Source: Bacteroidales bacterium (GTDB taxonomy: Bacteria > Bacteroidota > Bacteroidia > Bacteroidales > JAADGE01). From it: a stretch of 60,443 bases of DNA. The notes beneath the pieces were generated by a model. The model saw only the letters and a program-made list of their open reading frames with translations, did no database searches and was not told where the DNA came from. Within the stretch, counting starts at the first letter, position 1; every line of letters starts with the position of its first letter. The stretch covers positions 1-60,443 of the forward strand of contig JAIORQ010000018.1 in assembly GCA_021108035.1 (NCBI GenBank), given 5' to 3'. The position numbers and the translations under genes were made by a program. This document shows, one piece after another, positions 1 to 60,443 of the stretch.

Positions 1-49
1 ATTTTTACTTTAAAAAATGCAACTTTTTCCCAGCACCTCAAAAAGAAAT

Positions 50-388
50 TTAGCCTAGAAAATCAGCTAACTTATAGCAAACTATTATATCACCTGATTC
101 GATTCTTTTTAAAGCGTTTTCCAATTTTTCAATAAAATAATCATGCTCTTCAATATGTTTGTCAATACTTTCAGGTGTATAGTTATAATCTTTTAATAAT
201 TTTTTCTCTACTGAAAAGTGAGTAATTAATTCAATTATCATTTTATTGACTATCCTCTCCGCATGATCAATAATATCTTCTGTAAAAATATACTTATAAA
301 ACTCATTAATAAGGCTTACTAATTTCTTATTCCGATAATCTATAACGAAAATTCCTGTTTCATATATGTACTTCCATCTGATAATCAT
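50..388 (-). CDS. Degenerate bacteriohemerythrin-like protein, C-terminally truncated
   Basis: 112-residue protein that aligns by eye with bacteriohemerythrins, the O2-binding four-helix bundles with a di-iron site. The N-terminal W..xYxTGIxxID segment (about residues 5-17) and the central HFxxEKKL (about 57-64) and HIEEHD (about 78-83) iron-ligand segments are present. The first ligand motif, usually DxQHKKL, reads DYRNKKL, so the His is Asn. The protein stops at LADFLG, exactly where the last helix with the HxxxxD ligands should begin. It therefore lacks at least two expected iron ligands and is probably a decayed or repurposed gene. Family assignment is by motif recognition. The loss of ligands is seen directly; loss of O2 binding is inferred. 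It is transcribed away from dnaK. Confidence 0.6.
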   Translation of the reverse strand: MIIRWKYIYETGIFVIDYRNKKLVSLINEFYKYIFTEDIIDHAERIVNKMIIELITHFSVEKKLLKDYNYTPESIDKHIEEHDYFIEKLENALKRIESGDIIVCYKLADFLG

Positions 389-698
389 AAATAATAACTT
401 ACAATATTAAACTGATAAACCGTGAAAGTAGAAAATATATTATATCAGTAATAAATATTTATTTAATTGACCGTTTTTTTTTGACGAATGTTTAAAAATC
501 AATTACCGGACGAACATTTTATCAAAAAGTTACAATATCATAAAAAATACTGACTTTTTGTCCTTTTTCACGTCTTTATGCATATAATAATAAAATTCTG
601 CATGTCTTTTTTTCCGAAAATTTATTCATTTTCTTATCGGCACAGTGATTGATATTCAATAAACAGAAATTGAATTCTAATTAAAAACTAAATAAAAA
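389..698. other. Divergent intergenic region upstream of dnaK
   Basis: 310 bases without a gene between the hemerythrin-like gene and dnaK. It is very AT-rich with several T-tracts. A TGACTTTTTGTCC dyad-like segment lies near 551-563 and a TATAATAATA run near 585-594; either could belong to the dnaK promoter. No convincing TAnnTTTG -7 box, CIRCE-type inverted repeat, RNA gene or small ORF was found. Confidence 0.4.
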
Positions 699-2636
699 AT
701 GGGAAAAATAATAGGTATAGATTTAGGAACAACAAATTCTTGTGTTTCAGTTATGGAAGGGAATGAACCGGTTGTTATACCTAACAGTGAAGGTAAAAGA
801 ACCACACCTTCAATAGTTGCTTTTATTGCCGGCGGTGAAAGAAAAGTAGGAGACCCTGCCAAAAGGCAAGCAATTACAAATCCTGAAAAAACAATTTATT
901 CAATCAAAAGATTTATGGGTGAAACCTTTGACAAAGTAAAACTCGAAGTTAACCGGGTTCCCTACAAAGTTGTAAAAGGAGAAAATAATACACCGAGAGT
1001 TAAGATTGATGACAGATTATATACACCGCAGGAAATATCGGCAATGGTTCTTCAAAAAATGAAAAAAACCGCTGAAGATTATTTGGGTCAAGAAGTTACT
1101 GATGCAGTAATTACAGTTCCGGCTTATTTCAGTGATTCTCAAAGACAAGCTACTAAAGAAGCCGGAGAAATTGCCGGACTAAATGTAAAAAGAATTATAA
1201 ATGAACCTACTGCTGCTTCATTAGCATACGGATTAGATAAAAAAGATAAAGAACAAACGATAGCAGTATTTGACCTTGGTGGCGGAACTTTTGATATTTC
1301 AATTCTTGAGCTCGGTGACGGAGTTTTTGAAGTAAAATCAACAAATGGTGATACGCACCTCGGAGGTGATGATTTCGATCAAATAATTATTGATTGGTTG
1401 GCGGAAGAATTTTTGAAAGATGAAAACATCGACTTAAGAAAAGACCCGATGGCTCTTCAAAGATTAAAAGAAGCAGCAGAAAAAGCAAAAATTGAGTTAT
1501 CAAGTTCAACAAGTACAGAAATCAATCTGCCTTATATCATGCCAGTTGAAGGAATTCCGAAACATTTAGTAAGATCTTTATCAAGAGCAAAATTTGAACA
1601 ACTGTCTGACAGCTTAATACAAAGAGTGTTAGGGCCATGTAAAACAGCAATGAAAGATGCCGGAATTTCAAATTCTGACATTGATGAAATTATATTAGTA
1701 GGCGGTTCAACCAGAATACCTGCCATTCAAAAGAAAGTAAAAGATTTCTTCGGAAAAGAACCTTCTAAAGGTGTGAATCCGGATGAAGTTGTTGCTGTTG
1801 GTGCTGCTATTCAAGGCGGTGTATTAACCGGTGAAGTAAAAGATGTATTACTTCTTGATGTTACTCCGCTTTCAATGGGTATTGAAACAATGGGCAGAGT
1901 GATGACAAAAATAATTGAAGCAAATACAACTATACCGACAAAAAAAACTCAAACATTTACAACTGCTGTTGACAATCAGCCTTCTGTTGAAATCCATATT
2001 TTACAAGGAGAAAGAGCAATGGCAAGTGATAATAAAACAATCGGTCGTTTCCATCTTGACGGAATTCCGCCGTCATCAAGAGGAATACCTCAAATTGAAG
2101 TTACTTTTGATATTGATGCAAACGGAATTCTTAATGTATCAGCGAAAGACAAAGGAACAGGAAAAGAGCAAAACATCAGAATTGAAGCATCTTCCGGTTT
2201 ATCTGATGAAGAAATTCAAAAAATGAAAGATGAAGCAACTGCAAATGCTGATGCCGATAAAAAAGTAAAAGAAAGAATTGACAAAATTAATCAGGCAGAC
2301 GGATTAATCTTCCAAACTGAAAAACAATTGAAAGAATTCGGAGATAAATTACCGGCCGATAAAAAAGGCCCGATTGAAGAAGCACTTAAAAAATTGAAAG
2401 ATGCTCATAAAGCAGAAGACCTTGATGCAATTGATAAAGCTATGGAAGAACTAAATACGGTATTCCAAGCTGCATCTCAAGAAATGTATAATCAAGGTGC
2501 ACAAGGCGGAGAACAAGGAGCAAATTTCCAAGATGCAAATACTAATAATCCTTATGCTGATCAACAAGAGGGTGATGACAGTAAAAAGTCCGGAGATGAT
2601 GATGTTCAGGATGTTGATTATGAGGAAGTAAAATAA
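699..2636 (+). CDS. dnaK: Molecular chaperone DnaK (Hsp70)
   Basis: ATP-dependent cytoplasmic chaperone that binds exposed hydrophobic segments of clients and cycles with DnaJ and GrpE. At 645 residues it has normal DnaK length. The N-terminal phosphate-binding loop GIDLGTTNS is at residues 5-13 and the second phosphate loop DLGGGTFD is near residue 192. An intact substrate-binding domain, a helical lid and the characteristic acidic tail ending in EEVK follow. The ATG start is set by the conserved [10 protein letters not shown] opening. grpE and dnaJ are not adjacent. A strong intrinsic terminator follows 25 bases after the stop, so the gene is probably monocistronic. Confidence 0.97.
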
Positions 2637-2660
2637 TATCCAATTGCTATTTAAAACGTG

Positions 2661-2685
2661 AGCCGATCATAAGATCGGCTTTTTT
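2661..2685 (+). terminator. Intrinsic terminator of dnaK
   Basis: Perfect stem AGCCGATC / GATCGGCT with an ATAA loop followed by a run of T (2680-2685). It lies 25 bases after the dnaK stop and is oriented for rightward transcription. Confidence 0.9.
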
Positions 2686-2751
2686 ATTCTAATGTTTGTT
2701 AATTATGATTTCAAGTATCCTTTTTACCACAGAGAAAGTTCAACATCTTTA

Positions 2752-5292
2752 TTACAACCTTAAAGATAAAGAAAATTTAAAAGCAAAATTATCAATTTCA
2801 TCAGGCAGCTTATAAGAACCGTATCTGTAAAAAACACCTGCCCCGAGACCAATAATATCATACAAACTAATTATATGATCAATCAGAATTCCGGACTCAT
2901 AATAAACTTTTTCAAGCGTTTCAGAATTAAAATAATTATTGTAATCGTTACTTAACTCACCCCAACCGACATTTGTAATAAATGATATTTCAGGAGCATA
3001 TTTTTTAGTTTTAAAAAGGAGACTGCTAAAATCTTGCTTAAAAAATAAAGATGCAAATCTGTCAGATATAAATTCATTCATTCGCATTGTATTAAAACTA
3101 TTCTCTGTCTCAACTACAAAGTTTTTATAACCTCCGTTTCCGTTAAACAAGCAAACATAAGGAACTTCTCCGAATATGTAGCCTGCTTTAAAATGAATGT
3201 TTGTTTTTCCGAATAATTTTGTTTGAAAACTTTCTGAAACTTTAGCCGTAATTTTTATATAATCATATTCTCCTCCAAATTCCTGTATGCCCTTAGATAA
3301 ATTTAACCAAAAAATCGGATCTTTTTGTGTCATTATAATTTTTTCGCCTAAATATCTTTGATATTTTGCATTTGGTGAAAATTTCATTTGAACTCCTGCT
3401 TCGCTTAAATTATAGGATACATTTGTAGTTATAGTATCAGAAACAAAAATATATTCATTACTAATTAAGCTCTTTTTTGCAAATAAATTTATCTTCAAAG
3501 AACTAATTTTATGAGAATACAAATTCAATTGCATTTCTTCAAAATTGTACATTTTATTTATCAAATATTTTCTTTGATTTTCTGAAGAAAATATGTTCCT
3601 GTCATCAAGAAAATCTATTCCGCCTGTTTCAAAAACATCATTTTTATATGAAAAATTAAATTTAAGGTATTCATCTCCCAAAGGCGAAATATTAAATTCA
3701 CCGCCATATTTAAATTGTTTATCTTTAAATCCGTATCCGACATATCCGCCTAATGATAAATATCTTGATACCGATTTATTTGTAACAAAACCAAAACCCG
3801 GCCTAAACCCTTCGTAATTATTATAAGTAAAAAGTTTCCGGATATCAATATCAATAATTTTATAAGGAATATATCCTGATATTACAGACTTCAATACATT
3901 TATTTTTAAATCTAAATTAGTTGCTTCTCCAATGCTGTCAATAACGCGATAAGTTCTTTTGTCTTTTGCCGAAAGTTCTGTTTTTCTGTATTCTTTCCAA
4001 AATATACTGTCTTTTCTGCCTGCATCATTAACAAGCTCAATATCTTTATTAATAAAATCTTTCTTTTCAAAAACAGGATTTAATTTAATATTACTTAAAT
4101 ATGTTTTTCCTGTGTAAATTAAATTTGGCATTTTACCTAATCCTTTAATTGAAGGCATTATTGATTTGTTAAATATAATCACAGTATTTAATTCAATCGG
4201 AAACCATTGTTTATTATTAATATACTCGTAATTCTGTTGTACTTTTAACCCGACAAGTCCTCTCATTACGTATGGCTCTGCAATTACACTTTGTATTGAA
4301 TAACTATTTGTATTAATTTTTAATGTTCCTTTTAAACCTTCAAAGTTTTTGTTTTTTCTTGGTCTGAATGAAATCGTAAAGACTGAATCACCTGCTGTCG
4401 TGTATGTGGTGTCTTCAATAACAAATAAATATTTCCTTACGGAACCGTTACTTATTGGATTCAAATACACTTTTTCATCTAATGTTATAAAATCTTCATA
4501 AAAAGTAAATGGCTGTAATTCAGTTGCCAAAAGAAATAATGAAGGATCTTTTACACCGGATACTCTTGAAGCAATAATTTTTTCAGAGTTTTTGTCAGGA
4601 TATTTATATTTTCTGTTACTGACATTCTCCATTATCATTAAGTATTGAATATCTGTAAACTCTTTTAAAGAATAAAAACCTTTTACTTTTCTTACAGAAT
4701 CAATCTTTGCTTTTTCAACAGAATCAATTCTTGCAATATATTCAAGTGTTTTTCCTGCCTGTAATAAAGTATCATTCCTAACTTGTTTTATTGAATCTTT
4801 TCCGGCATGATAAACCGAATCCTGTAAAAGGACTTCATCTTTATCAAAAGTGGCAATAAATTTAGTATAAGAAGTGTAGCTGAAAGATTTTAAGTTCTTT
4901 TCGGGATTGTTTATTTTTCTGTTTTTTACAACTTCCCTAATAATTCTGTGTGCAGGATTTTCTCCGGGGTAAATAACAACTTCACCAATCGCATAGTTTT
5001 CTTTCTCTAATGAAATTTCAATGTAAATATTCTTTTTAGTATTATCAATAAAAATGGTCGTATCCTTATAACCCAAATATCTGAAATTTAATTTTCTAAT
5101 CTCGGTTTTAGAAAAGATTTTAAATGTTCCGTCAAGATTTGTTGTTGTACCGTATTTTTCATGGTATATAACATTTACAAAAGGTAAATATTCTTTTGTT
5201 TTCTTATTTGTAACTTTTCCGGTAACTGTTATTTGGGAACTTGCGGAAAAAACAATGCTTGAAAAAAAAATAATTAATAAAATATGCTTCAT
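2752..5292 (-). CDS. DUF5686 / carboxypeptidase-regulatory-like outer-membrane protein
   Basis: 846 residues from the ATG at 5292, which opens a clear signal peptide (MKHILLIIFFSSIVFSASSQ). A TTG-initiated extension to 5331 is possible, but it would put 13 polar residues before the signal peptide and read into a mobile element, so it is not preferred. After the signal peptide comes a CarboxypepD_reg-like beta-sandwich (about residues 22-110: VTGKVTNKKTKEYLPFVNV, then GTTTNLDGTF). The remainder has the aromatic, alternating-strand character of a C-terminal outer-membrane barrel, as in the DUF5686 family. Function is unknown in the family; an envelope or surface role is inferred. An MITE-like element begins 18 bases upstream of this start codon. 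Confidence 0.8.
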   Translation of the reverse strand: MKHILLIIFFSSIVFSASSQITVTGKVTNKKTKEYLPFVNVIYHEKYGTTTNLDGTFKIFSKTEIRKLNFRYLGYKDTTIFIDNTKKNIYIEISLEKENYAIGEVVIYPGENPAHRIIREVVKNRKINNPEKNLKSFSYTSYTKFIATFDKDEVLLQDSVYHAGKDSIKQVRNDTLLQAGKTLEYIARIDSVEKAKIDSVRKVKGFYSLKEFTDIQYLMIMENVSNRKYKYPDKNSEKIIASRVSGVKDPSLFLLATELQPFTFYEDFITLDEKVYLNPISNGSVRKYLFVIEDTTYTTAGDSVFTISFRPRKNKNFEGLKGTLKINTNSYSIQSVIAEPYVMRGLVGLKVQQNYEYINNKQWFPIELNTVIIFNKSIMPSIKGLGKMPNLIYTGKTYLSNIKLNPVFEKKDFINKDIELVNDAGRKDSIFWKEYRKTELSAKDKRTYRVIDSIGEATNLDLKINVLKSVISGYIPYKIIDIDIRKLFTYNNYEGFRPGFGFVTNKSVSRYLSLGGYVGYGFKDKQFKYGGEFNISPLGDEYLKFNFSYKNDVFETGGIDFLDDRNIFSSENQRKYLINKMYNFEEMQLNLYSHKISSLKINLFAKKSLISNEYIFVSDTITTNVSYNLSEAGVQMKFSPNAKYQRYLGEKIIMTQKDPIFWLNLSKGIQEFGGEYDYIKITAKVSESFQTKLFGKTNIHFKAGYIFGEVPYVCLFNGNGGYKNFVVETENSFNTMRMNEFISDRFASLFFKQDFSSLLFKTKKYAPEISFITNVGWGELSNDYNNYFNSETLEKVYYESGILIDHIISLYDIIGLGAGVFYRYGSYKLPDEIDNFAFKFSLSLRL

Positions 5293-5310
5293 ATTACAGA
5301 TTTGATAATT

Positions 5311-5440
5311 GAGTCCACTCCGAAAAGTCAAAAAGTGATAATTTAGTCATCCGATGAATTTGTAATTAGCTGACTATCCGGCTAAATGAATATCAGCATT
5401 TTGCAAAATCATTCATCGGATGACTTTTCAGAGTGGTCTC
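5311..5440. mobile_element. MITE-like palindromic element, family A copy 1
   Basis: 130-bp element whose ends are inverted repeats: left GAGTCCACTCCGAAAAGTCA, right (reverse complement) GAGACCACTCTGAAAAGTCA, 18 of 20 matching. An inner perfect inverted repeat GTCATCCGATGAAT / ATTCATCGGATGAC is nested inside. The element is flanked by a 6-bp direct repeat ATAATT (5305-5310 and 5441-5446), as expected of a target-site duplication. It has no coding capacity. The same terminal repeat recurs at 8068-8211. It lies in the promoter region of the DUF5686 gene. Confidence 0.75.
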
Positions 5441-5504
5441 ATAATTTAATAAAGTATTTATACGTATAATTTTAAAAAATATTATTTTAGCATATTATAT
5501 TTAA

Positions 5505-5705
5505 GGTAAGCTCTAATAATTATTTTGCATCAAGATTTTCAAGAAGTATATGATAAACTCTGAAAACCTTTTGGGAACAAATATAATAAACAATTTGACT
5601 TCGTTAAAAATTTTTGAAATAGCTACGGCTATTACAAAAATTTTGTGCCTCGCATCTTGTTCATTATATTTGTTTCTTGAAAGAAATTAATTATTAGAGC
5701 TTACC
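5505..5705. mobile_element. Palindromic MITE-like element, family B
   Basis: 201-bp near-palindrome. Its ends are perfect inverted repeats starting GGTAAGCTCTAATAATTA, and the repeat extends to 22 bp if the flanking TTAA (5501-5504, 5706-5709) is counted. TTAA could be a 4-bp target duplication of the YTAR type made by IS5-group transposases, although as a palindrome it cannot be distinguished from the repeat itself. Inner arms AACAAATATAATAAACAA / TTGTTCATTATATTTGTT are visible, with a central hairpin around TAGCTACGGCTA. The core (from about 5598) aligns with the core of the element at 8941-9100. Confidence 0.65.
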
Positions 5706-5723
5706 TTAACTTTTTTTAACTGT

Positions 5724-7010
5724 ATGCCGGAAACCAACAACATGAAAGAGGAATTCCTCCATTTTATCTGGAAAAACAAACTTTTTGATAAAAACAGTCT
5801 GTTTGATAATGCCGGTAATAAAATTAAAATTGTAGATACCGGGCTTCATAACTTTGATGCCGGACCGGATTTCTTTAATGCAAAAATTAAAATAAAAGAA
5901 ACAATATGGGCAGGAAATGTTGAAATTCATACAAAATCTTCAAATTGGGTAAAGCATAATCATCATAAAGATAAAGCTTATGATAATGTAATTTTACATC
6001 TTGTTTTTGAACATGATAAAGAAGTTTACAATACAAAAGGTGAACAAATACAAACTTGCGAATTGAAATTTGACAGTAAATATCTTGCTAATTATCACCA
6101 ACTTATATCATCTCAAAAAGATATTCCTTGCAATAATTATATAAACAAAACAGACAGTTTTACATTAAATTCTTGGTTAACAAATTTATTAATTGAACGT
6201 ATTGAACAAAAAACAACTTATGTAAAAAATATTCTGAAATTTACAAACAACAATTGGGAAGAAGCATTTTATATTGTATTAGCAAAAGCATTCGGATTTA
6301 AAGTTAATGCAGAGCCTTTTGAACTCACTGCAAAATCGTTACCTTCAATTATACTCGCAAAAAACAAAAACAATCTTTTTCAACTTGAAGCTTTACTTTT
6401 CGGCCAAGCCGGAATGTTAAACGGTTCTGAAACAGATGATGATTATTTTCTTTCTTTAAAAAAAGAATATGAATTCTTGAAAAACAAATATAAACTGAAA
6501 CCGATTGAAACTCATCTTTGGAAATTTTTACGTATAAGACCCGTTAATTTTCCGACTGTAAGAATATCTCAATTTGCTGCTTTGATTAACAAATCTTCAC
6601 ATCTTTTTTCAAAAATATTAGAAAGCAAAGATGTTAAAATCATCGAACAAATGTTTGATTTAAAAGCAAGTGAATATTGGAATACACATTATAATTTCGT
6701 TAAAATATCAAAAAAGAAAATAAAAACATTCGGAAAATCAGCTACAGAGAATATTATTATAAACACAGTGATTCCAATTATGTTTCTTTACGGGAAAGAA
6801 AAAGCAAACGAAGAAATCCGAGACAAAGCAATAAATTTTCTTGAAAACATTAAAGCCGAAAAAAACAATATTACAAAAAAATGGACATCAGCAGATATTG
6901 ACATAAAAAATGCCTACTTTTCGCAATCCTTAATTCAACTGTATAATGAATATTGTTTGAAAAAAAGATGTTTGAATTGCCGTATCGGAAATAAATACAT
7001 AAATGTTTAA
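5724..7010 (+). CDS. DUF2851 family protein
   Basis: 428-residue cytoplasmic protein of the DUF2851 family, recognised by EEFLHFIWKNKLFD at the N-terminus, DTGLHNFDAGPDFFNAKI (about residues 38-55) and WAGNVEIHTKSSNW (about 62-75), and by a C-terminal cysteine pair (CLKKRCLNC). The family is widespread in Bacteroidota with no assigned reaction; the conserved His/Asp/Glu core has suggested nuclease-like chemistry, but I cannot establish that here. An internal ATG at 5742 is a possible alternative start. The next gene (K+ channel) starts 8 bases before this gene ends, so the two are probably co-translated. Confidence 0.8.
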   Translation: MPETNNMKEEFLHFIWKNKLFDKNSLFDNAGNKIKIVDTGLHNFDAGPDFFNAKIKIKETIWAGNVEIHTKSSNWVKHNHHKDKAYDNVILHLVFEHDKEVYNTKGEQIQTCELKFDSKYLANYHQLISSQKDIPCNNYINKTDSFTLNSWLTNLLIERIEQKTTYVKNILKFTNNNWEEAFYIVLAKAFGFKVNAEPFELTAKSLPSIILAKNKNNLFQLEALLFGQAGMLNGSETDDDYFLSLKKEYEFLKNKYKLKPIETHLWKFLRIRPVNFPTVRISQFAALINKSSHLFSKILESKDVKIIEQMFDLKASEYWNTHYNFVKISKKKIKTFGKSATENIIINTVIPIMFLYGKEKANEEIRDKAINFLENIKAEKNNITKKWTSADIDIKNAYFSQSLIQLYNEYCLKKRCLNCRIGNKYINV

Positions 7011-8049
7011 AGAATTTCGTAATATATATATAGCATCAATTGCTCTCCTTGTTATTTTTTTAAGCGGAATATTCGGCTATAAAATACTTGAAGGATTCGA
7101 CTTCGTTGAAGCAGTATATATGACTGTTATTACAATTTCAACCGTTGGTTTTAAGGAAATTCATCCTTTATCAAAAGAAGGTATGATTTTTACGGGAGTA
7201 TTAATAATATTCAGTTTAGGATTTTTTGGTTATTTCATAACTTCGGTAACAAGACTGTTTATTGACGGAGAGTATAAAAAAATGGTTAAAACCTATTACA
7301 GAAACAAAAAAATAAAAAAATTGAAAAATCATGTTATAATATGCGGATTTGGCCGTAACGGAAGACAAGCAACAATAGAGTTGCTCAAAATCAATAAGAA
7401 CGTGATTGTTATTGATAACAACAAAGATATTCTTAATAAAAACATAAACGAAGAAATTGTTAAAAACAAGAACTTCACATTTGTTCGAGGAGATGCCTCT
7501 CATGAAGAAAGTTTGTTTGAAGCAAATATAAATAATGCAAAAGCATTAATTACAACACTGCCTAATGATGCAGAAAACCTTTTAATAATATTAACCTCAA
7601 GAGACATTAACTCTCGAATGACAATCATCTCCAGAGCATCCGATGAACATTCTTATTCAAAACTAAAACGTGCCGGAGCAGACAATGTAATTATGCCTGA
7701 TATTGTGGGAGGTTCAAGAATGGCAAAATTAGTTTCAAAGCCGGATACTATGGAATTTTTGGAAATGATTATGCTGAAGGAAGGTGTTGATGTAAATTTA
7801 GAAGAAATCCGCTGTGATGATTTAGCATCTTGTTTTGTTGACAGTACAATTTCGGATTTAGATATTCGGAAAAAAACCGGAGCAAATATTATCGGCTTAA
7901 AATTAGGAAACGGGGAATATTTGTTTAACCCGAGCAGCAAAATTAAATTGAAGCAAGAAGATAAACTTTTTGTTCTCGGAGCTGTAGAGCAAGTTAATAA
8001 ATTAAAAAAACTGCTGGAAAGCGGTCATTATTTTGATGAAACAGTCTAA
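7003..8049 (+). CDS. Two-TM potassium channel with RCK (TrkA-N/TrkA-C) domain
   Basis: 348 residues. One transmembrane helix (about 8-27), a pore loop with selectivity-filter-like TVGF at 47-50, and a second helix (about 61-82) form a minimal K+ channel half. This is followed by a cytoplasmic RCK domain beginning at VIICGFGRNG (111-120), a Rossmann nucleotide-binding motif, and a TrkA-C ligand domain at the C-terminus. The architecture matches MthK/Kch-type ligand-gated channels, which work as tetramers. The filter is TVGF rather than TVGYG, a common variant in this class that may relax K+ selectivity. The start overlaps the DUF2851 stop by 8 bases. An MITE-like element follows 18 bases after the stop. 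Confidence 0.85.
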   Translation: MFKEFRNIYIASIALLVIFLSGIFGYKILEGFDFVEAVYMTVITISTVGFKEIHPLSKEGMIFTGVLIIFSLGFFGYFITSVTRLFIDGEYKKMVKTYYRNKKIKKLKNHVIICGFGRNGRQATIELLKINKNVIVIDNNKDILNKNINEEIVKNKNFTFVRGDASHEESLFEANINNAKALITTLPNDAENLLIILTSRDINSRMTIISRASDEHSYSKLKRAGADNVIMPDIVGGSRMAKLVSKPDTMEFLEMIMLKEGVDVNLEEIRCDDLASCFVDSTISDLDIRKKTGANIIGLKLGNGEYLFNPSSKIKLKQEDKLFVLGAVEQVNKLKKLLESGHYFDETV

Positions 8050-8067
8050 GAAAAAAGTTATAAAGTT

Positions 8068-8211
8068 AAGACCACTCCAAAAAGTGTTTTAGCCACTAAA
8101 GCACAAAAACACAAAATTTCACTAAAACTAATATATTGATAATAACTGTTTTGTGAATTTTTGTGTCTTGGTGTTTTCGTGGCATTTTTTTTAGCTTTTC
8201 GGAGTGTACTC
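8068..8211. mobile_element. MITE-like palindromic element, family A copy 2
   Basis: 144-bp element with the same terminal repeat as the 5311-5440 copy (left AAGACCACTCCAAAAAGTGT, right reverse complement GAGTACACTCCGAAAAGCTA). It is flanked by a different 6-bp direct repeat, AAAGTT (8062-8067 and 8212-8217). The interior differs from copy 1: its arms are of the kind GCCACTAAAGCACAAAAACA / TTTGTGTCTTGGTGTTTTCG, a simple repeat often seen in Bacteroidota genomes. No coding capacity. It lies between the K+ channel stop and the convergent lipoprotein gene. Confidence 0.72.
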
Positions 8212-8263
8212 AAAGTTGAAAGCCTTTTGTAATCTGCCAATGTGCTTTAACGAAAGGTTGGGA

Positions 8264-8791
8264 TTATTCTTTCATTAGACATTTACACTTTTTCAATTCG
8301 TTATTTTCAATCAATTTATTTAAGTCAGATATTTCATTCTTGAATGTATACCTATTACCGCAATTATAAATTTCAACTAAAGGGTCTTTATCTGAAATCA
8401 TTAAAAACAACTCGTCCGGTAAAGGAGCCTTTTCTAATTTACTGTAATCTTCATATGTTATATTTAAAAAAGCTGCATTACTGTTTATTCCTCTGTTATC
8501 AAGCAAATATCCGGATTTAAGTTTTGTAGGATATGCTAATTCTCCTTTATAAAAAACATCTTTTGGATGCGGATATGATACAATTTTAGATTTATCCTCT
8601 GATAAAATTACAGGAACAAATTGATTATAATCTTTTTTTGTCTTGTAAATTATAGTCGGAGGACCTGCTTTAAAATTCAAAACGACTTTATCCTTATTCG
8701 TTTCAGTTTCTTTCATAGTTGTACTGTTTTTCTTTACTATGCAACATGCATTCAATATTAAAGCTGATAAAATAAATAGAAGTGATTTCAT
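8264..8791 (-). CDS. Small lipoprotein of unknown function
   Basis: 175 residues with a lipoprotein signal: a hydrophobic h-region then LILNAC, with the lipobox Cys at residue 16. The mature part is polar with no recognisable enzymatic motif. Paired cysteines occur near the C-terminus (YNCGN, KKCKC). It is probably anchored in the inner or outer membrane. I do not recognise the family; similar short lipoproteins are common in Bacteroidota. Confidence 0.6.
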   Translation of the reverse strand: MKSLLFILSALILNACCIVKKNSTTMKETETNKDKVVLNFKAGPPTIIYKTKKDYNQFVPVILSEDKSKIVSYPHPKDVFYKGELAYPTKLKSGYLLDNRGINSNAAFLNITYEDYSKLEKAPLPDELFLMISDKDPLVEIYNCGNRYTFKNEISDLNKLIENNELKKCKCLMKE

Positions 8792-8940
8792 ATAGCCTGT
8801 TTAATTATAATATTCATTTGAGTTTTTTCAGAATTGATATTTTTGTTTTTAGCTTTGCTGCTTCAAGTTATACTTTCTGTTTCAAAATTAAATAATATAT
8901 TTTAAAAATCATCAATTTAAAATAATTAATTTTATACTAA

Positions 8941-9100
8941 GGCTTTGTGAACAAATAACTTGACCGTTTAAGCTCGTTCTTTTGCACGCTAACTTCACTA
9001 AAAAGCCTCGCCGTAGCTAAGGCTATGACTGCGTTTTTTAGCTTTGTTATCGTACAAAATAACTTCGCTTATTCCAGTCAATTTATTTATTCGCAAAGCC
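8941..9100. mobile_element. Palindromic MITE-like element, family C
   Basis: 160-bp near-palindrome occupying most of the 338-base gap before miaA; the rest of that gap shows nothing else. Left end GGCTTTGTGAACAAATAACT, right end (reverse complement) GGCTTTGCGAATAAATAAAT, about 21 of 24 matching. The ends resemble the published IS903/IS5-family terminal repeat (GGCTTTGTTGAATAAAT). A 3-bp TAA lies on both sides (8938-8940, 9101-9103); this could be a TNA-type duplication but is weak evidence in AT-rich DNA. The central segment from about 8992 aligns with the core of the element at 5505-5705. Confidence 0.65.
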
Positions 9101-9129
9101 TAAAAACTTTTAAAAATTCTTTATAAACT

Positions 9130-10029
9130 TTGAATAAAACTTTAATCGTCATATCAGGTCCCACGGGAATCGGAAAAACCAATATCAGCATTGAATTAGC
9201 TCAAATGCTCAATACCGTTATTATATCATCTGATTCAAGACAAATATATAAAGAACTGAAAATTGGTACAGCTGCACCGAGTGAAGCTGATTCGGCAAAA
9301 GTGAAACATTATATGGTTGCAAATAAATCAATTTATGATTACTACAGTGCAGGCATTTATGAGTTAGAGGTTCTTGAAATTTTGGAGGATACCTTTAAAA
9401 TAAATAATACTGCAATTTTGGCAGGCGGTTCAGGCATGTATATTGATGCTGTTTGCAAAGGTATTGATATACTGCCTGATGTTGAGCCGGAATTAAGAGA
9501 AAAACTTACAAAGCAATATGAAAAAGAAGGTATTGAAAGTTTAAGATTTGATTTAAAGAGATTAGACCCGGAACATTACAAAATTGTTGACCTGAATAAT
9601 CAAAAGCGTATCCTTAAAGCTTTGGAAGTCTGCATCCAAACCGGAAAAACTTATACATCTTTCCTCACAAACCCAAGTAAACAGCGTAATTTCAATATTA
9701 TAAAAATTGGTTTAGAAAGAGACCGAGAAGAACTTTATGAAAGAATCAACAACCGTGTTGACTTGATGATTAAACAAGGTCTTATTGAAGAAGCAAAACA
9801 ATTTCATAAAGATAAACACTTAAACGCATTGAATACTGTAGGTTACAAAGAATTATTTCCTTATTTTGAAGGAGTATATGATTTGAAAGAAGCAATAAGA
9901 TTAATAAAACGCAATTCCCGAAGATATGCAAAACGCCAAATAACTTGGTTTAAACGAGATAAAGATATTACTTGGTTTCATCCTAAAGATAAACAGGATA
10001 TTATTAGGTTCATATATAATCATATATAA
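9130..10029 (+). CDS. miaA: tRNA dimethylallyltransferase MiaA
   Basis: Transfers a dimethylallyl group to N6 of A37 in tRNAs that read UNN codons. 299 residues, normal length. P-loop GPTGIGKT at residues 10-17, then SSDSRQIYKELKIGTAAPS (substrate and DxR region) and the C-terminal NSRRYAKRQITWFKRD motif typical of the family. The start is a TTG at 9130: an in-frame TAA lies two codons upstream and the conserved MNKTLIVISGPTG opening fits, so no ATG is available. It converges with nadK, 46 bases away. Confidence 0.95.
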   Translation: MNKTLIVISGPTGIGKTNISIELAQMLNTVIISSDSRQIYKELKIGTAAPSEADSAKVKHYMVANKSIYDYYSAGIYELEVLEILEDTFKINNTAILAGGSGMYIDAVCKGIDILPDVEPELREKLTKQYEKEGIESLRFDLKRLDPEHYKIVDLNNQKRILKALEVCIQTGKTYTSFLTNPSKQRNFNIIKIGLERDREELYERINNRVDLMIKQGLIEEAKQFHKDKHLNALNTVGYKELFPYFEGVYDLKEAIRLIKRNSRRYAKRQITWFKRDKDITWFHPKDKQDIIRFIYNHI

Positions 10030-10075
10030 TTTCTTTGGTATTTTTAATCATAAAAAATCTGCATCCTGTTTAAGT

Positions 10076-10957
10076 TTAATTCCTCTTATCAAAGCCCCAC
10101 ATTAATTTATCTCTAATATTATTGAAAAAAGTATTGCCTTCTATTCGTACAGTTTTAATTTTAAAATCGGCAACTTTTACTTTCAAAACTGTGTTTTTTT
10201 CAACTACTTTAAAATGATGATCCAAAGAAATCAGATAATTTTCAGTTCTTCCGGCAACTTCAATAATAATTTCATTATTATCGGGAATTACTATAGGACG
10301 AACAGTAAGATTATGCGGTGCAATAGGTGTAAGTATAAAATTTTGAGAACCGGGCACAACAATCGGCCCGCCAAGGCTCAAAGAATAGGCCGTTGATCCG
10401 GTAGGTGTAGCAAGTATTAATCCGTCAGCCCAATATGTATTTAAAAACTCACCGTTTATAAAGACTTTTATTGTAATCATTGATCCTGAATCTCTCTTTT
10501 GTACAGTTACTTCATTTAAAGCATAATTATATTTTTTAAAAATATCTTTTTCAGAATTTACCTCTAATAAAGTTCTGTCCTCGGTTAAATATCTGCCTTC
10601 TTCTATTGCATTTAAAGCGAGAGGAATATCTTCTTGTGAGATGTTTGCCAAGAATCCCAAACGTCCGCTGTTTATTCCTACAATCGGGACTTCTTTATCT
10701 TTTATAAAGGATACACTTTCCAAAAAAGTACCGTCTCCGCCTATGCTGAACATCATATCCAAAGATTCTGTCATAGTATCACAACAAGAAAAAACATGAT
10801 CAGGTTCAGGATCATATACACAGAAATCCTTTATAAAATCATAATAAGGTTCATATATTGAAACTTTATAATTAAATTCCTTAATGATCTTAAAAAATTC
10901 AATAATTGAATCTTTAAATCCCTCTTTAAAATTCTTTCCGAAGACAGCTACTTGCAT
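10076..10957 (-). CDS. nadK: NAD kinase
   Basis: Phosphorylates NAD to NADP. 293 residues. GGDGTF (73-78) is the catalytic/ATP-binding motif. NEVTVQKRDSGSMI follows in the middle, and DGLILATPTGSTAYSLSLGG is the glycine-rich NAD-binding segment. Cytoplasmic. It faces miaA tail to tail. A 153-bp palindromic element lies in its 5' region. Confidence 0.95.
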   Translation of the reverse strand: MQVAVFGKNFKEGFKDSIIEFFKIIKEFNYKVSIYEPYYDFIKDFCVYDPEPDHVFSCCDTMTESLDMMFSIGGDGTFLESVSFIKDKEVPIVGINSGRLGFLANISQEDIPLALNAIEEGRYLTEDRTLLEVNSEKDIFKKYNYALNEVTVQKRDSGSMITIKVFINGEFLNTYWADGLILATPTGSTAYSLSLGGPIVVPGSQNFILTPIAPHNLTVRPIVIPDNNEIIIEVAGRTENYLISLDHHFKVVEKNTVLKVKVADFKIKTVRIEGNTFFNNIRDKLMWGFDKRN

Positions 10958-10988
10958 AATTTCAGATTGTTGGTTGACTAATTAGTAT

Positions 10989-11141
10989 GTGTCTATAAAG
11001 TCAGTGTTTGGTTCAAAATGTTCGAGTTCGAGGCATCCGAAGTGTTTGTAATCAGGAGTTTACTTTTGTAAATGACTGATTGTAAACATGAGGATAACGA
11101 AGAAATCGGACATTATGGACAAACACTAATTATATTGACAC
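10989..11141. repeat. Palindromic intergenic element, family D
   Basis: 153-bp nested inverted repeat between the LuxR gene and nadK. Outer arms GTGTCTATAAAGTCAGTGTT and CACTAATTATATTGACAC pair imperfectly. Inner arms GTTTGTAATCAG (11044-11055) / CTGATTGTAAAC pair around AGTTTACTTTTGTAAATG. The right flank carries an extra AGTGTTTG copy in inverted form (11143-11151). No coding capacity and no clear target duplication. Confidence 0.55.
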
Positions 11142-11155
11142 TGACAAACACTTTT

Positions 11156-11749
11156 TTAAACAGCTTCATCAATATCAATAATATTATTTAAAATTGCATA
11201 AACAGTAATACCCGAAACAGTTTTTATATCTAATTTTCTTGTAATATTTTTTCTGTGAGAAATAACAGTATGTACGCTTATAAATAATAAATCTGCAATT
11301 TCTTTGTTTGTTTTACCCAAAGCAATCTGTTTAACCACATCTTTCTCTCTTTCTGACAATTCTACACTATCCGCTTTATGTTTTTCAGGCAATTTTGATA
11401 TAATTATTGTTTGCAGTTTTTTTATTATTTCCTCTTTATTATCATCAACAGATATTTTTTCATCAAAATATTCAAAATGCTCATTTCCTCTTTTGGTTCC
11501 TACAAAAATTACAAATTTGGTATTAACCTTTTCGGAAAACATTTCTCTTATGTCTTCATGTGCATCATCAAGTAATTTTGAATTAATTATCAGAATATCA
11601 GGTTTATTATTATTCATTATCTTCATTAATTTCCTGACATCTGCAATCTCTTTAATGACAGACGTTTCCGGAAATCCGTTAATTATTTTTATTAATCCGG
11701 TTCGAATCACATATGATTTTTCTGCAATTATAAATGTAACTTTATTCAT
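11156..11749 (-). CDS. LuxR/NarL-type response regulator with a degenerate receiver
   Basis: 197-residue transcription regulator: N-terminal receiver-like domain (1-120) and C-terminal LuxR/GerE helix-turn-helix (about 133-195; LSEREKDVVKQIALGKTNKE then ISVHTVISHRKNITRKLDI). The phosphoacceptor position after PDILII is Asn (residue 56) rather than Asp, and the acidic pocket near the N-terminus is also missing (IIAEKSYV). Phosphorylation by a kinase is therefore unlikely. It lies 5 bases downstream of the hemerythrin gene in the same direction, which suggests the hemerythrin partner rather than a histidine kinase is the input. Confidence 0.85.
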   Translation of the reverse strand: MNKVTFIIAEKSYVIRTGLIKIINGFPETSVIKEIADVRKLMKIMNNNKPDILIINSKLLDDAHEDIREMFSEKVNTKFVIFVGTKRGNEHFEYFDEKISVDDNKEEIIKKLQTIIISKLPEKHKADSVELSEREKDVVKQIALGKTNKEIADLLFISVHTVISHRKNITRKLDIKTVSGITVYAILNNIIDIDEAV

Positions 11750-11754
11750 CTTCT

Positions 11755-12486
11755 TTATTTAATCTTTTTTCTAAGTTCATTTTCCATTTTATATGCAACC
11801 GGAATTAATACGGTATTTTCAATTCTTGTATGATCTGCCATATCTTTCTCAAGCCTGAAAATTTCTGTCAATATTCGTTCAATTATATCCGAATTATCTG
11901 CCGGAGGTAAATATTTTATTATGATATTTTTCAGGTCTAATAATGCAGAGTTTAATTCGTCATGTGATTCTTGATAATCTTTAACAGATTTATGTTTAAG
12001 CTTGGAAATACATAAATCATCAGTTTTATTTTCCGAATAACATTTTTCAATTTCTAAAATAAAAGGATATACTTCTTTCTCTTCATTTGTCGTATGTTCA
12101 ATTACTTCTTTTCTGTATTGTACAAAAAACTTATTCAAAATATCTTTATTTTTTTTATTGCTTGCATCTTCCCAAAATAACTCATGTATCAACTTTTCAA
12201 TCAAAGGTAACTTTACTCTGTTAAAATATTGATGAGACTTTAATAAATAATTAACTGTATATTTCAACGGAAAAGATTGAAGTTTATCAGTAGAATAATA
12301 ATCTTCGTTATTAAATAAATTAACAATCTCAATGAAGAATTCAGTATTGATATTATTCTTTTTACAAATTTGCTCCACTGTTCCGTCACCAAAACCAAAT
12401 TTAATTTTGAATCTGTAAATTATTGGGATTAGCTGATAGTTATGATGAATAACTTCAGCCAACTTAGTATCTTTTGAAATAATCAT
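11755..12486 (-). CDS. Hemerythrin-domain protein, Ric/ScdA-like
   Basis: 243-residue cytoplasmic protein. The N-terminal segment (about 1-50; KLAEVIHHNYQLIPIIYRFK then FGFGDGTVEQIC) resembles the ScdA/DUF542 domain, but the CCxG cysteine motif is replaced by FGFGD. The C-terminal hemerythrin domain (about 75-240) keeps likely di-iron ligands: SHQYF, HTTNEEKE, ESHDELN and DHTRIEN. Related proteins (Ric, YtfE, ScdA) respond to NO or oxidative damage of Fe-S clusters. It is first in a two-gene operon with the LuxR regulator, so an O2/NO-sensing role is likely but inferred. Confidence 0.8.
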   Translation of the reverse strand: MIISKDTKLAEVIHHNYQLIPIIYRFKIKFGFGDGTVEQICKKNNINTEFFIEIVNLFNNEDYYSTDKLQSFPLKYTVNYLLKSHQYFNRVKLPLIEKLIHELFWEDASNKKNKDILNKFFVQYRKEVIEHTTNEEKEVYPFILEIEKCYSENKTDDLCISKLKHKSVKDYQESHDELNSALLDLKNIIIKYLPPADNSDIIERILTEIFRLEKDMADHTRIENTVLIPVAYKMENELRKKIK

Positions 12487-12544
12487 TTTTTAAATTTATT
12501 TACAAAGATAATGGAATCAATTAACAATAATCATTTATCAATAA

Positions 12545-14071
12545 TCATTTTTTTAGTGCCCAATCAGGAAATACATTAATATCAATATCAAAAACAGATT
12601 GCCCCCAAAAATACATAGCTAAAGCGACAATAATCACCCCGATTAAATTTAAAATAAATCCGGTACGTACCATATCCGCAATACGAATTCTGTTTGTCCC
12701 GAAAACAATGGCATTGGGTGGTGTAGCAACCGGCAGCATAAACGCTAATGAAGCAGCCATAGTTGCCGGAATCATAAATATTAACGGATTTATTTTTACG
12801 GCAACAGCCATTCCGGCTAATATCGGCAAAAGCATTTCTGTTGTTGCTGTATTGGAAGTTAACTCTGTTAAAAACGACATAAAAAAAGCAATCAATAAAA
12901 TAATCAAAAACGGATGAATACCGGCAATTCCTTTTAGTTGTTCTCCAAACCAAACTGCCAAACCTGATTCTGAAAAACCCTGAGCTAAAGCAAAACCACC
13001 GCCAAATAAAAGTACTATATGCCAAGGTAATTTCCTTATGGAATCTTTTTCCAAAATTCTTGTACCCGGTTTAGAACGAGCAGGAATTACAAACAAAATA
13101 ACAGCTGTGATAACAGCAACTGTTCCGTCATTTATATATTTCGGATTATCAAATAATGAAGACCAACCGGGAATTTCAAAACTTTCGATTGTTATTCCTG
13201 AACGGAAAATCCACAATAATGCTAATGTTATAAATGCTGTAAATACAATTTTTTCCTCAAAAGATGCTTTTCCGAGTTCTTTGTATTGTTGCCTGAAAAT
13301 ATCTTTCCCTGCAATTATTGATTTTGAACTTGTTTTATATATCAAATATAAAACAGCCCATGCAGCAAAAAGCATAAATAAACTAACCGGTAAAGCAAAC
13401 ACAAACCACTGCGAAAATGTAATTTCGGGAGCAGCCGGAAACATTATTGCAAATATCCTCGAAAAAGACAAATTAGGCGGTGTTCCTATTAGTGTTGCAA
13501 TTCCTCCGACCGATGCACTATAAGCAATCCCGAGCAGCAAACTCAAAGAGTATTTTCGTGCATCTTTCTTATCCAATATTTCACTGAATTTTGAAATAAT
13601 GGATATAGCTACCGGAACCATCATCATTGCAGTTGCTGTATTTGACATCCACATTGAAAGAAAGGCAGTTGCAAACATAAAACCGAATAAGATTTTTCCG
13701 TGACCTGTTCCGGTCAACAATAAAATTCTTAATGCAATGCGTTTATGTAAATTATGTTTTTCCATTGCCATGGCAACCAAAAAACCGCCGATAAATAAAA
13801 AAATGACATGATTAAAATATACTGATGAAACATCTTTACCATCCATAACTCCGAACAAAGGGAATAATGCAACAGGCAAAAGTGCGGTAACGGCAATGGG
13901 TACTGCCTCTGTTACCCACCAAACAGCCATTAAAACCGCAACGGCAAGTGTTGCTGTAACTTCCGGTTTTTGTGGGTCTAAATCAGCAAGTATTAATATT
14001 AATATTGCTGATAAAGCTCCGAGGATGAGGCCTATTTTTTTGGTTGGGGTGTTGTTGTTTGTATTTGACAT
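12545..14071 (-). CDS. DASS family (SLC13) sodium-coupled dicarboxylate/anion transporter
   Basis: 508-residue inner-membrane transporter with about 11-13 hydrophobic helices. Two SNTAT signature motifs, one in each inverted repeat half (143-147 SNTATAMM and near 405 SNTATTEM), are the Na+/carboxylate-binding motifs of the DASS/SLC13 family (VcINDY-like). Likely substrates are succinate, malate or fumarate; sulfate is possible. It stands alone between the hemerythrin gene and the NTPase operon, both read in the same direction. Confidence 0.9.
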   Translation of the reverse strand: MSNTNNNTPTKKIGLILGALSAILILILADLDPQKPEVTATLAVAVLMAVWWVTEAVPIAVTALLPVALFPLFGVMDGKDVSSVYFNHVIFLFIGGFLVAMAMEKHNLHKRIALRILLLTGTGHGKILFGFMFATAFLSMWMSNTATAMMMVPVAISIISKFSEILDKKDARKYSLSLLLGIAYSASVGGIATLIGTPPNLSFSRIFAIMFPAAPEITFSQWFVFALPVSLFMLFAAWAVLYLIYKTSSKSIIAGKDIFRQQYKELGKASFEEKIVFTAFITLALLWIFRSGITIESFEIPGWSSLFDNPKYINDGTVAVITAVILFVIPARSKPGTRILEKDSIRKLPWHIVLLFGGGFALAQGFSESGLAVWFGEQLKGIAGIHPFLIILLIAFFMSFLTELTSNTATTEMLLPILAGMAVAVKINPLIFMIPATMAASLAFMLPVATPPNAIVFGTNRIRIADMVRTGFILNLIGVIIVALAMYFWGQSVFDIDINVFPDWALKK

Positions 14072-14084
14072 AATACATTTCTAA

Positions 14085-16358
14085 TTACTTTCTTCTATCT
14101 AATACAAAAGTTTGATAAACCTCTCGTTCTTCTTTTGAAAAATCATAAACAGCTAATTTTTCGTAATATTTTAAATGACGAATTCCAACATTAAGATATA
14201 ATAATGGAAGTTTCATTTTTTCTTCGTTTGCAAAAAGATCGTTTAAATAAGTTTGGATATTTGATAATCTGTTTTTGTCAAAATTTTCAATATTAACCAA
14301 AATGTTTAAGACACCCCCTTCAAAAGTAGTAAATAAATGTGGGTTAACTATATATAAACGATTTATATCTTTAAAAAAAGTTTTAAAAAAAGCTTTCTGG
14401 AAAATAATAGAAGCATATTTAAAAAAATGCAAATAAAAATCATTAATTAGAAATTCTATTAGTTGGTGTTCATTTGAAAATTCTTGAACTTTTTTGTATT
14501 GTTTCTTTGCATCTTTAATCATATTGCAATGTACATAATAGATTAAAAGGCTTTGATTTAAGGAATAATCATTAAGTTTCATTTTCATCCCGGCGTTTAT
14601 TGCTTTATATGCATCATCTATTTTTTCTAACTTTAAACATAAAACTGCTAAATTACTATATACTATATAATTTGGTTTAATACTTATTGATTTCTCATAG
14701 TATTCCAATGCCTTTGATTGCTTTCCTTCTCTCAAGTATATTGTGCCTATATTATTATTAACATCAGAACTATTTGGATTAATTTTTAAAGCCTTATTAT
14801 AATAAAATAATGCTTTATCATATTTATTTAAAACAACATTAAAAATATCTCCTAAATTTGAAAAAGCAATTAAATTATTGTTGTCCATTTTAATTATCTC
14901 ATAATAATACTCTTTTGCCTCATTAAATCTTTTCTTTTTTAAAGAATATTCAGCTTTTTGAATTAACTTTTTTAATAACTCCCTTTTATCTTTTCCCTCA
15001 ATGTATATATCAATCTCATCTTGTGATTTTATTTTTTCTAAACCGGAATATTCAGCATCAATTTCTTGTACAATATTTGCTCCCATTGCTGATTTGTATA
15101 GTTTTGCTTCTTGTTCATATTTTTCCTGCAATTCAGCAACTTGAAAACGTGCCCCGTATTTATATTTTATATAATTCTTTTTTAATTCATCAGTTGTATG
15201 AAGTACATTCAGAAAATCTAAAAACAATTTTACAATACCGTCAGGTTTTTCATTAATGTCAAAGAAAAATCTTATTAAAGGCTCTTTGATTTCATAATAA
15301 ACAAATTTTCCTTCTTTATGTTTATCCAAATAACCTTTATCATACAGTTCTGAAAGCTGTTTAGAAACAGTATTAGGAGTAATGAAACTTTTTTGTGCTA
15401 TTATTTTTCCTGTTTGAGGTGTATGAGCTAAACTTAAAAATTTCAGTATCGCTTGTTGTTGTGCCGGTAATTGTTTAATAAATTGTTCATAATACGGTTT
15501 TAGATTATTCATCGTTTTAATAAACACATTTGAAAGGTCGGATTTAAAATCAGCTTTTAAAAAAGAAAAAAAATCAACCAATAATCTGTGGTTTCCTTTT
15601 GTAAGAGAATAAACTGCTCTTATTTTTCCTCTCATTTCAGGAGTATCCAATTCTCTTATTAATTCATCCTCCTTTTCATTCTCTGCCATAACTTTTATAA
15701 ATTCAAAAGTCTCATCTAATGTTAACTTTTGCAAGTGAGTTACCGAAAAGAAGTTATAAAACGGATATTCATCCTTTTGAATTTGAGAAAACAGATTTTG
15801 AGATGTTGCAATAAAACTCACCTTATTATGCTCATGCATAAATGAACGAAGTAATCCTTGTGCAGATTTGCCCATACTTTCAAATATCTCATTCAGATTT
15901 TCAACTAAAATAAGAACATTCCTTTTTCCTAAATACTCTAAAAGTAAATCTTGCATTGCAAATGTCTGCTGTTTAGTCGGCATGTCTGAAATCTCATCAA
16001 TTTTCTCCGAGAGAGTTTCACTATTTTTTTCTTTCCAAATAATAAATGAATTTAGTACCATTTTTATAAAGTGCAAATAACTTGCAATACCCACCTCATC
16101 TTCAGCAGGATATGATATAACGATCTTTTTGTCTAATTTTTCATTTGCTTTCAAACGATTATATAATGTTCTTATCATGTGGGTTTTTCCGCTTCCTCTT
16201 GGTGCAACAATAAGTTTTTGATATGTTTCACCGTTTAATGCTTTTTCCAAAAATTCATTTTCTATTCTGCCGAGAATAATTTTACGCCCCACTAATGTCT
16301 TTTCAAGAATTTCTTCATCAATACTTTTTACGCTAAAGGTTAATAATGTATTATCCAT
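14085..16358 (-). CDS. STAND-like P-loop ATPase with winged helix and TPR repeats
   Basis: 757 residues, no signal peptide. The Walker A motif APRGSGKT is at about residues 52-59. A hydrophobic strand NVLILVEN (about 147-154) is Walker B with Glu for Asp. A sensor-like FIATSQN follows near 182. A winged-helix segment (about 330-385; IAQKSFITPNTVSKQLSELY) precedes about four TPR units (about 475-620; for example YYNKALKINPNSSDVNNNIG). ATPase, wHTH and TPR in this order resemble STAND/NOD-like NTPases used in regulation and in some phage-sensing systems. The target is unknown. It lies 10 bases downstream of a second ATPase in the same operon. Confidence 0.75.
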   Translation of the reverse strand: MDNTLLTFSVKSIDEEILEKTLVGRKIILGRIENEFLEKALNGETYQKLIVAPRGSGKTHMIRTLYNRLKANEKLDKKIVISYPAEDEVGIASYLHFIKMVLNSFIIWKEKNSETLSEKIDEISDMPTKQQTFAMQDLLLEYLGKRNVLILVENLNEIFESMGKSAQGLLRSFMHEHNKVSFIATSQNLFSQIQKDEYPFYNFFSVTHLQKLTLDETFEFIKVMAENEKEDELIRELDTPEMRGKIRAVYSLTKGNHRLLVDFFSFLKADFKSDLSNVFIKTMNNLKPYYEQFIKQLPAQQQAILKFLSLAHTPQTGKIIAQKSFITPNTVSKQLSELYDKGYLDKHKEGKFVYYEIKEPLIRFFFDINEKPDGIVKLFLDFLNVLHTTDELKKNYIKYKYGARFQVAELQEKYEQEAKLYKSAMGANIVQEIDAEYSGLEKIKSQDEIDIYIEGKDKRELLKKLIQKAEYSLKKKRFNEAKEYYYEIIKMDNNNLIAFSNLGDIFNVVLNKYDKALFYYNKALKINPNSSDVNNNIGTIYLREGKQSKALEYYEKSISIKPNYIVYSNLAVLCLKLEKIDDAYKAINAGMKMKLNDYSLNQSLLIYYVHCNMIKDAKKQYKKVQEFSNEHQLIEFLINDFYLHFFKYASIIFQKAFFKTFFKDINRLYIVNPHLFTTFEGGVLNILVNIENFDKNRLSNIQTYLNDLFANEEKMKLPLLYLNVGIRHLKYYEKLAVYDFSKEEREVYQTFVLDRRK

Positions 16359-16368
16359 AATTTCATGA

Positions 16369-17544
16369 TTATGCTTTATTAAATTTCCACCATTTTTTTA
16401 TGACAGAATAACTGAATTTATAAAACCTTTTATCTCCTTTTCTTTCTCTGGTAAAATAATCATCTTTCCAAAGCTTTGTTATTGTATCTTTAATTTCCGG
16501 TTCACTAATTTCTTCCTGTGCTGTGCAAATATTAATTAATTCCTCTTCATAAAGCCCCTTTTGGCTTTTAGCCAAACTATTTAAAATTATTACACATAAT
16601 TCCTTGTTTTCATAATAGTCCTGTATTCTTTTATATAAATAATCCATTCTAAACTCTTCTCTTTTATCATTTAACAACTCATCTGTTTTTTTCTCAATAA
16701 AATCATTATTTATATCGTTTTCATACCTAATTTTTTCAAATAGCTTATCTATATAGAAAGGAATTCTGTCAGTAATTTTACATATTAATTCCAGATTTTC
16801 ATCAGAAAGATTTAATTTGCATCCTGCATTAAGGCACTTTGCAAAGTACATCGCATCCTCATCATTAAAAGGTTTTAAATTAATAGGTTTCAAATGATTT
16901 ATAGGATCTCCGAATTTATGTCCTTCTCTTCTCAATTTATCAATTACAAGATTAATTCCTATTGAGCCACAATACACAAACCTTAATGAATTGTTTAATT
17001 TATTATTTTGAGACAAGTTTCTTAAAAAACCCAATATTTCTGATGCCTCACTTGTTTGCATTGCATTTAACATTATTGTAAATTCATCCAACATTATTAC
17101 ATTCAACTTGTTGGGATTTTGTTCAACAAGCATATAAAGCAAATATTCAAGTTTGTTTTTCCATTTTTTATCTTGTTGGGCAAGTTCAACACCCATAACC
17201 TTTGGAAACCTTTTTACAAAACCATTAAAAAAATTATCAGCTTTTTTTAATCTCTTTTCTTTAACGAGTTTTTCTTTTTTTAACTTATCATATATTTTAT
17301 TAACAAACTCTTCCGGATTATTCAAACCTTCCAAACTTATAAAAGCCACAGTATAGTTTTCTTGTTTATTTTGTTCCATTTTTCTTAAAACAGAAGATTT
17401 TCCGAATCTCCTTTGAGCATACAAAACAAAACCTTGATTTTCCAAGATTTTCCAGTATTTACAAATTTCAGTTTCTCTTCCGATGATATTCACCGGAACT
17501 CCTCCGGTTATTGGTGTTATTGGAATTATTTTTTTCATATTCAC
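16369..17544 (-). CDS. AAA-like ATPase (MNS/DUF234-type P-loop)
   Basis: 391 residues, cytoplasmic. The P-loop is AQRRFGKSS (43-51), the [GA]xRRxGKSS style of archaeal/bacterial MNS-clade STAND ATPases. Walker B NVIMLDE is at 148-154. The segment PITGGVPVNIIGRETEI before the P-loop is a typical opening for this clade, and the C-terminal 110 residues look like a winged-helix domain (ILNSLAKSQKGLYEEELINI...). First gene of a two-ATPase operon. A cluster of TCGTRCGA palindromes lies 28-76 bases upstream of its ATG and suggests autoregulation. Biological role unknown. Confidence 0.72.
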   Translation of the reverse strand: MNMKKIIPITPITGGVPVNIIGRETEICKYWKILENQGFVLYAQRRFGKSSVLRKMEQNKQENYTVAFISLEGLNNPEEFVNKIYDKLKKEKLVKEKRLKKADNFFNGFVKRFPKVMGVELAQQDKKWKNKLEYLLYMLVEQNPNKLNVIMLDEFTIMLNAMQTSEASEILGFLRNLSQNNKLNNSLRFVYCGSIGINLVIDKLRREGHKFGDPINHLKPINLKPFNDEDAMYFAKCLNAGCKLNLSDENLELICKITDRIPFYIDKLFEKIRYENDINNDFIEKKTDELLNDKREEFRMDYLYKRIQDYYENKELCVIILNSLAKSQKGLYEEELINICTAQEEISEPEIKDTITKLWKDDYFTRERKGDKRFYKFSYSVIKKWWKFNKA

Positions 17545-17571
17545 AGTTTATTATATTCACGAAACAAATAT

Positions 17572-17620
17572 ACGACAAATATGTCGTACGACAAAATTAT
17601 CGCACGATTTTTTTATCGTG
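17572..17620 (-). promoter_or_regulatory. Operator-like palindrome cluster upstream of the two-ATPase operon
   Basis: Three overlapping dyads in 49 bases: ACGACA-AATA-TGTCGT (17572-17587), GTCGTACGAC (17583-17592) and, on the minus strand, CACGATAAAAAAATCGTGCG (17601-17620). The core TCGTRCGA occurs twice, about 17 bases apart. The position between the ATPase start and its upstream terminator fits a repressor-binding region. Confidence 0.55.
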
Positions 17621-17632
17621 TATTAATCTTTA

Positions 17633-17661
17633 AACAAAAAACCGCTCTGTTAAGAACGGTT
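17633..17661 (-). terminator. Intrinsic terminator after the S46 peptidase gene
   Basis: On the minus strand, AACCGTTCT-TAAC-AGAGCGGTT (one G-T pair) is followed by TTTTTTG. It lies about 93 bases beyond the S46 peptidase stop and separates that gene from the ATPase operon. Confidence 0.8.
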
Positions 17662-17753
17662 TATGATTCAGAAAACCTCTGACAGGCTTTGCAAATGCTA
17701 TAAGGATATTAGTTTGCCTGAAAAACCATATAAGCGACTTTAAAATGAAACAA

Positions 17754-19922
17754 TTATTCAACAATCGTCATTTCATCAACCAACCATGATGCTCCGGCGA
17801 ATTTATCAATGATAAAAAGAACATAGCGAATATCAAGCGAGATATTTCTGCATTGATCGGGATTGTACATGATGTCGCTCATGGTGCCTTCCCAATTGCG
17901 ATCGAAGTTTACTCCTATTAGTTCTCCGTTTCCGTTAACAACCGGGCTGCCTGAATTTCCTCCGGAGGTATGGTTAGAAGCAATAAAACAAACATGCATA
18001 TTCCCTTCTTCTGCATATCTTCCGTAATCTTTTTCATTATATAATTTTTTTAATTTATCCGGTACATCGTAATCATAAATATCAGGATTATCTTTCTCAA
18101 TCACACCTTCCAAAGTTGTATAGTACCTATATTTTACACCATCTTTAGGTTCATATGTATCCACTTGCCCGTATGATATCCTTAAAGTAGAGTTGGCATC
18201 CGGATAAAATATTTTATTTGTATCAGCTTCCGTTAAAGCCCTCATATAAGTGTGATTTAACTTTTTAATTTGTGATGTATATTTTTCTGACAGAATGATT
18301 TTTGTATAAAAAACATCCATAAAATCAAAGAAGAAATTATATGCCGGGGTGTCTTTTATTTTTGACTCGTTTTCAGAGCCATAACTGTATTTCTCTATAA
18401 ACTCATTGAATTTATCTTCATATAAATAAAAAGTCTTATCAAAATAAAAGTCAGTAAAATATTCTATTGCATATTCAGCATTTATACCAAAATGACTCAT
18501 GGGTTTAATAAAATCTAAAATTTCAGGTTGAAAATTCTCTCCGGCATTTTGGAAATATAAAATCAACAATTTTTTAAACATTTTTTTATCAGTTTCAAGA
18601 TTATAATCTTTAAAAAACTTTTCAGCATATCTTTTTGTACTTTCTATGTCTTCAGTTGTAAATTTATCGCCTTTTTTAAGTAGCGATGCCATCTTTGAAC
18701 TGAATTTTACCGATTCCATTCTCCAAATTGCTTCATAAAAATATTCCTCTGCTAAAAAATAGGGTGTATATTCTTCATATAAAGATTTGAACTTCGGTAA
18801 TAAATGTCCGTATTTAGCCGTTCTGTCCTTACTTTCACTAATCCATTTCGTCAATTGTTTCTCTGTTTGTTGTTTTTTCTCAACAGCATTAAGAATATCC
18901 AAACCTCTGTTTTCTCCCAACCATTTTTTCCAATAATTTGAAACTCTTGCATATTTTGCAGCATATTTAATTCTGACACCGGGATCTTTTTCCATATCAG
19001 CCGACATAATATCAATAATATTTTGACGAATCTTAATACGATGCGGATTTATTTTATTTTTTATCATATCAACAGCATAAGAGGTCAAATATTCTTGAGT
19101 TCTTCCGGGATAACCGAAAACTAATGTAAAATCTCCCTTTTTGACACCTTTTAATGATACCGGAAAATGTTTGACAGGTTTATACGGAACATTATTTTCC
19201 GAATACTCCGCAGGTTCGTTATTTTCATCAGCATAAATACGAAATAATGAGAAATCTCCGGTATGTCGGGGCCACATCCAATTATCAGTATCACCGCCGA
19301 ATTTACCGATTGATGAAGGAGGAGCACCTACCAACCTTACATCTTTATATATTTTCTCAACAAAAAGGAAATATTGATTTCCGTAAAAAAATGATTTTAC
19401 ACCAACCTTATAATTGTTATCTTTTCCTGCTTCCTCTTCTGTTATCTTCATATTTTCTTCAATCTTTTTGTCTTTCTCTTCATCCAGCATATCATCATTA
19501 ATCCCTTTCAAAATTTTCTCTGTTACATCTTCCATTCTGACGAGGAAAGTAACGGTTAAGCCTTCATTCACGAGTTCTTCTTTTTTAGACATTGCCCAAA
19601 ATCCGTGTGTTAAATAATCATGTTCTAACGAGCTGTGAGATTGAATTCTGCTAAATCCGCAATGATGATTTGTAATGATAAGTCCCTGATCTGAAATAAG
19701 TTCTGCCGTACAACCTCTGCCAAAAATCATTACTGCATCCTTCATGCTTGCTTTATTGACACTATAGATATCTTCCGCAGTGAGCTTGAAACCTTTTTTT
19801 TGCATTTCTTCAATATTATATTTATTGAGAAATAAAGGAATCCACATTCCTTCATCAGCTCTTATTTGGGAAGTAAATAATATAATAAATACAGGTACAA
19901 ATAATATTATCTTTTTTAACAT
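17754..19922 (-). CDS. S46 family dipeptidyl-peptidase, DPP11-like
   Basis: 722 residues with a signal peptide (about 1-22). S46 serine peptidases release dipeptides from the N-terminus of peptides in the periplasm of Bacteroidota. The catalytic His lies in TNHHCGF (about 86-87) and the nucleophile Ser in GGNSGSPV (about 653). Eighteen residues after that Ser is an Arg (GVNFDRNWEG). In Porphyromonas DPP11 the equivalent Arg673 selects Asp/Glu at P1, while DPP7 has Gly there, so an acidic-residue preference is predicted. It likely feeds peptide catabolism. A terminator follows. Confidence 0.9.
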   Translation of the reverse strand: MLKKIILFVPVFIILFTSQIRADEGMWIPLFLNKYNIEEMQKKGFKLTAEDIYSVNKASMKDAVMIFGRGCTAELISDQGLIITNHHCGFSRIQSHSSLEHDYLTHGFWAMSKKEELVNEGLTVTFLVRMEDVTEKILKGINDDMLDEEKDKKIEENMKITEEEAGKDNNYKVGVKSFFYGNQYFLFVEKIYKDVRLVGAPPSSIGKFGGDTDNWMWPRHTGDFSLFRIYADENNEPAEYSENNVPYKPVKHFPVSLKGVKKGDFTLVFGYPGRTQEYLTSYAVDMIKNKINPHRIKIRQNIIDIMSADMEKDPGVRIKYAAKYARVSNYWKKWLGENRGLDILNAVEKKQQTEKQLTKWISESKDRTAKYGHLLPKFKSLYEEYTPYFLAEEYFYEAIWRMESVKFSSKMASLLKKGDKFTTEDIESTKRYAEKFFKDYNLETDKKMFKKLLILYFQNAGENFQPEILDFIKPMSHFGINAEYAIEYFTDFYFDKTFYLYEDKFNEFIEKYSYGSENESKIKDTPAYNFFFDFMDVFYTKIILSEKYTSQIKKLNHTYMRALTEADTNKIFYPDANSTLRISYGQVDTYEPKDGVKYRYYTTLEGVIEKDNPDIYDYDVPDKLKKLYNEKDYGRYAEEGNMHVCFIASNHTSGGNSGSPVVNGNGELIGVNFDRNWEGTMSDIMYNPDQCRNISLDIRYVLFIIDKFAGASWLVDEMTIVE

Positions 19923-20073
19923 GATATGAAATTTTAAAATTAAGCCCCAAAGATAAATAATTTGTCAGTAAACAAGAAAATAACAAATCAACGTTTGAAC
20001 AATAATATTGTTCGTTTGTATTTTAATATCATCAAAATATTCATCTATATTTTAAAAAAGAAAAACATTAATG

Positions 20074-20081
20074 TATATTTG
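20074..20081 (+). promoter_or_regulatory. Candidate -7 box (TATATTTG) for the M18 aminopeptidase gene
   Basis: TATATTTG matches the Bacteroidota sigma-ABfr -7 consensus TAnnTTTG. It is 44 bases before the ATG at 20125. The -33 region is only a weak T-rich match. It argues that the in-frame ATG at 20071, which would lie upstream of transcription start, is not used. Confidence 0.5.
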
Positions 20082-20124
20082 TAGGAAAATTAATAACTCA
20101 ATAAATAACCATAAAATAATAATA

Positions 20125-21417
20125 ATGAATATAAAATTTGCAAATGACTTGATTGATTTTTTGTATGAAAGCCCGACTGCTTTTCATGCTGTCAGAAATA
20201 TTAAAGCTGCTCTCTTAAGAAAAGGTTTTAAACAACTACACAGAGGCGAAAGTTGGAATTTAGAAAAAGGGGGAAGATATTTTACAACAAAAAATGCTTC
20301 TTCTCTGGTCGCATTTATTGTAGGAACAGGAAAAATTGAAACCGAAGGTTACAAAATAATTGCAGCTCATACAGATTCTCCTGCATTAAAAATTAAGCCT
20401 TCACCGGAAATGATCGGAAAAGGAAATTATTTAAAACTCAATGTGGAAACATACGGCGGGCCAATTTTAAGTACTTGGATGGACAGACCTTTGTCATTAG
20501 CAGGACGTGTTGCTTTAATGAGTAACAATGTAATACGCCCGGAAGTTAAATATATTAACATTCGCAAACCAATTATGATTATTCCGAATTTGGCAATACA
20601 TTTAAACAGAACTGTTAACGAAGGAAAAGAATTTAACAAACAAAAAGATATGTTACCGGTTTTAAGGCTGGTTAAAGATGAATTTGAAAAAGACAACTAT
20701 CTGAAAAATCTTTTAGCATCTCACCTGAATGTTGATGCAAAAGATATATTAGATTTTGATTTGATTCTTTATGAATATGAAAAAGGTTCCGTTATTGGTG
20801 AAAATAACGAATTTATTTCCTCCGGAAGAATTGATGATTTATCAATGGTACATGCCGGGATTGATGCTTTATTCAGCAGTCAAACCGCTAAATCAACTAA
20901 TGTTATGGTTTGTTTTGACAATGAAGAAGTAGGCAGCGGAACCAAACAAGGTGCAGCATCTCCCTTTTTAAAGGATATCTTAAAACGAGTAACGTGGGCA
21001 TTAAGTACAGAAAAAGATGCTTTTTACAGAGCAAAGATAAATTCATTCGGGATATCTGCTGATAATGCACATGCCATTCATCCTAATTTACCTGAAAATT
21101 ATGATCCGGTTTTACAACCAAAAATGAATGAGGGTCCGGTTATTAAAATTAATGCAAATCAAAAATATACAACTGATGCTCTTTCCTCGGCAACTTTTGA
21201 AATGTTGTGTAAAAAAGCAGGGGTTCCGGTTCAAAAATATGTAAATAAATCTGACATTGCAGGCGGTGCTACTTTAGGCAGTATTTTAACTTCTCAACTT
21301 GATATAAGAATGGTTGATGTTGGAAGTGCTATGTTGGCTATGCACTCTATCAGAGAACTCGGAGGAGTTGATGACCATTATATGATAAAACAAGTTTTTG
21401 ATGAGTTTTATAAATAG
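20125..21417 (+). CDS. apeB: M18 family aminopeptidase
   Basis: 430 residues from the ATG at 20125. An upstream ATG at 20071 would add 18 Asn/Ile-rich residues and overlaps a candidate -7 box, so it is rejected. M18 metallo-aminopeptidases are dodecameric cytosolic enzymes with two metals. Visible motifs are ESPTAFHAV near the N-terminus, AAHTDSPALKIKP (metal His and Asp), FDNEEVGSGTKQGA (Glu pair) and AMHSIRELGG (C-terminal metal His). Likely completes hydrolysis of peptides taken up by the cell. Confidence 0.93.
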   Translation: MNIKFANDLIDFLYESPTAFHAVRNIKAALLRKGFKQLHRGESWNLEKGGRYFTTKNASSLVAFIVGTGKIETEGYKIIAAHTDSPALKIKPSPEMIGKGNYLKLNVETYGGPILSTWMDRPLSLAGRVALMSNNVIRPEVKYINIRKPIMIIPNLAIHLNRTVNEGKEFNKQKDMLPVLRLVKDEFEKDNYLKNLLASHLNVDAKDILDFDLILYEYEKGSVIGENNEFISSGRIDDLSMVHAGIDALFSSQTAKSTNVMVCFDNEEVGSGTKQGAASPFLKDILKRVTWALSTEKDAFYRAKINSFGISADNAHAIHPNLPENYDPVLQPKMNEGPVIKINANQKYTTDALSSATFEMLCKKAGVPVQKYVNKSDIAGGATLGSILTSQLDIRMVDVGSAMLAMHSIRELGGVDDHYMIKQVFDEFYK

Positions 21418-21489
21418 TTAAAATTTAAAAATATAAGTTTTTCGGAAATTTATAAAAACCCGTACTTTGTCGGAAGATATCTGCTTTAC

Positions 21490-21524
21490 ATTGTTTCATT
21501 GCTGAATTTTAACAATGAAACAAT
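21490..21524. terminator. Long hairpin between convergent genes
   Basis: Perfect 12-bp stem ATTGTTTCATTG / CAATGAAACAAT with an 11-base loop, in the gap between the M18 gene and the convergent acetyltransferase-like gene. It is followed on the plus strand by an AT-rich tract with T5. It may act as terminator for the M18 transcript. Its sequence resembles the repeat at 38346-38410 (CATTGCTTCATTGTT), so it may also be a dispersed repeat. Confidence 0.5.
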
Positions 21525-21566
21525 ATATTTTTAAAATTTTGATAACATAGCAAACACTGATTTTAT

Positions 21567-22466
21567 TTATTTATTAAAAATATTGCTCAACGGAAAAACC
21601 TTTTTCTTTTTCATTAAATATTGCGGATATTCCTTAGATCCTAATCCTTTGAAAAAATCATCCGTTACAAAAGTTAATCCTGAAAAATCCAATGTTAACG
21701 CTTTTTCGGAATGTGTTTTAATATAATAATCAATTAAGCCGAATATGGCTTTCTTTTTTTTTGCTTCTTTGGTTTGTACGGCATATATTATATAAGTTTT
21801 ATAATGAGAACTGATAAATAATACAGCTGCCGCTAATCTGTTTTTACTATTAAAGGCACCATATATTTCACCCAATTTTCTTCTTAAAGATACTGCCGAT
21901 AATAATCTGATTTTATCAGCTTGTTTATTGTTTAATACTTTTACTACTGTTGATAACAGTGCTAATCCGTTTGGTAATATTCCGGTATTATAAGATATTT
22001 TATTTTTTTCGGATATTCTTAATTGTTCAAGAAAGTAATCAGAATATGATTCTTTGATAGTTTGGTACGAACTAATTAAATCTAATTTAAAAGCTCTTTG
22101 CTCTTGAACTTTAAATTCTGAATTTATTAAATTAGGATTTCCTGTTTTAATTTCAACAGATCTGAAATTTGAAGGAATTTTTTGTATAAAATCATTTGTA
22201 ATTTCAATATTGAATTCCTTTGCTTGATATATATTTGTTTTATTAAGAAAATCAGGATATGATACTTTGCTGAAAACAAAGTTCTTTTTTACCGGTAAAG
22301 GCATCACTGCATTATAATTTCCCAAAACTAATGCATCCCAAGTATTACATACAGAATCAAGATACCAAGAATAACCGAAAACATTTCCGTTGTGAGAACG
22401 TGATATACACCGATCCCACATTATGAAATCAATTTCATTACTTTTAATATATTTAATATCCGGCAT
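21567..22466 (-). CDS. GNAT/FemAB-like acyltransferase fold protein
   Basis: 299 residues, cytoplasmic. The opening DFIMWDRCISRSHNGNVFGYSWYLD and later KLGEIYGAFNSKNRLAAAVLFISSHYKTYIIYAV fit the GNAT-fold proteins (FemAB/BioF2-like) common in Bacteroidota, with duplicated acyltransferase domains. No exact substrate is indicated. Its start lies 4 bases after the radC stop, so the two are probably cotranscribed. Assignment is by fold-level resemblance only. Confidence 0.55.
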   Translation of the reverse strand: MPDIKYIKSNEIDFIMWDRCISRSHNGNVFGYSWYLDSVCNTWDALVLGNYNAVMPLPVKKNFVFSKVSYPDFLNKTNIYQAKEFNIEITNDFIQKIPSNFRSVEIKTGNPNLINSEFKVQEQRAFKLDLISSYQTIKESYSDYFLEQLRISEKNKISYNTGILPNGLALLSTVVKVLNNKQADKIRLLSAVSLRRKLGEIYGAFNSKNRLAAAVLFISSHYKTYIIYAVQTKEAKKKKAIFGLIDYYIKTHSEKALTLDFSGLTFVTDDFFKGLGSKEYPQYLMKKKKVFPLSNIFNK

Positions 22467-22470
22467 TTGA

Positions 22471-23178
22471 TTAACTTAAATGACCTTCATCAGCAAAGCT
22501 GTAATAATTGGAATAAGACACAATAACATGATCCAACAAGGGAATCTCAATAAACTGACATGCATTTACTAATTTCTTTGTTAAATTTATATCTGAATTA
22601 CTCGGTTTTATATTTCCTGAAGGATGATTATGACAAACAATAATACCGGATGCAGTTTTTTCAATTGCTGCTTTAAGAATAATCTTAACATCAGTAACGG
22701 TTCCGGAAACTCCTCCTGCACTTATCTTTTTTTTATCAATGATTTTATTAGCTCTGTTCAGCATCAACAACCAAAATTCTTCATGAGGAAGATCACCCAA
22801 TTTATGCCTGAATATTTCAAAAATATCATTGCTGCTTTTAATATGTTTCCTCTTAATAATTTCAGATATTTTTCTTCGTTTACCTATTTCCAAAGCTGCA
22901 ATTATTGAAATTGCTTTAGCTTCACCAATACCTTTAAATTGTTGCAAATCATGAACAGAATATTTCCCCAACTCATTTAAATTATTTTCAGCAGATTGAA
23001 GTATTAATTTAGACAATTCAACAGCAGACATTTCTCTGTTTCCTGATCCTATCAGTATTGCAATTAATTCAGCATCTGACAAACTGTCAATACCTTTTTT
23101 CAGAAGTTTTTCTCTGGGTCTGTCATCAGATGCCCAATTTTTAATTGATGTACTTATATTATCTTGTACAATTCTCAT
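22471..23178 (-). CDS. radC: RadC family JAB-domain protein
   Basis: 235 residues. An N-terminal helix-hairpin-helix region (LQQFKGIGEAKAISIIAALE, about 84-103) is followed by a JAB/MPN metal-binding domain with HNHPSGNIKPSNSD. This is the typical RadC arrangement. The family was named as a DNA-repair gene, but the repair role is disputed and the JAB domain suggests a metal-dependent hydrolase. Full length. Confidence 0.93.
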   Translation of the reverse strand: MRIVQDNISTSIKNWASDDRPREKLLKKGIDSLSDAELIAILIGSGNREMSAVELSKLILQSAENNLNELGKYSVHDLQQFKGIGEAKAISIIAALEIGKRRKISEIIKRKHIKSSNDIFEIFRHKLGDLPHEEFWLLMLNRANKIIDKKKISAGGVSGTVTDVKIILKAAIEKTASGIIVCHNHPSGNIKPSNSDINLTKKLVNACQFIEIPLLDHVIVSYSNYYSFADEGHLS

Positions 23179-23363
23179 TTTTTCTTGCTCTTTATTTTAT
23201 TGTTTTATAGCTCTTTACGGAATATCGACCAATTTATTTAATAAAATATTAAAAAATTTATGGATTTTTTATCATTTATACATCTATATATCAAACAACA
23301 TAAACAAACAACTAATCTAAACCTTCTTTATTAATCTTTATTAAACTACAAGGAAAACAAATT

Positions 23364-23392
23364 AAGACTGTTCAATTGAACAGTCTTTTTTT
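23364..23392 (+). terminator. Perfect palindrome with T-tract downstream of the SpoIIE-domain gene
   Basis: AAGACTGTTC-AATT-GAACAGTCTT followed on the plus strand by TTTTTTT. It abuts the stop codon of the leftward SpoIIE-phosphatase gene. On that gene's own strand the stem is followed only by AATTTGTTTT, a weaker U-tract, so the better T-tract is on the strand that has no gene upstream. It may act as a terminator in both directions. Confidence 0.6.
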
Positions 23393-25508
23393 ATATTTCA
23401 ATTCCAATTACTAAAACATCATCAACTTGATCAAAATTACCTTTCCAGTTTAAAAAAGTCTCTTGAATAATTTTTTTTTGATCTTTCATATTTTCGCGAG
23501 AAACTGAAAGAAGCAAGCTTTTAAAACGTTTTGACATAAATTTTTTTCCGTAGGATTCATTTAATTGATCAGAAAATCCGTCAGTAAAAAAATATATAAT
23601 GTCTCCTTTCTTTATATTAAATTTATGTTTTGAAAAAGGACTTTCTTTATGATATACTGAAACGGGTTGTCTGTCTGCTTTCAGTTTTATTAAATGTTTT
23701 TCTTGTGGGTTTTCGTGCAAACTATCAGATATAATATACGCAGAATTAAATGCTCCGGAAAAATTTGCTTCACCTGATTTAATATTTATTGAACAAATTG
23801 AAATATCCAATCCGTCTTTTTGTTCTCCAATTTCACCTTTCTGATTTAAAGATGTCTTTATTTTATCTCTTAAAATATTTAAAATTGTGTCTGTTTGTAT
23901 ATAGTCCTGAATAACAATTTCATTAAGGTATGACATACCCAAGATGCTTATTAATGCTCCCGGAACTCCGTGTCCGGTACTGTCAGCAACAGCAATAAAA
24001 ATTGAATCGTTGATCTTTTTTGACCAGTAAAAATCACCGCTTAAAACATTAGCAGGTTTATAAAAAATAAAATAATCAGAAAAATGAACTGTTACTTCAT
24101 TAAAAGACGATAAAAGAGCATTTTGAATATTTTCAGCATAATTAATATTGTCAGTAATGTTTTTATAAAGATTATTTAATTGTTTGTTTTTGTTTACTAA
24201 AGCTACACCCGATCTCTTATTTTGCCTGTATAATCTGTAAAGAAAAAATAATATAACCGTAATCAATACCAAAAGTAATAAAACAGAAATCAGAATAAGG
24301 TATTGTTTTTTATTTTCCTTTTTTTGAAAATTTATGACCTTATCATTTAAAGTTTGGTTCTTTCTTAAAAGCTCATTTTCTTCTTCTTTTTTTTCTGATT
24401 CATATTTTATTCTTATTTCATTTATTTGATTTTGAACTTCTGCACCGGAAATTGAATCTTTAGCTTGCATTGCTTTTAAAGAATATCCATAAGCATTTCT
24501 GTAATCATTGGTTTTTTCATATAATTCATAAAGTAATTTGTAAATGTTGGGAAGTTCTCTGTATTCACCAATTTTGTTAATATAATTTAAGCTTATAAAG
24601 TAAGATTCCTTTGCTTTTCCGTATTTATTTAATTTAAAATATGATCTGCCTAAAGCTTGATAAAGAAAAATTAAACCTGAATAATACTTATACTTCTTCT
24701 CTGTACTAATTGCTTGTTTATAGTATTCAATTGCTTTCTTATAATAATTTTGCATCTCATAAGTTTCTCCGATATTCCCCAATTCAATAGATGCCTCTAA
24801 TTCTTTATCAACACTTTTATATAGTTTGTGAGCTTCAAGATAAAATTTTCGTGCATGAGCATAATACGATTTATAAAACTTTATTGCCCCTTTCTTTTCA
24901 TAAACATTTGCCAGCCCCGATACATCATTTAACAGTTTGTATGTAATTAAAATTTCATCAAATATATCTTCGGCTCTGTCATAATTACCAATATCAATAT
25001 AAACAATTCCTAAATTTCCCTTTGTTATTACAGTGCTTAAAGTATCCCCAATGCTTTCAAATATTTTAACAGCCTCTGTTCCGAAATAAACAGCTTCATC
25101 GAATTTCCCTTTACGCCAGTAGTTTTTTGAAAAACCTTGAAATGCTGTTCCTTTAAAATCAGCATCATGGATTTTATCCGATATTGTGTATATCAAATTG
25201 TAATATTCTAAACTATTATCATATTTTGAATTTAAATAATGAAACTCTGCAAATAAATATAGAAACCTTAATTCATTATGTTTATTCTTATCCTTTTTTG
25301 AATTTTCCAAACCTTTTCCTGCATAAAACAAAAATTTGTCATAATTCCTTATGTGTAAATACTCTTGCGAAATTGCATAAAGAATTTCATTTTCAGATTC
25401 AGAACTATTATATTCATTCAAAAGAGAATCAAGCCTTTCGTTCTGAGAAAACAAGATAATAATATTTGAAAAGAGAATAAAAAATAATATGGATAATCTT
25501 CTAATCAT
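23391..25508 (-). CDS. TPR sensor with SpoIIE/PP2C-type serine phosphatase domain
   Basis: 705 residues. Signal peptide (about 1-22), six or more TPR units (about 40-370), a short coiled coil, one transmembrane helix (about 402-424; LILISVLLLLVLITVILFFLY) and a C-terminal SpoIIE-like PP2C phosphatase (about 480-705). Metal-binding motifs are SGDFYW, VADSTGHGVPG and FTDGF. The topology suggests a periplasmic TPR sensor controlling a cytoplasmic phosphatase in a partner-switch type pathway. No anti-sigma antagonist or kinase is adjacent. It follows the alpha/beta hydrolase gene by 51 bases. Confidence 0.88.
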   Translation of the reverse strand: MIRRLSILFFILFSNIIILFSQNERLDSLLNEYNSSESENEILYAISQEYLHIRNYDKFLFYAGKGLENSKKDKNKHNELRFLYLFAEFHYLNSKYDNSLEYYNLIYTISDKIHDADFKGTAFQGFSKNYWRKGKFDEAVYFGTEAVKIFESIGDTLSTVITKGNLGIVYIDIGNYDRAEDIFDEILITYKLLNDVSGLANVYEKKGAIKFYKSYYAHARKFYLEAHKLYKSVDKELEASIELGNIGETYEMQNYYKKAIEYYKQAISTEKKYKYYSGLIFLYQALGRSYFKLNKYGKAKESYFISLNYINKIGEYRELPNIYKLLYELYEKTNDYRNAYGYSLKAMQAKDSISGAEVQNQINEIRIKYESEKKEEENELLRKNQTLNDKVINFQKKENKKQYLILISVLLLLVLITVILFFLYRLYRQNKRSGVALVNKNKQLNNLYKNITDNINYAENIQNALLSSFNEVTVHFSDYFIFYKPANVLSGDFYWSKKINDSIFIAVADSTGHGVPGALISILGMSYLNEIVIQDYIQTDTILNILRDKIKTSLNQKGEIGEQKDGLDISICSINIKSGEANFSGAFNSAYIISDSLHENPQEKHLIKLKADRQPVSVYHKESPFSKHKFNIKKGDIIYFFTDGFSDQLNESYGKKFMSKRFKSLLLSVSRENMKDQKKIIQETFLNWKGNFDQVDDVLVIGIEI

Positions 25509-25559
25509 TTTCTGACTTTAAGAAGCATAAATATAAGCATTTTATCAAAATACTATCAC

Positions 25560-26351
25560 TTACTGTAAGAATTGTTTAATTTCTTCAATTAATCTTTCTT
25601 TATTATCTATATGAATATTATGTCCGGATTTTTTGATTACTTTAACATCTGAATCCGGAAAATTATCTTTTACAGAGTTGTAATCTTTTTCTGAAAAATA
25701 CAGCGACTCTTTTCCGAAAATAAACAAAGATTTTATTTTATCGGATTTTTCAGAGATTTCAATTTTACCGGCAATATGTTCAATATTATCAATTAAAACT
25801 TCTAAGTTTAATTTCCATGAAAATGATTTATCAGAATTTCTTTTTATATTTTTCTGAATCATTTGATTAATAAACTCATCCCCGAATTTTTTATTCGATG
25901 CACTAAATACTTCTTTTCGATCTTTAATGTTTTTAATATCAAAATTTTTCATGAAATTCAGAAGTTCTTTGTGATTTAATGCTTTTCCGGAAATGTTTTT
26001 ATTATTCAAATATGAACGCGGCGAAATATCAATGACGATAATACTCTCAACTAAATCAGGAAAAATACAGGCAAAATTCATCACCAATTTTCCTCCCATT
26101 GAATGTCCTATTAATGTTGCTTTAGTGATTTTATGATATGACATGAATTCTTTTATATCTGATCTCATGGCATTATAGTTATGCTCCTCACTGTGAGGTG
26201 ATTGACCGTGATTTCTGATGTCGAGTAAATAAACTTTGTGGGTTTTTGAAAAAGATTTGCCGACAGGAATCCAATTGTCGGACATTCCGAGAAATCCGTG
26301 AATAAAGATCAAAGGCGGCCCGACACCATATTCTCTATAGAATAATTTCAT
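25560..26351 (-). CDS. Alpha/beta hydrolase
   Basis: 263 residues. The oxyanion-hole segment is FIHGFLGMSDNW (about 16-27). The nucleophile elbow GHSMGG has Ser84, the DIRNHGQSPHS turn is typical of the YbfF/esterase branch, and the catalytic His is in KSGHNIHID near the C-terminus. A small-ester substrate is likely but unspecified. It starts 3 bases after the adenylate-kinase stop, so translational coupling is probable. Confidence 0.88.
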   Translation of the reverse strand: MKLFYREYGVGPPLIFIHGFLGMSDNWIPVGKSFSKTHKVYLLDIRNHGQSPHSEEHNYNAMRSDIKEFMSYHKITKATLIGHSMGGKLVMNFACIFPDLVESIIVIDISPRSYLNNKNISGKALNHKELLNFMKNFDIKNIKDRKEVFSASNKKFGDEFINQMIQKNIKRNSDKSFSWKLNLEVLIDNIEHIAGKIEISEKSDKIKSLFIFGKESLYFSEKDYNSVKDNFPDSDVKVIKKSGHNIHIDNKERLIEEIKQFLQ

Positions 26352-26354
26352 TAA

Positions 26355-27521
26355 TTAAACATCTTTAAAGCTGCGTTCGATTTCATTTGACAAACTTTCC
26401 AAAACTTCCTTAAAAGTGGGCATTCCGTCAATGACACAGACTTCATGATTTTCTTTATATTTTTCGATAACCGGAATCGTTTTTTCTTTATGTTCTTGAA
26501 GTCGTTTCACGATCTTATCTGCTCCTTTATCATATGGCATACAAGCATCAGTCTTGCTTCTTTGATCTAATCTTTTTATTAACTCTAATGTATCAACTTC
26601 AATTTCAAAAATTTTAGCAATATATGAATCATGTTTTTTTAAAATTCCGTCCAAAATATAAGACTGCACCAAAGTTCGCGGAAACCCTTTAAATATAAAC
26701 CCTTTTACATCTTTAGATTCTTCAATTTTTTTCTCAATTAAAGGAACTACAATATCATCAGGAACTAATTTTCCGCTGTCATATAAATTCTTAATTTTTT
26801 TTCCTGTTTCTGTTCCGGCTGCTATTTCCTCTTCAAGCATTGCACCCGTAGCCACAAATTCCAAATTGTACTTTTCTGCCAAAGCTTTTCCCAACGAACC
26901 TCTGCCCGATCCCGGATATCCGAACATTACAATATTCAACAGTTTTTTACTCAATCTTACATTGATTAACTTTTCAATATCTTCGGTAACTTTGTTTATA
27001 GATTGTACACCGTTAACTGCAAAATAATTCCCTCTCTCTTTATAAAAATTCAATACCGGCAATGTCTTTTGCTTATATTCATTTAATCTGTTTTTGATTA
27101 CTGTTTCATTATCATCACTTCTGCCTGAAGTTTTACCTCTGTTTAATAGTCTTTTAACAGATTCATTTTCAGGAACTTCTATGCAGATTAAACAATCAAG
27201 ATTAGAATTGAGCTTTATCATTAATCCTTCAAGAATGTATGCCTGAATATATGTTCTCGGAAAACCGTCAAATAAAAAACCGTTTGCTTCCGAATTAGAT
27301 TTAATCGTCTTTTCAATGATCTGAACAATAATTTCATCCGACACCAAACCTCCTTCTGCAATAATATTCTTTGCTTCTAATCCCAGCTTTGTTTCTTCGG
27401 CAAGTTCCTTTCTTAAAAGGTCTCCGGTAGAAATGTAAAATAAGTTGTATTTTTTAATCAAAAATTCCGATTGTGTTCCTTTTCCCGCACCGGGCGGTCC
27501 GAATAATGCAATGTTTAACAT
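26355..27521 (-). CDS. adk: Tandem adenylate kinase (active domain fused to a degenerate one)
   Basis: 388 residues, twice the usual Adk length. Domain 1 (1-190) is canonical: P-loop GPPGAGKGT (8-16), STGDLLR (31-37), FDGFPRT (84-90) and LID Arg/Asp RSDD (134-137). Domain 2 (about 194-388) is homologous but altered. Its P-loop reads GYPGSGRGS (201-209, Lys to Arg), ATGAMLE replaces STGDLLR, and FKGFPRT (277-283) has Lys for Asp. Domain 2 is probably catalytically weak or regulatory. Domain 1 should interconvert AMP, ADP and ATP. In operon order it precedes the hydrolase and the TPR-SpoIIE gene. Confidence 0.9.
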   Translation of the reverse strand: MLNIALFGPPGAGKGTQSEFLIKKYNLFYISTGDLLRKELAEETKLGLEAKNIIAEGGLVSDEIIVQIIEKTIKSNSEANGFLFDGFPRTYIQAYILEGLMIKLNSNLDCLICIEVPENESVKRLLNRGKTSGRSDDNETVIKNRLNEYKQKTLPVLNFYKERGNYFAVNGVQSINKVTEDIEKLINVRLSKKLLNIVMFGYPGSGRGSLGKALAEKYNLEFVATGAMLEEEIAAGTETGKKIKNLYDSGKLVPDDIVVPLIEKKIEESKDVKGFIFKGFPRTLVQSYILDGILKKHDSYIAKIFEIEVDTLELIKRLDQRSKTDACMPYDKGADKIVKRLQEHKEKTIPVIEKYKENHEVCVIDGMPTFKEVLESLSNEIERSFKDV

Positions 27522-27550
27522 AAGTTAGATTTTTAAAAGTTGTCTTAAAA

Positions 27551-28744
27551 TTAATATAAAAATCCGAATAACCATAAAGGAATTATATTGTCATTACCAA
27601 TCAATATGTTATCTTTTACAATAAATGCGTTATCTGTATCTTTAATTTGGCCTTGTTGTTTGTTTTTACCTCCAATTTCAATTGTATATTTGTCATTAAT
27701 CAGAAAATCTGCCTGTTTTGATGCGTTTAATTTATTTTGATATCCTACTTGATTCATAAAAAATGTTTCACGCAAATTACCTGTATTACCGGCATCTCCT
27801 GAAAGACTATAAATAAGATTCGAATTATCAAGATATATTTTTTCAGACTTATTTATACTGTTTATACCTTTGTCGGGAAAATATAATAAGGACAACATCT
27901 GTGCATCGTTCAAGTATTTAATATACTTTTTCAAAGTATTAAGTGCAATACCGGTTCTTTGGCTAATTGAATTAAGGTTTGGTTTAAAAGGAACTGAATG
28001 ACTTATGATATTTAATAACTTCTTTAAATAAATGATATTTGAAGTTTGGACAGATTCAAATTGAGGAATATCAATTTCAATAACCGTTTGTATTGCTTCA
28101 TTTAGCTTTTGATGAAATGTTTTTTTATTTTCAAGATAAAAAGGATAATATCCATAGTTAAGATAATTGTCAAAATGCTCTAACGGTTTTATTTCACCGG
28201 TAATATCAACGGCAATTTCAATATGATATTTTAATATTTCTTTTAAAGTATAAAAAGGAATTTGTTTACCTGTTTCAAAATTTATAAATTCACGAAAAGA
28301 CAAACCGGGCATTTTATACATAACTGCACGCCTACTCAAATCAGCTTTTGCTTTTTGCAGGTGTAACAATGAGGACCCCGTAAAAACAACTTTTAAATCC
28401 GGAAAATCATCATAAATGTTTTTCAATTCAATACTCCAATCCGGATAACGATGTACCTCATCAATTGCAAGAAAACGTCCGCCCTTTTTATGGAAATCAT
28501 TTGCCAAATGATACAATTTATTTTCTGCAAAATAAAAATTGTCTAAACTTATATAAAGAACTTTATTGTCAGGTTTGAAATTCTTTTTTATATATTGAAG
28601 TAAAAGAGTTGTTTTACCTACACCTCTACTCCCTTTTATACCAATAAGTCTGTTATTCCAATCAACCGTACTTATAAATTCACGACTTGTTCTTGTACCG
28701 GTAAATACATATTTTTCAAAAAATCTTTGTTTTAAATTTTCCAT
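27551..28744 (-). CDS. AAA ATPase with DUF4143 (nuclease-like) C-terminus
   Basis: 397 residues from the ATG at 28744; a TTG at 28762 would add six residues. The P-loop is in KGSRGVGKTTLL (about 38-49), Walker B in RFLAIDEVHRYPDW, and sensor 1 in KVVFTGSSLL. The C-terminal half has the DUF4143 pattern: a wHTH-like region with SISQRTGIALNTLKKYIKYLNDAQMLS, then KQADFLINDKYTIEIGGKNK, which resembles the D...ExxGK core of PD-(D/E)XK nucleases. Role unknown; such genes are patchy across genomes. Two 16-bp dyads upstream suggest specific regulation. Confidence 0.85.
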   Translation of the reverse strand: MENLKQRFFEKYVFTGTRTSREFISTVDWNNRLIGIKGSRGVGKTTLLLQYIKKNFKPDNKVLYISLDNFYFAENKLYHLANDFHKKGGRFLAIDEVHRYPDWSIELKNIYDDFPDLKVVFTGSSLLHLQKAKADLSRRAVMYKMPGLSFREFINFETGKQIPFYTLKEILKYHIEIAVDITGEIKPLEHFDNYLNYGYYPFYLENKKTFHQKLNEAIQTVIEIDIPQFESVQTSNIIYLKKLLNIISHSVPFKPNLNSISQRTGIALNTLKKYIKYLNDAQMLSLLYFPDKGINSINKSEKIYLDNSNLIYSLSGDAGNTGNLRETFFMNQVGYQNKLNASKQADFLINDKYTIEIGGKNKQQGQIKDTDNAFIVKDNILIGNDNIIPLWLFGFLY

Positions 28745-28789
28745 ATCCAATATTTTCGTCAATGCAAAGATACAATTATTTCATAAAAG

Positions 28790-28852
28790 TATCAATGGAT
28801 TGATATTTTATTTGATATTTATGTCAATGTATTGATATATTGGTGTCGATAC
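28790..28852 (-). promoter_or_regulatory. Repeated dyad operator upstream of the DUF4143 ATPase
   Basis: Two copies of a 16-bp dyad, TATCAATGGATTGATA (28790-28805) and TGTCAATGTATTGATA (28822-28837), are exactly 32 bp apart (three helical turns). A partial third palindrome TGTCGATACA lies at 28843-28852. They sit 46-108 bases upstream of the ATPase ATG and also upstream of the divergent pullulanase gene, so either gene could be the target. Confidence 0.6.
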
Positions 28853-28937
28853 ATAAAACTTTCAAGACTGAAATAAAGATTCAAATTTCACAAAAAAATA
28901 TTTTTTATAATAATTGTATTCTCTTTACATTTGCTGT

Positions 28938-31751
28938 ATGCAACTATTAACACTAAACAAATTAAAAGATTACAATCTATTTTCAGACAAACCTAATAAG
29001 CTGATATTAAGAGCTATACATATATCGAAGTCAGAAATTAAAATTGTTTTAGAAAAGAACTTGCCGCAAGATGCAGTAATACAATTATACAATCATTGTA
29101 AAGAACAAATCACAAATTTAGACATCATTTCGTCAAAAGTTAAGAATGAAATTACAATTACAGGAACCTTTGAACCGGATGCAAATTACATTCTTAAAAT
29201 CAATAACGAACAAGCACATGTTATTCTTAATCCTGAAATTAACGGAATTTTAGACACCTATTATTATTCAGATAATATTGATTTTGGAGTTTCAATAAAA
29301 AATAACACAGCATTTTTTAAATTATGGACACCTCCGGCGGTTCGGGTTGAACTTTTGCTTTTTGACAGAAATCAAAATAAAATAATCATATCAAAACCTT
29401 TTTTATTCAACAATACAAAACCGGGAATATGGGAATATAATTTAAACCCCAAAGATATCGGATTAAAAAATTTAGAGGGAATTTATTATCAAAACAAAAT
29501 ATCTGCCTACGGTAAAGAGAAAATTGCTCTTGACCCCTATGCAAAGTCCATGGCTGTTTTCGATTCAGCTTCCGATGATAAAATCGGTAAAGGAGCAATC
29601 ATCAACATCAAATCAGACAAGGCAAATCCCCCAAGTTTTAAAAGGGTTTACAGCAATTACAAATTCATTGCAAATGATTTGGATATTATTGTTTATGAAA
29701 TAAACATCAGAGATTTTACTATTCAGCCGGGTACTGTTGATGAGAAAGTTGCCGGAACTTTTAAAGGGTTGATTGAAAAGATTGATTATTTGAAAGAACT
29801 CGGCATTACTCACGTTCAATTAATGCCTGTAAATAAGGCATATACACAAAATGAACTTGACAGAACTTATACAGGAAAATCGGCAAAAGAAAGCAATTAT
29901 AATTGGGGTTACGACCCGATGAATTATTTTACAATTGAAGGCAGATACTCAACAAATCCTGAAAATCCTTACACCCGCATTTATGAATTTAAGGAAATGA
30001 TTCAAGCCTTGCATAATGCAGGAATCGGTGTAATCCTTGATGTTGTTTTTAATCATACCTATATAGCAGATACCTTTGAAAATATCGCTCCCGGCTGTTA
30101 TTACCGATTGACCGATGATTATAGAATTTCCGGACATACCGGAGCCGGAGCAAGCATTGAAAGCAGACGAAAACAAATTCGAAAATTTATTATTGATGTT
30201 CTGAAATTTTATGTGCAGGAATATCATATTGACGGCTTTCGTTTTGATTTAATGAGCTTTACGGATAAAGAAACCATAAGACAAATTCGTAAAGAAGTCG
30301 GTTTGATATACAATCCAAACAACGAAAATGAGCTTATTCTGCAAGGTGAAGCATGGAACTTCACCGATTTAAAAAAGGATGCAGTTATTAAAACCGATTT
30401 TGAATCTTTAAATATCGGCATTTTTAATGATTCTTTCAGAGATTCGCTTGCAGGAAACGGACACCAACACGGATTTATTCACGGAAATACCGGTGAAACT
30501 TCAAGGCTTGCATCTGCAATTACTTCCGGAATTAAATACTTTGATCAAAAGAACCTGCCTTTTAATAAGGAAATCTTTTTTAATGCATATAATCTTTTTG
30601 CCAAAGTTCCTTCAGATTGTTTAAACTTTATATCTGTACATGACGGATTAACACTTTGGGACAAACTTAACTTAACCGTAAAAGACGAAAGTAAAGTTGA
30701 ACGTTTGCAATTAATGAAACTTGCTGCTGCAATACTTTTTACATCACAAGGGAAAATAATACTACATAGCGGAGATGAATTATTAAGAAGCAAACCTAAA
30801 GCTGAATTTGATAAAGAAAATCATAGGGCAATGACCTCTGAAAACATAGATTATGAAGAAGAAACCAATTATTTTCATGAAAATTCTTATAGTTCAAATG
30901 ATTTTACAAATATGATAAGATGGGACAGATTAACTAATGATTATTCAGAATTTGCAAAAGAATTATTTGACTATTACAAAGGTTTAATACTAATGAGAAG
31001 GAGTATTCCGGCATTCAGATATTTAAGAACGGAAAGTATGCTGAAAGGTTTAAAATTTAATTCTCAAAATTCAGATTCACATTTCCATACATTTTATAAT
31101 CAGAATATTAAAAAACTTACAATAATATTTAAAAACGGCAAACCAAATAATACACTGTTTATTGTTGGAGAAATCCACAAACATTCAGAGAACCCGATGA
31201 ACAATCCGTATTATATTAAATTTAATAAAAAAGGAATTGCAAAAATTACATTTTCAAGAGAGCAAATCAATAATTTTGACCTGAATAAATGGGATAGAAG
31301 CAGAAATCTGAATATCAAATTAGTCAAAACAACCAAAGAATGGAATTATCCTGAAAAATCATATACAACTTTCGGATATAATTCAATAAGCCCTGAAAGT
31401 ATTAATGAACATTTTGAAACTGAAATTGACTTGAATATAAGAGATTTTAAGATAATTAATACTTACAATCAATCAATAAGCAACAATATTGCTTACACTC
31501 TTAATAATACAATTGAAAAAGAAATTTCAGCTAATTTTTCAAAAGTTGATTTCAAACAAATAGTAGTAATTCATAATCCTGATGAGAACAAAGTGAAAGT
31601 AGAATTTAAAAACTTAAACCTTAAGAAATACTTTGTAATTGCCGACGGTAATAAAGCCGGAATAACAAAACTCACAGAGACAAAGGTTATAATAGAAGAT
31701 AATTACGTTTTGGTTCCGAGAAAAAGTACCGCAGTTATTGCTTGTATATAA
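28938..31751 (+). CDS. pulA: Type I pullulanase (GH13)
   Basis: 937 residues from the ATG at 28938; a TTG at 28914 would add eight residues and is less likely. It hydrolyses alpha-1,6 branches in pullulan, starch or glycogen. The YNWGYDP signature of type I pullulanases is near residue 319. The GH13 regions are DVVFNH (about 367), DGFRFDLM (catalytic Asp, about 431), GEAWNF (catalytic Glu, about 468) and SVHDGLTLWD (about 566). N-terminal beta-sandwich modules (about 1-220) and a C-terminal beta domain flank the barrel. No signal peptide, so probably cytoplasmic glycogen or maltodextrin debranching. Confidence 0.93.
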   Translation: MQLLTLNKLKDYNLFSDKPNKLILRAIHISKSEIKIVLEKNLPQDAVIQLYNHCKEQITNLDIISSKVKNEITITGTFEPDANYILKINNEQAHVILNPEINGILDTYYYSDNIDFGVSIKNNTAFFKLWTPPAVRVELLLFDRNQNKIIISKPFLFNNTKPGIWEYNLNPKDIGLKNLEGIYYQNKISAYGKEKIALDPYAKSMAVFDSASDDKIGKGAIINIKSDKANPPSFKRVYSNYKFIANDLDIIVYEINIRDFTIQPGTVDEKVAGTFKGLIEKIDYLKELGITHVQLMPVNKAYTQNELDRTYTGKSAKESNYNWGYDPMNYFTIEGRYSTNPENPYTRIYEFKEMIQALHNAGIGVILDVVFNHTYIADTFENIAPGCYYRLTDDYRISGHTGAGASIESRRKQIRKFIIDVLKFYVQEYHIDGFRFDLMSFTDKETIRQIRKEVGLIYNPNNENELILQGEAWNFTDLKKDAVIKTDFESLNIGIFNDSFRDSLAGNGHQHGFIHGNTGETSRLASAITSGIKYFDQKNLPFNKEIFFNAYNLFAKVPSDCLNFISVHDGLTLWDKLNLTVKDESKVERLQLMKLAAAILFTSQGKIILHSGDELLRSKPKAEFDKENHRAMTSENIDYEEETNYFHENSYSSNDFTNMIRWDRLTNDYSEFAKELFDYYKGLILMRRSIPAFRYLRTESMLKGLKFNSQNSDSHFHTFYNQNIKKLTIIFKNGKPNNTLFIVGEIHKHSENPMNNPYYIKFNKKGIAKITFSREQINNFDLNKWDRSRNLNIKLVKTTKEWNYPEKSYTTFGYNSISPESINEHFETEIDLNIRDFKIINTYNQSISNNIAYTLNNTIEKEISANFSKVDFKQIVVIHNPDENKVKVEFKNLNLKKYFVIADGNKAGITKLTETKVIIEDNYVLVPRKSTAVIACI

Positions 31752-31781
31752 TTCTTTTTTAAAAATTCAACGACCTGCAAT

Positions 31782-31806
31782 ATTATAACTTCCGTAACGT
31801 TATAAT
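31782..31806. promoter_or_regulatory. Inverted repeat between pullulanase and DUF6089 genes
   Basis: ATTATAAC / GTTATAAT arms of 8 bp around a 9-base loop TTCCGTAAC. There is no T-tract immediately downstream on either strand, so it is more likely an operator or dispersed repeat than a terminator. Confidence 0.35.
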
Positions 31807-31903
31807 TAATCAAGAAAGTAACATTTCAAAATATTTTTTTTGTTTTAATAATTTATAGTAATTTTGAATCCTTAAAAGATAAATATAATTTTATATAACA
31901 GCT

Positions 31904-32791
31904 ATGAAAAAACTTATTTACCTTATTTTATTGTTCTTAATTCCTTTAATAACTGATGCCCAAAGATGGAAACATGAAAGGCTTTCAGCATTTGCATCTA
32001 TTGGCAACAACTACTTTTTAGGAGACCTCGGAGGAGGCAGTAAAGACGGATCGCATTATTTTAGTGTAAGAGATATTGATTTTAAGTTAACACGCCCTGC
32101 ATTTCAAGCTGGTGTGAGGTATCGTTTAACCAGAGATTTAGCTGTTAAACCAACAGTTACTTATGCTCGCCTAAAAGCTGACGATGCTCTGTCAGGGAGT
32201 CTGGGAAGACAATCAAGAAACTTGCATTTCAGAACAAATCTTTGGGAATTAGGTGCTCAATTTGAATATTATCTCATAAAAGAAAAGCATATAGGAAGAT
32301 ATACTTTCTCAAGTTATAAAGGTATTAACAGAATTAGCGCATATGTATCCCTCGGAGGCGGTGGGTTTTATTTTAATCCGAAATCCGAAACACTTAGAGA
32401 TAATAATGATTGGAGAGAGTTAAGACCAATGCAAAATGAAGGTGTATCATATGGTACGTTTGCCGGATATATGAGTATTGGTATAGGAATGAAATATAAC
32501 CTAACTGACAGATGGGCTGTTGGTTTAGATATTTCAAACCGCTATACGACTACTGACTATTTGGATGATGCTCATGATACATATTCAGGTAAAGATAATG
32601 GTTTTGCAGACAGGCATTTTACTATCATATATGATGAAGATATGGTTCCGATTGACATTGGAGACACAGGAGATCTTTATCCGGAAGGAAAAACAATGAG
32701 GGGAGATCCTTCATATAATGATGCATACTTATTTACATTAATAACCTGCTATTATAAAATAAACAGCGTGTTTAGTATGCCTAAATATTAA
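31904..32791 (+). CDS. DUF6089 family outer-membrane beta-barrel protein
   Basis: 295 residues with a signal peptide (MKKLIYLILLFLIPLITDAQ). The mature protein has the alternating aromatic pattern of a small barrel and family landmarks: NNYFLGDLGGG near the N-terminus, LTRPAFQAGVRYRLTRDLAVKP, RTNLWELGAQFEYYL and a final strand-like segment ending ACYYK-type. DUF6089 genes regularly precede uppS and bamA in Bacteroidota, as here. A role in envelope assembly is inferred from position only. It is followed by a hairpin terminator and then a paralogue. Confidence 0.8.
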   Translation: MKKLIYLILLFLIPLITDAQRWKHERLSAFASIGNNYFLGDLGGGSKDGSHYFSVRDIDFKLTRPAFQAGVRYRLTRDLAVKPTVTYARLKADDALSGSLGRQSRNLHFRTNLWELGAQFEYYLIKEKHIGRYTFSSYKGINRISAYVSLGGGGFYFNPKSETLRDNNDWRELRPMQNEGVSYGTFAGYMSIGIGMKYNLTDRWAVGLDISNRYTTTDYLDDAHDTYSGKDNGFADRHFTIIYDEDMVPIDIGDTGDLYPEGKTMRGDPSYNDAYLFTLITCYYKINSVFSMPKY

Positions 32792-32830
32792 TCACATTTA
32801 TTTTCAGAGAAACAAAAGAATTAATGAATT

Positions 32831-32894
32831 GTTTCACTTATACACAATGTTTTATATTAAAAACAGTTAATGTATAAAAGTGAAACTTTTTTTT
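32831..32894 (+). terminator. Hairpin terminator between the two DUF6089 genes
   Basis: GTTTCACTT (32831-32839) pairs with AAGTGAAAC (32878-32886), extended inward by TACA/TGTA pairing and followed by T8 (32887-32894). Oriented for rightward transcription. It should at least attenuate read-through into the second DUF6089 gene. Confidence 0.75.
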
Positions 32895-32917
32895 GACCAA
32901 AATTTAATTTAAGATCA

Positions 32918-33601
32918 GTGAAGAAAAGCCTGTTTATTATAGTAATTATTTTCACAGCAATTAATTCATTTGCTCAAAAATTTAATATTGAACCCGGAAT
33001 AACAATCGGAAGCTCATATTACCTTGGAGATATTAATCATACAAAGCAATTTTACTCTCCCGGTTTGACTATAGGTCTTGCATTCAGGCATTCTTTTAAT
33101 GAGCATTATGCTGTGAGATTAAATATTCTTAAAGCTAAAATATCCGGCAATGATGCTGATTTCCCAAGCTTATATCAACAAATCAGAGCACATGCATTTG
33201 TTAATAATATATACGAAATCGGACTTCAAACAGAATTTAACTTTTTGGAATTTAATTCAAGAGTAAAAAAAAGTTCAGCTCCTTACATCACTGCAGGTTT
33301 AGCTCTTGCTATGTCAAATTCTTTTCAAACATTTTCACTTGCGATACCTATAGGAGTCGGTTATAAATACTCTGTATCTAAAAGGCTAAGCTTAAGTGCT
33401 GAATGGGCATTCAGAAATACAACTACAGATAAGTTGGATCTGCTGCTTCCTGCAGATCCATCCTCAAAACAATTAACCAAGATAAAAAATTTTGATTGGT
33501 ATTCTATTGCCGGTTTAACAATAACTTATAATTTTGCAAGTGATAAAATGTGGTGCCCTGCCTACCCAAAACTAAATGAACATTACGGACAAAAAAGATA
33601 A
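32918..33601 (+). CDS. DUF6089 family outer-membrane protein (paralogue)
   Basis: 227 residues, starting at a GTG that opens a good signal peptide (MKKSLFIIVIIFTAINSFAQ). Family pattern: GSSYYLGDINHTKQFYSPG, AFRHSFNEHYAVRLNI and FVNNIYEIGLQTEFNFLEF, then YTFASDKMWCPAYP-like C-terminus (here YNFASDKMWCPAYPKLN). It is shorter than the upstream copy. Its 3' end overlaps the uppS start by 26 bases in another frame, so the two are tightly coupled. Confidence 0.82.
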   Translation: MKKSLFIIVIIFTAINSFAQKFNIEPGITIGSSYYLGDINHTKQFYSPGLTIGLAFRHSFNEHYAVRLNILKAKISGNDADFPSLYQQIRAHAFVNNIYEIGLQTEFNFLEFNSRVKKSSAPYITAGLALAMSNSFQTFSLAIPIGVGYKYSVSKRLSLSAEWAFRNTTTDKLDLLLPADPSSKQLTKIKNFDWYSIAGLTITYNFASDKMWCPAYPKLNEHYGQKR

Positions 33602-34337
33602 TATTGATAAACAAAACCTGCCTCAACATGTTGCCATTATCATGGACGGAAACGGAAGATGGGCAAAACAAAGAGGCAATAAGAGGATATTTGGACATAA
33701 GAATGGGGTTCAGGCTGTTAGAAGTGTAGTAGAAGCAGCCGGAGAAATTGGCATTAAATATCTCACACTTTATGCTTTCTCTACGGAGAATTGGAAAAGA
33801 CCAAAATTAGAAATAAATGCCTTAATGTCTCTTTTTATATCTGCCGTTAAAAATGAGACTAAAAATCTGATGAAAAATAATGTCAGGATGAAAGCTATCG
33901 GGAACCTGACAAATTTACCGAGTAATGTTCAAGATAATTTAAACGAAATTATTAATATAACGAAAAATAATACAGGTCTGACATTAATACTTGCATTAAG
34001 TTACAGCTCAAGGCAAGAAATTAAAGATACTATTATTAATATATCAAAAGAAGTAATTGATAATAAAATCTCTATTGAAGATATAAACGAAAATTTAGTT
34101 TCGAGCCGGCTTCAAACATCTGAATTCCCGGATCCTGAACTTTTGATAAGAACAAGCGGAGAATTTAGAATAAGTAATTTTTTATTATGGCAAATTTCAT
34201 ACTCCGAATTGTATTTCACTGATATTTTATGGCCTGATTTTACTAAAAAGCATTTTTTTAAAGCAATTTATAATTATCAACAAAGAGAAAGAAGATTCGG
34301 AAAAATAACAGAGCAAACAAAATCAAACAAAACATAA
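33576..34337 (+). CDS. uppS: Isoprenyl transferase / undecaprenyl diphosphate synthase
   Basis: 253 residues. Builds the undecaprenyl carrier lipid for cell-wall and surface-polysaccharide synthesis. The catalytic Asp is in IIMDGNGRWAKQRG (Asp24). TLYAFSTENWKRP follows, and the C-terminal LIRTSGEFRISNFLLWQISYSEL segment is characteristic of cis-prenyltransferases. The ATG lies inside the end of the preceding DUF6089 gene. bamA follows 103 bases later. Confidence 0.95.
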   Translation: MNITDKKDNIDKQNLPQHVAIIMDGNGRWAKQRGNKRIFGHKNGVQAVRSVVEAAGEIGIKYLTLYAFSTENWKRPKLEINALMSLFISAVKNETKNLMKNNVRMKAIGNLTNLPSNVQDNLNEIINITKNNTGLTLILALSYSSRQEIKDTIINISKEVIDNKISIEDINENLVSSRLQTSEFPDPELLIRTSGEFRISNFLLWQISYSELYFTDILWPDFTKKHFFKAIYNYQQRERRFGKITEQTKSNKT

Positions 34338-34440
34338 CTTCATATGATATATTCAGTTTATTCCTTAGCTGAAATTGAAAACTAATATTATATTTGCAAA
34401 AATAAATTTAATTGTAACAATATATTGATTTGTACGTTTT

Positions 34441-36939
34441 ATGAAAGTTAAATTAAACAGAAAATATTTCCTGATGATAAAAAAAATATTCCTTTCAGTA
34501 TTACTAATCTTTTTTTTCGGAATTACCTTCAGTCAAATTGAAATTGATTATGAAAACCCCGAAGAATATGAAATTGCCGGAATTCAAACAAGGGGTATAA
34601 AATATCTTGACCATACTGCATTAATCCAAGTTTCCGGTTTATCAACAGGAAAAAAAATCATGATTCCGGGAGATGACATTACCGGTGCCGTTAAAAAACT
34701 TTGGGATCAAAAAATGTTTTCTGATGTACAGATAAATGCATTAAAAACAGAAGGTAATAAAATATGGTTAGAGATATATTTAGAAGAAAGACCTCGTTTA
34801 TCTCATGTAAAATATTTCGGTATCAAAAATTCTGATCAAGAAGAACTAAATGAAAAATTAGGACTTATAAGAGGCAGACAAATAACAGAAAACACTCTTG
34901 TATTATCAAAAAATATCATCAAAGATTTCTATGCTGAAAAAGGATTCTCAAAAACAAAAGTCAGGATTTTTAAAAAACAAGATACAACATACCAAAATGC
35001 AATAACATTAAATATTTACATTGACAAACAGAAAAAAACAAAAATTGAAAATTTACAACTGGATGGGATCACAATATTTACTGTAAGAAAACTAAAATGG
35101 TTTAAAATAAAAGATACAAAAGAAAAACGTTGGTACGGACTTTTTAAACCTTCAAAATATATTGAAGATAAATATGAAGACGATAAGAAAAAAATAATTG
35201 CCGAATATAACAAAGAAGGATACAGAGATGCAAAAATTATTGAAGATTCTGTTTATAATGCAAACGAACGAAATGTAAATATTTATATAAAAATTGATGA
35301 AGGAAAACAATATTTCTTCAGAGATATTAAGTGGGTTGGTAACAAAAAATATCAAACAGAATTTCTGGAAAAAAAGCTGCAAATTAAAAAAGGAGATGTA
35401 TATAACAGAGAAAAATTAGACAACAGATTGACAGTTGATGAAGATGCTATAGGAAATATATACATGGACAACGGTTATTTATTTTTTAATATAAGAACTA
35501 TAGAGAAAAAAATTGAAAACGATTCTATTGATATAGAATTGAGAATGTATGAAGGCCCTAAAGCCAGAATTAATAAAGTAAACATAAAAGGCAATGACCG
35601 AACCAACGATAATGTAATCAGAAGAGAATTATATACTGTACCCGGAGAACTGTTCAGCAAAAGCGATATAATCAGATCAATCAGAGAGTTAGCAACATTA
35701 GGACATTTCGATCCCGAACAAATTGTTCCTACACCAATTCCAAATCCTGCAAACGGAACAGTTGATATTGAGTACTCATTAGTAGAAAGGGGTAACGACA
35801 GAGTAGAAATTTCAGGTGGTTGGGGTGCAGGTATGTTAGTAGGACGACTTGGATTGTCTTTTAATAACTTCTCAATTCAAAATATTTTTGAAAAGAAATC
35901 ATGGCGTCCCTTACCAACCGGAGACGGACAAAAACTCTCAATTAGCGCTCAAACTAATGGTTCTGCATATCAATACTACAGTATCTCTTTCCAAGAACCT
36001 TGGTTGGGTGGGAAGAAACCTAATTCTTTATCTGTATCTATATACTATAATATTCAAACCAACAGATCATATTACAATCCTAATCCTGAAAATCTCGAAA
36101 AAGCCAGAGTTATAGGGTCTTCGATTGGTTTTGGAAGAAGATTAAAATGGCCTGATAATTATTTTACACTTTATCACTCAATAGGGTACCAGAAGTATAT
36201 CCTTGATGATTGGAAATATCGTTCTTATATTAGAAACGTAAGTGACGGTAGTTATAACAGCATAACTTTCAGTACTGTTTTCGGAAGAAATTCTGTTGAC
36301 AATCCGTTATACTCAAGACGCGGATCTGATATTTCATTAGGAGTTGAGCTTACTCCGCCTCTTTCATTGTTTAATGATAAAAATTACAGTGATATGACTA
36401 ATCAAGAAAAATATAAATGGATTGAATATCATAAATGGACATTTAAGGCAAGATGGTTTACTCAAATATGGGGAGATCTTGTTTTCCATACAAAAGTTGA
36501 GTTCGGTTCATTAGGTTACTATAATAAAGATATCGGATATTCTCCTTTAGGAGGATACAGTCTGGGAGGAAGCGGAATGTCTTATTATTCATACGGTGTT
36601 GATATTATTGGACTTCGCGGATATGATGACGGTAATTTAACACCCTCAGCAGGAGGAAATATTTATACAAAATATACTATGGAATTGAGGTATCCGATTG
36701 TATTAGGTGAAAGTGCAACTGTTTTCGGATTAATATATACAGATGCCGGAAATGCATGGAGCGATACCAAAACTTTTAACATTTTCAATATCAAACGTTC
36801 TGCCGGAGTAGGTGTGAGGATATTCCTGCCTATGCTGGGACAACTCGGATTTGATTGGGGTTACGGTTTTGACAGCCAACCGGGTGAAGCAGGACCTCAC
36901 GGTAGTGAATTCCACTTTACAATGGGACAACAATTTTAA
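34441..36939 (+). CDS. bamA: Outer-membrane protein assembly factor BamA
   Basis: 832 residues. The central insertase for outer-membrane barrel proteins. A signal peptide is best formed from the internal Met at 34474 (MIKKIFLSVLLIFFFGITFS); the ATG at 34441 adds 11 residues. Five POTRA-type repeats occupy roughly 40-440 (for example ARINKVNIKGNDRTNDNVIRRE). The Omp85 barrel follows, with VGRLGLSFNNFS, the lid-loop-like GLRGYDDG (the VRGF/Y-equivalent motif) and a C-terminal FTMGQQF strand ending in Phe. A TATATTTG -7-like box lies at 34389-34396. Confidence 0.95.
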   Translation: MKVKLNRKYFLMIKKIFLSVLLIFFFGITFSQIEIDYENPEEYEIAGIQTRGIKYLDHTALIQVSGLSTGKKIMIPGDDITGAVKKLWDQKMFSDVQINALKTEGNKIWLEIYLEERPRLSHVKYFGIKNSDQEELNEKLGLIRGRQITENTLVLSKNIIKDFYAEKGFSKTKVRIFKKQDTTYQNAITLNIYIDKQKKTKIENLQLDGITIFTVRKLKWFKIKDTKEKRWYGLFKPSKYIEDKYEDDKKKIIAEYNKEGYRDAKIIEDSVYNANERNVNIYIKIDEGKQYFFRDIKWVGNKKYQTEFLEKKLQIKKGDVYNREKLDNRLTVDEDAIGNIYMDNGYLFFNIRTIEKKIENDSIDIELRMYEGPKARINKVNIKGNDRTNDNVIRRELYTVPGELFSKSDIIRSIRELATLGHFDPEQIVPTPIPNPANGTVDIEYSLVERGNDRVEISGGWGAGMLVGRLGLSFNNFSIQNIFEKKSWRPLPTGDGQKLSISAQTNGSAYQYYSISFQEPWLGGKKPNSLSVSIYYNIQTNRSYYNPNPENLEKARVIGSSIGFGRRLKWPDNYFTLYHSIGYQKYILDDWKYRSYIRNVSDGSYNSITFSTVFGRNSVDNPLYSRRGSDISLGVELTPPLSLFNDKNYSDMTNQEKYKWIEYHKWTFKARWFTQIWGDLVFHTKVEFGSLGYYNKDIGYSPLGGYSLGGSGMSYYSYGVDIIGLRGYDDGNLTPSAGGNIYTKYTMELRYPIVLGESATVFGLIYTDAGNAWSDTKTFNIFNIKRSAGVGVRIFLPMLGQLGFDWGYGFDSQPGEAGPHGSEFHFTMGQQF

Positions 36940-36998
36940 TTTTTAAAAACAATAATATTTATTTGCATCATTTTTGTATCTAATATAATAAAACATGC

Positions 36999-37066
36999 TT
37001 AAACCTAAAATGAGCGATTATGTGTTCCCCTAAAGGCGGATTTATAATCGTTCAATTTAGGTTAAA
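36999..37066. repeat. Palindromic intergenic element, family E
   Basis: Inverted repeat TTAAACCTAAAATGAGCGAT (left) / ATCGTTCAATTTAGGTTAAA (right), about 20 of 23 positions pairing. A relatively G+C-rich loop GTTCCCCTAAAGGCGG is in the centre. It fills the space between bamA and the first skp gene. It could be a dispersed repeat or a processing/termination hairpin in the bamA-skp transcript. Confidence 0.5.
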
Positions 37067-37111
37067 CTCAATAACAAACATACAAATTATTAATTTTAAA
37101 ACATTAGAGAA

Positions 37112-37624
37112 ATGAAAAAATCAATCGTATCATTATTACTGATCATAACGTTTTCGTTGCCCACATTTTCGCAAAAAAATGCATATGTAGATACTGAATA
37201 TATTTTAAGCAAAATACCTGCTTATGAAAATGCTCAAAATAAATTAGACGAAATTTCAAAAGAATGGCAAAAAGAAATTGAAAATAAATACAAAGAAGTA
37301 GAGCAAAAATATAAAGAATATCAAACCGAATCTGCATTATTGTCTGCTGAAATGAAAGGCCAAAGAGAAGATGAAATAATCAATTTAGAACAAGAAGCTA
37401 ATGAATTAAAAGATAAATATTTCGGAAATGAAGGAGAACTTTACAATAAACGTAAAGAACTTGTAAAACCAATTCAAGATGAAGTATATAATGCTATTAA
37501 AGAAATTGCAACCGAAGGTAATTACGGTTTCATCTTTGATAAATCAGCAGATATGTCATTAATTTATACTGATCCTAAATATGATATAAGTGATGAAATT
37601 CTCAAAAAATTGGGTTATAATTAA
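37112..37624 (+). CDS. OmpH/Skp family periplasmic chaperone (copy 1)
   Basis: 170 residues with signal peptide (about 1-20, ending TFSQ). The mature part opens with NAYVDTEYILSKIPAYENAQ, then a long charged coiled coil (about 45-120), then FIFDKSADMSLIYTDPKYDI, the OmpH/Skp pattern. Skp trimers hold unfolded outer-membrane proteins for BamA. Its position right after bamA supports this role. A second copy follows 118 bases later. Confidence 0.9.
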   Translation: MKKSIVSLLLIITFSLPTFSQKNAYVDTEYILSKIPAYENAQNKLDEISKEWQKEIENKYKEVEQKYKEYQTESALLSAEMKGQREDEIINLEQEANELKDKYFGNEGELYNKRKELVKPIQDEVYNAIKEIATEGNYGFIFDKSADMSLIYTDPKYDISDEILKKLGYN

Positions 37625-37742
37625 CAAAACATAATATAACAGAAGAAACTTCCGGTAATTTATAATTTTTTTATAAATAAAGCAAAGATAGTTTTTTACG
37701 GGAGTTACTGTCTTTACTTTGATAAACAATAAATAAATACAA

Positions 37743-38285
37743 ATGAAAGTATTATTAAGATTAAGTATTGTAGTGTTTTTTTTAACAACAGCATTCGGAA
37801 CTGTTTCTGCACAGAAATTAAAATTCGGTCATACCAATTCACAGAAATTAGTTGAAGAAATGCCTGAAACTAAAAAAGCAAGAGAAGAACTTCAAACAAT
37901 AACAGAAAAACATAAAAAACGCTTTGAAGAAATGCAAGCTGAATATCAGCAGAAATATACTGAAATTCTTGAAAACAGTGAATTAGCTGACGAAAGCCCC
38001 GAAAAATGGGATGAGTTGACAATGGAAGATAAACAAGCCGAATTCATGAGTTTACAACAAAGAATACAAGCTTATGAACAAAATGCATCAGAAAAAATTA
38101 ATCAAAAACAAGTAGAATTGTTTACTCCTATAACGGAAAAGGTTCAAAATGCAATTAAAGCCGTTGCAGAAGAAGAAGAATTTATATATATCTTTGATGA
38201 ATCAACTCTGTTGTATTTCTCAAAAACTCAAAGTATAGATGTAACTGATAAAATTAAAAAGAAACTTGCACCTGCAAACGAGTAA
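37743..38285 (+). CDS. OmpH/Skp family periplasmic chaperone (copy 2)
   Basis: 180 residues with signal peptide (about 1-24, ending TVSAQ). KLKFGHTNSQKLVEEMPETK, a coiled coil (about 45-135) and FIYIFDESTLLYFS correspond to the Skp core. It diverges from copy 1 in the coil, and duplicated skp genes after bamA are usual in Bacteroidota. A terminator lies about 150 bases downstream. Confidence 0.9.
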   Translation: MKVLLRLSIVVFFLTTAFGTVSAQKLKFGHTNSQKLVEEMPETKKAREELQTITEKHKKRFEEMQAEYQQKYTEILENSELADESPEKWDELTMEDKQAEFMSLQQRIQAYEQNASEKINQKQVELFTPITEKVQNAIKAVAEEEEFIYIFDESTLLYFSKTQSIDVTDKIKKKLAPANE

Positions 38286-38345
38286 TTGATAAGTTAATTA
38301 TACAAATAAACCTGCAATTTTGAAGGATTTTGCAGTTTATAATTA

Positions 38346-38410
38346 ATTGTTGCATTGCTTCATTGTTAAATTGCTGTTTTAACAATGAAGCAATTTAGCA
38401 ATGTAACAAT
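38346..38410. repeat. Inverted repeat of the CATTGCTTCATTGTT type
   Basis: Left arm ATTGTTGCATTGCTTCATTG and right arm CAATGAAGCAATTTAGCAAT pair with a small bulge, followed by GTAACAAT. Similar in sequence to the hairpin at 21490-21524. Intergenic, with no coding capacity. Confidence 0.5.
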
Positions 38411-38431
38411 ATTTGCTTCATTTAATTATTC

Positions 38432-38451
38432 CCGACATAAGTCGGTTTTTT
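38432..38451 (+). terminator. Intrinsic terminator after the skp genes
   Basis: CCGAC-ATAA-GTCGG followed by TTTTTT, about 147 bases after the second skp stop and 20 bases before the murI ATG. Same ATAA tetraloop as the dnaK terminator. Confidence 0.8.
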
Positions 38452-38471
38452 AATTAGTTAAAGCCTGTTTT

Positions 38472-39281
38472 ATGAATTTATCTCCCAAACAAGCTATAGG
38501 AATTTTTGATTCGGGAGCCGGCGGGCTTACGGTTGCTGCTGCCGTTAAAAACCTGTTACCAAACGAAAAAATTATTTATTTTGGTGATACAGCTCATCTG
38601 CCGTACGGAGATAAATCAAAGGAAACCGTTAAAAATTATTCGATCAGAATAACCGACTTCCTTCTTGAAAAACAATGTAAAATCATTTTAATTGCTTGTA
38701 ATACTGCATCAGCAGCTGCTTATGAAGCCGTAAAAGAAAAAGCCGGAGAAGACGCAATAGTTATTAATGTAATTGACCCGGCAACCGAATTTGTTGCTCA
38801 AAACAGCGATTTTAAAAAAGTTGGTGTTATCGGTACCAAAGGAACTATATCAAGCGGAACTTATGCAAAAAAAATCAAATTGTTTAATGATAATATTGAT
38901 GTTGTTTCATTGCAAACACCACTGCTCGTACCGATGATTGAAGAAGGATTTATTTATGATAATATCAGTAATGCCATTATCAAAGAATATTTATCAAATG
39001 AAAAATTAAACGGAATTGACGGACTGATTCTCGCTTGTACACACTACCCCATTATTAAAAATCAAATTCGAAAATTCTACAACTTTAAAACAACAGTAAT
39101 TGACTCCTCTGTTGTAACAGCAAAAAAATTAAAAGAAGTATTAATTCAACATAAAATCCTAAATACAGAAAACCATGTCCCTGAACATGAATTTTTTGTA
39201 TCCGATTATACAGACTTCTTTGAAACCCTTGCCGAAATGTTTTTTGATGATAAAGTTAATCTTCAGAAGAAGTATTTGTAA
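38472..39281 (+). CDS. murI: Glutamate racemase
   Basis: Converts L- to D-glutamate for peptidoglycan. 269 residues. GIFDSGAGGLTV with Asp13, the first catalytic cysteine in IACNTAS (Cys76) and the second in LACTHYP (Cys189) are all present. Cytoplasmic. rnhB follows after 16 bases, so the two probably form one transcript. Confidence 0.96.
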   Translation: MNLSPKQAIGIFDSGAGGLTVAAAVKNLLPNEKIIYFGDTAHLPYGDKSKETVKNYSIRITDFLLEKQCKIILIACNTASAAAYEAVKEKAGEDAIVINVIDPATEFVAQNSDFKKVGVIGTKGTISSGTYAKKIKLFNDNIDVVSLQTPLLVPMIEEGFIYDNISNAIIKEYLSNEKLNGIDGLILACTHYPIIKNQIRKFYNFKTTVIDSSVVTAKKLKEVLIQHKILNTENHVPEHEFFVSDYTDFFETLAEMFFDDKVNLQKKYL

Positions 39282-39297
39282 TAAATAACATTATGAA

Positions 39298-39900
39298 TTG
39301 TTAAAATCCCACCTCCATAAAAACAAAACCGAAGCCGGTTGCGATGAAGCCGGAAGAGGATGCTTAGCCGGACCTGTCTTTGCTGCAGCAGTGATATTTC
39401 CGCAAAATTATAAGAATGAGCTTCTTAATGATTCAAAAAAGCTTTCGGAAAAAAAAAGATATGAATTAAGGGAAGTTATAATAAATGATTGCATTGACTG
39501 GGCAGTAGCATCTGTTGACAATAATGAAATTGATAAAATAAATATTCTTAATGCATCCATAAAAGCTATGCATAAAGCTGTTGCACAATTGAAAACAAAG
39601 CCTGAATATCTGTTAATTGACGGTAACAGGTTCAAAGCATATGAAGACATTCCGCATTCTTGCATCATTAAAGGCGACGGAAAATATATGTCAATAGCGG
39701 CAGCATCTATACTTGCAAAAACTTTTCGAGATGATTATATGAAAAATCTTCATGAAAATTTCCCTCAATATAATTGGGACAAAAATAAAGGATACCCTAC
39801 CGCTGAACACAGAAATGCAATAAAAAACTGCGGTATCACAGAATATCATCGTAAATCTTTTCGATTACTTCAGAAACAAATAAAAATAAATTTCGAATAA
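39298..39900 (+). CDS. rnhB: Ribonuclease HII
   Basis: Removes ribonucleotides and RNA from RNA-DNA hybrids. 200 residues. The catalytic GCDEAGRG has Asp16 and Glu17. DSKKLSEKKRYELRE follows, the third catalytic Asp is in LLIDGNRF, and KGDGKYMSIAAASILAKTFRD is the conserved C-terminal block. The start is TTG at 39298; the nearby ATG at 39293 is in a frame that stops at once, so TTG is the only sensible choice. A transposon-like cassette begins 52 bases after the stop. Confidence 0.95.
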   Translation: MLKSHLHKNKTEAGCDEAGRGCLAGPVFAAAVIFPQNYKNELLNDSKKLSEKKRYELREVIINDCIDWAVASVDNNEIDKINILNASIKAMHKAVAQLKTKPEYLLIDGNRFKAYEDIPHSCIIKGDGKYMSIAAASILAKTFRDDYMKNLHENFPQYNWDKNKGYPTAEHRNAIKNCGITEYHRKSFRLLQKQIKINFE

Positions 39901-39951
39901 AGAAGTTATCATTTTATAAAAAAAGATAAATTTGTTTCAAATATAAAAGAA

Positions 39952-40019
39952 CGGAATTATAAGGTAATTGGGCATTATTATTTTTCGGAATTATAAGGTA
40001 ATTGGGCATTATTATTTTT
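39952..40019. repeat. Two perfect tandem copies of a 34-bp cassette-end sequence
   Basis: Units 39952-39985 and 39986-40019 are identical over 34 bases and include the 25-bp terminal repeat plus TATTATTTTT. The target duplication abuts the outer copy, so both copies lie inside the mobile cassette. Confidence 0.9.
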
Positions 40020-40049
40020 TATGCATAATATTTATTATTAGTGAGTTCA

Positions 40050-40520
40050 TTAATATACTCCGTCAAGAAGTTTCTCTGCTTCCGTTGGGCTTTTATCTAA
40101 TAATTCTATTACTATTTTTTTTACTTCATTTTGTTCGTTAATAAGATATTCTTTAAATTTACCGTCAGGAAGACGTTTGAAATATTCTTCATTGCTTTCA
40201 TCTGGTGCTTTATATGTTTCAATATTATCAAAATGTAATACAAAAAGATTTTTTGTTCTTAATGTGCTTATAATCTCTGTAACCCTTAACTGTTCCTTAA
40301 TTTTATATATTTTTGATAACAGATAGTACGCAAAAATAAAAATTGCAATAGCACTTAATATCTGAAATATCCAATACGACCAACTATTTATTTGTAATAT
40401 ATTTTCCATTTTATTTCCGTTATTTAATGATTGTGTAACTAAAATAACTAAAGCCCATATCGCCTCAACTCTTGTTAAAAATGTAATCAGTAAAGAACCT
40501 TTTATTTTAATATTTTTCAT
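40050..40520 (-). CDS. Two-helix membrane protein carried by the mobile cassette (unknown function)
   Basis: 156 residues. Two hydrophobic helices (about 8-28 and 48-70) are followed by a soluble C-terminal region of about 85 residues rich in Glu/Lys (EQLRVTEIISTLRTKNLFVL, then YFKRLPDGKFKEYL). No signal peptide cleavage site and no transposase, recombinase or enzyme motif. The topology is likely both termini in the cytoplasm. It is the only gene inside the inverted repeats, so it may be cargo. I do not recognise the family. Confidence 0.65.
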   Translation of the reverse strand: MKNIKIKGSLLITFLTRVEAIWALVILVTQSLNNGNKMENILQINSWSYWIFQILSAIAIFIFAYYLLSKIYKIKEQLRVTEIISTLRTKNLFVLHFDNIETYKAPDESNEEYFKRLPDGKFKEYLINEQNEVKKIVIELLDKSPTEAEKLLDGVY

Positions 40521-40608
40521 ACCTTTGGATTTTAAATTAAAACCTCTAATATAGGTATAAAATACTTAATGCCCAATTACCTTATAATTCCGTAAAAGAA
40601 TATAGAAA

Positions 40609-42126
40609 ATGAGTAAAAAAGCATTATTAATGATACTTGACGGTTGGGGAATCGGAGATAAATCAAAATCCGATATAATCAGTCAAGGAGACACACCATA
40701 TATTGACAGCCTTATTGAAAAATATCCTAATTCGCAATTATTAACAGACGGAGAAAATGTAGGATTGCCAAAAGGACAAATGGGAAATTCTGAAGTCGGT
40801 CATTTAAATATAGGTGCCGGAAGAGTTGTTTATCAAGATCTTGTAAAAATAAATAAAGCTGTTGAAGATAACAGCATTTCAGAAAACCCTATTCTGAAAA
40901 CTGCTTTGGAATATGCAAAAAATAATAATCAAGCAGTTCATTTTATAGGTTTGATTTCTGACGGAGGTGTACATTCATCTCAAAAACATCTTCATAAACT
41001 TTGCGACATTACAAAAGATATCGGTCTTAAGAAAGTATATATACATGCAATAACTGACGGCAGAGATACCGACCCCGAAAGCGGTTTAGGATATATTAAA
41101 AAATTGAAAAATCATTTAAAACAATCCAACGGAAAAATCGCAAGCCTCATCGGAAGATATTATACAATGGACAGAGATAAGCGATGGGAAAGAGTAAAAA
41201 AAGGATATGACTTAATGACAGCCGGTACAGGTGAGAATTCAAGAGATATTCTTTCTTCTGTTCAAAAATCTTATGATGAAGGAATTACAGATGAGTTTAT
41301 CAAACCGATTGTAATGGTTAATGAAAACAATGAACCTGTCGGATTGATTAAAGAAAAGGATGTTGTAATTTGCTTTAATTTCAGAACTGATCGTCTCAGG
41401 CAAATCACAACTGCTTTAACACAAGAAAATCTTCATGAATTCAGAATGCATACCATGGATTTGCATTATCTTACAATGACAAGATATGATGAAAGCTTTA
41501 CAAATATCCGAATTATTTATGATAAAGAAAATGTAAAAAATACTTTGGGTGAGCTTTTGGCAAAAGCCGGGAAAAAGCAATTGAGAATAGCAGAAACTGA
41601 AAAGTTTGCACATGTAACTTTCTTTTTCTCAGGTGGTCAAGCTAATGAATTTGAAAATGAAAAACGAATCTTAATACAATCTCCAAAAGTTGCAACTTAT
41701 GACTTGCAACCCGAAATGAGTGCTTATAAAGTTGCTGATGCTCTTGTTAAAGAATTAAATAAAAAAGAGCACGATTTTATTTGCCTGAACTTTGCAAACG
41801 GAGATATGGTTGGTCATACAGGAATTGTAGATGCTATATTAAAAGCTGTAAAAGCTGTTGATGAAAATGTGAAAAATGTTGTTGAAGCAGCAAAAGCAAA
41901 CGGATATTCAGTATTAATAATTGCCGATCACGGAAATGCAGACTATGCAATTAATCCTGACGGCTCACCAAATACTGCACATTCATTAAATCCGGTACCT
42001 TGCATTTTAATTGATGATGATTACACAAAAATTGAGAACGGTATTTTGGCAGATGTTGCCCCTACTCTACTGAATATAATGAATATAAAAATTCCCGAAG
42101 ATATGACGGGAAAAATTTTAGTATAG
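40609..42126 (+). CDS. gpmI: 2,3-bisphosphoglycerate-independent phosphoglycerate mutase
   Basis: Interconverts 3- and 2-phosphoglycerate in glycolysis. 505 residues. The alkaline-phosphatase-fold metal motifs are present: LMILDGWG (about 7-14), the nucleophile Ser61 in [60 protein letters not shown] and ADHGNAD. The reading frame is intact. The mobile cassette ends 16 bases before its ATG, so the ancestral promoter has been displaced by about 650 bp and transcription must come from inside the cassette or through it. Confidence 0.96.
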
Positions 42127-42190
42127 ACATTTATTTTTTACTATATTACAAAAATTTATTATTTTACCAATTCACTAAAAATTAATTATC

Positions 42191-43819
42191 ATGAAAAAAT
42201 CAATACTTCTTATTTTATCCTTGATATTAATAATAAATATTCAAGCACAACAAAAAAAAACACCTTTGCAAGAACACATTAATGCCGGTAAAGAAGCATA
42301 CAATAAATTTGCTGATAAAAAAAATCATGAAATCATAAAAAATAATAAAACTTCAAAGTCCTATATTATCGGAGATACTGAAATATTTTGGAAATGGGAT
42401 TTTACAGATATGCCGCCTGCATGGGTCCAAGAACCTGCAACTTGCAGAGCAGTCGGAGATAACTCTTATGTTTTTGTAGCTGACAATCAGTGGAATAATA
42501 ATATGAATCAGATAGATGTTGACGAAGTTCTGTTCAGATTAGAAGAAGAAACATTAAACTCTTCTGAATACGGTATAATTGAAATGGATACAACATATTT
42601 CGGATTGATTCCGGATGAATTGGATAACGACCCGAAAGTTATATTCTTTTTTTCAGCTCTCGGAAGCTATAACGGTACTGTTTTCGACGGATATTTTTCG
42701 GCTTATAATCAAATGACAGAGGTAGAGGCTCAAATGGAAGGAGCACACAGCAACGAATGTGAAATGTTATATATGAGTTGTGATCCTGTTAATCCGACAG
42801 CAGCATCTACTTTATCAGTTCTTTCTCATGAACTTCAACATCTGATACATTGGGGTTATGATCCGGATGAAGACACTTGGGTTGATGAAGGTTGTGCAGA
42901 ACTTGCTATGGTAATATACGGATATCCTGATCCGATTATATATTTCCCTTCAAATCCTAATAATAATTTAATTGTTTGGGATCAACAATTTTCTGATTAT
43001 GTACAAACAATGTTGTTCTTCACATATTTATCAGAACAATACGGTGTTGAAATCATAAAAGAAATAGTTGCAAATCCGGAAAACAGTGTAACCGGAATAA
43101 ATACTGTTTTATCGAATAACGGAATTGCTGAAAGTTTCACTGATATTTTTAATAACTGGACAATTGCAAACTTTTTAGACGATACTGATTTCGACAACGG
43201 TAAATACGGATATGAAATTTTTAACTTACCTAACTTCAGTTATAATACATACTCAAATTTACCGACAGATACAAGTAGAAACATTTATGATTGTTCTGCA
43301 ATATATCATAACTTACCTCTTGATTTTGAAGAAATTGAAATTAAAGTATCTACAGATGATACCGGTAATTCGATACTGCATCTTTTAGCATATGAAGACG
43401 GAACAATTAAAGAAATATTTACTGATGACGGAGACTTGATAATGAATTTTACACAACCCGACTTATATTCATTATCTGATTTAATTTTAGTTACAGCAAA
43501 TCAAAGAACAAGCAACGACAGTACTGATTTTTCAATAAATATTTTCGATCCTACTGTGGATATAAATGAATTAGAAGATAATTCAATTAATATTTGCCCG
43601 AATCCCGTAAATGACTTTGTAACAATTTCAATAAAACTTGAAAATCCAATTAAGTTTTTTGTTGAAATAACTGACTTAAACGGAAAAATTATTAAGCGTA
43701 TTTATACAGACAGACAAATTATAAGCATTAATACTTCAACATACAGCAATGGATTATATTTCGTTAAAATAAAAACAAATAAAAAAACAATTGTACGAAA
43801 ATTTATAGTTGAAAGATGA
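42191..43819 (+). CDS. Secreted zinc metallopeptidase-like protein with T9SS sorting domain
   Basis: 542 residues with signal peptide (about 1-20, ending IQAQ). The zincin motif HELQH is at 213-217, in SHELQHLIHWGY. A DEGCAE motif at 232-237 supplies a probable third ligand Glu about 20 residues downstream, a gluzincin arrangement like M30-type peptidases. The C-terminus (about 468-542; INICPNPVNDFVTISI then SNGLYFVKIKTNKKTIVRKF) is a type A T9SS sorting domain, so the protein should be exported across the outer membrane and anchored or released. The family label beyond zincin is tentative. Its stop overlaps the DUF3109 start (ATGA). Confidence 0.82.
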   Translation: MKKSILLILSLILIINIQAQQKKTPLQEHINAGKEAYNKFADKKNHEIIKNNKTSKSYIIGDTEIFWKWDFTDMPPAWVQEPATCRAVGDNSYVFVADNQWNNNMNQIDVDEVLFRLEEETLNSSEYGIIEMDTTYFGLIPDELDNDPKVIFFFSALGSYNGTVFDGYFSAYNQMTEVEAQMEGAHSNECEMLYMSCDPVNPTAASTLSVLSHELQHLIHWGYDPDEDTWVDEGCAELAMVIYGYPDPIIYFPSNPNNNLIVWDQQFSDYVQTMLFFTYLSEQYGVEIIKEIVANPENSVTGINTVLSNNGIAESFTDIFNNWTIANFLDDTDFDNGKYGYEIFNLPNFSYNTYSNLPTDTSRNIYDCSAIYHNLPLDFEEIEIKVSTDDTGNSILHLLAYEDGTIKEIFTDDGDLIMNFTQPDLYSLSDLILVTANQRTSNDSTDFSINIFDPTVDINELEDNSINICPNPVNDFVTISIKLENPIKFFVEITDLNGKIIKRIYTDRQIISINTSTYSNGLYFVKIKTNKKTIVRKFIVER

Positions 43820-44403
43820 TTCAAATTGAAAACACATTAATTTCCGATGACATTATTGAAAAGAAGTTTGCTTGCAACCTTAAGGTATGTAAAGGGATTT
43901 GTTGTGTGAAAGGAGACTCCGGGGCACCTCTTGAAGACGATGAAATAATATTATTAGATAAAGAATATCATAAAATAGAACCGTTTTTAAGAGATGAAGG
44001 AAGAAAAGCCATAGCAGAAAACGGTATATATTATATTGACTCGGAACATGATACCGTAACCATGCTTATTAACGATAAAGAATGTGCATTTACTCTTTTT
44101 GATGAAAAAGGTATTGCATCTTGCGCGATTGAAAATGCATATTTTAAAGGAAAAACTATATTCAGAAAACCTATGTCTTGTTGGCTTTATCCTGCAAGAA
44201 CAAAAAAAATAAGCGATTTATATGCAGTGAATTATGATGTTTGGGATATCTGTAGATCTGCCGAATTATTCGGAGAAGAAAACAATATTCCTGTATATAA
44301 ATTCCTTAAAGAACCCTTAATAAAAAAGTTCGGTGAAGAATGGTATAAGCAGTTAGAATTTTATGCAAATAATAAATCAGCCGAAAGAATTACTCTTTCT
44401 TAA
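43816..44403 (+). CDS. DUF3109 family cysteine-rich protein
   Basis: 195 residues, cytoplasmic. Cys20, Cys25, Cys29 and Cys30 (ACNLKVCKGICC), together with CAF, SCAIE, SCWLYP and DICR downstream, form the conserved cysteine set of DUF3109, a relative of the YkgJ metal-binding family. Probably binds Zn or an Fe-S cluster. Coupled to the preceding peptidase by a 4-base overlap. Its 3' end overlaps the convergent DUF3857 gene by 14 bases. Confidence 0.85.
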   Translation: MIQIENTLISDDIIEKKFACNLKVCKGICCVKGDSGAPLEDDEIILLDKEYHKIEPFLRDEGRKAIAENGIYYIDSEHDTVTMLINDKECAFTLFDEKGIASCAIENAYFKGKTIFRKPMSCWLYPARTKKISDLYAVNYDVWDICRSAELFGEENNIPVYKFLKEPLIKKFGEEWYKQLEFYANNKSAERITLS

Positions 44404-46366
44404 CTAAAAACAGACTTGTTTTATTAAAGTTTGCGGCTGCATTTATTACTCTTTTATAATCTTCAAAATATTTTTTGTCATATCTTATTCCTTTATACCA
44501 TTCATTTATTATTATTTCAACAGAATTATTATTAATCAGCTTATAATCAGAGACAAAACCAAATACTGTATCACCTGCTAAAACAAATTGTTCATTGATC
44601 TTTAAGCTTTCTAAATTATTTATTTTGTAATCTTTCGGAAAGTTTAATATAAGAGTTCTGTCTAAAAAATGTGCGTAATTGAATTCAAAATCCAATTCTC
44701 TTTCTTTTTCATTATAAAGTTCAAGCTGTCTTCCAATAAGCATGCCTACTTTAAAAATAAATTTTTTACCGGCAACTTCTATTAACTTATCGGTTTCGAT
44801 TTTTCCTGTTACTATCAACGGTTTTACTCCAAAATTAACTCCTCCCTTATTTATCACCTTATATTCTAAAATTTCATCATCAAGTCCGGAGATATTAACA
44901 AATTCTTTTGACATCTCTTCTTCTTTATCTTCATCTTTTACAAAGTCATAAGCAGTTTGTGTATAATATGCATAATATCCGGTAAACTCTTGTTCAATTT
45001 CTAATAGTGTTTTATAAAAATCATCGTCAACAGTTACGTTAATAGTTGTTTTATGTCCTGATTTTTGATAATCATTAGCCGGAATAAATTTAACTTTTGA
45101 AACTCCGGTATAAAAATCGCCTACAGAAACTTCTTTTATAAACAAACCATAATTATAAATATATCTGTAAGGAATAAATCCTAATCTTGATTCTGTATTC
45201 TCTACAGACAACAGCATATCTAATTCCGGAAAATAAATAAAATAATCTTCTAAATATAAATAGGTATCAAAATCCTTGTCGAAACTCAAATCATATCTGT
45301 CATTTGTTAAAACAAACTCATGCTTGATTCCGGCTGCTTTATACAAATTTGTAAACAATTTTATCGCACCAAACTTATTAAAAGCCTTGTTTAAGTATAT
45401 ACTGTTCAACAAGGATAATTCTTTATTTAAGTAATCATAAAAAACAAAATTTTTCTTAATATAATTCTCAATTGACCTGACAGTCTTTTCAGTATCATTT
45501 TCAAAAATTGGTATTTCTTTCAATAACTTATTAATGATTTTAGTTTCTTTTTTATCAAGGGTATATATTCTGTTATATAATGAGTTTGAAATCGGCCCGT
45601 ATGATATTATATCCGATTTACCGTATAAATTTCTGTCTAATTTATACATAAATCTCATAACATCATTATCGTAGTTTGAAAATATTTCTTCAGTTACAGC
45701 ATCAACAGTATCACACTTTAAAGACCATTTATTAATATCTTCATTTACGGTTGTATCTTCAGTAAATTCTTTCAAACCGTTATAAGATTTAAATTTATAG
45801 ATCAAATTTGAAGGAGCAATAACATCAAATTCATAATTATATTTAATATTATTGTCTTGAACAATAACTGAATACCCGTTGTAAGCAGGTTCTTTTTTAA
45901 TTTTATATAAATATTCAACTTCACTTCCGATTTCAATACCTTCAAGGGCAAAATATTTATACTTTACATCAGAGTCATCAAAAACACCTTCTTTAATATC
46001 ATCCTCTTTCAATTTGGTAACAGTTCCGTCCGAATTAATTACTCGCGCTTTAATCAAAATTAATTTTAAAATATTATTTTGGGGAATATAAATCTTATTG
46101 TATTTGCTTATACTGCTCTTATTCAGCACTTTAATTTTTTTATGAAATGTTACATACTCAACAAGAGAATTATTCTCATAAACAAATTGTTGGATTCGTT
46201 TAGTTATCAAAATCACAGATTGAATTGATGTATCTGCTTTAACATCTGTTATTTTTATTTCATCTTCCCAGTCATATTTCAATGCTTCAATATCTTGGGA
46301 ATAGGTTTTAATAAAAAATGTGAGCAAAAATGCAAGGAAGAAAATAAGGCTTATTATCTTTTTCAT
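44390..46366 (-). CDS. DUF3857 protein with degenerate transglutaminase-like domain
   Basis: 658 residues with signal peptide (about 1-23). The DUF3857 domain (about 35-230; LVEYVTFHKKIKVLNKSSIS then GIEIGSEVEYLYKIKKEP) is intact. In the transglutaminase-like region the usual GDCKxKxxL is replaced by NKFGAIKLFTNLYKAAGI and the His/Asp positions are also lost, so no thiol protease/transglutaminase activity is expected. The C-terminal third matches the DUF3858-like beta domain. Periplasmic. It follows a paralogue with an intact triad 60 bases upstream in the same direction. Confidence 0.78.
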   Translation of the reverse strand: MKKIISLIFFLAFLLTFFIKTYSQDIEALKYDWEDEIKITDVKADTSIQSVILITKRIQQFVYENNSLVEYVTFHKKIKVLNKSSISKYNKIYIPQNNILKLILIKARVINSDGTVTKLKEDDIKEGVFDDSDVKYKYFALEGIEIGSEVEYLYKIKKEPAYNGYSVIVQDNNIKYNYEFDVIAPSNLIYKFKSYNGLKEFTEDTTVNEDINKWSLKCDTVDAVTEEIFSNYDNDVMRFMYKLDRNLYGKSDIISYGPISNSLYNRIYTLDKKETKIINKLLKEIPIFENDTEKTVRSIENYIKKNFVFYDYLNKELSLLNSIYLNKAFNKFGAIKLFTNLYKAAGIKHEFVLTNDRYDLSFDKDFDTYLYLEDYFIYFPELDMLLSVENTESRLGFIPYRYIYNYGLFIKEVSVGDFYTGVSKVKFIPANDYQKSGHKTTINVTVDDDFYKTLLEIEQEFTGYYAYYTQTAYDFVKDEDKEEEMSKEFVNISGLDDEILEYKVINKGGVNFGVKPLIVTGKIETDKLIEVAGKKFIFKVGMLIGRQLELYNEKERELDFEFNYAHFLDRTLILNFPKDYKINNLESLKINEQFVLAGDTVFGFVSDYKLINNNSVEIIINEWYKGIRYDKKYFEDYKRVINAAANFNKTSLFLVKKE

Positions 46367-46426
46367 AGTGTGGAAAATTAAATCAATTTCGGTTTATTTG
46401 TATTTTACCAAGTAAATATATATCCA

Positions 46427-48355
46427 TTATCTTTCTTTTCTTACTAAACTAACTGAATTTCTGTATGATTTATACAAGCTCTCTATCAAATCATTGTATA
46501 ACCTAAAATCCTCTTTTTTCAGTATCAATGTATTGTATGAAATAAAAAAATGATAGTGTATCTCATTCCCTCTGTCAGCATATTCAATCTTATAATTATA
46601 CATTGAGTTGCTGAATTCTTCATTTTTCGGCATGTAATCTACTTGTCGGTCTTCAGGTATCTTTAAAGTGAAATAAAAATCGTATGAAATATGATTGGTG
46701 AAATGTTTTTCATATTTATCTGTTTTTTTTATCTTTTTTGTCAGAACATATTTAAATAAATTCATGTTTATAAAAAGCTCATTTTCGTTTCCGGAAATAT
46801 AATCACCTATTGAAAAATCATATTCAACTTGATATTTATACTTTTCGGGGTCAACGTTTTCTTTAAATGAGTCTATAGAAAATTTATTATTACCTTTATT
46901 TAAAAAACCAATATAATATTCTCTCCGTTTTCCGACATCCGATTGTCTGTCGTAAAAGTTTTTTGTATCGGAATATAAATAACCTGTTATTGAAGCTTTA
47001 CCCGTTCCTTTAAGATTGTTACCGTCAATCTCAAAAATAACTGAATCGGTGAGTTGACTGTTTGAACTGCCGTAAACAGGAATCTTTTTTATTTGATAAG
47101 TATCTCCCATACTTATTAATGCTTCTTTACCCTGAATGAAAGCTGTCGGTAAGCCGAATATTATGTTTTGGTTTGTTGCGTCTAAATAGTAATACTCTCC
47201 GCCGGGTGTAATATATGTAACAATCATATGGTTATCAACAGAGGGAGTTGGGTTCTCTTTATAAATATAGGGAATACTTGTTGTCCCAACCCAAGTTAAA
47301 TAGGATTTTATTCCGACTGCTTTGAGCATTTCGATTAATAATACTGATTTACCTTTACAATCGCCGTAACGTTTGTTAAAAACTTTATGTGGTGCATCGG
47401 GTATAAATCCGCCTAATCCGTCTTCAATTGCAATATATTTAATATTTTGCTGTACCCACTTAAAAACAGCTTTTGCTTTATCAACTTCAGAATATATATC
47501 TTTTACGATTTCTGTTGCTTCATTTGCAAGTTCTCCGGTACCGGAATAATCAGTTTGAGAAACCAAAGATATGTACCATCTGTAAAGACCGTCAATGCTG
47601 TTTAACAGATAAACAGCAGAATCATTCACATTATAACTTTTTATATACGGAATTATGTGCGGGATAAAGTATGTAAAACTTCCGATATTTTCTTCGTATT
47701 CCAATCGTTCAATGTCTTTGGCAAAAAATTGATATATTTTTCTGCCTTTTTCTTTATCTTCTTTTGATTGAATGCTATATGCTTCTGTATTAAATTCAGC
47801 AAATCCCAATTCAATATTTTCATCTGCATCAATAATAAAATTTGCTTCTAAAATCGGAAAAATACTTTGAAAGAAAAACGATTTCAACAATCTGGGTTCC
47901 TTTAAAATCATTCTGTAACTTTTAGTAGCAATTGCTCTTTCTCTTAATGAAGAATAATAAAATTTTGTTTTTTTAAAATCATCATGAAATACATCATCAC
48001 TGATAAGCTTTTCGTATTCAAATTCCTTTACTTTGATTTTTTTATATTTCTTATTATTCGGGATTTCTGTGTATGCAGAAATATTCTCCAATTCCCAAAA
48101 TCCGGAATATAATATTTCATCATCAGAATACATTCCTGCCTTCTTATTTAAGAACATTCTTTTTTCTTCATCATCGCTGATAATTTCTAATTTCCCTTCT
48201 TTATTTATATTAATTGTAAGCTTTTTATATTTTGATAAAATTACATAATCGTCAGATTTATATTTTTCTTTAAGTTCGTTAAATGCAACTTGTCCCTTTG
48301 CACTTATCGAAATTATCATAATTAATATTATTCCGGAAAGAAATTTCTTATACAT
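46427..48355 (-). CDS. DUF3857 / transglutaminase-like periplasmic protein with intact triad
   Basis: 642 residues with signal peptide (about 1-22). The N-terminal DUF3857-like region is followed by a transglutaminase core: KAVFKWVQQNIKYIAIEDG, catalytic Cys in RYGDCKGKS (about residue 332), His in VDNHMIV (about 374) and Asp in YYYLDATN (about 389). Such proteins are predicted periplasmic thiol hydrolases or acyltransferases; the substrate is unknown. It starts 1 base after the stop of the TPR/MORN gene, so it is translationally coupled. Confidence 0.85.
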   Translation of the reverse strand: MYKKFLSGIILIMIISISAKGQVAFNELKEKYKSDDYVILSKYKKLTININKEGKLEIISDDEEKRMFLNKKAGMYSDDEILYSGFWELENISAYTEIPNNKKYKKIKVKEFEYEKLISDDVFHDDFKKTKFYYSSLRERAIATKSYRMILKEPRLLKSFFFQSIFPILEANFIIDADENIELGFAEFNTEAYSIQSKEDKEKGRKIYQFFAKDIERLEYEENIGSFTYFIPHIIPYIKSYNVNDSAVYLLNSIDGLYRWYISLVSQTDYSGTGELANEATEIVKDIYSEVDKAKAVFKWVQQNIKYIAIEDGLGGFIPDAPHKVFNKRYGDCKGKSVLLIEMLKAVGIKSYLTWVGTTSIPYIYKENPTPSVDNHMIVTYITPGGEYYYLDATNQNIIFGLPTAFIQGKEALISMGDTYQIKKIPVYGSSNSQLTDSVIFEIDGNNLKGTGKASITGYLYSDTKNFYDRQSDVGKRREYYIGFLNKGNNKFSIDSFKENVDPEKYKYQVEYDFSIGDYISGNENELFINMNLFKYVLTKKIKKTDKYEKHFTNHISYDFYFTLKIPEDRQVDYMPKNEEFSNSMYNYKIEYADRGNEIHYHFFISYNTLILKKEDFRLYNDLIESLYKSYRNSVSLVRKER

Positions 48356-48356
48356 T

Positions 48357-49928
48357 TTATTTAATCGTTTTAATTATGTCATTATACCTGTAAAGATATT
48401 TATGCATTAAATCTCCTGCTTCATTGAATTCTTCATAAGTACCTTGCAAATACCCGTTTATGTAATTTCTGATAAAATGAATTTTACCGTTGGGAAAATA
48501 CTCAAGCTCTTTTCCGAATTTTACACCGTTTGCAAAAATGCTTTTTATCTTAACATTACCGTTTTCAAAATATGTGATATGTTCACCTTCAGGTTTATCG
48601 TATTTGAAGTTAATATGTTCATAAATCTTTCCGGAAGAATAATACTCTTTAAAATCACCTTCATACCATCCGTTTTCAATTTGAAATTCTCTTGAAATCT
48701 TTCCGTTCTCAAAATACAGCTTAATTTTACCTGTTCCGTTAAACTCTACTGTCTTTTCAACTCCGTTCTCTTTATATCCGTAAGCTTTTACGGCATCTTC
48801 ATCAAAATATCTGTAATGATTTACTGCTCCGTCAGGTGAATAATAGATATGCCTTCCGATTTTTAATCCGTTATTTTTTAAGCCTTCAATTTCTTTTTTA
48901 CCGTTATTAAAATACCAGGTATATTTTCCGTCCAATTCATCCATATTATAATTACCCTCAAATTTAATATTTCCGTCATAATAATAATCTTTGTTTTCAC
49001 CGTTTCGGTTCCCTTCGGAATAATTGTAACAATTTTTTAAATTACCGTTATTATGATACTCTTCATATATTCCGTTCAACTTACCGTTCAAATAGCTTGC
49101 TTTCGTTTTAATTATTTTTCCGGGATAATATTCATAATATTTTCCTTCAATTTTATTATGTTTTAAATGATAATCAAAAATAACATCTCCGCTCTCGTTG
49201 TGTAGTACTATATGCCGCGTGTCGTTATCAAGAGCTGTTGAATCAATCACTGAACCTGAACTGCTGTATGTTTTAATACTTTTCAAAACACCGTCTTCAT
49301 AATAACTTTTTCTGTATAATTTTCCTTCCGGACAAAAGTCTTTAAAATATCCGTTCAATTTATCATCAATATAATAAGCTTCCGACAGAAGTGTACCGTC
49401 ATTATAATACGTTTTATGAGTTCCTGTTTTTATTTCATCTTTGTAATAACCTTCAAAAAGCATTATTTTATATGGTGAATAACCGAAAATATGACCGTTA
49501 CTTTTGTCATCTTTTATACTTTCTTTTTGATACCTGTATCCGTTAGGATAATAATATGAAGCTTCACCGTTTACCTTACCGTCTGTATAATTTACAGATG
49601 ATTCCAATATACCGTATTTATCATAATAATCCCATTTCCCTTGATTCAACTTTTTACCGTATTCACCTTTTGACATTATATTTCCGTTTTTCCGGTAACC
49701 GACATAATAAAATCTCCCTTTTTTTCTGATTTGATCTTCAATAGTTTTTCCTTTCTTGTCATAAAATCGGTATGCAATAATTTCACTTTTCTGATAATCA
49801 ATTTCTGAGAATACTTTTCCGTCGGAATAAAATTCTTTCTTAATACCGTTGAGTTTACCTTTTTCGTCATAATCTGATTGAGAAGCTAATGTACCGTCTC
49901 TCAAGTACTCTTTCTGAATACCGGACAT
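48357..49928 (-). CDS. MORN-repeat protein (YwqK-like); probably the 3' part of a frameshifted gene
   Basis: 523 residues made almost wholly of about twenty MORN_2-type repeats of the pattern NGxxxxYYxDGxixxExxYxxG (for example NGYFKDFCPEGKLYRKSYYE). It has no signal peptide and its first Met lies in the middle of a repeat. Reading upstream in this frame from 50072 to 49929 gives uninterrupted further repeats (KLYVDTVFHNNGNIYF, then ALNYYWNNGKIQSEYN) that join the upstream TPR-MORN gene. I therefore treat this as the distal two-fifths to half of one gene of 51610-48357, broken by a 1-base deletion. MORN repeats in secreted Bacteroidota proteins are likely surface or binding modules. Confidence 0.75.
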   Translation of the reverse strand: MSGIQKEYLRDGTLASQSDYDEKGKLNGIKKEFYSDGKVFSEIDYQKSEIIAYRFYDKKGKTIEDQIRKKGRFYYVGYRKNGNIMSKGEYGKKLNQGKWDYYDKYGILESSVNYTDGKVNGEASYYYPNGYRYQKESIKDDKSNGHIFGYSPYKIMLFEGYYKDEIKTGTHKTYYNDGTLLSEAYYIDDKLNGYFKDFCPEGKLYRKSYYEDGVLKSIKTYSSSGSVIDSTALDNDTRHIVLHNESGDVIFDYHLKHNKIEGKYYEYYPGKIIKTKASYLNGKLNGIYEEYHNNGNLKNCYNYSEGNRNGENKDYYYDGNIKFEGNYNMDELDGKYTWYFNNGKKEIEGLKNNGLKIGRHIYYSPDGAVNHYRYFDEDAVKAYGYKENGVEKTVEFNGTGKIKLYFENGKISREFQIENGWYEGDFKEYYSSGKIYEHINFKYDKPEGEHITYFENGNVKIKSIFANGVKFGKELEYFPNGKIHFIRNYINGYLQGTYEEFNEAGDLMHKYLYRYNDIIKTIK

Positions 49929-50011
49929 AATACCGTCATTATAATTATATTCGGATTGAATTTTTCCGTTATTCCAATAGTAATTTAAAGCTCCTTCATA
50001 TTTGTCATCAA

Positions 50012-51610
50012 TTACTTTTCCGGTAAAATAAATATTTCCGTTATTATGAAAAACAGTATCAACATATAATTTAATATCTCAAATATTTCCCCGCCGGGAT
50101 AATAACTAATATATCTTCCGTCTGTTTCATTATCAACAACATTATATTCAGCCAATAACGAACCGTTTGTATAGAACTCTTTTACTTTACCCTGAATTTT
50201 GTTATCAAACACATATAGCTGCTTCATCAATGCACCTGCCGGATTATAATATGTAATTGCACCGTCAAGTTTATCATCCTTTACTGAATATTTTCCTGAA
50301 ATTATTCCAAAATCTGAATATGTATATAATGTATCAATTAATACATTGTCTTCATATGTATCTCTTTCAATCAACTTGCTTTCTTCATTATACAATTTCC
50401 ATTCACCTGTTTTTAAACCGTTATCAGAGTACTTTCCAATACTTTTCAAATTTCCGGCAGGGTAAAAATCAGCAAAATCACCTTTTAGATTTTTCTTATC
50501 ATCTGTAAGGTTGCATAATGAACTGACAGCAAATCCTTCATTTCCTCTGAATACATTATTATATTTTTTATCAAAATAGAAATGTCTGTGAATTTCATCA
50601 AAAATTGAAAATGCATTTTTCATAAAGCTATTAATTTTTACAACATTTTTTTCAATAATCTTTTTATGAGAATTGCTGTTACTTGACTGAGATATATAAT
50701 ATGAATAATCCTCAAACATGCCTTCTTTCATAATATGTTTGAAAAACGGAACATAAGTTCTGTACCAAAATTGATTGCTTTCGGACAGCTCGGAAAATTT
50801 TTGAAAAATCAGATGAGATTGTTTAACAGCAGGGTATTTAAATTTTGAATTAACTTTATATTTCTTATTTAATGCAACATAATTTGTTACTAAAAGATCA
50901 ATTTCTGAATAATCTTCACCTTCACAAACATCAACCCTTTTAGATTCTAATTTTTCGTCAAGTTTTGTTGAACATATTTCATTTAATTCAACTAAAACTG
51001 CGTTTGATAATTCAGAATTCGGATCCAACAATAAAAAAGTATTATATGCCAATATGCCTAAAGAAATTTTTCCTTCATTTAATGCATAAGCTCCCAATTT
51101 ATAATGTACTTTTGAATAAAACGGATTGATTTCAACTGCTTTTTTATATTCTTCAAATGCTTCTTTATGATGTTTCATCATTTCCAACGATATGCCTTTA
51201 TTATAATGAAGCAAATAATTCATAGGGAATTTTGATAATGCAATATCATATACTTCAACTGCTTGAGAATTTTTTCCGATCATATCAAGACATACTCCGT
51301 AATTAGAAAAAAATGAAACAGACAAAGAATGTCTCCAATTCTTTATTGCATTTTCGGCAATTTCAACACCTTTACTATATTCTTCAAGTACATAATAAAT
51401 TAGTAATTGTTCCGAAACAGCTGTTATATAATTTGTATCATTTTCAGGAATTGACCCGTAAACTTTTAATGCCTCATGGTATTTACCGTTATTATACATC
51501 TCTACTCCGGCAAAAAGTGAATCTTTGTAATTCGGAATATTATAATTATTTTGTGAAAAGCCTAAATTTATAATTAAGCAAAAGACCAATAAAAAGAAAA
51601 ATTTATTCAT
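50012..51610 (-). CDS. TPR plus MORN-repeat secreted protein; 5' part of a frameshifted gene
   Basis: 532 residues as read. Signal peptide (about 1-20, ending GFSQ), four to five TPR units (about 28-200), a middle helical region, then MORN_2 repeats from about 385. After YYPGGEIFEI the frame gives a hydrophobic tail without repeat character (NYMLILFFIITEIFILPEK) and stops. One extra A in the AAA run at 50070-50072 would continue the repeat frame into the gene ending at 48357, giving 3255 bases or about 1084 residues. So this is a frameshifted gene, an assembly error or a slippage-controlled one. Confidence 0.75.
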   Translation of the reverse strand: MNKFFFLLVFCLIINLGFSQNNYNIPNYKDSLFAGVEMYNNGKYHEALKVYGSIPENDTNYITAVSEQLLIYYVLEEYSKGVEIAENAIKNWRHSLSVSFFSNYGVCLDMIGKNSQAVEVYDIALSKFPMNYLLHYNKGISLEMMKHHKEAFEEYKKAVEINPFYSKVHYKLGAYALNEGKISLGILAYNTFLLLDPNSELSNAVLVELNEICSTKLDEKLESKRVDVCEGEDYSEIDLLVTNYVALNKKYKVNSKFKYPAVKQSHLIFQKFSELSESNQFWYRTYVPFFKHIMKEGMFEDYSYYISQSSNSNSHKKIIEKNVVKINSFMKNAFSIFDEIHRHFYFDKKYNNVFRGNEGFAVSSLCNLTDDKKNLKGDFADFYPAGNLKSIGKYSDNGLKTGEWKLYNEESKLIERDTYEDNVLIDTLYTYSDFGIISGKYSVKDDKLDGAITYYNPAGALMKQLYVFDNKIQGKVKEFYTNGSLLAEYNVVDNETDGRYISYYPGGEIFEILNYMLILFFIITEIFILPEK

Positions 51611-51772
51611 ATTTTAAAAAATTTAGTAATAAACTGCAAAAATATAATTACTTTGTATTAAATAAGTATTTTTTTTATAATTCAAAATATTTTAAAGAAT
51701 ATTTATATAATAAAAAAACAATTTTGTAATTTTGTCTGTTTTTAAAAATACATTTTACTAATAATAAAAAAT

Positions 51773-53143
51773 ATGAAAAATTTAAAACAATACATCGAAA
51801 CGAACAAGGATCGATTTTTAGAAGAACTTTTCGAATTAATCAGAATTCCTTCAATCAGTTCAATATCTGAACATAAAGATGATATGTATAAAGCAGCAGA
51901 ATATTGGAAAAAAACAATGTTAGATGCCGGTGCCGGTAAAGCACAAGTAATGGAAACAGAAGGAAATCCCGTAACATTCGGAGAAAAAATTATTGATCCT
52001 AAACTACCGACTGTATTGGTATATGCACATATGGATGTTATGCCTGTTGATCCGATAGAACTTTGGGATACAAAACCTTTTGAGCCGGAAATAAGAGACG
52101 GTAAAATTTATGCCAGAGGTGCCGATGATGATAAAGGACAAGGATTTATGCATGCAAAAGCATTTGAATATATGGTTAAAACCAATCAATTACCTTGTAA
52201 TATCAAGTTCATTATTGAAGGAGAAGAAGAAGTAGGATCTCCTAATCTTCGAAAATTTATGGAAGAAAATAAAGAATTGCTGAAATCAGATGTTATACTT
52301 GTTTCAGATACAAGTATGATTGCTCCTGATATACCGTCAATTACAACAGGACTAAGAGGTTTAAGTTATATGGAAGTAGAAGTAACCGGACCTGATAAAG
52401 ATCTTCATTCAGGATTATTCGGCGGTGCTGTTGCAAATCCTGCTAATGTCTTAACTAAATTATTGGCAAGCCTGATTGATGAGGAAGGTAAAATAACTAT
52501 TAAGGGATTTTATAATGATGTATCAGAAGTTAGTAAAGAAGAAAGAGCTGAAATGGCAAAAGCACCTTTTGATGAAAAAGCATATATGGAAGCATTGGAT
52601 GTTGAAAAACTTGACGGTGAAACCGGTTATTCTACAAACGAAAGAACAGGTATCAGACCGGCTTTGGACATTAACGGAATTTGGGCAGGTTATACTGGAG
52701 AAGGTGCAAAAACCGTTATACCTTCAAAAGCATATGCAAAAGTATCAATGAGGTTAGTCCCGAATCAAGATAATATTAAAATCAGTAAATTATTTGAAGA
52801 GCACTTTAAAGCCATTGCTCCAAAAACTGTTAAAGTTAAAGTTACAGCTTTACACGGCGGACAAGGTTATGTTTCACCAATTGATATTCCGGGATATAAA
52901 GCTGCTGAAAAAGCATATACAGATGTTTTCGGAAAAAAACCCGTTCCTGTACGAAGCGGCGGAAGTATTCCAATCATATCAACTTTTGAAGAAGTTCTCG
53001 GTACAAAAGCAATTTTGATGGGATTTGGATTGGAAAGTGATGCAATTCATTCACCTAATGAAAATTATCCTTTGGAAATGTTCTATAAAGGAATTGAGAC
53101 CATACCTTTGTTTTATAAATATTATGCTGAATTAATGAAATAA
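51773..53143 (+). CDS. M20 family dipeptidase/metallopeptidase
   Basis: 456 residues, cytoplasmic. The first metal His is in VLVYAHMDVMP, with the bridging Asp in YARGADDDKGQ and the catalytic Glu-Glu in IIEGEEEVGSPNL. The dimerisation lid is inserted from about 195, and the final metal His is in LESDAIHSPNENY. The length and motifs fit the M20 dipeptidase branch (PepV/CNDP-like). Probably hydrolyses dipeptides such as those released by the S46 peptidase. A TAATTTTG -7-like box lies at 51727-51734. Confidence 0.93.
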   Translation: MKNLKQYIETNKDRFLEELFELIRIPSISSISEHKDDMYKAAEYWKKTMLDAGAGKAQVMETEGNPVTFGEKIIDPKLPTVLVYAHMDVMPVDPIELWDTKPFEPEIRDGKIYARGADDDKGQGFMHAKAFEYMVKTNQLPCNIKFIIEGEEEVGSPNLRKFMEENKELLKSDVILVSDTSMIAPDIPSITTGLRGLSYMEVEVTGPDKDLHSGLFGGAVANPANVLTKLLASLIDEEGKITIKGFYNDVSEVSKEERAEMAKAPFDEKAYMEALDVEKLDGETGYSTNERTGIRPALDINGIWAGYTGEGAKTVIPSKAYAKVSMRLVPNQDNIKISKLFEEHFKAIAPKTVKVKVTALHGGQGYVSPIDIPGYKAAEKAYTDVFGKKPVPVRSGGSIPIISTFEEVLGTKAILMGFGLESDAIHSPNENYPLEMFYKGIETIPLFYKYYAELMK

Positions 53144-53195
53144 ACTGATAATATTTGCAACTTTTTTTTAAAATCGACATCATAAAAAATGAATT

Positions 53196-53594
53196 ATGCA
53201 AAACGAATATTATTGTCCGCATTGTAAAACACCTTTGAAAATTGATAAACATATTATTTTAACTGTAAAAATTGAGAAGTACAAAGGTTGTTTAATTTTA
53301 TTTGAGCCAAAACTCGGTGATTTTAAAATAATAAAACATAAAGATTGTCAGTTTAAAGAAAATATACATGTTGATTTCTTATGTCCTGTTTGTCATGAAA
53401 ACTTAAGTTCACAACATGAGAATCTTGCCGAAATTTTGTTAGTAGATTCTGAAGGTAATGAATATGAAATTTGGTTTTCAGAAATTTTCGGAGAGCAAGC
53501 AACATATAAAATTAAAGCCGGCAAAGTTTATAATGCATATGGTGAAGACCAAGCTAAATATGTGAATCATTTCGGGTCAGGCCCGGAATATTAA
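53196..53594 (+). CDS. Small protein with two CPxC zinc knuckles
   Basis: 132 residues, cytoplasmic. CPHC at 7-10 and CPVC at 63-66 could together bind one zinc ion. Each heads a beta-rich segment (HIILTVKIEKYKGCLILF; AEILLVDSEGNEYEIWF). The C-terminus is Gly/Tyr-rich (HFGSGPEY). I recognise the pattern from Bacteroidota hypotheticals but know no function. It follows the M20 gene by 52 bases. Confidence 0.65.
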   Translation: MQNEYYCPHCKTPLKIDKHIILTVKIEKYKGCLILFEPKLGDFKIIKHKDCQFKENIHVDFLCPVCHENLSSQHENLAEILLVDSEGNEYEIWFSEIFGEQATYKIKAGKVYNAYGEDQAKYVNHFGSGPEY

Positions 53595-53629
53595 ACCTAA
53601 ATTATGTTAAAAATATAAAACTAAGAATA

Positions 53630-54310
53630 ATGAAAAGTTTAATTGCTTCAGTATTAGTACTGATAGGTTTATCTTCTTTCGCACAAAATCCGAATGATGC
53701 CGTTATTGTTGTCAGCGGAGGCGGCATACGTACTATGAACATAAAGTCGAAACCTAAAGAAACAAAAGGTTCATATTATTATAATGATGTATGGTACACC
53801 GGAACAATTAAATTGTTTTCAGGAGAAGAAGTTCAAGCATATCCTTTAAAATACGATATGAAGATGAACCAAATTGATATAAAAGTTAATGAATCTGTTA
53901 AAATTATTTCGATAGGTGCCGTTAAAGAAATTATTTGGGTTAATCCAACCGGACAATCAGAGGTTTTAAGAAATATTTCTATGTATAAAAATATTGAAGG
54001 TTACGGTTTTTTATCTGTTTTAGCTGAGGGTAATATTACTTTATTAAAAAAGACCGACCTGGATTTGTTAGAGTCAAATTATAACGGTATTGTTGATGCA
54101 GGTAATGAATCAAAAAAATATATTAAAAAAGAAAAGTATTACATTAAATCCGGAGATAAAATAATTCTGATTAAAAAAAAGAAAAAAACCATTCTTAATA
54201 AGTTTAAGGATAAAGCCGAAAAAGTTGAACTTTTTGCATCTGAAAATGATTTAAACTTTAAAGATGATGTTGATCTCGAAAAAATCTTTAATTATTACAA
54301 CAGTTTGTAA
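53630..54310 (+). CDS. Secreted protein of unknown function
   Basis: 226 residues with signal peptide (about 1-18, ending SSFAQ). The mature part has beta-rich segments (YNDVWYTGTIKLFSGEEVQAYPLKYDM, about 51-77) and a Lys-rich stretch IKKKKKTILNKFKDKAE near 184-200. No known domain. It follows the zinc-knuckle gene by 35 bases in the same direction and ends at a good terminator, so the pair may form an operon. Confidence 0.6.
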   Translation: MKSLIASVLVLIGLSSFAQNPNDAVIVVSGGGIRTMNIKSKPKETKGSYYYNDVWYTGTIKLFSGEEVQAYPLKYDMKMNQIDIKVNESVKIISIGAVKEIIWVNPTGQSEVLRNISMYKNIEGYGFLSVLAEGNITLLKKTDLDLLESNYNGIVDAGNESKKYIKKEKYYIKSGDKIILIKKKKKTILNKFKDKAEKVELFASENDLNFKDDVDLEKIFNYYNSL

Positions 54311-54337
54311 ATATCTTTCAAATACAAATAATACAGA

Positions 54338-54368
54338 AAGAGTAATTCACAGAGTTACTCTTTTTTTT
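54338..54368 (+). terminator. Intrinsic terminator before glutamine synthetase
   Basis: AAGAGTAA / GTTACTCTT-type stem around a short loop, followed by T8 (54361-54368). It lies 28 bases after the secreted-protein stop and separates it from the glutamine synthetase gene. Confidence 0.8.
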
Positions 54369-54496
54369 GCACAAAAGCATTATTTTAATACCTTGTTAAT
54401 AACTTTTTAATATTTTTTTACGTCTGCCCCCCTGTTTTTTACATTAATTATATTTTTTTTGTTTTATTTGTAAAATAAACTTTAAAAAATATATAA

Positions 54497-56689
54497 ATGT
54501 CAATAATTCGATTCAATGCACTTAATGAACTTAATAAAAGAACTGTACCGGAAGTTGAATTCCCTTCAAACAAAATCTCTGATTATTTCGGCACTAATGT
54601 TTTTGATCTTCCTAAAATGCAGAAACATCTTTCAAAAGAAGCCTATAACGGTGTTAAACAATCAATCGAATCAGGCAGGCGTATTGACAGAAAAATCGCT
54701 GATCAAATTGCTGCAGGAATGAAAGACTGGGCTGTAGGTAAAGGAGCAACACATTATTCTCACTGGTTTCATCCTTTAACAGGAAATACTGCAGAAAAAC
54801 ATGATTCTTTCTTAAATATTGATCAGACAGGTAATGCATTTGAAGCATTTGCCGGTGAATTACTGGCTCAACAAGAACCGGATGCATCAAGTTTTCCGCA
54901 CGGAGGATTAAGAAACACTTTCGAAGCACGAGGTTATACAGCATGGGATCCTTCTTCGCCGGCATTTATTGTCGGCAAAACTTTATGTATCCCAACAATA
55001 TTTATTTCCTATACCGGTGAAGCATTGGACTTTAAAACACCTTTACTTAAATCTTTGGATGTTTTGGATAAGGCAGCAGCAAATGTTTGTCATTATTTTG
55101 ATAAAAATGTAAAAAAAGTTATTGCAAATTTAGGATGGGAGCAAGAATATTTTCTGGTTGATGAAGCCCTTTATCTGGCAAGACCTGACCTTGCCTTAAC
55201 CGGAAGAACTTTAATGGGACATGCTTCAGCAAAAGATCAGCAATTGAGTGATCATTATTTCAGTTCAATACCTGAAAGAGTGTTGGAATATATGAAAGAT
55301 TTTGAGATAGAGGCACATAAATTAGGAATTCCGGTTAAAACCAGACATAACGAAGTTGCACCGAATCAATTTGAATGTGCTCCCATTTTTGAAGAAGCAA
55401 ACCTTGCAAATGATCATAATCAATTAATTATGGAGATTATGAGAAAAGTTGCAAAGAAACATAAATTCAAAGTTTTGTTTCATGAAAAACCCTTCGCAGG
55501 AGTAAACGGATCCGGCAAGCACAATAACTGGTCACTTGCAACTGATACAGGTATAAATCTTCTGAAACCGGGCAAATCACCAAAAATGAACCTGCAATTC
55601 CTAACATTTTTAATCAATGTTGTTAAAGCAGTTAAAACACATAGTGATATAATACGAGCAACTATTGTTTCATCAGGCAATCAGCACAGGCTGGGAGGTA
55701 ATGAAGCACCACCCGCAATTATTTCTGTATTTCTCGGAAATAAATTAAACAATATGTTGAATGAGATTGAACAAAGAATACCTGACAAGAAAATGACACC
55801 TGATGAAAAAACCGAGATCAAACTTGACATAGGAAAAATACCTGAAATATTAATAGATAATACTGACAGAAACAGAACATCTCCGTTTGCCTTTACCGGC
55901 AACAGGTTTGAATTCAGAGCAGTCGGTTCAAGCGATAACAATGCCGGGCCTATGATTGCTTTAAATACAGCCGTTGCAGATCAATTAAATCAATTTAAAA
56001 AAGATGTAGATAAGTTAATCTCCGGAAAAGTAAAAAAAGATGAAGCTGTTTTCCAAGTTTTAAGAAGATATATTACCGAATCTAAAGATGTTCGATTTGA
56101 AGGAAACGGATATAGTGAAGAATGGATTAAAGAAGCCGGAAACAGAGGATTATCAAACATCAAATCAGCTGCAAAAGCATACAAGGCATATATAAGCAAA
56201 GAAACTATTGATCTTTATGAAAGAAATCATGTATTAAATGAAAAAGAATTAAACTCAAGATATGAGATAAAGATTGGTGAATATATTAAAAAAATACAAA
56301 TTGAAGCAAGAGTTTTGGGAGACTTGGCAATTAACCATATTATTCCGACTGCCGTTAAATATCAAAGTATGCTTATTTCAAGTGTTAAAGACCTGAAAGT
56401 TATTATTCAAGATGACAAAGAATTTAATGAACTTGCAGGAAGAAGAATTATAACCATAAAAACAATTGCAAAACATACAAACTCAATAAAAACATTGGTT
56501 GATGAAATGGTTGAAGAAAGGAAGATTGCCAATAAGATCGAAGATTGTACCGGCAGAATTGAAAACTATGAGTTTAAAATAAAACCGTATTCAGAAAAAA
56601 TCAGATATCATATTGATAAACTTGAATTGATCGCAGATGATGAAATGTGGCCCTTACCTAAATACAGAGAATTATTATTCAGCAGATAA
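54497..56689 (+). CDS. glnA: Glutamine synthetase type III
   Basis: 730 residues, the length of GSIII (GlnN type), found mainly in Bacteroidota and cyanobacteria. Makes glutamine from glutamate, ammonia and ATP as a dodecamer. The GSIII-specific N-terminal domain includes THYSHWFHPLTG (about 80-91). The catalytic core has LGWEQEYFLVD (metal Glu), EVAPNQFECAPIFEEANLANDH, the ATP segment FAGVNGSGKHNNWS and SSGNQHRLGGNEAPPAI. NRTSPFAFTGNRFEFRAVGSS follows. A helical C-terminal domain completes it. It stands alone after a terminator. Confidence 0.96.
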   Translation: MSIIRFNALNELNKRTVPEVEFPSNKISDYFGTNVFDLPKMQKHLSKEAYNGVKQSIESGRRIDRKIADQIAAGMKDWAVGKGATHYSHWFHPLTGNTAEKHDSFLNIDQTGNAFEAFAGELLAQQEPDASSFPHGGLRNTFEARGYTAWDPSSPAFIVGKTLCIPTIFISYTGEALDFKTPLLKSLDVLDKAAANVCHYFDKNVKKVIANLGWEQEYFLVDEALYLARPDLALTGRTLMGHASAKDQQLSDHYFSSIPERVLEYMKDFEIEAHKLGIPVKTRHNEVAPNQFECAPIFEEANLANDHNQLIMEIMRKVAKKHKFKVLFHEKPFAGVNGSGKHNNWSLATDTGINLLKPGKSPKMNLQFLTFLINVVKAVKTHSDIIRATIVSSGNQHRLGGNEAPPAIISVFLGNKLNNMLNEIEQRIPDKKMTPDEKTEIKLDIGKIPEILIDNTDRNRTSPFAFTGNRFEFRAVGSSDNNAGPMIALNTAVADQLNQFKKDVDKLISGKVKKDEAVFQVLRRYITESKDVRFEGNGYSEEWIKEAGNRGLSNIKSAAKAYKAYISKETIDLYERNHVLNEKELNSRYEIKIGEYIKKIQIEARVLGDLAINHIIPTAVKYQSMLISSVKDLKVIIQDDKEFNELAGRRIITIKTIAKHTNSIKTLVDEMVEERKIANKIEDCTGRIENYEFKIKPYSEKIRYHIDKLELIADDEMWPLPKYRELLFSR

Positions 56690-56704
56690 TACTTTATGGT
56701 TCTG

Positions 56705-56719
56705 CCGGTATTTTACCGG
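56705..56719. other. Short stem-loop after glutamine synthetase
   Basis: CCGGTA-TTT-TACCGG, 15 bases after the glutamine synthetase stop. There is no T-tract, so it may stabilise the mRNA end rather than terminate. Confidence 0.4.
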
Positions 56720-56759
56720 AAACAAATAGTTTCTGTAAATTCAGTTATATAACAGATTT

Positions 56760-56882
56760 AAAATGATTAAATGATACAATGATTGAATGCTTAAATAACT
56801 GTAGTACAAATAGTTCCGAAATCATTATTTGGATATTACTTTTTAATTTTTTTTATTATAGCATTTTTGCATTTAATCATTA
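56760..56882. repeat. ATGATTAAATG-type inverted repeat region
   Basis: AAATGATTAAATGATACAAT on the left and GCATTTTTGCATTTAATCAT on the right are imperfect inverted copies of an ATGATTAAATG motif. Between glutamine synthetase and the convergent thioesterase. No gene; simple dispersed-repeat character. Confidence 0.4.
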
Positions 56883-56946
56883 TCGCACTGTGTCCGCCTC
56901 AGACGTGATTTATAAATATTCCACTAAATTTGTGGCAGAACCTACT

Positions 56947-57351
56947 TTATAATAATGCATCAACAAACAAATCAGGTGAACTCGGTCTGCCGTTTTTCAG
57001 AACAACAACAATAACTTTTGCTTTTATCATTAATTTGCTGTTACTCTTTCTGTAAATATCTTGAAAAAATATTAATTTTAAGTTGCCTTCACGCTCAAAG
57101 TTGAGTTTGCAAATAAATTCATCCCCGCTTATTAACGGAAACTTATAGTCAATCTCAATTCTGTACACAACCGGATCAATACCTTCTTTGTGAAGTTTTG
57201 CAAAATCAAGCCCTGCTTCTTTAATAAACTCATGTCTTGTATGTTCAAGATAATTTTGATAAACAGCATTATTTACAACTCCCTGAATATCACACTCGTA
57301 GTCTCGAACCTTCATTTCAAGTTCAAATCTGTAATTTTTCATTCTTCCCAT
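56947..57351 (-). CDS. Acyl-CoA thioesterase (hotdog fold, 4HBT type)
   Basis: 134 residues. The hotdog-fold active-site segment VRDYECDIQGVVNNAVYQNYLEHTR has the catalytic Asp at 21 and the Asn-Asn-x-x-Tyr pattern of YbgC/FcbC-type thioesterases. Tetrameric or dimeric cytoplasmic enzyme that hydrolyses acyl-CoA or acyl-ACP; exact substrate unknown. Met4 (57342) is a possible alternative start. No operon partner nearby. Confidence 0.88.
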   Translation of the reverse strand: MGRMKNYRFELEMKVRDYECDIQGVVNNAVYQNYLEHTRHEFIKEAGLDFAKLHKEGIDPVVYRIEIDYKFPLISGDEFICKLNFEREGNLKLIFFQDIYRKSNSKLMIKAKVIVVVLKNGRPSSPDLFVDALL

Positions 57352-57463
57352 ATAGTAAGATTATCTTTTATCGTTCGCTTATTAACATAATCAAAAGAAA
57401 ACACAGATAGTGTTATGGCAAAAGGCATTGTTAGTTTTATTTTTTTAGAATTTTAACGTTAAG

Positions 57464-57570
57464 TATAAGAATAGTAGCGGATTTCAAGTATTTACATTTC
57501 AATATTGCACAAAACTCTGTCCAAATAAACAAACTTTGAATTTAGCACTAAAACCGCTATTATTTTTATA
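57464..57570. repeat. Large imperfect palindrome downstream of the GHKL ATPase gene
   Basis: TATAAGAATAGTAGCGG (57464-57480) and CCGCTATTATTTTTATA (57554-57570) pair at 15 of 17 positions across a 73-base spacer. The size resembles recombination sites of the attC type, but the core boxes do not fit properly. It sits at the 3' boundary of the accessory-looking module. Confidence 0.45.
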
Positions 57571-57600
57571 CAGTGTTCTCTGCTGGCTTTCTATCAATTA

Positions 57601-60018
57601 TTACTCATCAAAAGCGTGTTTTTCCATATGATAGTTTTCGTATAATAAGAAACTTGCATAGGGTTTAATCATATCCGAAATAAAATCATCTATATCAATC
57701 GGTTTTAACAATTCATCATCATTTCTCATTTTTTGCATTATGCTAAACAAGAATAAAGAGTGTAAATACACTGATAAGAAAAATTTATCCTTAATAAATT
57801 TAATCTCCTTTTCAGATTTAATTCTATTTTTTGAAATAAAGTTCAATAAGGAAAAAGAATCCATATTAATCACAATACCAGCAACAATCATATCACTTTC
57901 ACTATCATTATCTGTAATCACCTTAACAATATCTTTTCCTGTCCATTTTAAACTTTCATCGTCCCAAGTTAAATCATCCTTCTCTATTGCAATTTTATAG
58001 GCTTTTCTTGGTGTAGGTAAGTTAGGAAAAGATTCAGATGGTGTTTCTTCTTTTTTCTTGGGTTTGCTAATTTGCTCATCGACTTTCACGTGGAAAATAC
58101 ATTGAAAATCCTGACCAGGAGCTTTTAACTTTGCTCGCACTTCAACTTCATCACCTACTTTTGCTTTTTCGTTAGGTTTTATTAAAAGTTTAATAGTACC
58201 ATTTGAAGGACCTTCTCTATTGATAGTTAAAATATCTGATATATCTTCTGGATAAGGATTTGGGTTTGGATTAATAGGTCTTTCAGTTTTATTTTTCTTT
58301 TGCAATACTTGTATTTCAAAATCACCTTTATCAATTGGTCTAAATAAATAATCATCTGTTACATCTGTTTCAATTGTAGCATTCCCATTTGAATTTATTG
58401 GTATGGTTTTGTAAGCTTTGCCATATTTGTCTTTTTTTAAATTTAAATTGAAAATTGAAGGAAACCTTTCTAATTTTCTTTGTTTAGTATTTTTTGTTGA
58501 ATTGTTATTTCGTATTTTATTACCAGATGATTTTAAAAAATCCAATGAGCCATCTTTTTTTAATAAATTAACAACATCTTTATCAACTGGTAGTTTCGAT
58601 AAAAACTTTTCTAATAAATCTTTATCCGATTTAGAGTCGCGTAAAAGAGAATTTTTTCTTTCATTATTAAGTTGCCTTAATTCTTTACTCTTTTTTAGTA
58701 ATGAGGTGATTTCATCTCTTAATAATTCGGTTTTTGGAGTACCTTGTTTCAAATGAGTTCTGTTTGACATAAACAAATCTTGGCGAATTTCGGTTGGAAT
58801 ATTTGTACAATCAACGTGAATTAATGTATGCTTTTTTAATAATGAAAATCCCAAATTCTGTGAAATGAAAGATTGTCCTTCAAAACCGTGAACTTGACCA
58901 TTCTGTGTAAATATTATTGATTTGTTTTTTATAAATTCTCCGTGATCAACATCCGAATTAAAGATTACAACTTGAATATCAATTTCACCTAATTTTGATT
59001 CTTTTGGTATTGAGAATTGAAGAATTTTATTTACCTTATCTCTACTGTCAATAATTATTCTATTTCTGTTTCCTAAAACAGGTTTACTTTGTGCTGTACC
59101 TGTACCTTTTGTTTTTACACTGCTATAATCCCTTTTTTCAACAACACTTATAGGCAAAGGTAAATGATACATATATTGATTTAAATCTCTCCACAAATCT
59201 AATGTTGCATCAGAACGTGACCCTCTTGGTAATTGATAAGAATATAGCTTTACAATACTACCATAAATAAAATTTCTATTAAACAAACCTAAATCTAATT
59301 CATTAATTTTGAATGATGCAATATTATCATTTGGATTAAAATATTCATACCATGTTGCTTTTAAATTGTCTTCTTTTGGAATTGGGTGCCTTCTTACTAA
59401 TGTGAACCCAAAATCTCTATCAGTATTATTGTTAAGTTTTTTGTTTCGTTTTGATGCTATTAACTGATATTTTTTATCACCACAAAAGACAACTGCTCCT
59501 GTTGAGCCCATATTATATTTTCCTTGAACAAATTGGATGCTTGCTTTGTTGTTCTGATGTAGTGATAAAAAAGTATTTTTAAAATCTTTTGGATTTTGTC
59601 CTTCCCCAGAATCATAAATTGTAATACTTGGTTGTGTTTTATCTCCTGTTGCAATAACTTGAATATTTTCTGCAATTATCCTTCTTTCTTTGTTTGTTAG
59701 TTCACCAATTTCTCCATTTGGCACATTATAAAACTTTTCGACTGCTTCATTCATAGAATTAGGTGCTTCTTTAGATTTCGGGTTTATTCCAAAGAGTTTG
59801 CAATCCTTAATTAATGTTGCATCAATTGAATTGGTTATTTTTTCAATTAAAGCAGGTACGGGGTGGTTTTGTTGTCCTTCAAAAGTCCCGAAATTTCCTT
59901 CATTGTTACCATATGGTTTCCAGTTATTATGGTTAGAAAGTAATTTGTTATCACTAATTATTACATTAATTTCTTCTTCTGAATTCGCATTGTATAATTG
60001 CCAAAATAGTTTTTCCAT
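57601..60018 (-). CDS. GHKL-superfamily ATPase (MutL/Hsp90-like), probable accessory or defence protein
   Basis: 805 residues, no signal peptide. All GHKL ATP-binding boxes are visible: N box ALIEKITNSIDATL (Glu59, Asn63, Asp66), G1 box TIYDSGEGQ (Asp136, Gly138, Gly140) and G2 box GKYNMGSTGA (166-175). A transducer-like region follows (FGFTLVRRHP, WYEYF, GSIVKLYSYQLP, DLNQYMYHLPLPI). The C-terminal 300 residues contain an Ig-like beta segment (about 610-665) and a helical end. Proteins of this pattern occur scattered in accessory regions. I know no assigned biochemical role. A 76-residue gene precedes it by 2 bases. Confidence 0.75.
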   Translation of the reverse strand: MEKLFWQLYNANSEEEINVIISDNKLLSNHNNWKPYGNNEGNFGTFEGQQNHPVPALIEKITNSIDATLIKDCKLFGINPKSKEAPNSMNEAVEKFYNVPNGEIGELTNKERRIIAENIQVIATGDKTQPSITIYDSGEGQNPKDFKNTFLSLHQNNKASIQFVQGKYNMGSTGAVVFCGDKKYQLIASKRNKKLNNNTDRDFGFTLVRRHPIPKEDNLKATWYEYFNPNDNIASFKINELDLGLFNRNFIYGSIVKLYSYQLPRGSRSDATLDLWRDLNQYMYHLPLPISVVEKRDYSSVKTKGTGTAQSKPVLGNRNRIIIDSRDKVNKILQFSIPKESKLGEIDIQVVIFNSDVDHGEFIKNKSIIFTQNGQVHGFEGQSFISQNLGFSLLKKHTLIHVDCTNIPTEIRQDLFMSNRTHLKQGTPKTELLRDEITSLLKKSKELRQLNNERKNSLLRDSKSDKDLLEKFLSKLPVDKDVVNLLKKDGSLDFLKSSGNKIRNNNSTKNTKQRKLERFPSIFNLNLKKDKYGKAYKTIPINSNGNATIETDVTDDYLFRPIDKGDFEIQVLQKKNKTERPINPNPNPYPEDISDILTINREGPSNGTIKLLIKPNEKAKVGDEVEVRAKLKAPGQDFQCIFHVKVDEQISKPKKKEETPSESFPNLPTPRKAYKIAIEKDDLTWDDESLKWTGKDIVKVITDNDSESDMIVAGIVINMDSFSLLNFISKNRIKSEKEIKFIKDKFFLSVYLHSLFLFSIMQKMRNDDELLKPIDIDDFISDMIKPYASFLLYENYHMEKHAFDE

Positions 60019-60020
60019 AA

Positions 60021-60251
60021 TTAAAAATTAAATCCTTTTTCATTATTTGTAAGATTCTTCTTATATAATGTTTCCATTATTTTTATTTCATCTTTTATTG
60101 CTTTTAGCATTTTGTTTATATCTTCATCAGAGTATTCATAGTTATTTAAGTTTGAGCATTTTGATAAACTTCTTATATCTTTAATAATATTATCAACCCT
60201 TCTCGAAGCAACTCTTTTAAAACGTTCTTTTTTTAGATTAGAATTATTCAT
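60021..60251 (-). CDS. Small basic helical protein paired with the GHKL ATPase
   Basis: 76 residues, 25% or more Lys/Arg, predicted all-helical (RFKRVASRRVDNIIKDIRSL; NYEYSDEDINKMLKAIKDEI). The block R..RV..I...I..L..CSN..NYEYS......I looks conserved-protein-like, and I recall similar short proteins beside accessory ATPases and restriction-type genes, without known function. Its stop is 2 bases from the ATPase ATG, so coupling is likely. It is probably the first gene of the operon, with a palindromic operator 42-71 bases upstream. Confidence 0.6.
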   Translation of the reverse strand: MNNSNLKKERFKRVASRRVDNIIKDIRSLSKCSNLNNYEYSDEDINKMLKAIKDEIKIMETLYKKNLTNNEKGFNF

Positions 60252-60292
60252 TATTCAATACATTTGTTAAATTATAGTGCAAATATACGAAT

Positions 60293-60322
60293 ATATACTA
60301 TATAATGCAAATTATAGTATAT
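60293..60322 (-). promoter_or_regulatory. Palindromic operator upstream of the GHKL ATPase module
   Basis: Perfect 10-bp arms ATATACTATA / TATAGTATAT around TAATGCAAAT. A further half-like copy, ATTATAGTGCAAATATA, lies at 60271-60287 between the palindrome and the small gene. No regulator gene is visible within the window. Confidence 0.5.
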
Positions 60323-60443
60323 TAATTTTGAAAAAGAATTTTATATAGTTGTTTATATACTACGGATTGTCTTTTTTTGCTTGCAGAGAACATATAAGCA
60401 TTCTATCGACAGTTGCGACATGCAAAATGCGAGTACTCAAAAT

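Follow-up and report, generated by a model that had tools for sequence, protein, structure and literature searches.

The window analysed here (a whole stretch of 60,443 nucleotides, contig JAIORQ010000018.1 of a Bacteroidales bacterium) carries between the genes rnhB and gpmI a 641-bp element (39952–40592) bounded by inverted ends, flanked by a short direct repeat and containing a single long ORF (Table 1). Its inverted arms (39951–39977 and 40567–40593) match perfectly over 27 nt; as the outermost base pair of these arms belongs to the duplicated target, the perfect ends of the element itself measure 26 bp (39952–39977 and 40567–40592). About 5e-9 perfect 27-bp inverted pairs would be expected in a 951-bp stretch with the base composition of the element, and the probability that the flanks agree by chance at 8/8 positions is about 1e-4. 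The sole long ORF is intact and encodes a predicted two-helix membrane protein, and the ORF list of the window element includes no transposase between 39952 and 40592. The initial annotation had described a transposase-less mobile cassette with perfect terminal inverted repeats, a perfect 8-bp flanking direct repeat and a single gene for a two-helix membrane protein. This description holds apart from the length of the repeats, given as 25 bp, and it did not mention that the left end is a perfect tandem duplication of 34 bp.

Table 1. Features of the element and of its target site in the window. C98, C97 and C52 are related copies in the same genome; G001 is a genome of the same genus.
Feature	Position	Strand	Evidence
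Left copy of the target duplication, TAAAAGAA	39944..39951		Identical to 40593-40600
Outer of the two tandem 34-bp copies at the left end (26-bp terminal inverted repeat and 8 further bp)	39952..39985		Direct repeat 100% identical, spacing 34; inverted relative to the right end
Left end, inner tandem copy (34 bp)	39986..40019		1 mismatch to the 27-base pattern, at the outermost base
ATGAAC, a possible relic of the start of the lost transposase gene; overlaps the membrane-gene stop codon (TAATG)	40045..40050	-	Transposase frames of C98, G001 and C97 begin with ATGAACAT at this position after the membrane gene
Membrane-protein gene (156 aa, two helices), the accessory gene of the two-gene parent IS	40050..40520	-	Intact ORF; full-length blastp match to the upstream gene of G001
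Membrane-gene leader, with the probable promoter, inside the element	40521..40566	-	Alignable with the corresponding stretch of C98, C97 outer copy, C52 and G001
Right terminal inverted repeat, 26 bp	40567..40592		Inverted match to the left end
Right copy of the target duplication, TAAAAGAA	40593..40600		Identical to 39944-39951

The insertion site was compared among relatives. The rnhB gene was detected in 17 of the 20 genomes of the genus and family, and gpmI was recognised on the same stretch at 10 of these 17 loci, the interval being unreadable in this way at the other 7. All ten readable loci hold between the two genes a homologue (46–60% identity) of the gene that follows rnhB in the closest sister genome, G013, and none of them contains an element end (with up to 5 mismatches). 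The ancestral synteny of the membrane gene between rnhB and gpmI, which the initial annotation had named as contradicting a cassette, is therefore ruled out in these ten loci. As to an empty site, both flanking genes of G013 are 94% identical to those of the window, its locus is split over two contigs and the exact arrangement rnhB-TAAAAGAA-gpmI was not found among the relatives, but the bases preceding gpmI in G013 match the right flank of the cassette and read into gpmI without any element. The gene present in all ten readable relatives is missing from the window genome at 39901–40608. As the relatives hold this other gene, the site has also been remodelled, and the perfect target duplication suggests that the cassette entered an rnhB-gpmI interval that would already have been shortened.

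When the genome itself was searched for the ends (up to 3 mismatches from the 27-base pattern), nine places were found, against none for the reversed control. One of them, C98 (L024, 3795–7573), is a full IS with near-identical ends and an 8-bp duplication, of the kind that the initial annotation had proposed to look for: it is a complete transposase-bearing element with the target duplication TTAATTAA on both sides and with 22/22 end bases matched, and thus shows the inverted repeats and 8-bp duplication of the IS1595 family. Its ends differ from that of the window element by 1 and 4 of 26 positions, with one mismatch in the outer 22 bases at each, and the right end of the window element is 87% identical to an end of C98 over about 91 bp. 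The 329-aa transposase matches NF033547 (E 5.8e-54), PF12762 (E 9.7e-32) and PF12760 (E 1.1e-8), which assigns it to the IS1595 family, and it has the DDE and zinc-ribbon domains of that family. A gene for a 170-aa two-helix membrane protein immediately precedes the transposase gene and shares 4 bp with it; after the transposase gene come two ORFs (102 and 97 aa) and a DNA methylase gene (PF01555, E 1.2e-45). IS1595 members are described as usually flanked by 8-bp duplications and as having a single transposase gene (PMC8101967), a wording that C98 does not fit, with its overlapping membrane gene and the further genes that follow. These extra genes do not exclude it from the family, since passenger genes are on record in IS1595 (PMC3129680, which cites Siguier 2009 for ISs carrying them). 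The methylase of C98 (L024, 3860–5341) has no recognised partner.

Other copies have lost the transposase. C97 (L023) has an outer copy (6394–8020, flanked by TATAATTA) that retains an intact membrane gene (157 aa), 37 codons from the start of the transposase and a methylase tail; the 3' part of the methylase is thus common to C97 and C98 (54% over 68 aa, E 1e-25), which indicates that both copies derive from related longer elements. Nested in it is an inner copy (7239–7919, flanked by TTTAAAAA), also transposase-less, whose ORFs encode 45 aa with one helix and 121 aa with two. C52 is a remnant of about 150 bp that resembles the right end of the window element (82% over 131 bp) and has lost most of a membrane gene, of which it keeps the first 22 codons. 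C25 is a second type of element, with a transposase that is 55% identical, the same gene order, the duplication TAACAATT and further ORFs, one of them a probable lipoprotein by eye. With its ends, its 8-bp duplication and further copies that have duplications of their own, the window element is structurally a mobile cassette, as initially proposed.

Some neighbours of these copies may be recorded here. The nested cassettes of C97 adjoin, at the contig end, a gene of which the C-terminal part is present and which matches the candidate defence family PDC-S06 (E 5.4e-97), and on the opposite side an AlbA_2/Schlafen-type gene (PF04326); these neighbours are located at 8010–9002 and 4847–6175 of L023. 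The C52 remnant (L025, 4316–4895) adjoins a YafQ-type toxin gene (PF15738, E 7.4e-23), preceded by a small ORF that may, from its position, encode the antitoxin.

The 27-base end is present in 2 of the 60 genomes searched, the one harbouring the window and G001. The latter carries a 1535-bp element, flanked by TTATATTT, that contains only a membrane gene and a transposase gene; another copy, at the edge of a contig, shows 0 mismatches over 125 bases and has a different flank. The membrane protein of the window element is 39% identical to that of G001 over its full length (blastp E 3e-35). Between the two genes, synonymous differences prevail over non-synonymous ones (pS 0.60, pN 0.35; chi-square p 5e-5), which indicates that the ORF of the window is a real protein gene, under a constraint that may predate the loss of the transposase. 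This codon-level constraint, the ends, the duplications, the further copies with other duplications and the absence from ten relatives with a readable interval leave practically no room for a chance ORF or an ancestral chromosomal gene that would belong to no mobile element.

Transposase searches gave hits in 6 of 393 genomes of the order (E <= 1e-60), in 3 of 395 genomes of the phylum (1e-70) and in 2 of 92 genomes of the G516 family, these counts including repeats of earlier genomes, and at 5 loci of the genome contig collection; plasmids gave no match to the transposase, and viral contigs gave neither a transposase relative nor the end pattern. In most of the relatives found, a small gene encoding hydrophobic helices lies directly upstream of the transposase gene on the same strand. 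Just the two genes are found between the ends in G349, G516 and L068 (duplications TTATTTTT, AAAAGTTT and TTGTTTTT, respectively), and the pair plus more in G314 (AAATTTTA) and G688 (GATAATAA). The pair also occurs in G378, G225, L069 and L070, with no convincing target duplication at these four loci. Among 14 pairs, the two genes overlap in 10 (by 4 bp in 7, by more in 3) and are separated by gaps of 2–26 bp in the other 4. L072, from Spirosoma, lacks the upstream gene and has only an antisense two-helix ORF downstream, no element ends being found at this locus; L071 is a truncated transposase fragment without membrane gene. In G378, a two-gene element of the same clade (L080, G378:C246) shares a 4.1-kb contig with several small ORFs judged by eye to be virion- or membrane-like. 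Three end-like sites of G067 (L118, L140 and L148) were left out of the analysis; at L148 (699–2884, G067:C98), an end-like CGGAATTATCAGTTAATTGG site precedes by about 80 bp a long ORF, restriction/methylase-like by eye, and could belong to a large cassette, the contig stopping inside the ORF, before any second end.

In a tree of 28 transposases, 12 (including those of L072, C98 and G001) form one clade with 100/100 support. An upstream membrane gene is found in 11 of these 12 rows (L072 being the sole exception), in 2 of the 5 nearest sister rows and in none of the 11 outgroup rows, whose loci span at most about 1500 bases per side. The trait requires a minimum of 3 changes on the tree, against a mean of 9.6 after shuffling, and Fisher's test of the clade against the other 16 rows gives p 5e-5, which is a guide only as the rows are related (L069 and L070 are near-duplicates within a single genome, and C98 and G001 are close). 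The tree omits G225 (broken transposase, membrane gene present) and L071, both in-clade, with which the clade count becomes 12/14. It also omits 11 of the 27 loci (L032, L098, L101, L105, L107, L109, L110, L112, L115, L116 and L117), which are short, broken or without a long enough match and in which no coupled hydrophobic gene was found. Among the sister rows, an 80-aa hydrophobic ORF located 97 bp upstream in L095, overlapping an antisense ORF, was left uncounted (counting it would give 3/5), and L096 and L097 have small non-membrane ORFs near the upstream position, so that two of the three sister rows without membrane gene hold other small ORFs there. Sister-element ends, where found (L097 and L099), begin CGCACTTATCC. 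The presence of a two-helix gene or of other small ORFs before the transposase gene in L096, L097, L099 and L100 suggests an exchangeable slot.

These data change the reading of the cargo. The initial annotation regarded it as an unrecognised gene of a possibly undescribed cassette family. By its position it is no random passenger but the counterpart of the gene that directly precedes, and usually overlaps, the transposase gene of this clade, and a deletion derivative of a two-gene IS is a better reading than a new cassette family. The selfish role, in immunity or regulation, that the initial annotation suggested for the cargo may still hold. That the parents keep a membrane-protein gene directly before the transposase gene is, provisionally, the new point.

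The membrane protein itself has few recognisable features besides its helices, which were called with Kyte-Doolittle windows (usual cut-off 1.6) rather than with a trained predictor. In the window protein, the hydrophobic segments span residues 10–28 and 51–69. In 14 of 16 proteins, the exceptions being those of L068 and G314, the two strongest helices start at residues 6–27 and 37–61 and are separated by a short loop; the first falls below the cut-off in 5 of the 16 (lowest value 0.96), and at this cut-off the proteins of G001, G516 and G688 show one helix only. Lysine and arginine account for 38 of 168 residues before the first helix, 31 of 315 in the loop (12 of these 31 coming from the long loop of L068) and 66 of 240 after the second helix over the 16 proteins, a distribution expected of a protein with both termini in the cytoplasm. 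A single-sequence model of the window protein, weak as a whole (pLDDT 69, pTM 0.36), has helices at 9–34 and 44–89, the second extending beyond the membrane segment; the model of the L069/L070 protein is weak too (pLDDT 41). No family matched the membrane gene above the cut-off in Pfam or NCBIfam, nor in PADLOC. The PDB sequence search gave no match for the window protein and one weak match (E 0.098) for that of L069, and the phage search with the window protein gave none. In PHROGs, the window protein weakly matches a holin family (E 0.003 over 45 residues). This match and the two helices would fit a small toxic or addictive holin-like protein that stabilises the element, but the match spans one helix only and is absent from the nine other proteins scanned, which makes such a role improbable.

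Most membrane proteins of the set share no sequence homology with one another, so that their grouping as one accessory family relies on their location and topology and on the few pairs that are homologous. Although the transposases of C98 and G001 are 85% identical, their membrane proteins have no detectable homology (blastp E 0.35). The transposases of L069 and L070 are 98% identical (dS 0.50, dN/dS 0.02); in their membrane proteins, dS is 1.35 over the first 65 residues (dN/dS 0.35) and falls to 0.15 at residues 136–200 and 0.08 at 201–269, a mosaic suggesting that the membrane half was exchanged through recombination and is less constrained. As judged from these comparisons, the predicted topology is kept, while the sequence of the membrane protein changes, by divergence or swapping, much faster than that of the transposase. 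The gene could accordingly be swappable cargo with a host or defence role, lodged between the end and the transposase gene. Besides the swapping, the mixed sister group argues for a passenger, as do the further genes carried by C98 and C25, and passenger genes located between the left end and the transposase gene are described in IS231 (PMC2266710). However, what occupies the slot in this clade is nearly always a gene for one kind of protein, oriented alike and adjoining or overlapping the transposase gene, even in elements devoid of any other gene (G001, G349, G516 and L068). Such near-constant presence, the position and the coupling argue for a role in transposition, and the passenger reading is a tentative one, although of real weight.

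Ends, duplications, further copies, gene order and a tie to one transposase clade are all found, and the window element is, for its anatomy, very likely a non-autonomous derivative of a two-gene IS1595 element, which would have arisen by internal deletion and would have been moved in trans. Its history can be viewed as follows. The ends of the parent IS would begin with CGGA; the membrane gene would be read inward from one of them and would usually overlap the transposase gene that follows. The transposase gene would have been lost through an internal deletion that spared the leader, the membrane gene and both ends; the tandem 34-bp repeat of the left end sits on the deletion side. The six bases ATGAAC at the stop of the membrane gene are suggestive of a relic of the transposase start. 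A transposase supplied in trans, for which C98 would be the obvious donor, would then have inserted the cassette between rnhB and gpmI, generating the 8-bp duplication. The membrane protein, a predicted hairpin with both ends and a helical part in the cytoplasm, might be made in step with the transposase and restrain or position it, and the protein retained in the cassette might in turn affect other copies in trans. Regulation of transposition from the membrane would be an attractive candidate function.

A more specific proposal is that the product would be a membrane-anchored, trans-acting repressor or immunity factor, which the cassette keeps because it limits the transposition of related elements. 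Two different deletions that removed the transposase (in the window and in the outer copy of C97) left the membrane gene without internal stops, and full elements keep it tightly coupled to the transposase gene; but the C52 remnant lost it, and full elements that carry it have evidently still moved. Such a repressor is a tentative reading, slightly less likely than a passenger. Beyond passenger, repressor and toxin, what likelihood is left falls to other roles in transposition. The most far-reaching possibility would be that this IS1595 clade has a permanent, rapidly changing protein partner, anchored in the membrane, which tethers the transposase there and governs the time and place of its action, cassettes with only the partner being mobile trans-repressors of their parents; this proposal is unlikely.

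The element combines features of several known systems. Small upstream genes coupled to the transposase gene are known from IS1 (InsA) and IS911 (OrfA), where they encode soluble, DNA-binding regulators; the position and the coupling are similar here, but the protein is a predicted membrane hairpin. Mobile insertion cassettes (MICs), exemplified by MIC231 of Bacillus cereus, likewise consist of IS ends around a non-transposase gene, and a cognate full-length IS, here C98, occurs in the same genome. Derivatives of the MIC type can be activated by the cognate transposase (PMC3129680). Unlike in MICs, whose gene is a foreign passenger, the gene of the window element is the own accessory gene of the parent IS. 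MITEs are short and non-coding, to which the C52 remnant corresponds better than the window element, with its intact ORF under codon-level constraint. The parents share with the IS1595 family the zinc-ribbon and DDE domains, the inverted ends and the 8-bp duplications, and differ from the family as presented in PMC8101967 by the second, upstream gene; unlike members of that family, the window copy has no transposase of its own. The modular ISs of the IS231 type (IS4 family) also have a variable gene between the left end and the transposase gene (PMC2266710), but their transposase is of another family, and the slot of the present clade nearly always holds one protein type. Among the matches listed in the literature search, which lay outside most subscription papers and the ISfinder entries, no title or abstract start mentions a membrane gene coupled to an IS1595 transposase, and the available text of PMC12561309, which concerns another IS1595 element, adds nothing on such a gene. 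The novelty of the pairing is therefore provisional.

ISs count as the simplest mobile elements, whose transposases are regarded as soluble, like any helper they may have. A clade that couples its transposase gene to a membrane-protein gene would imply a possible link between transposition and the membrane, and the present elements would offer a testable system, with two genes in 1.5 kb and natural derivatives devoid of transposase. For the annotation of cassettes, it matters that an apparent cargo can be the parent's own accessory gene.
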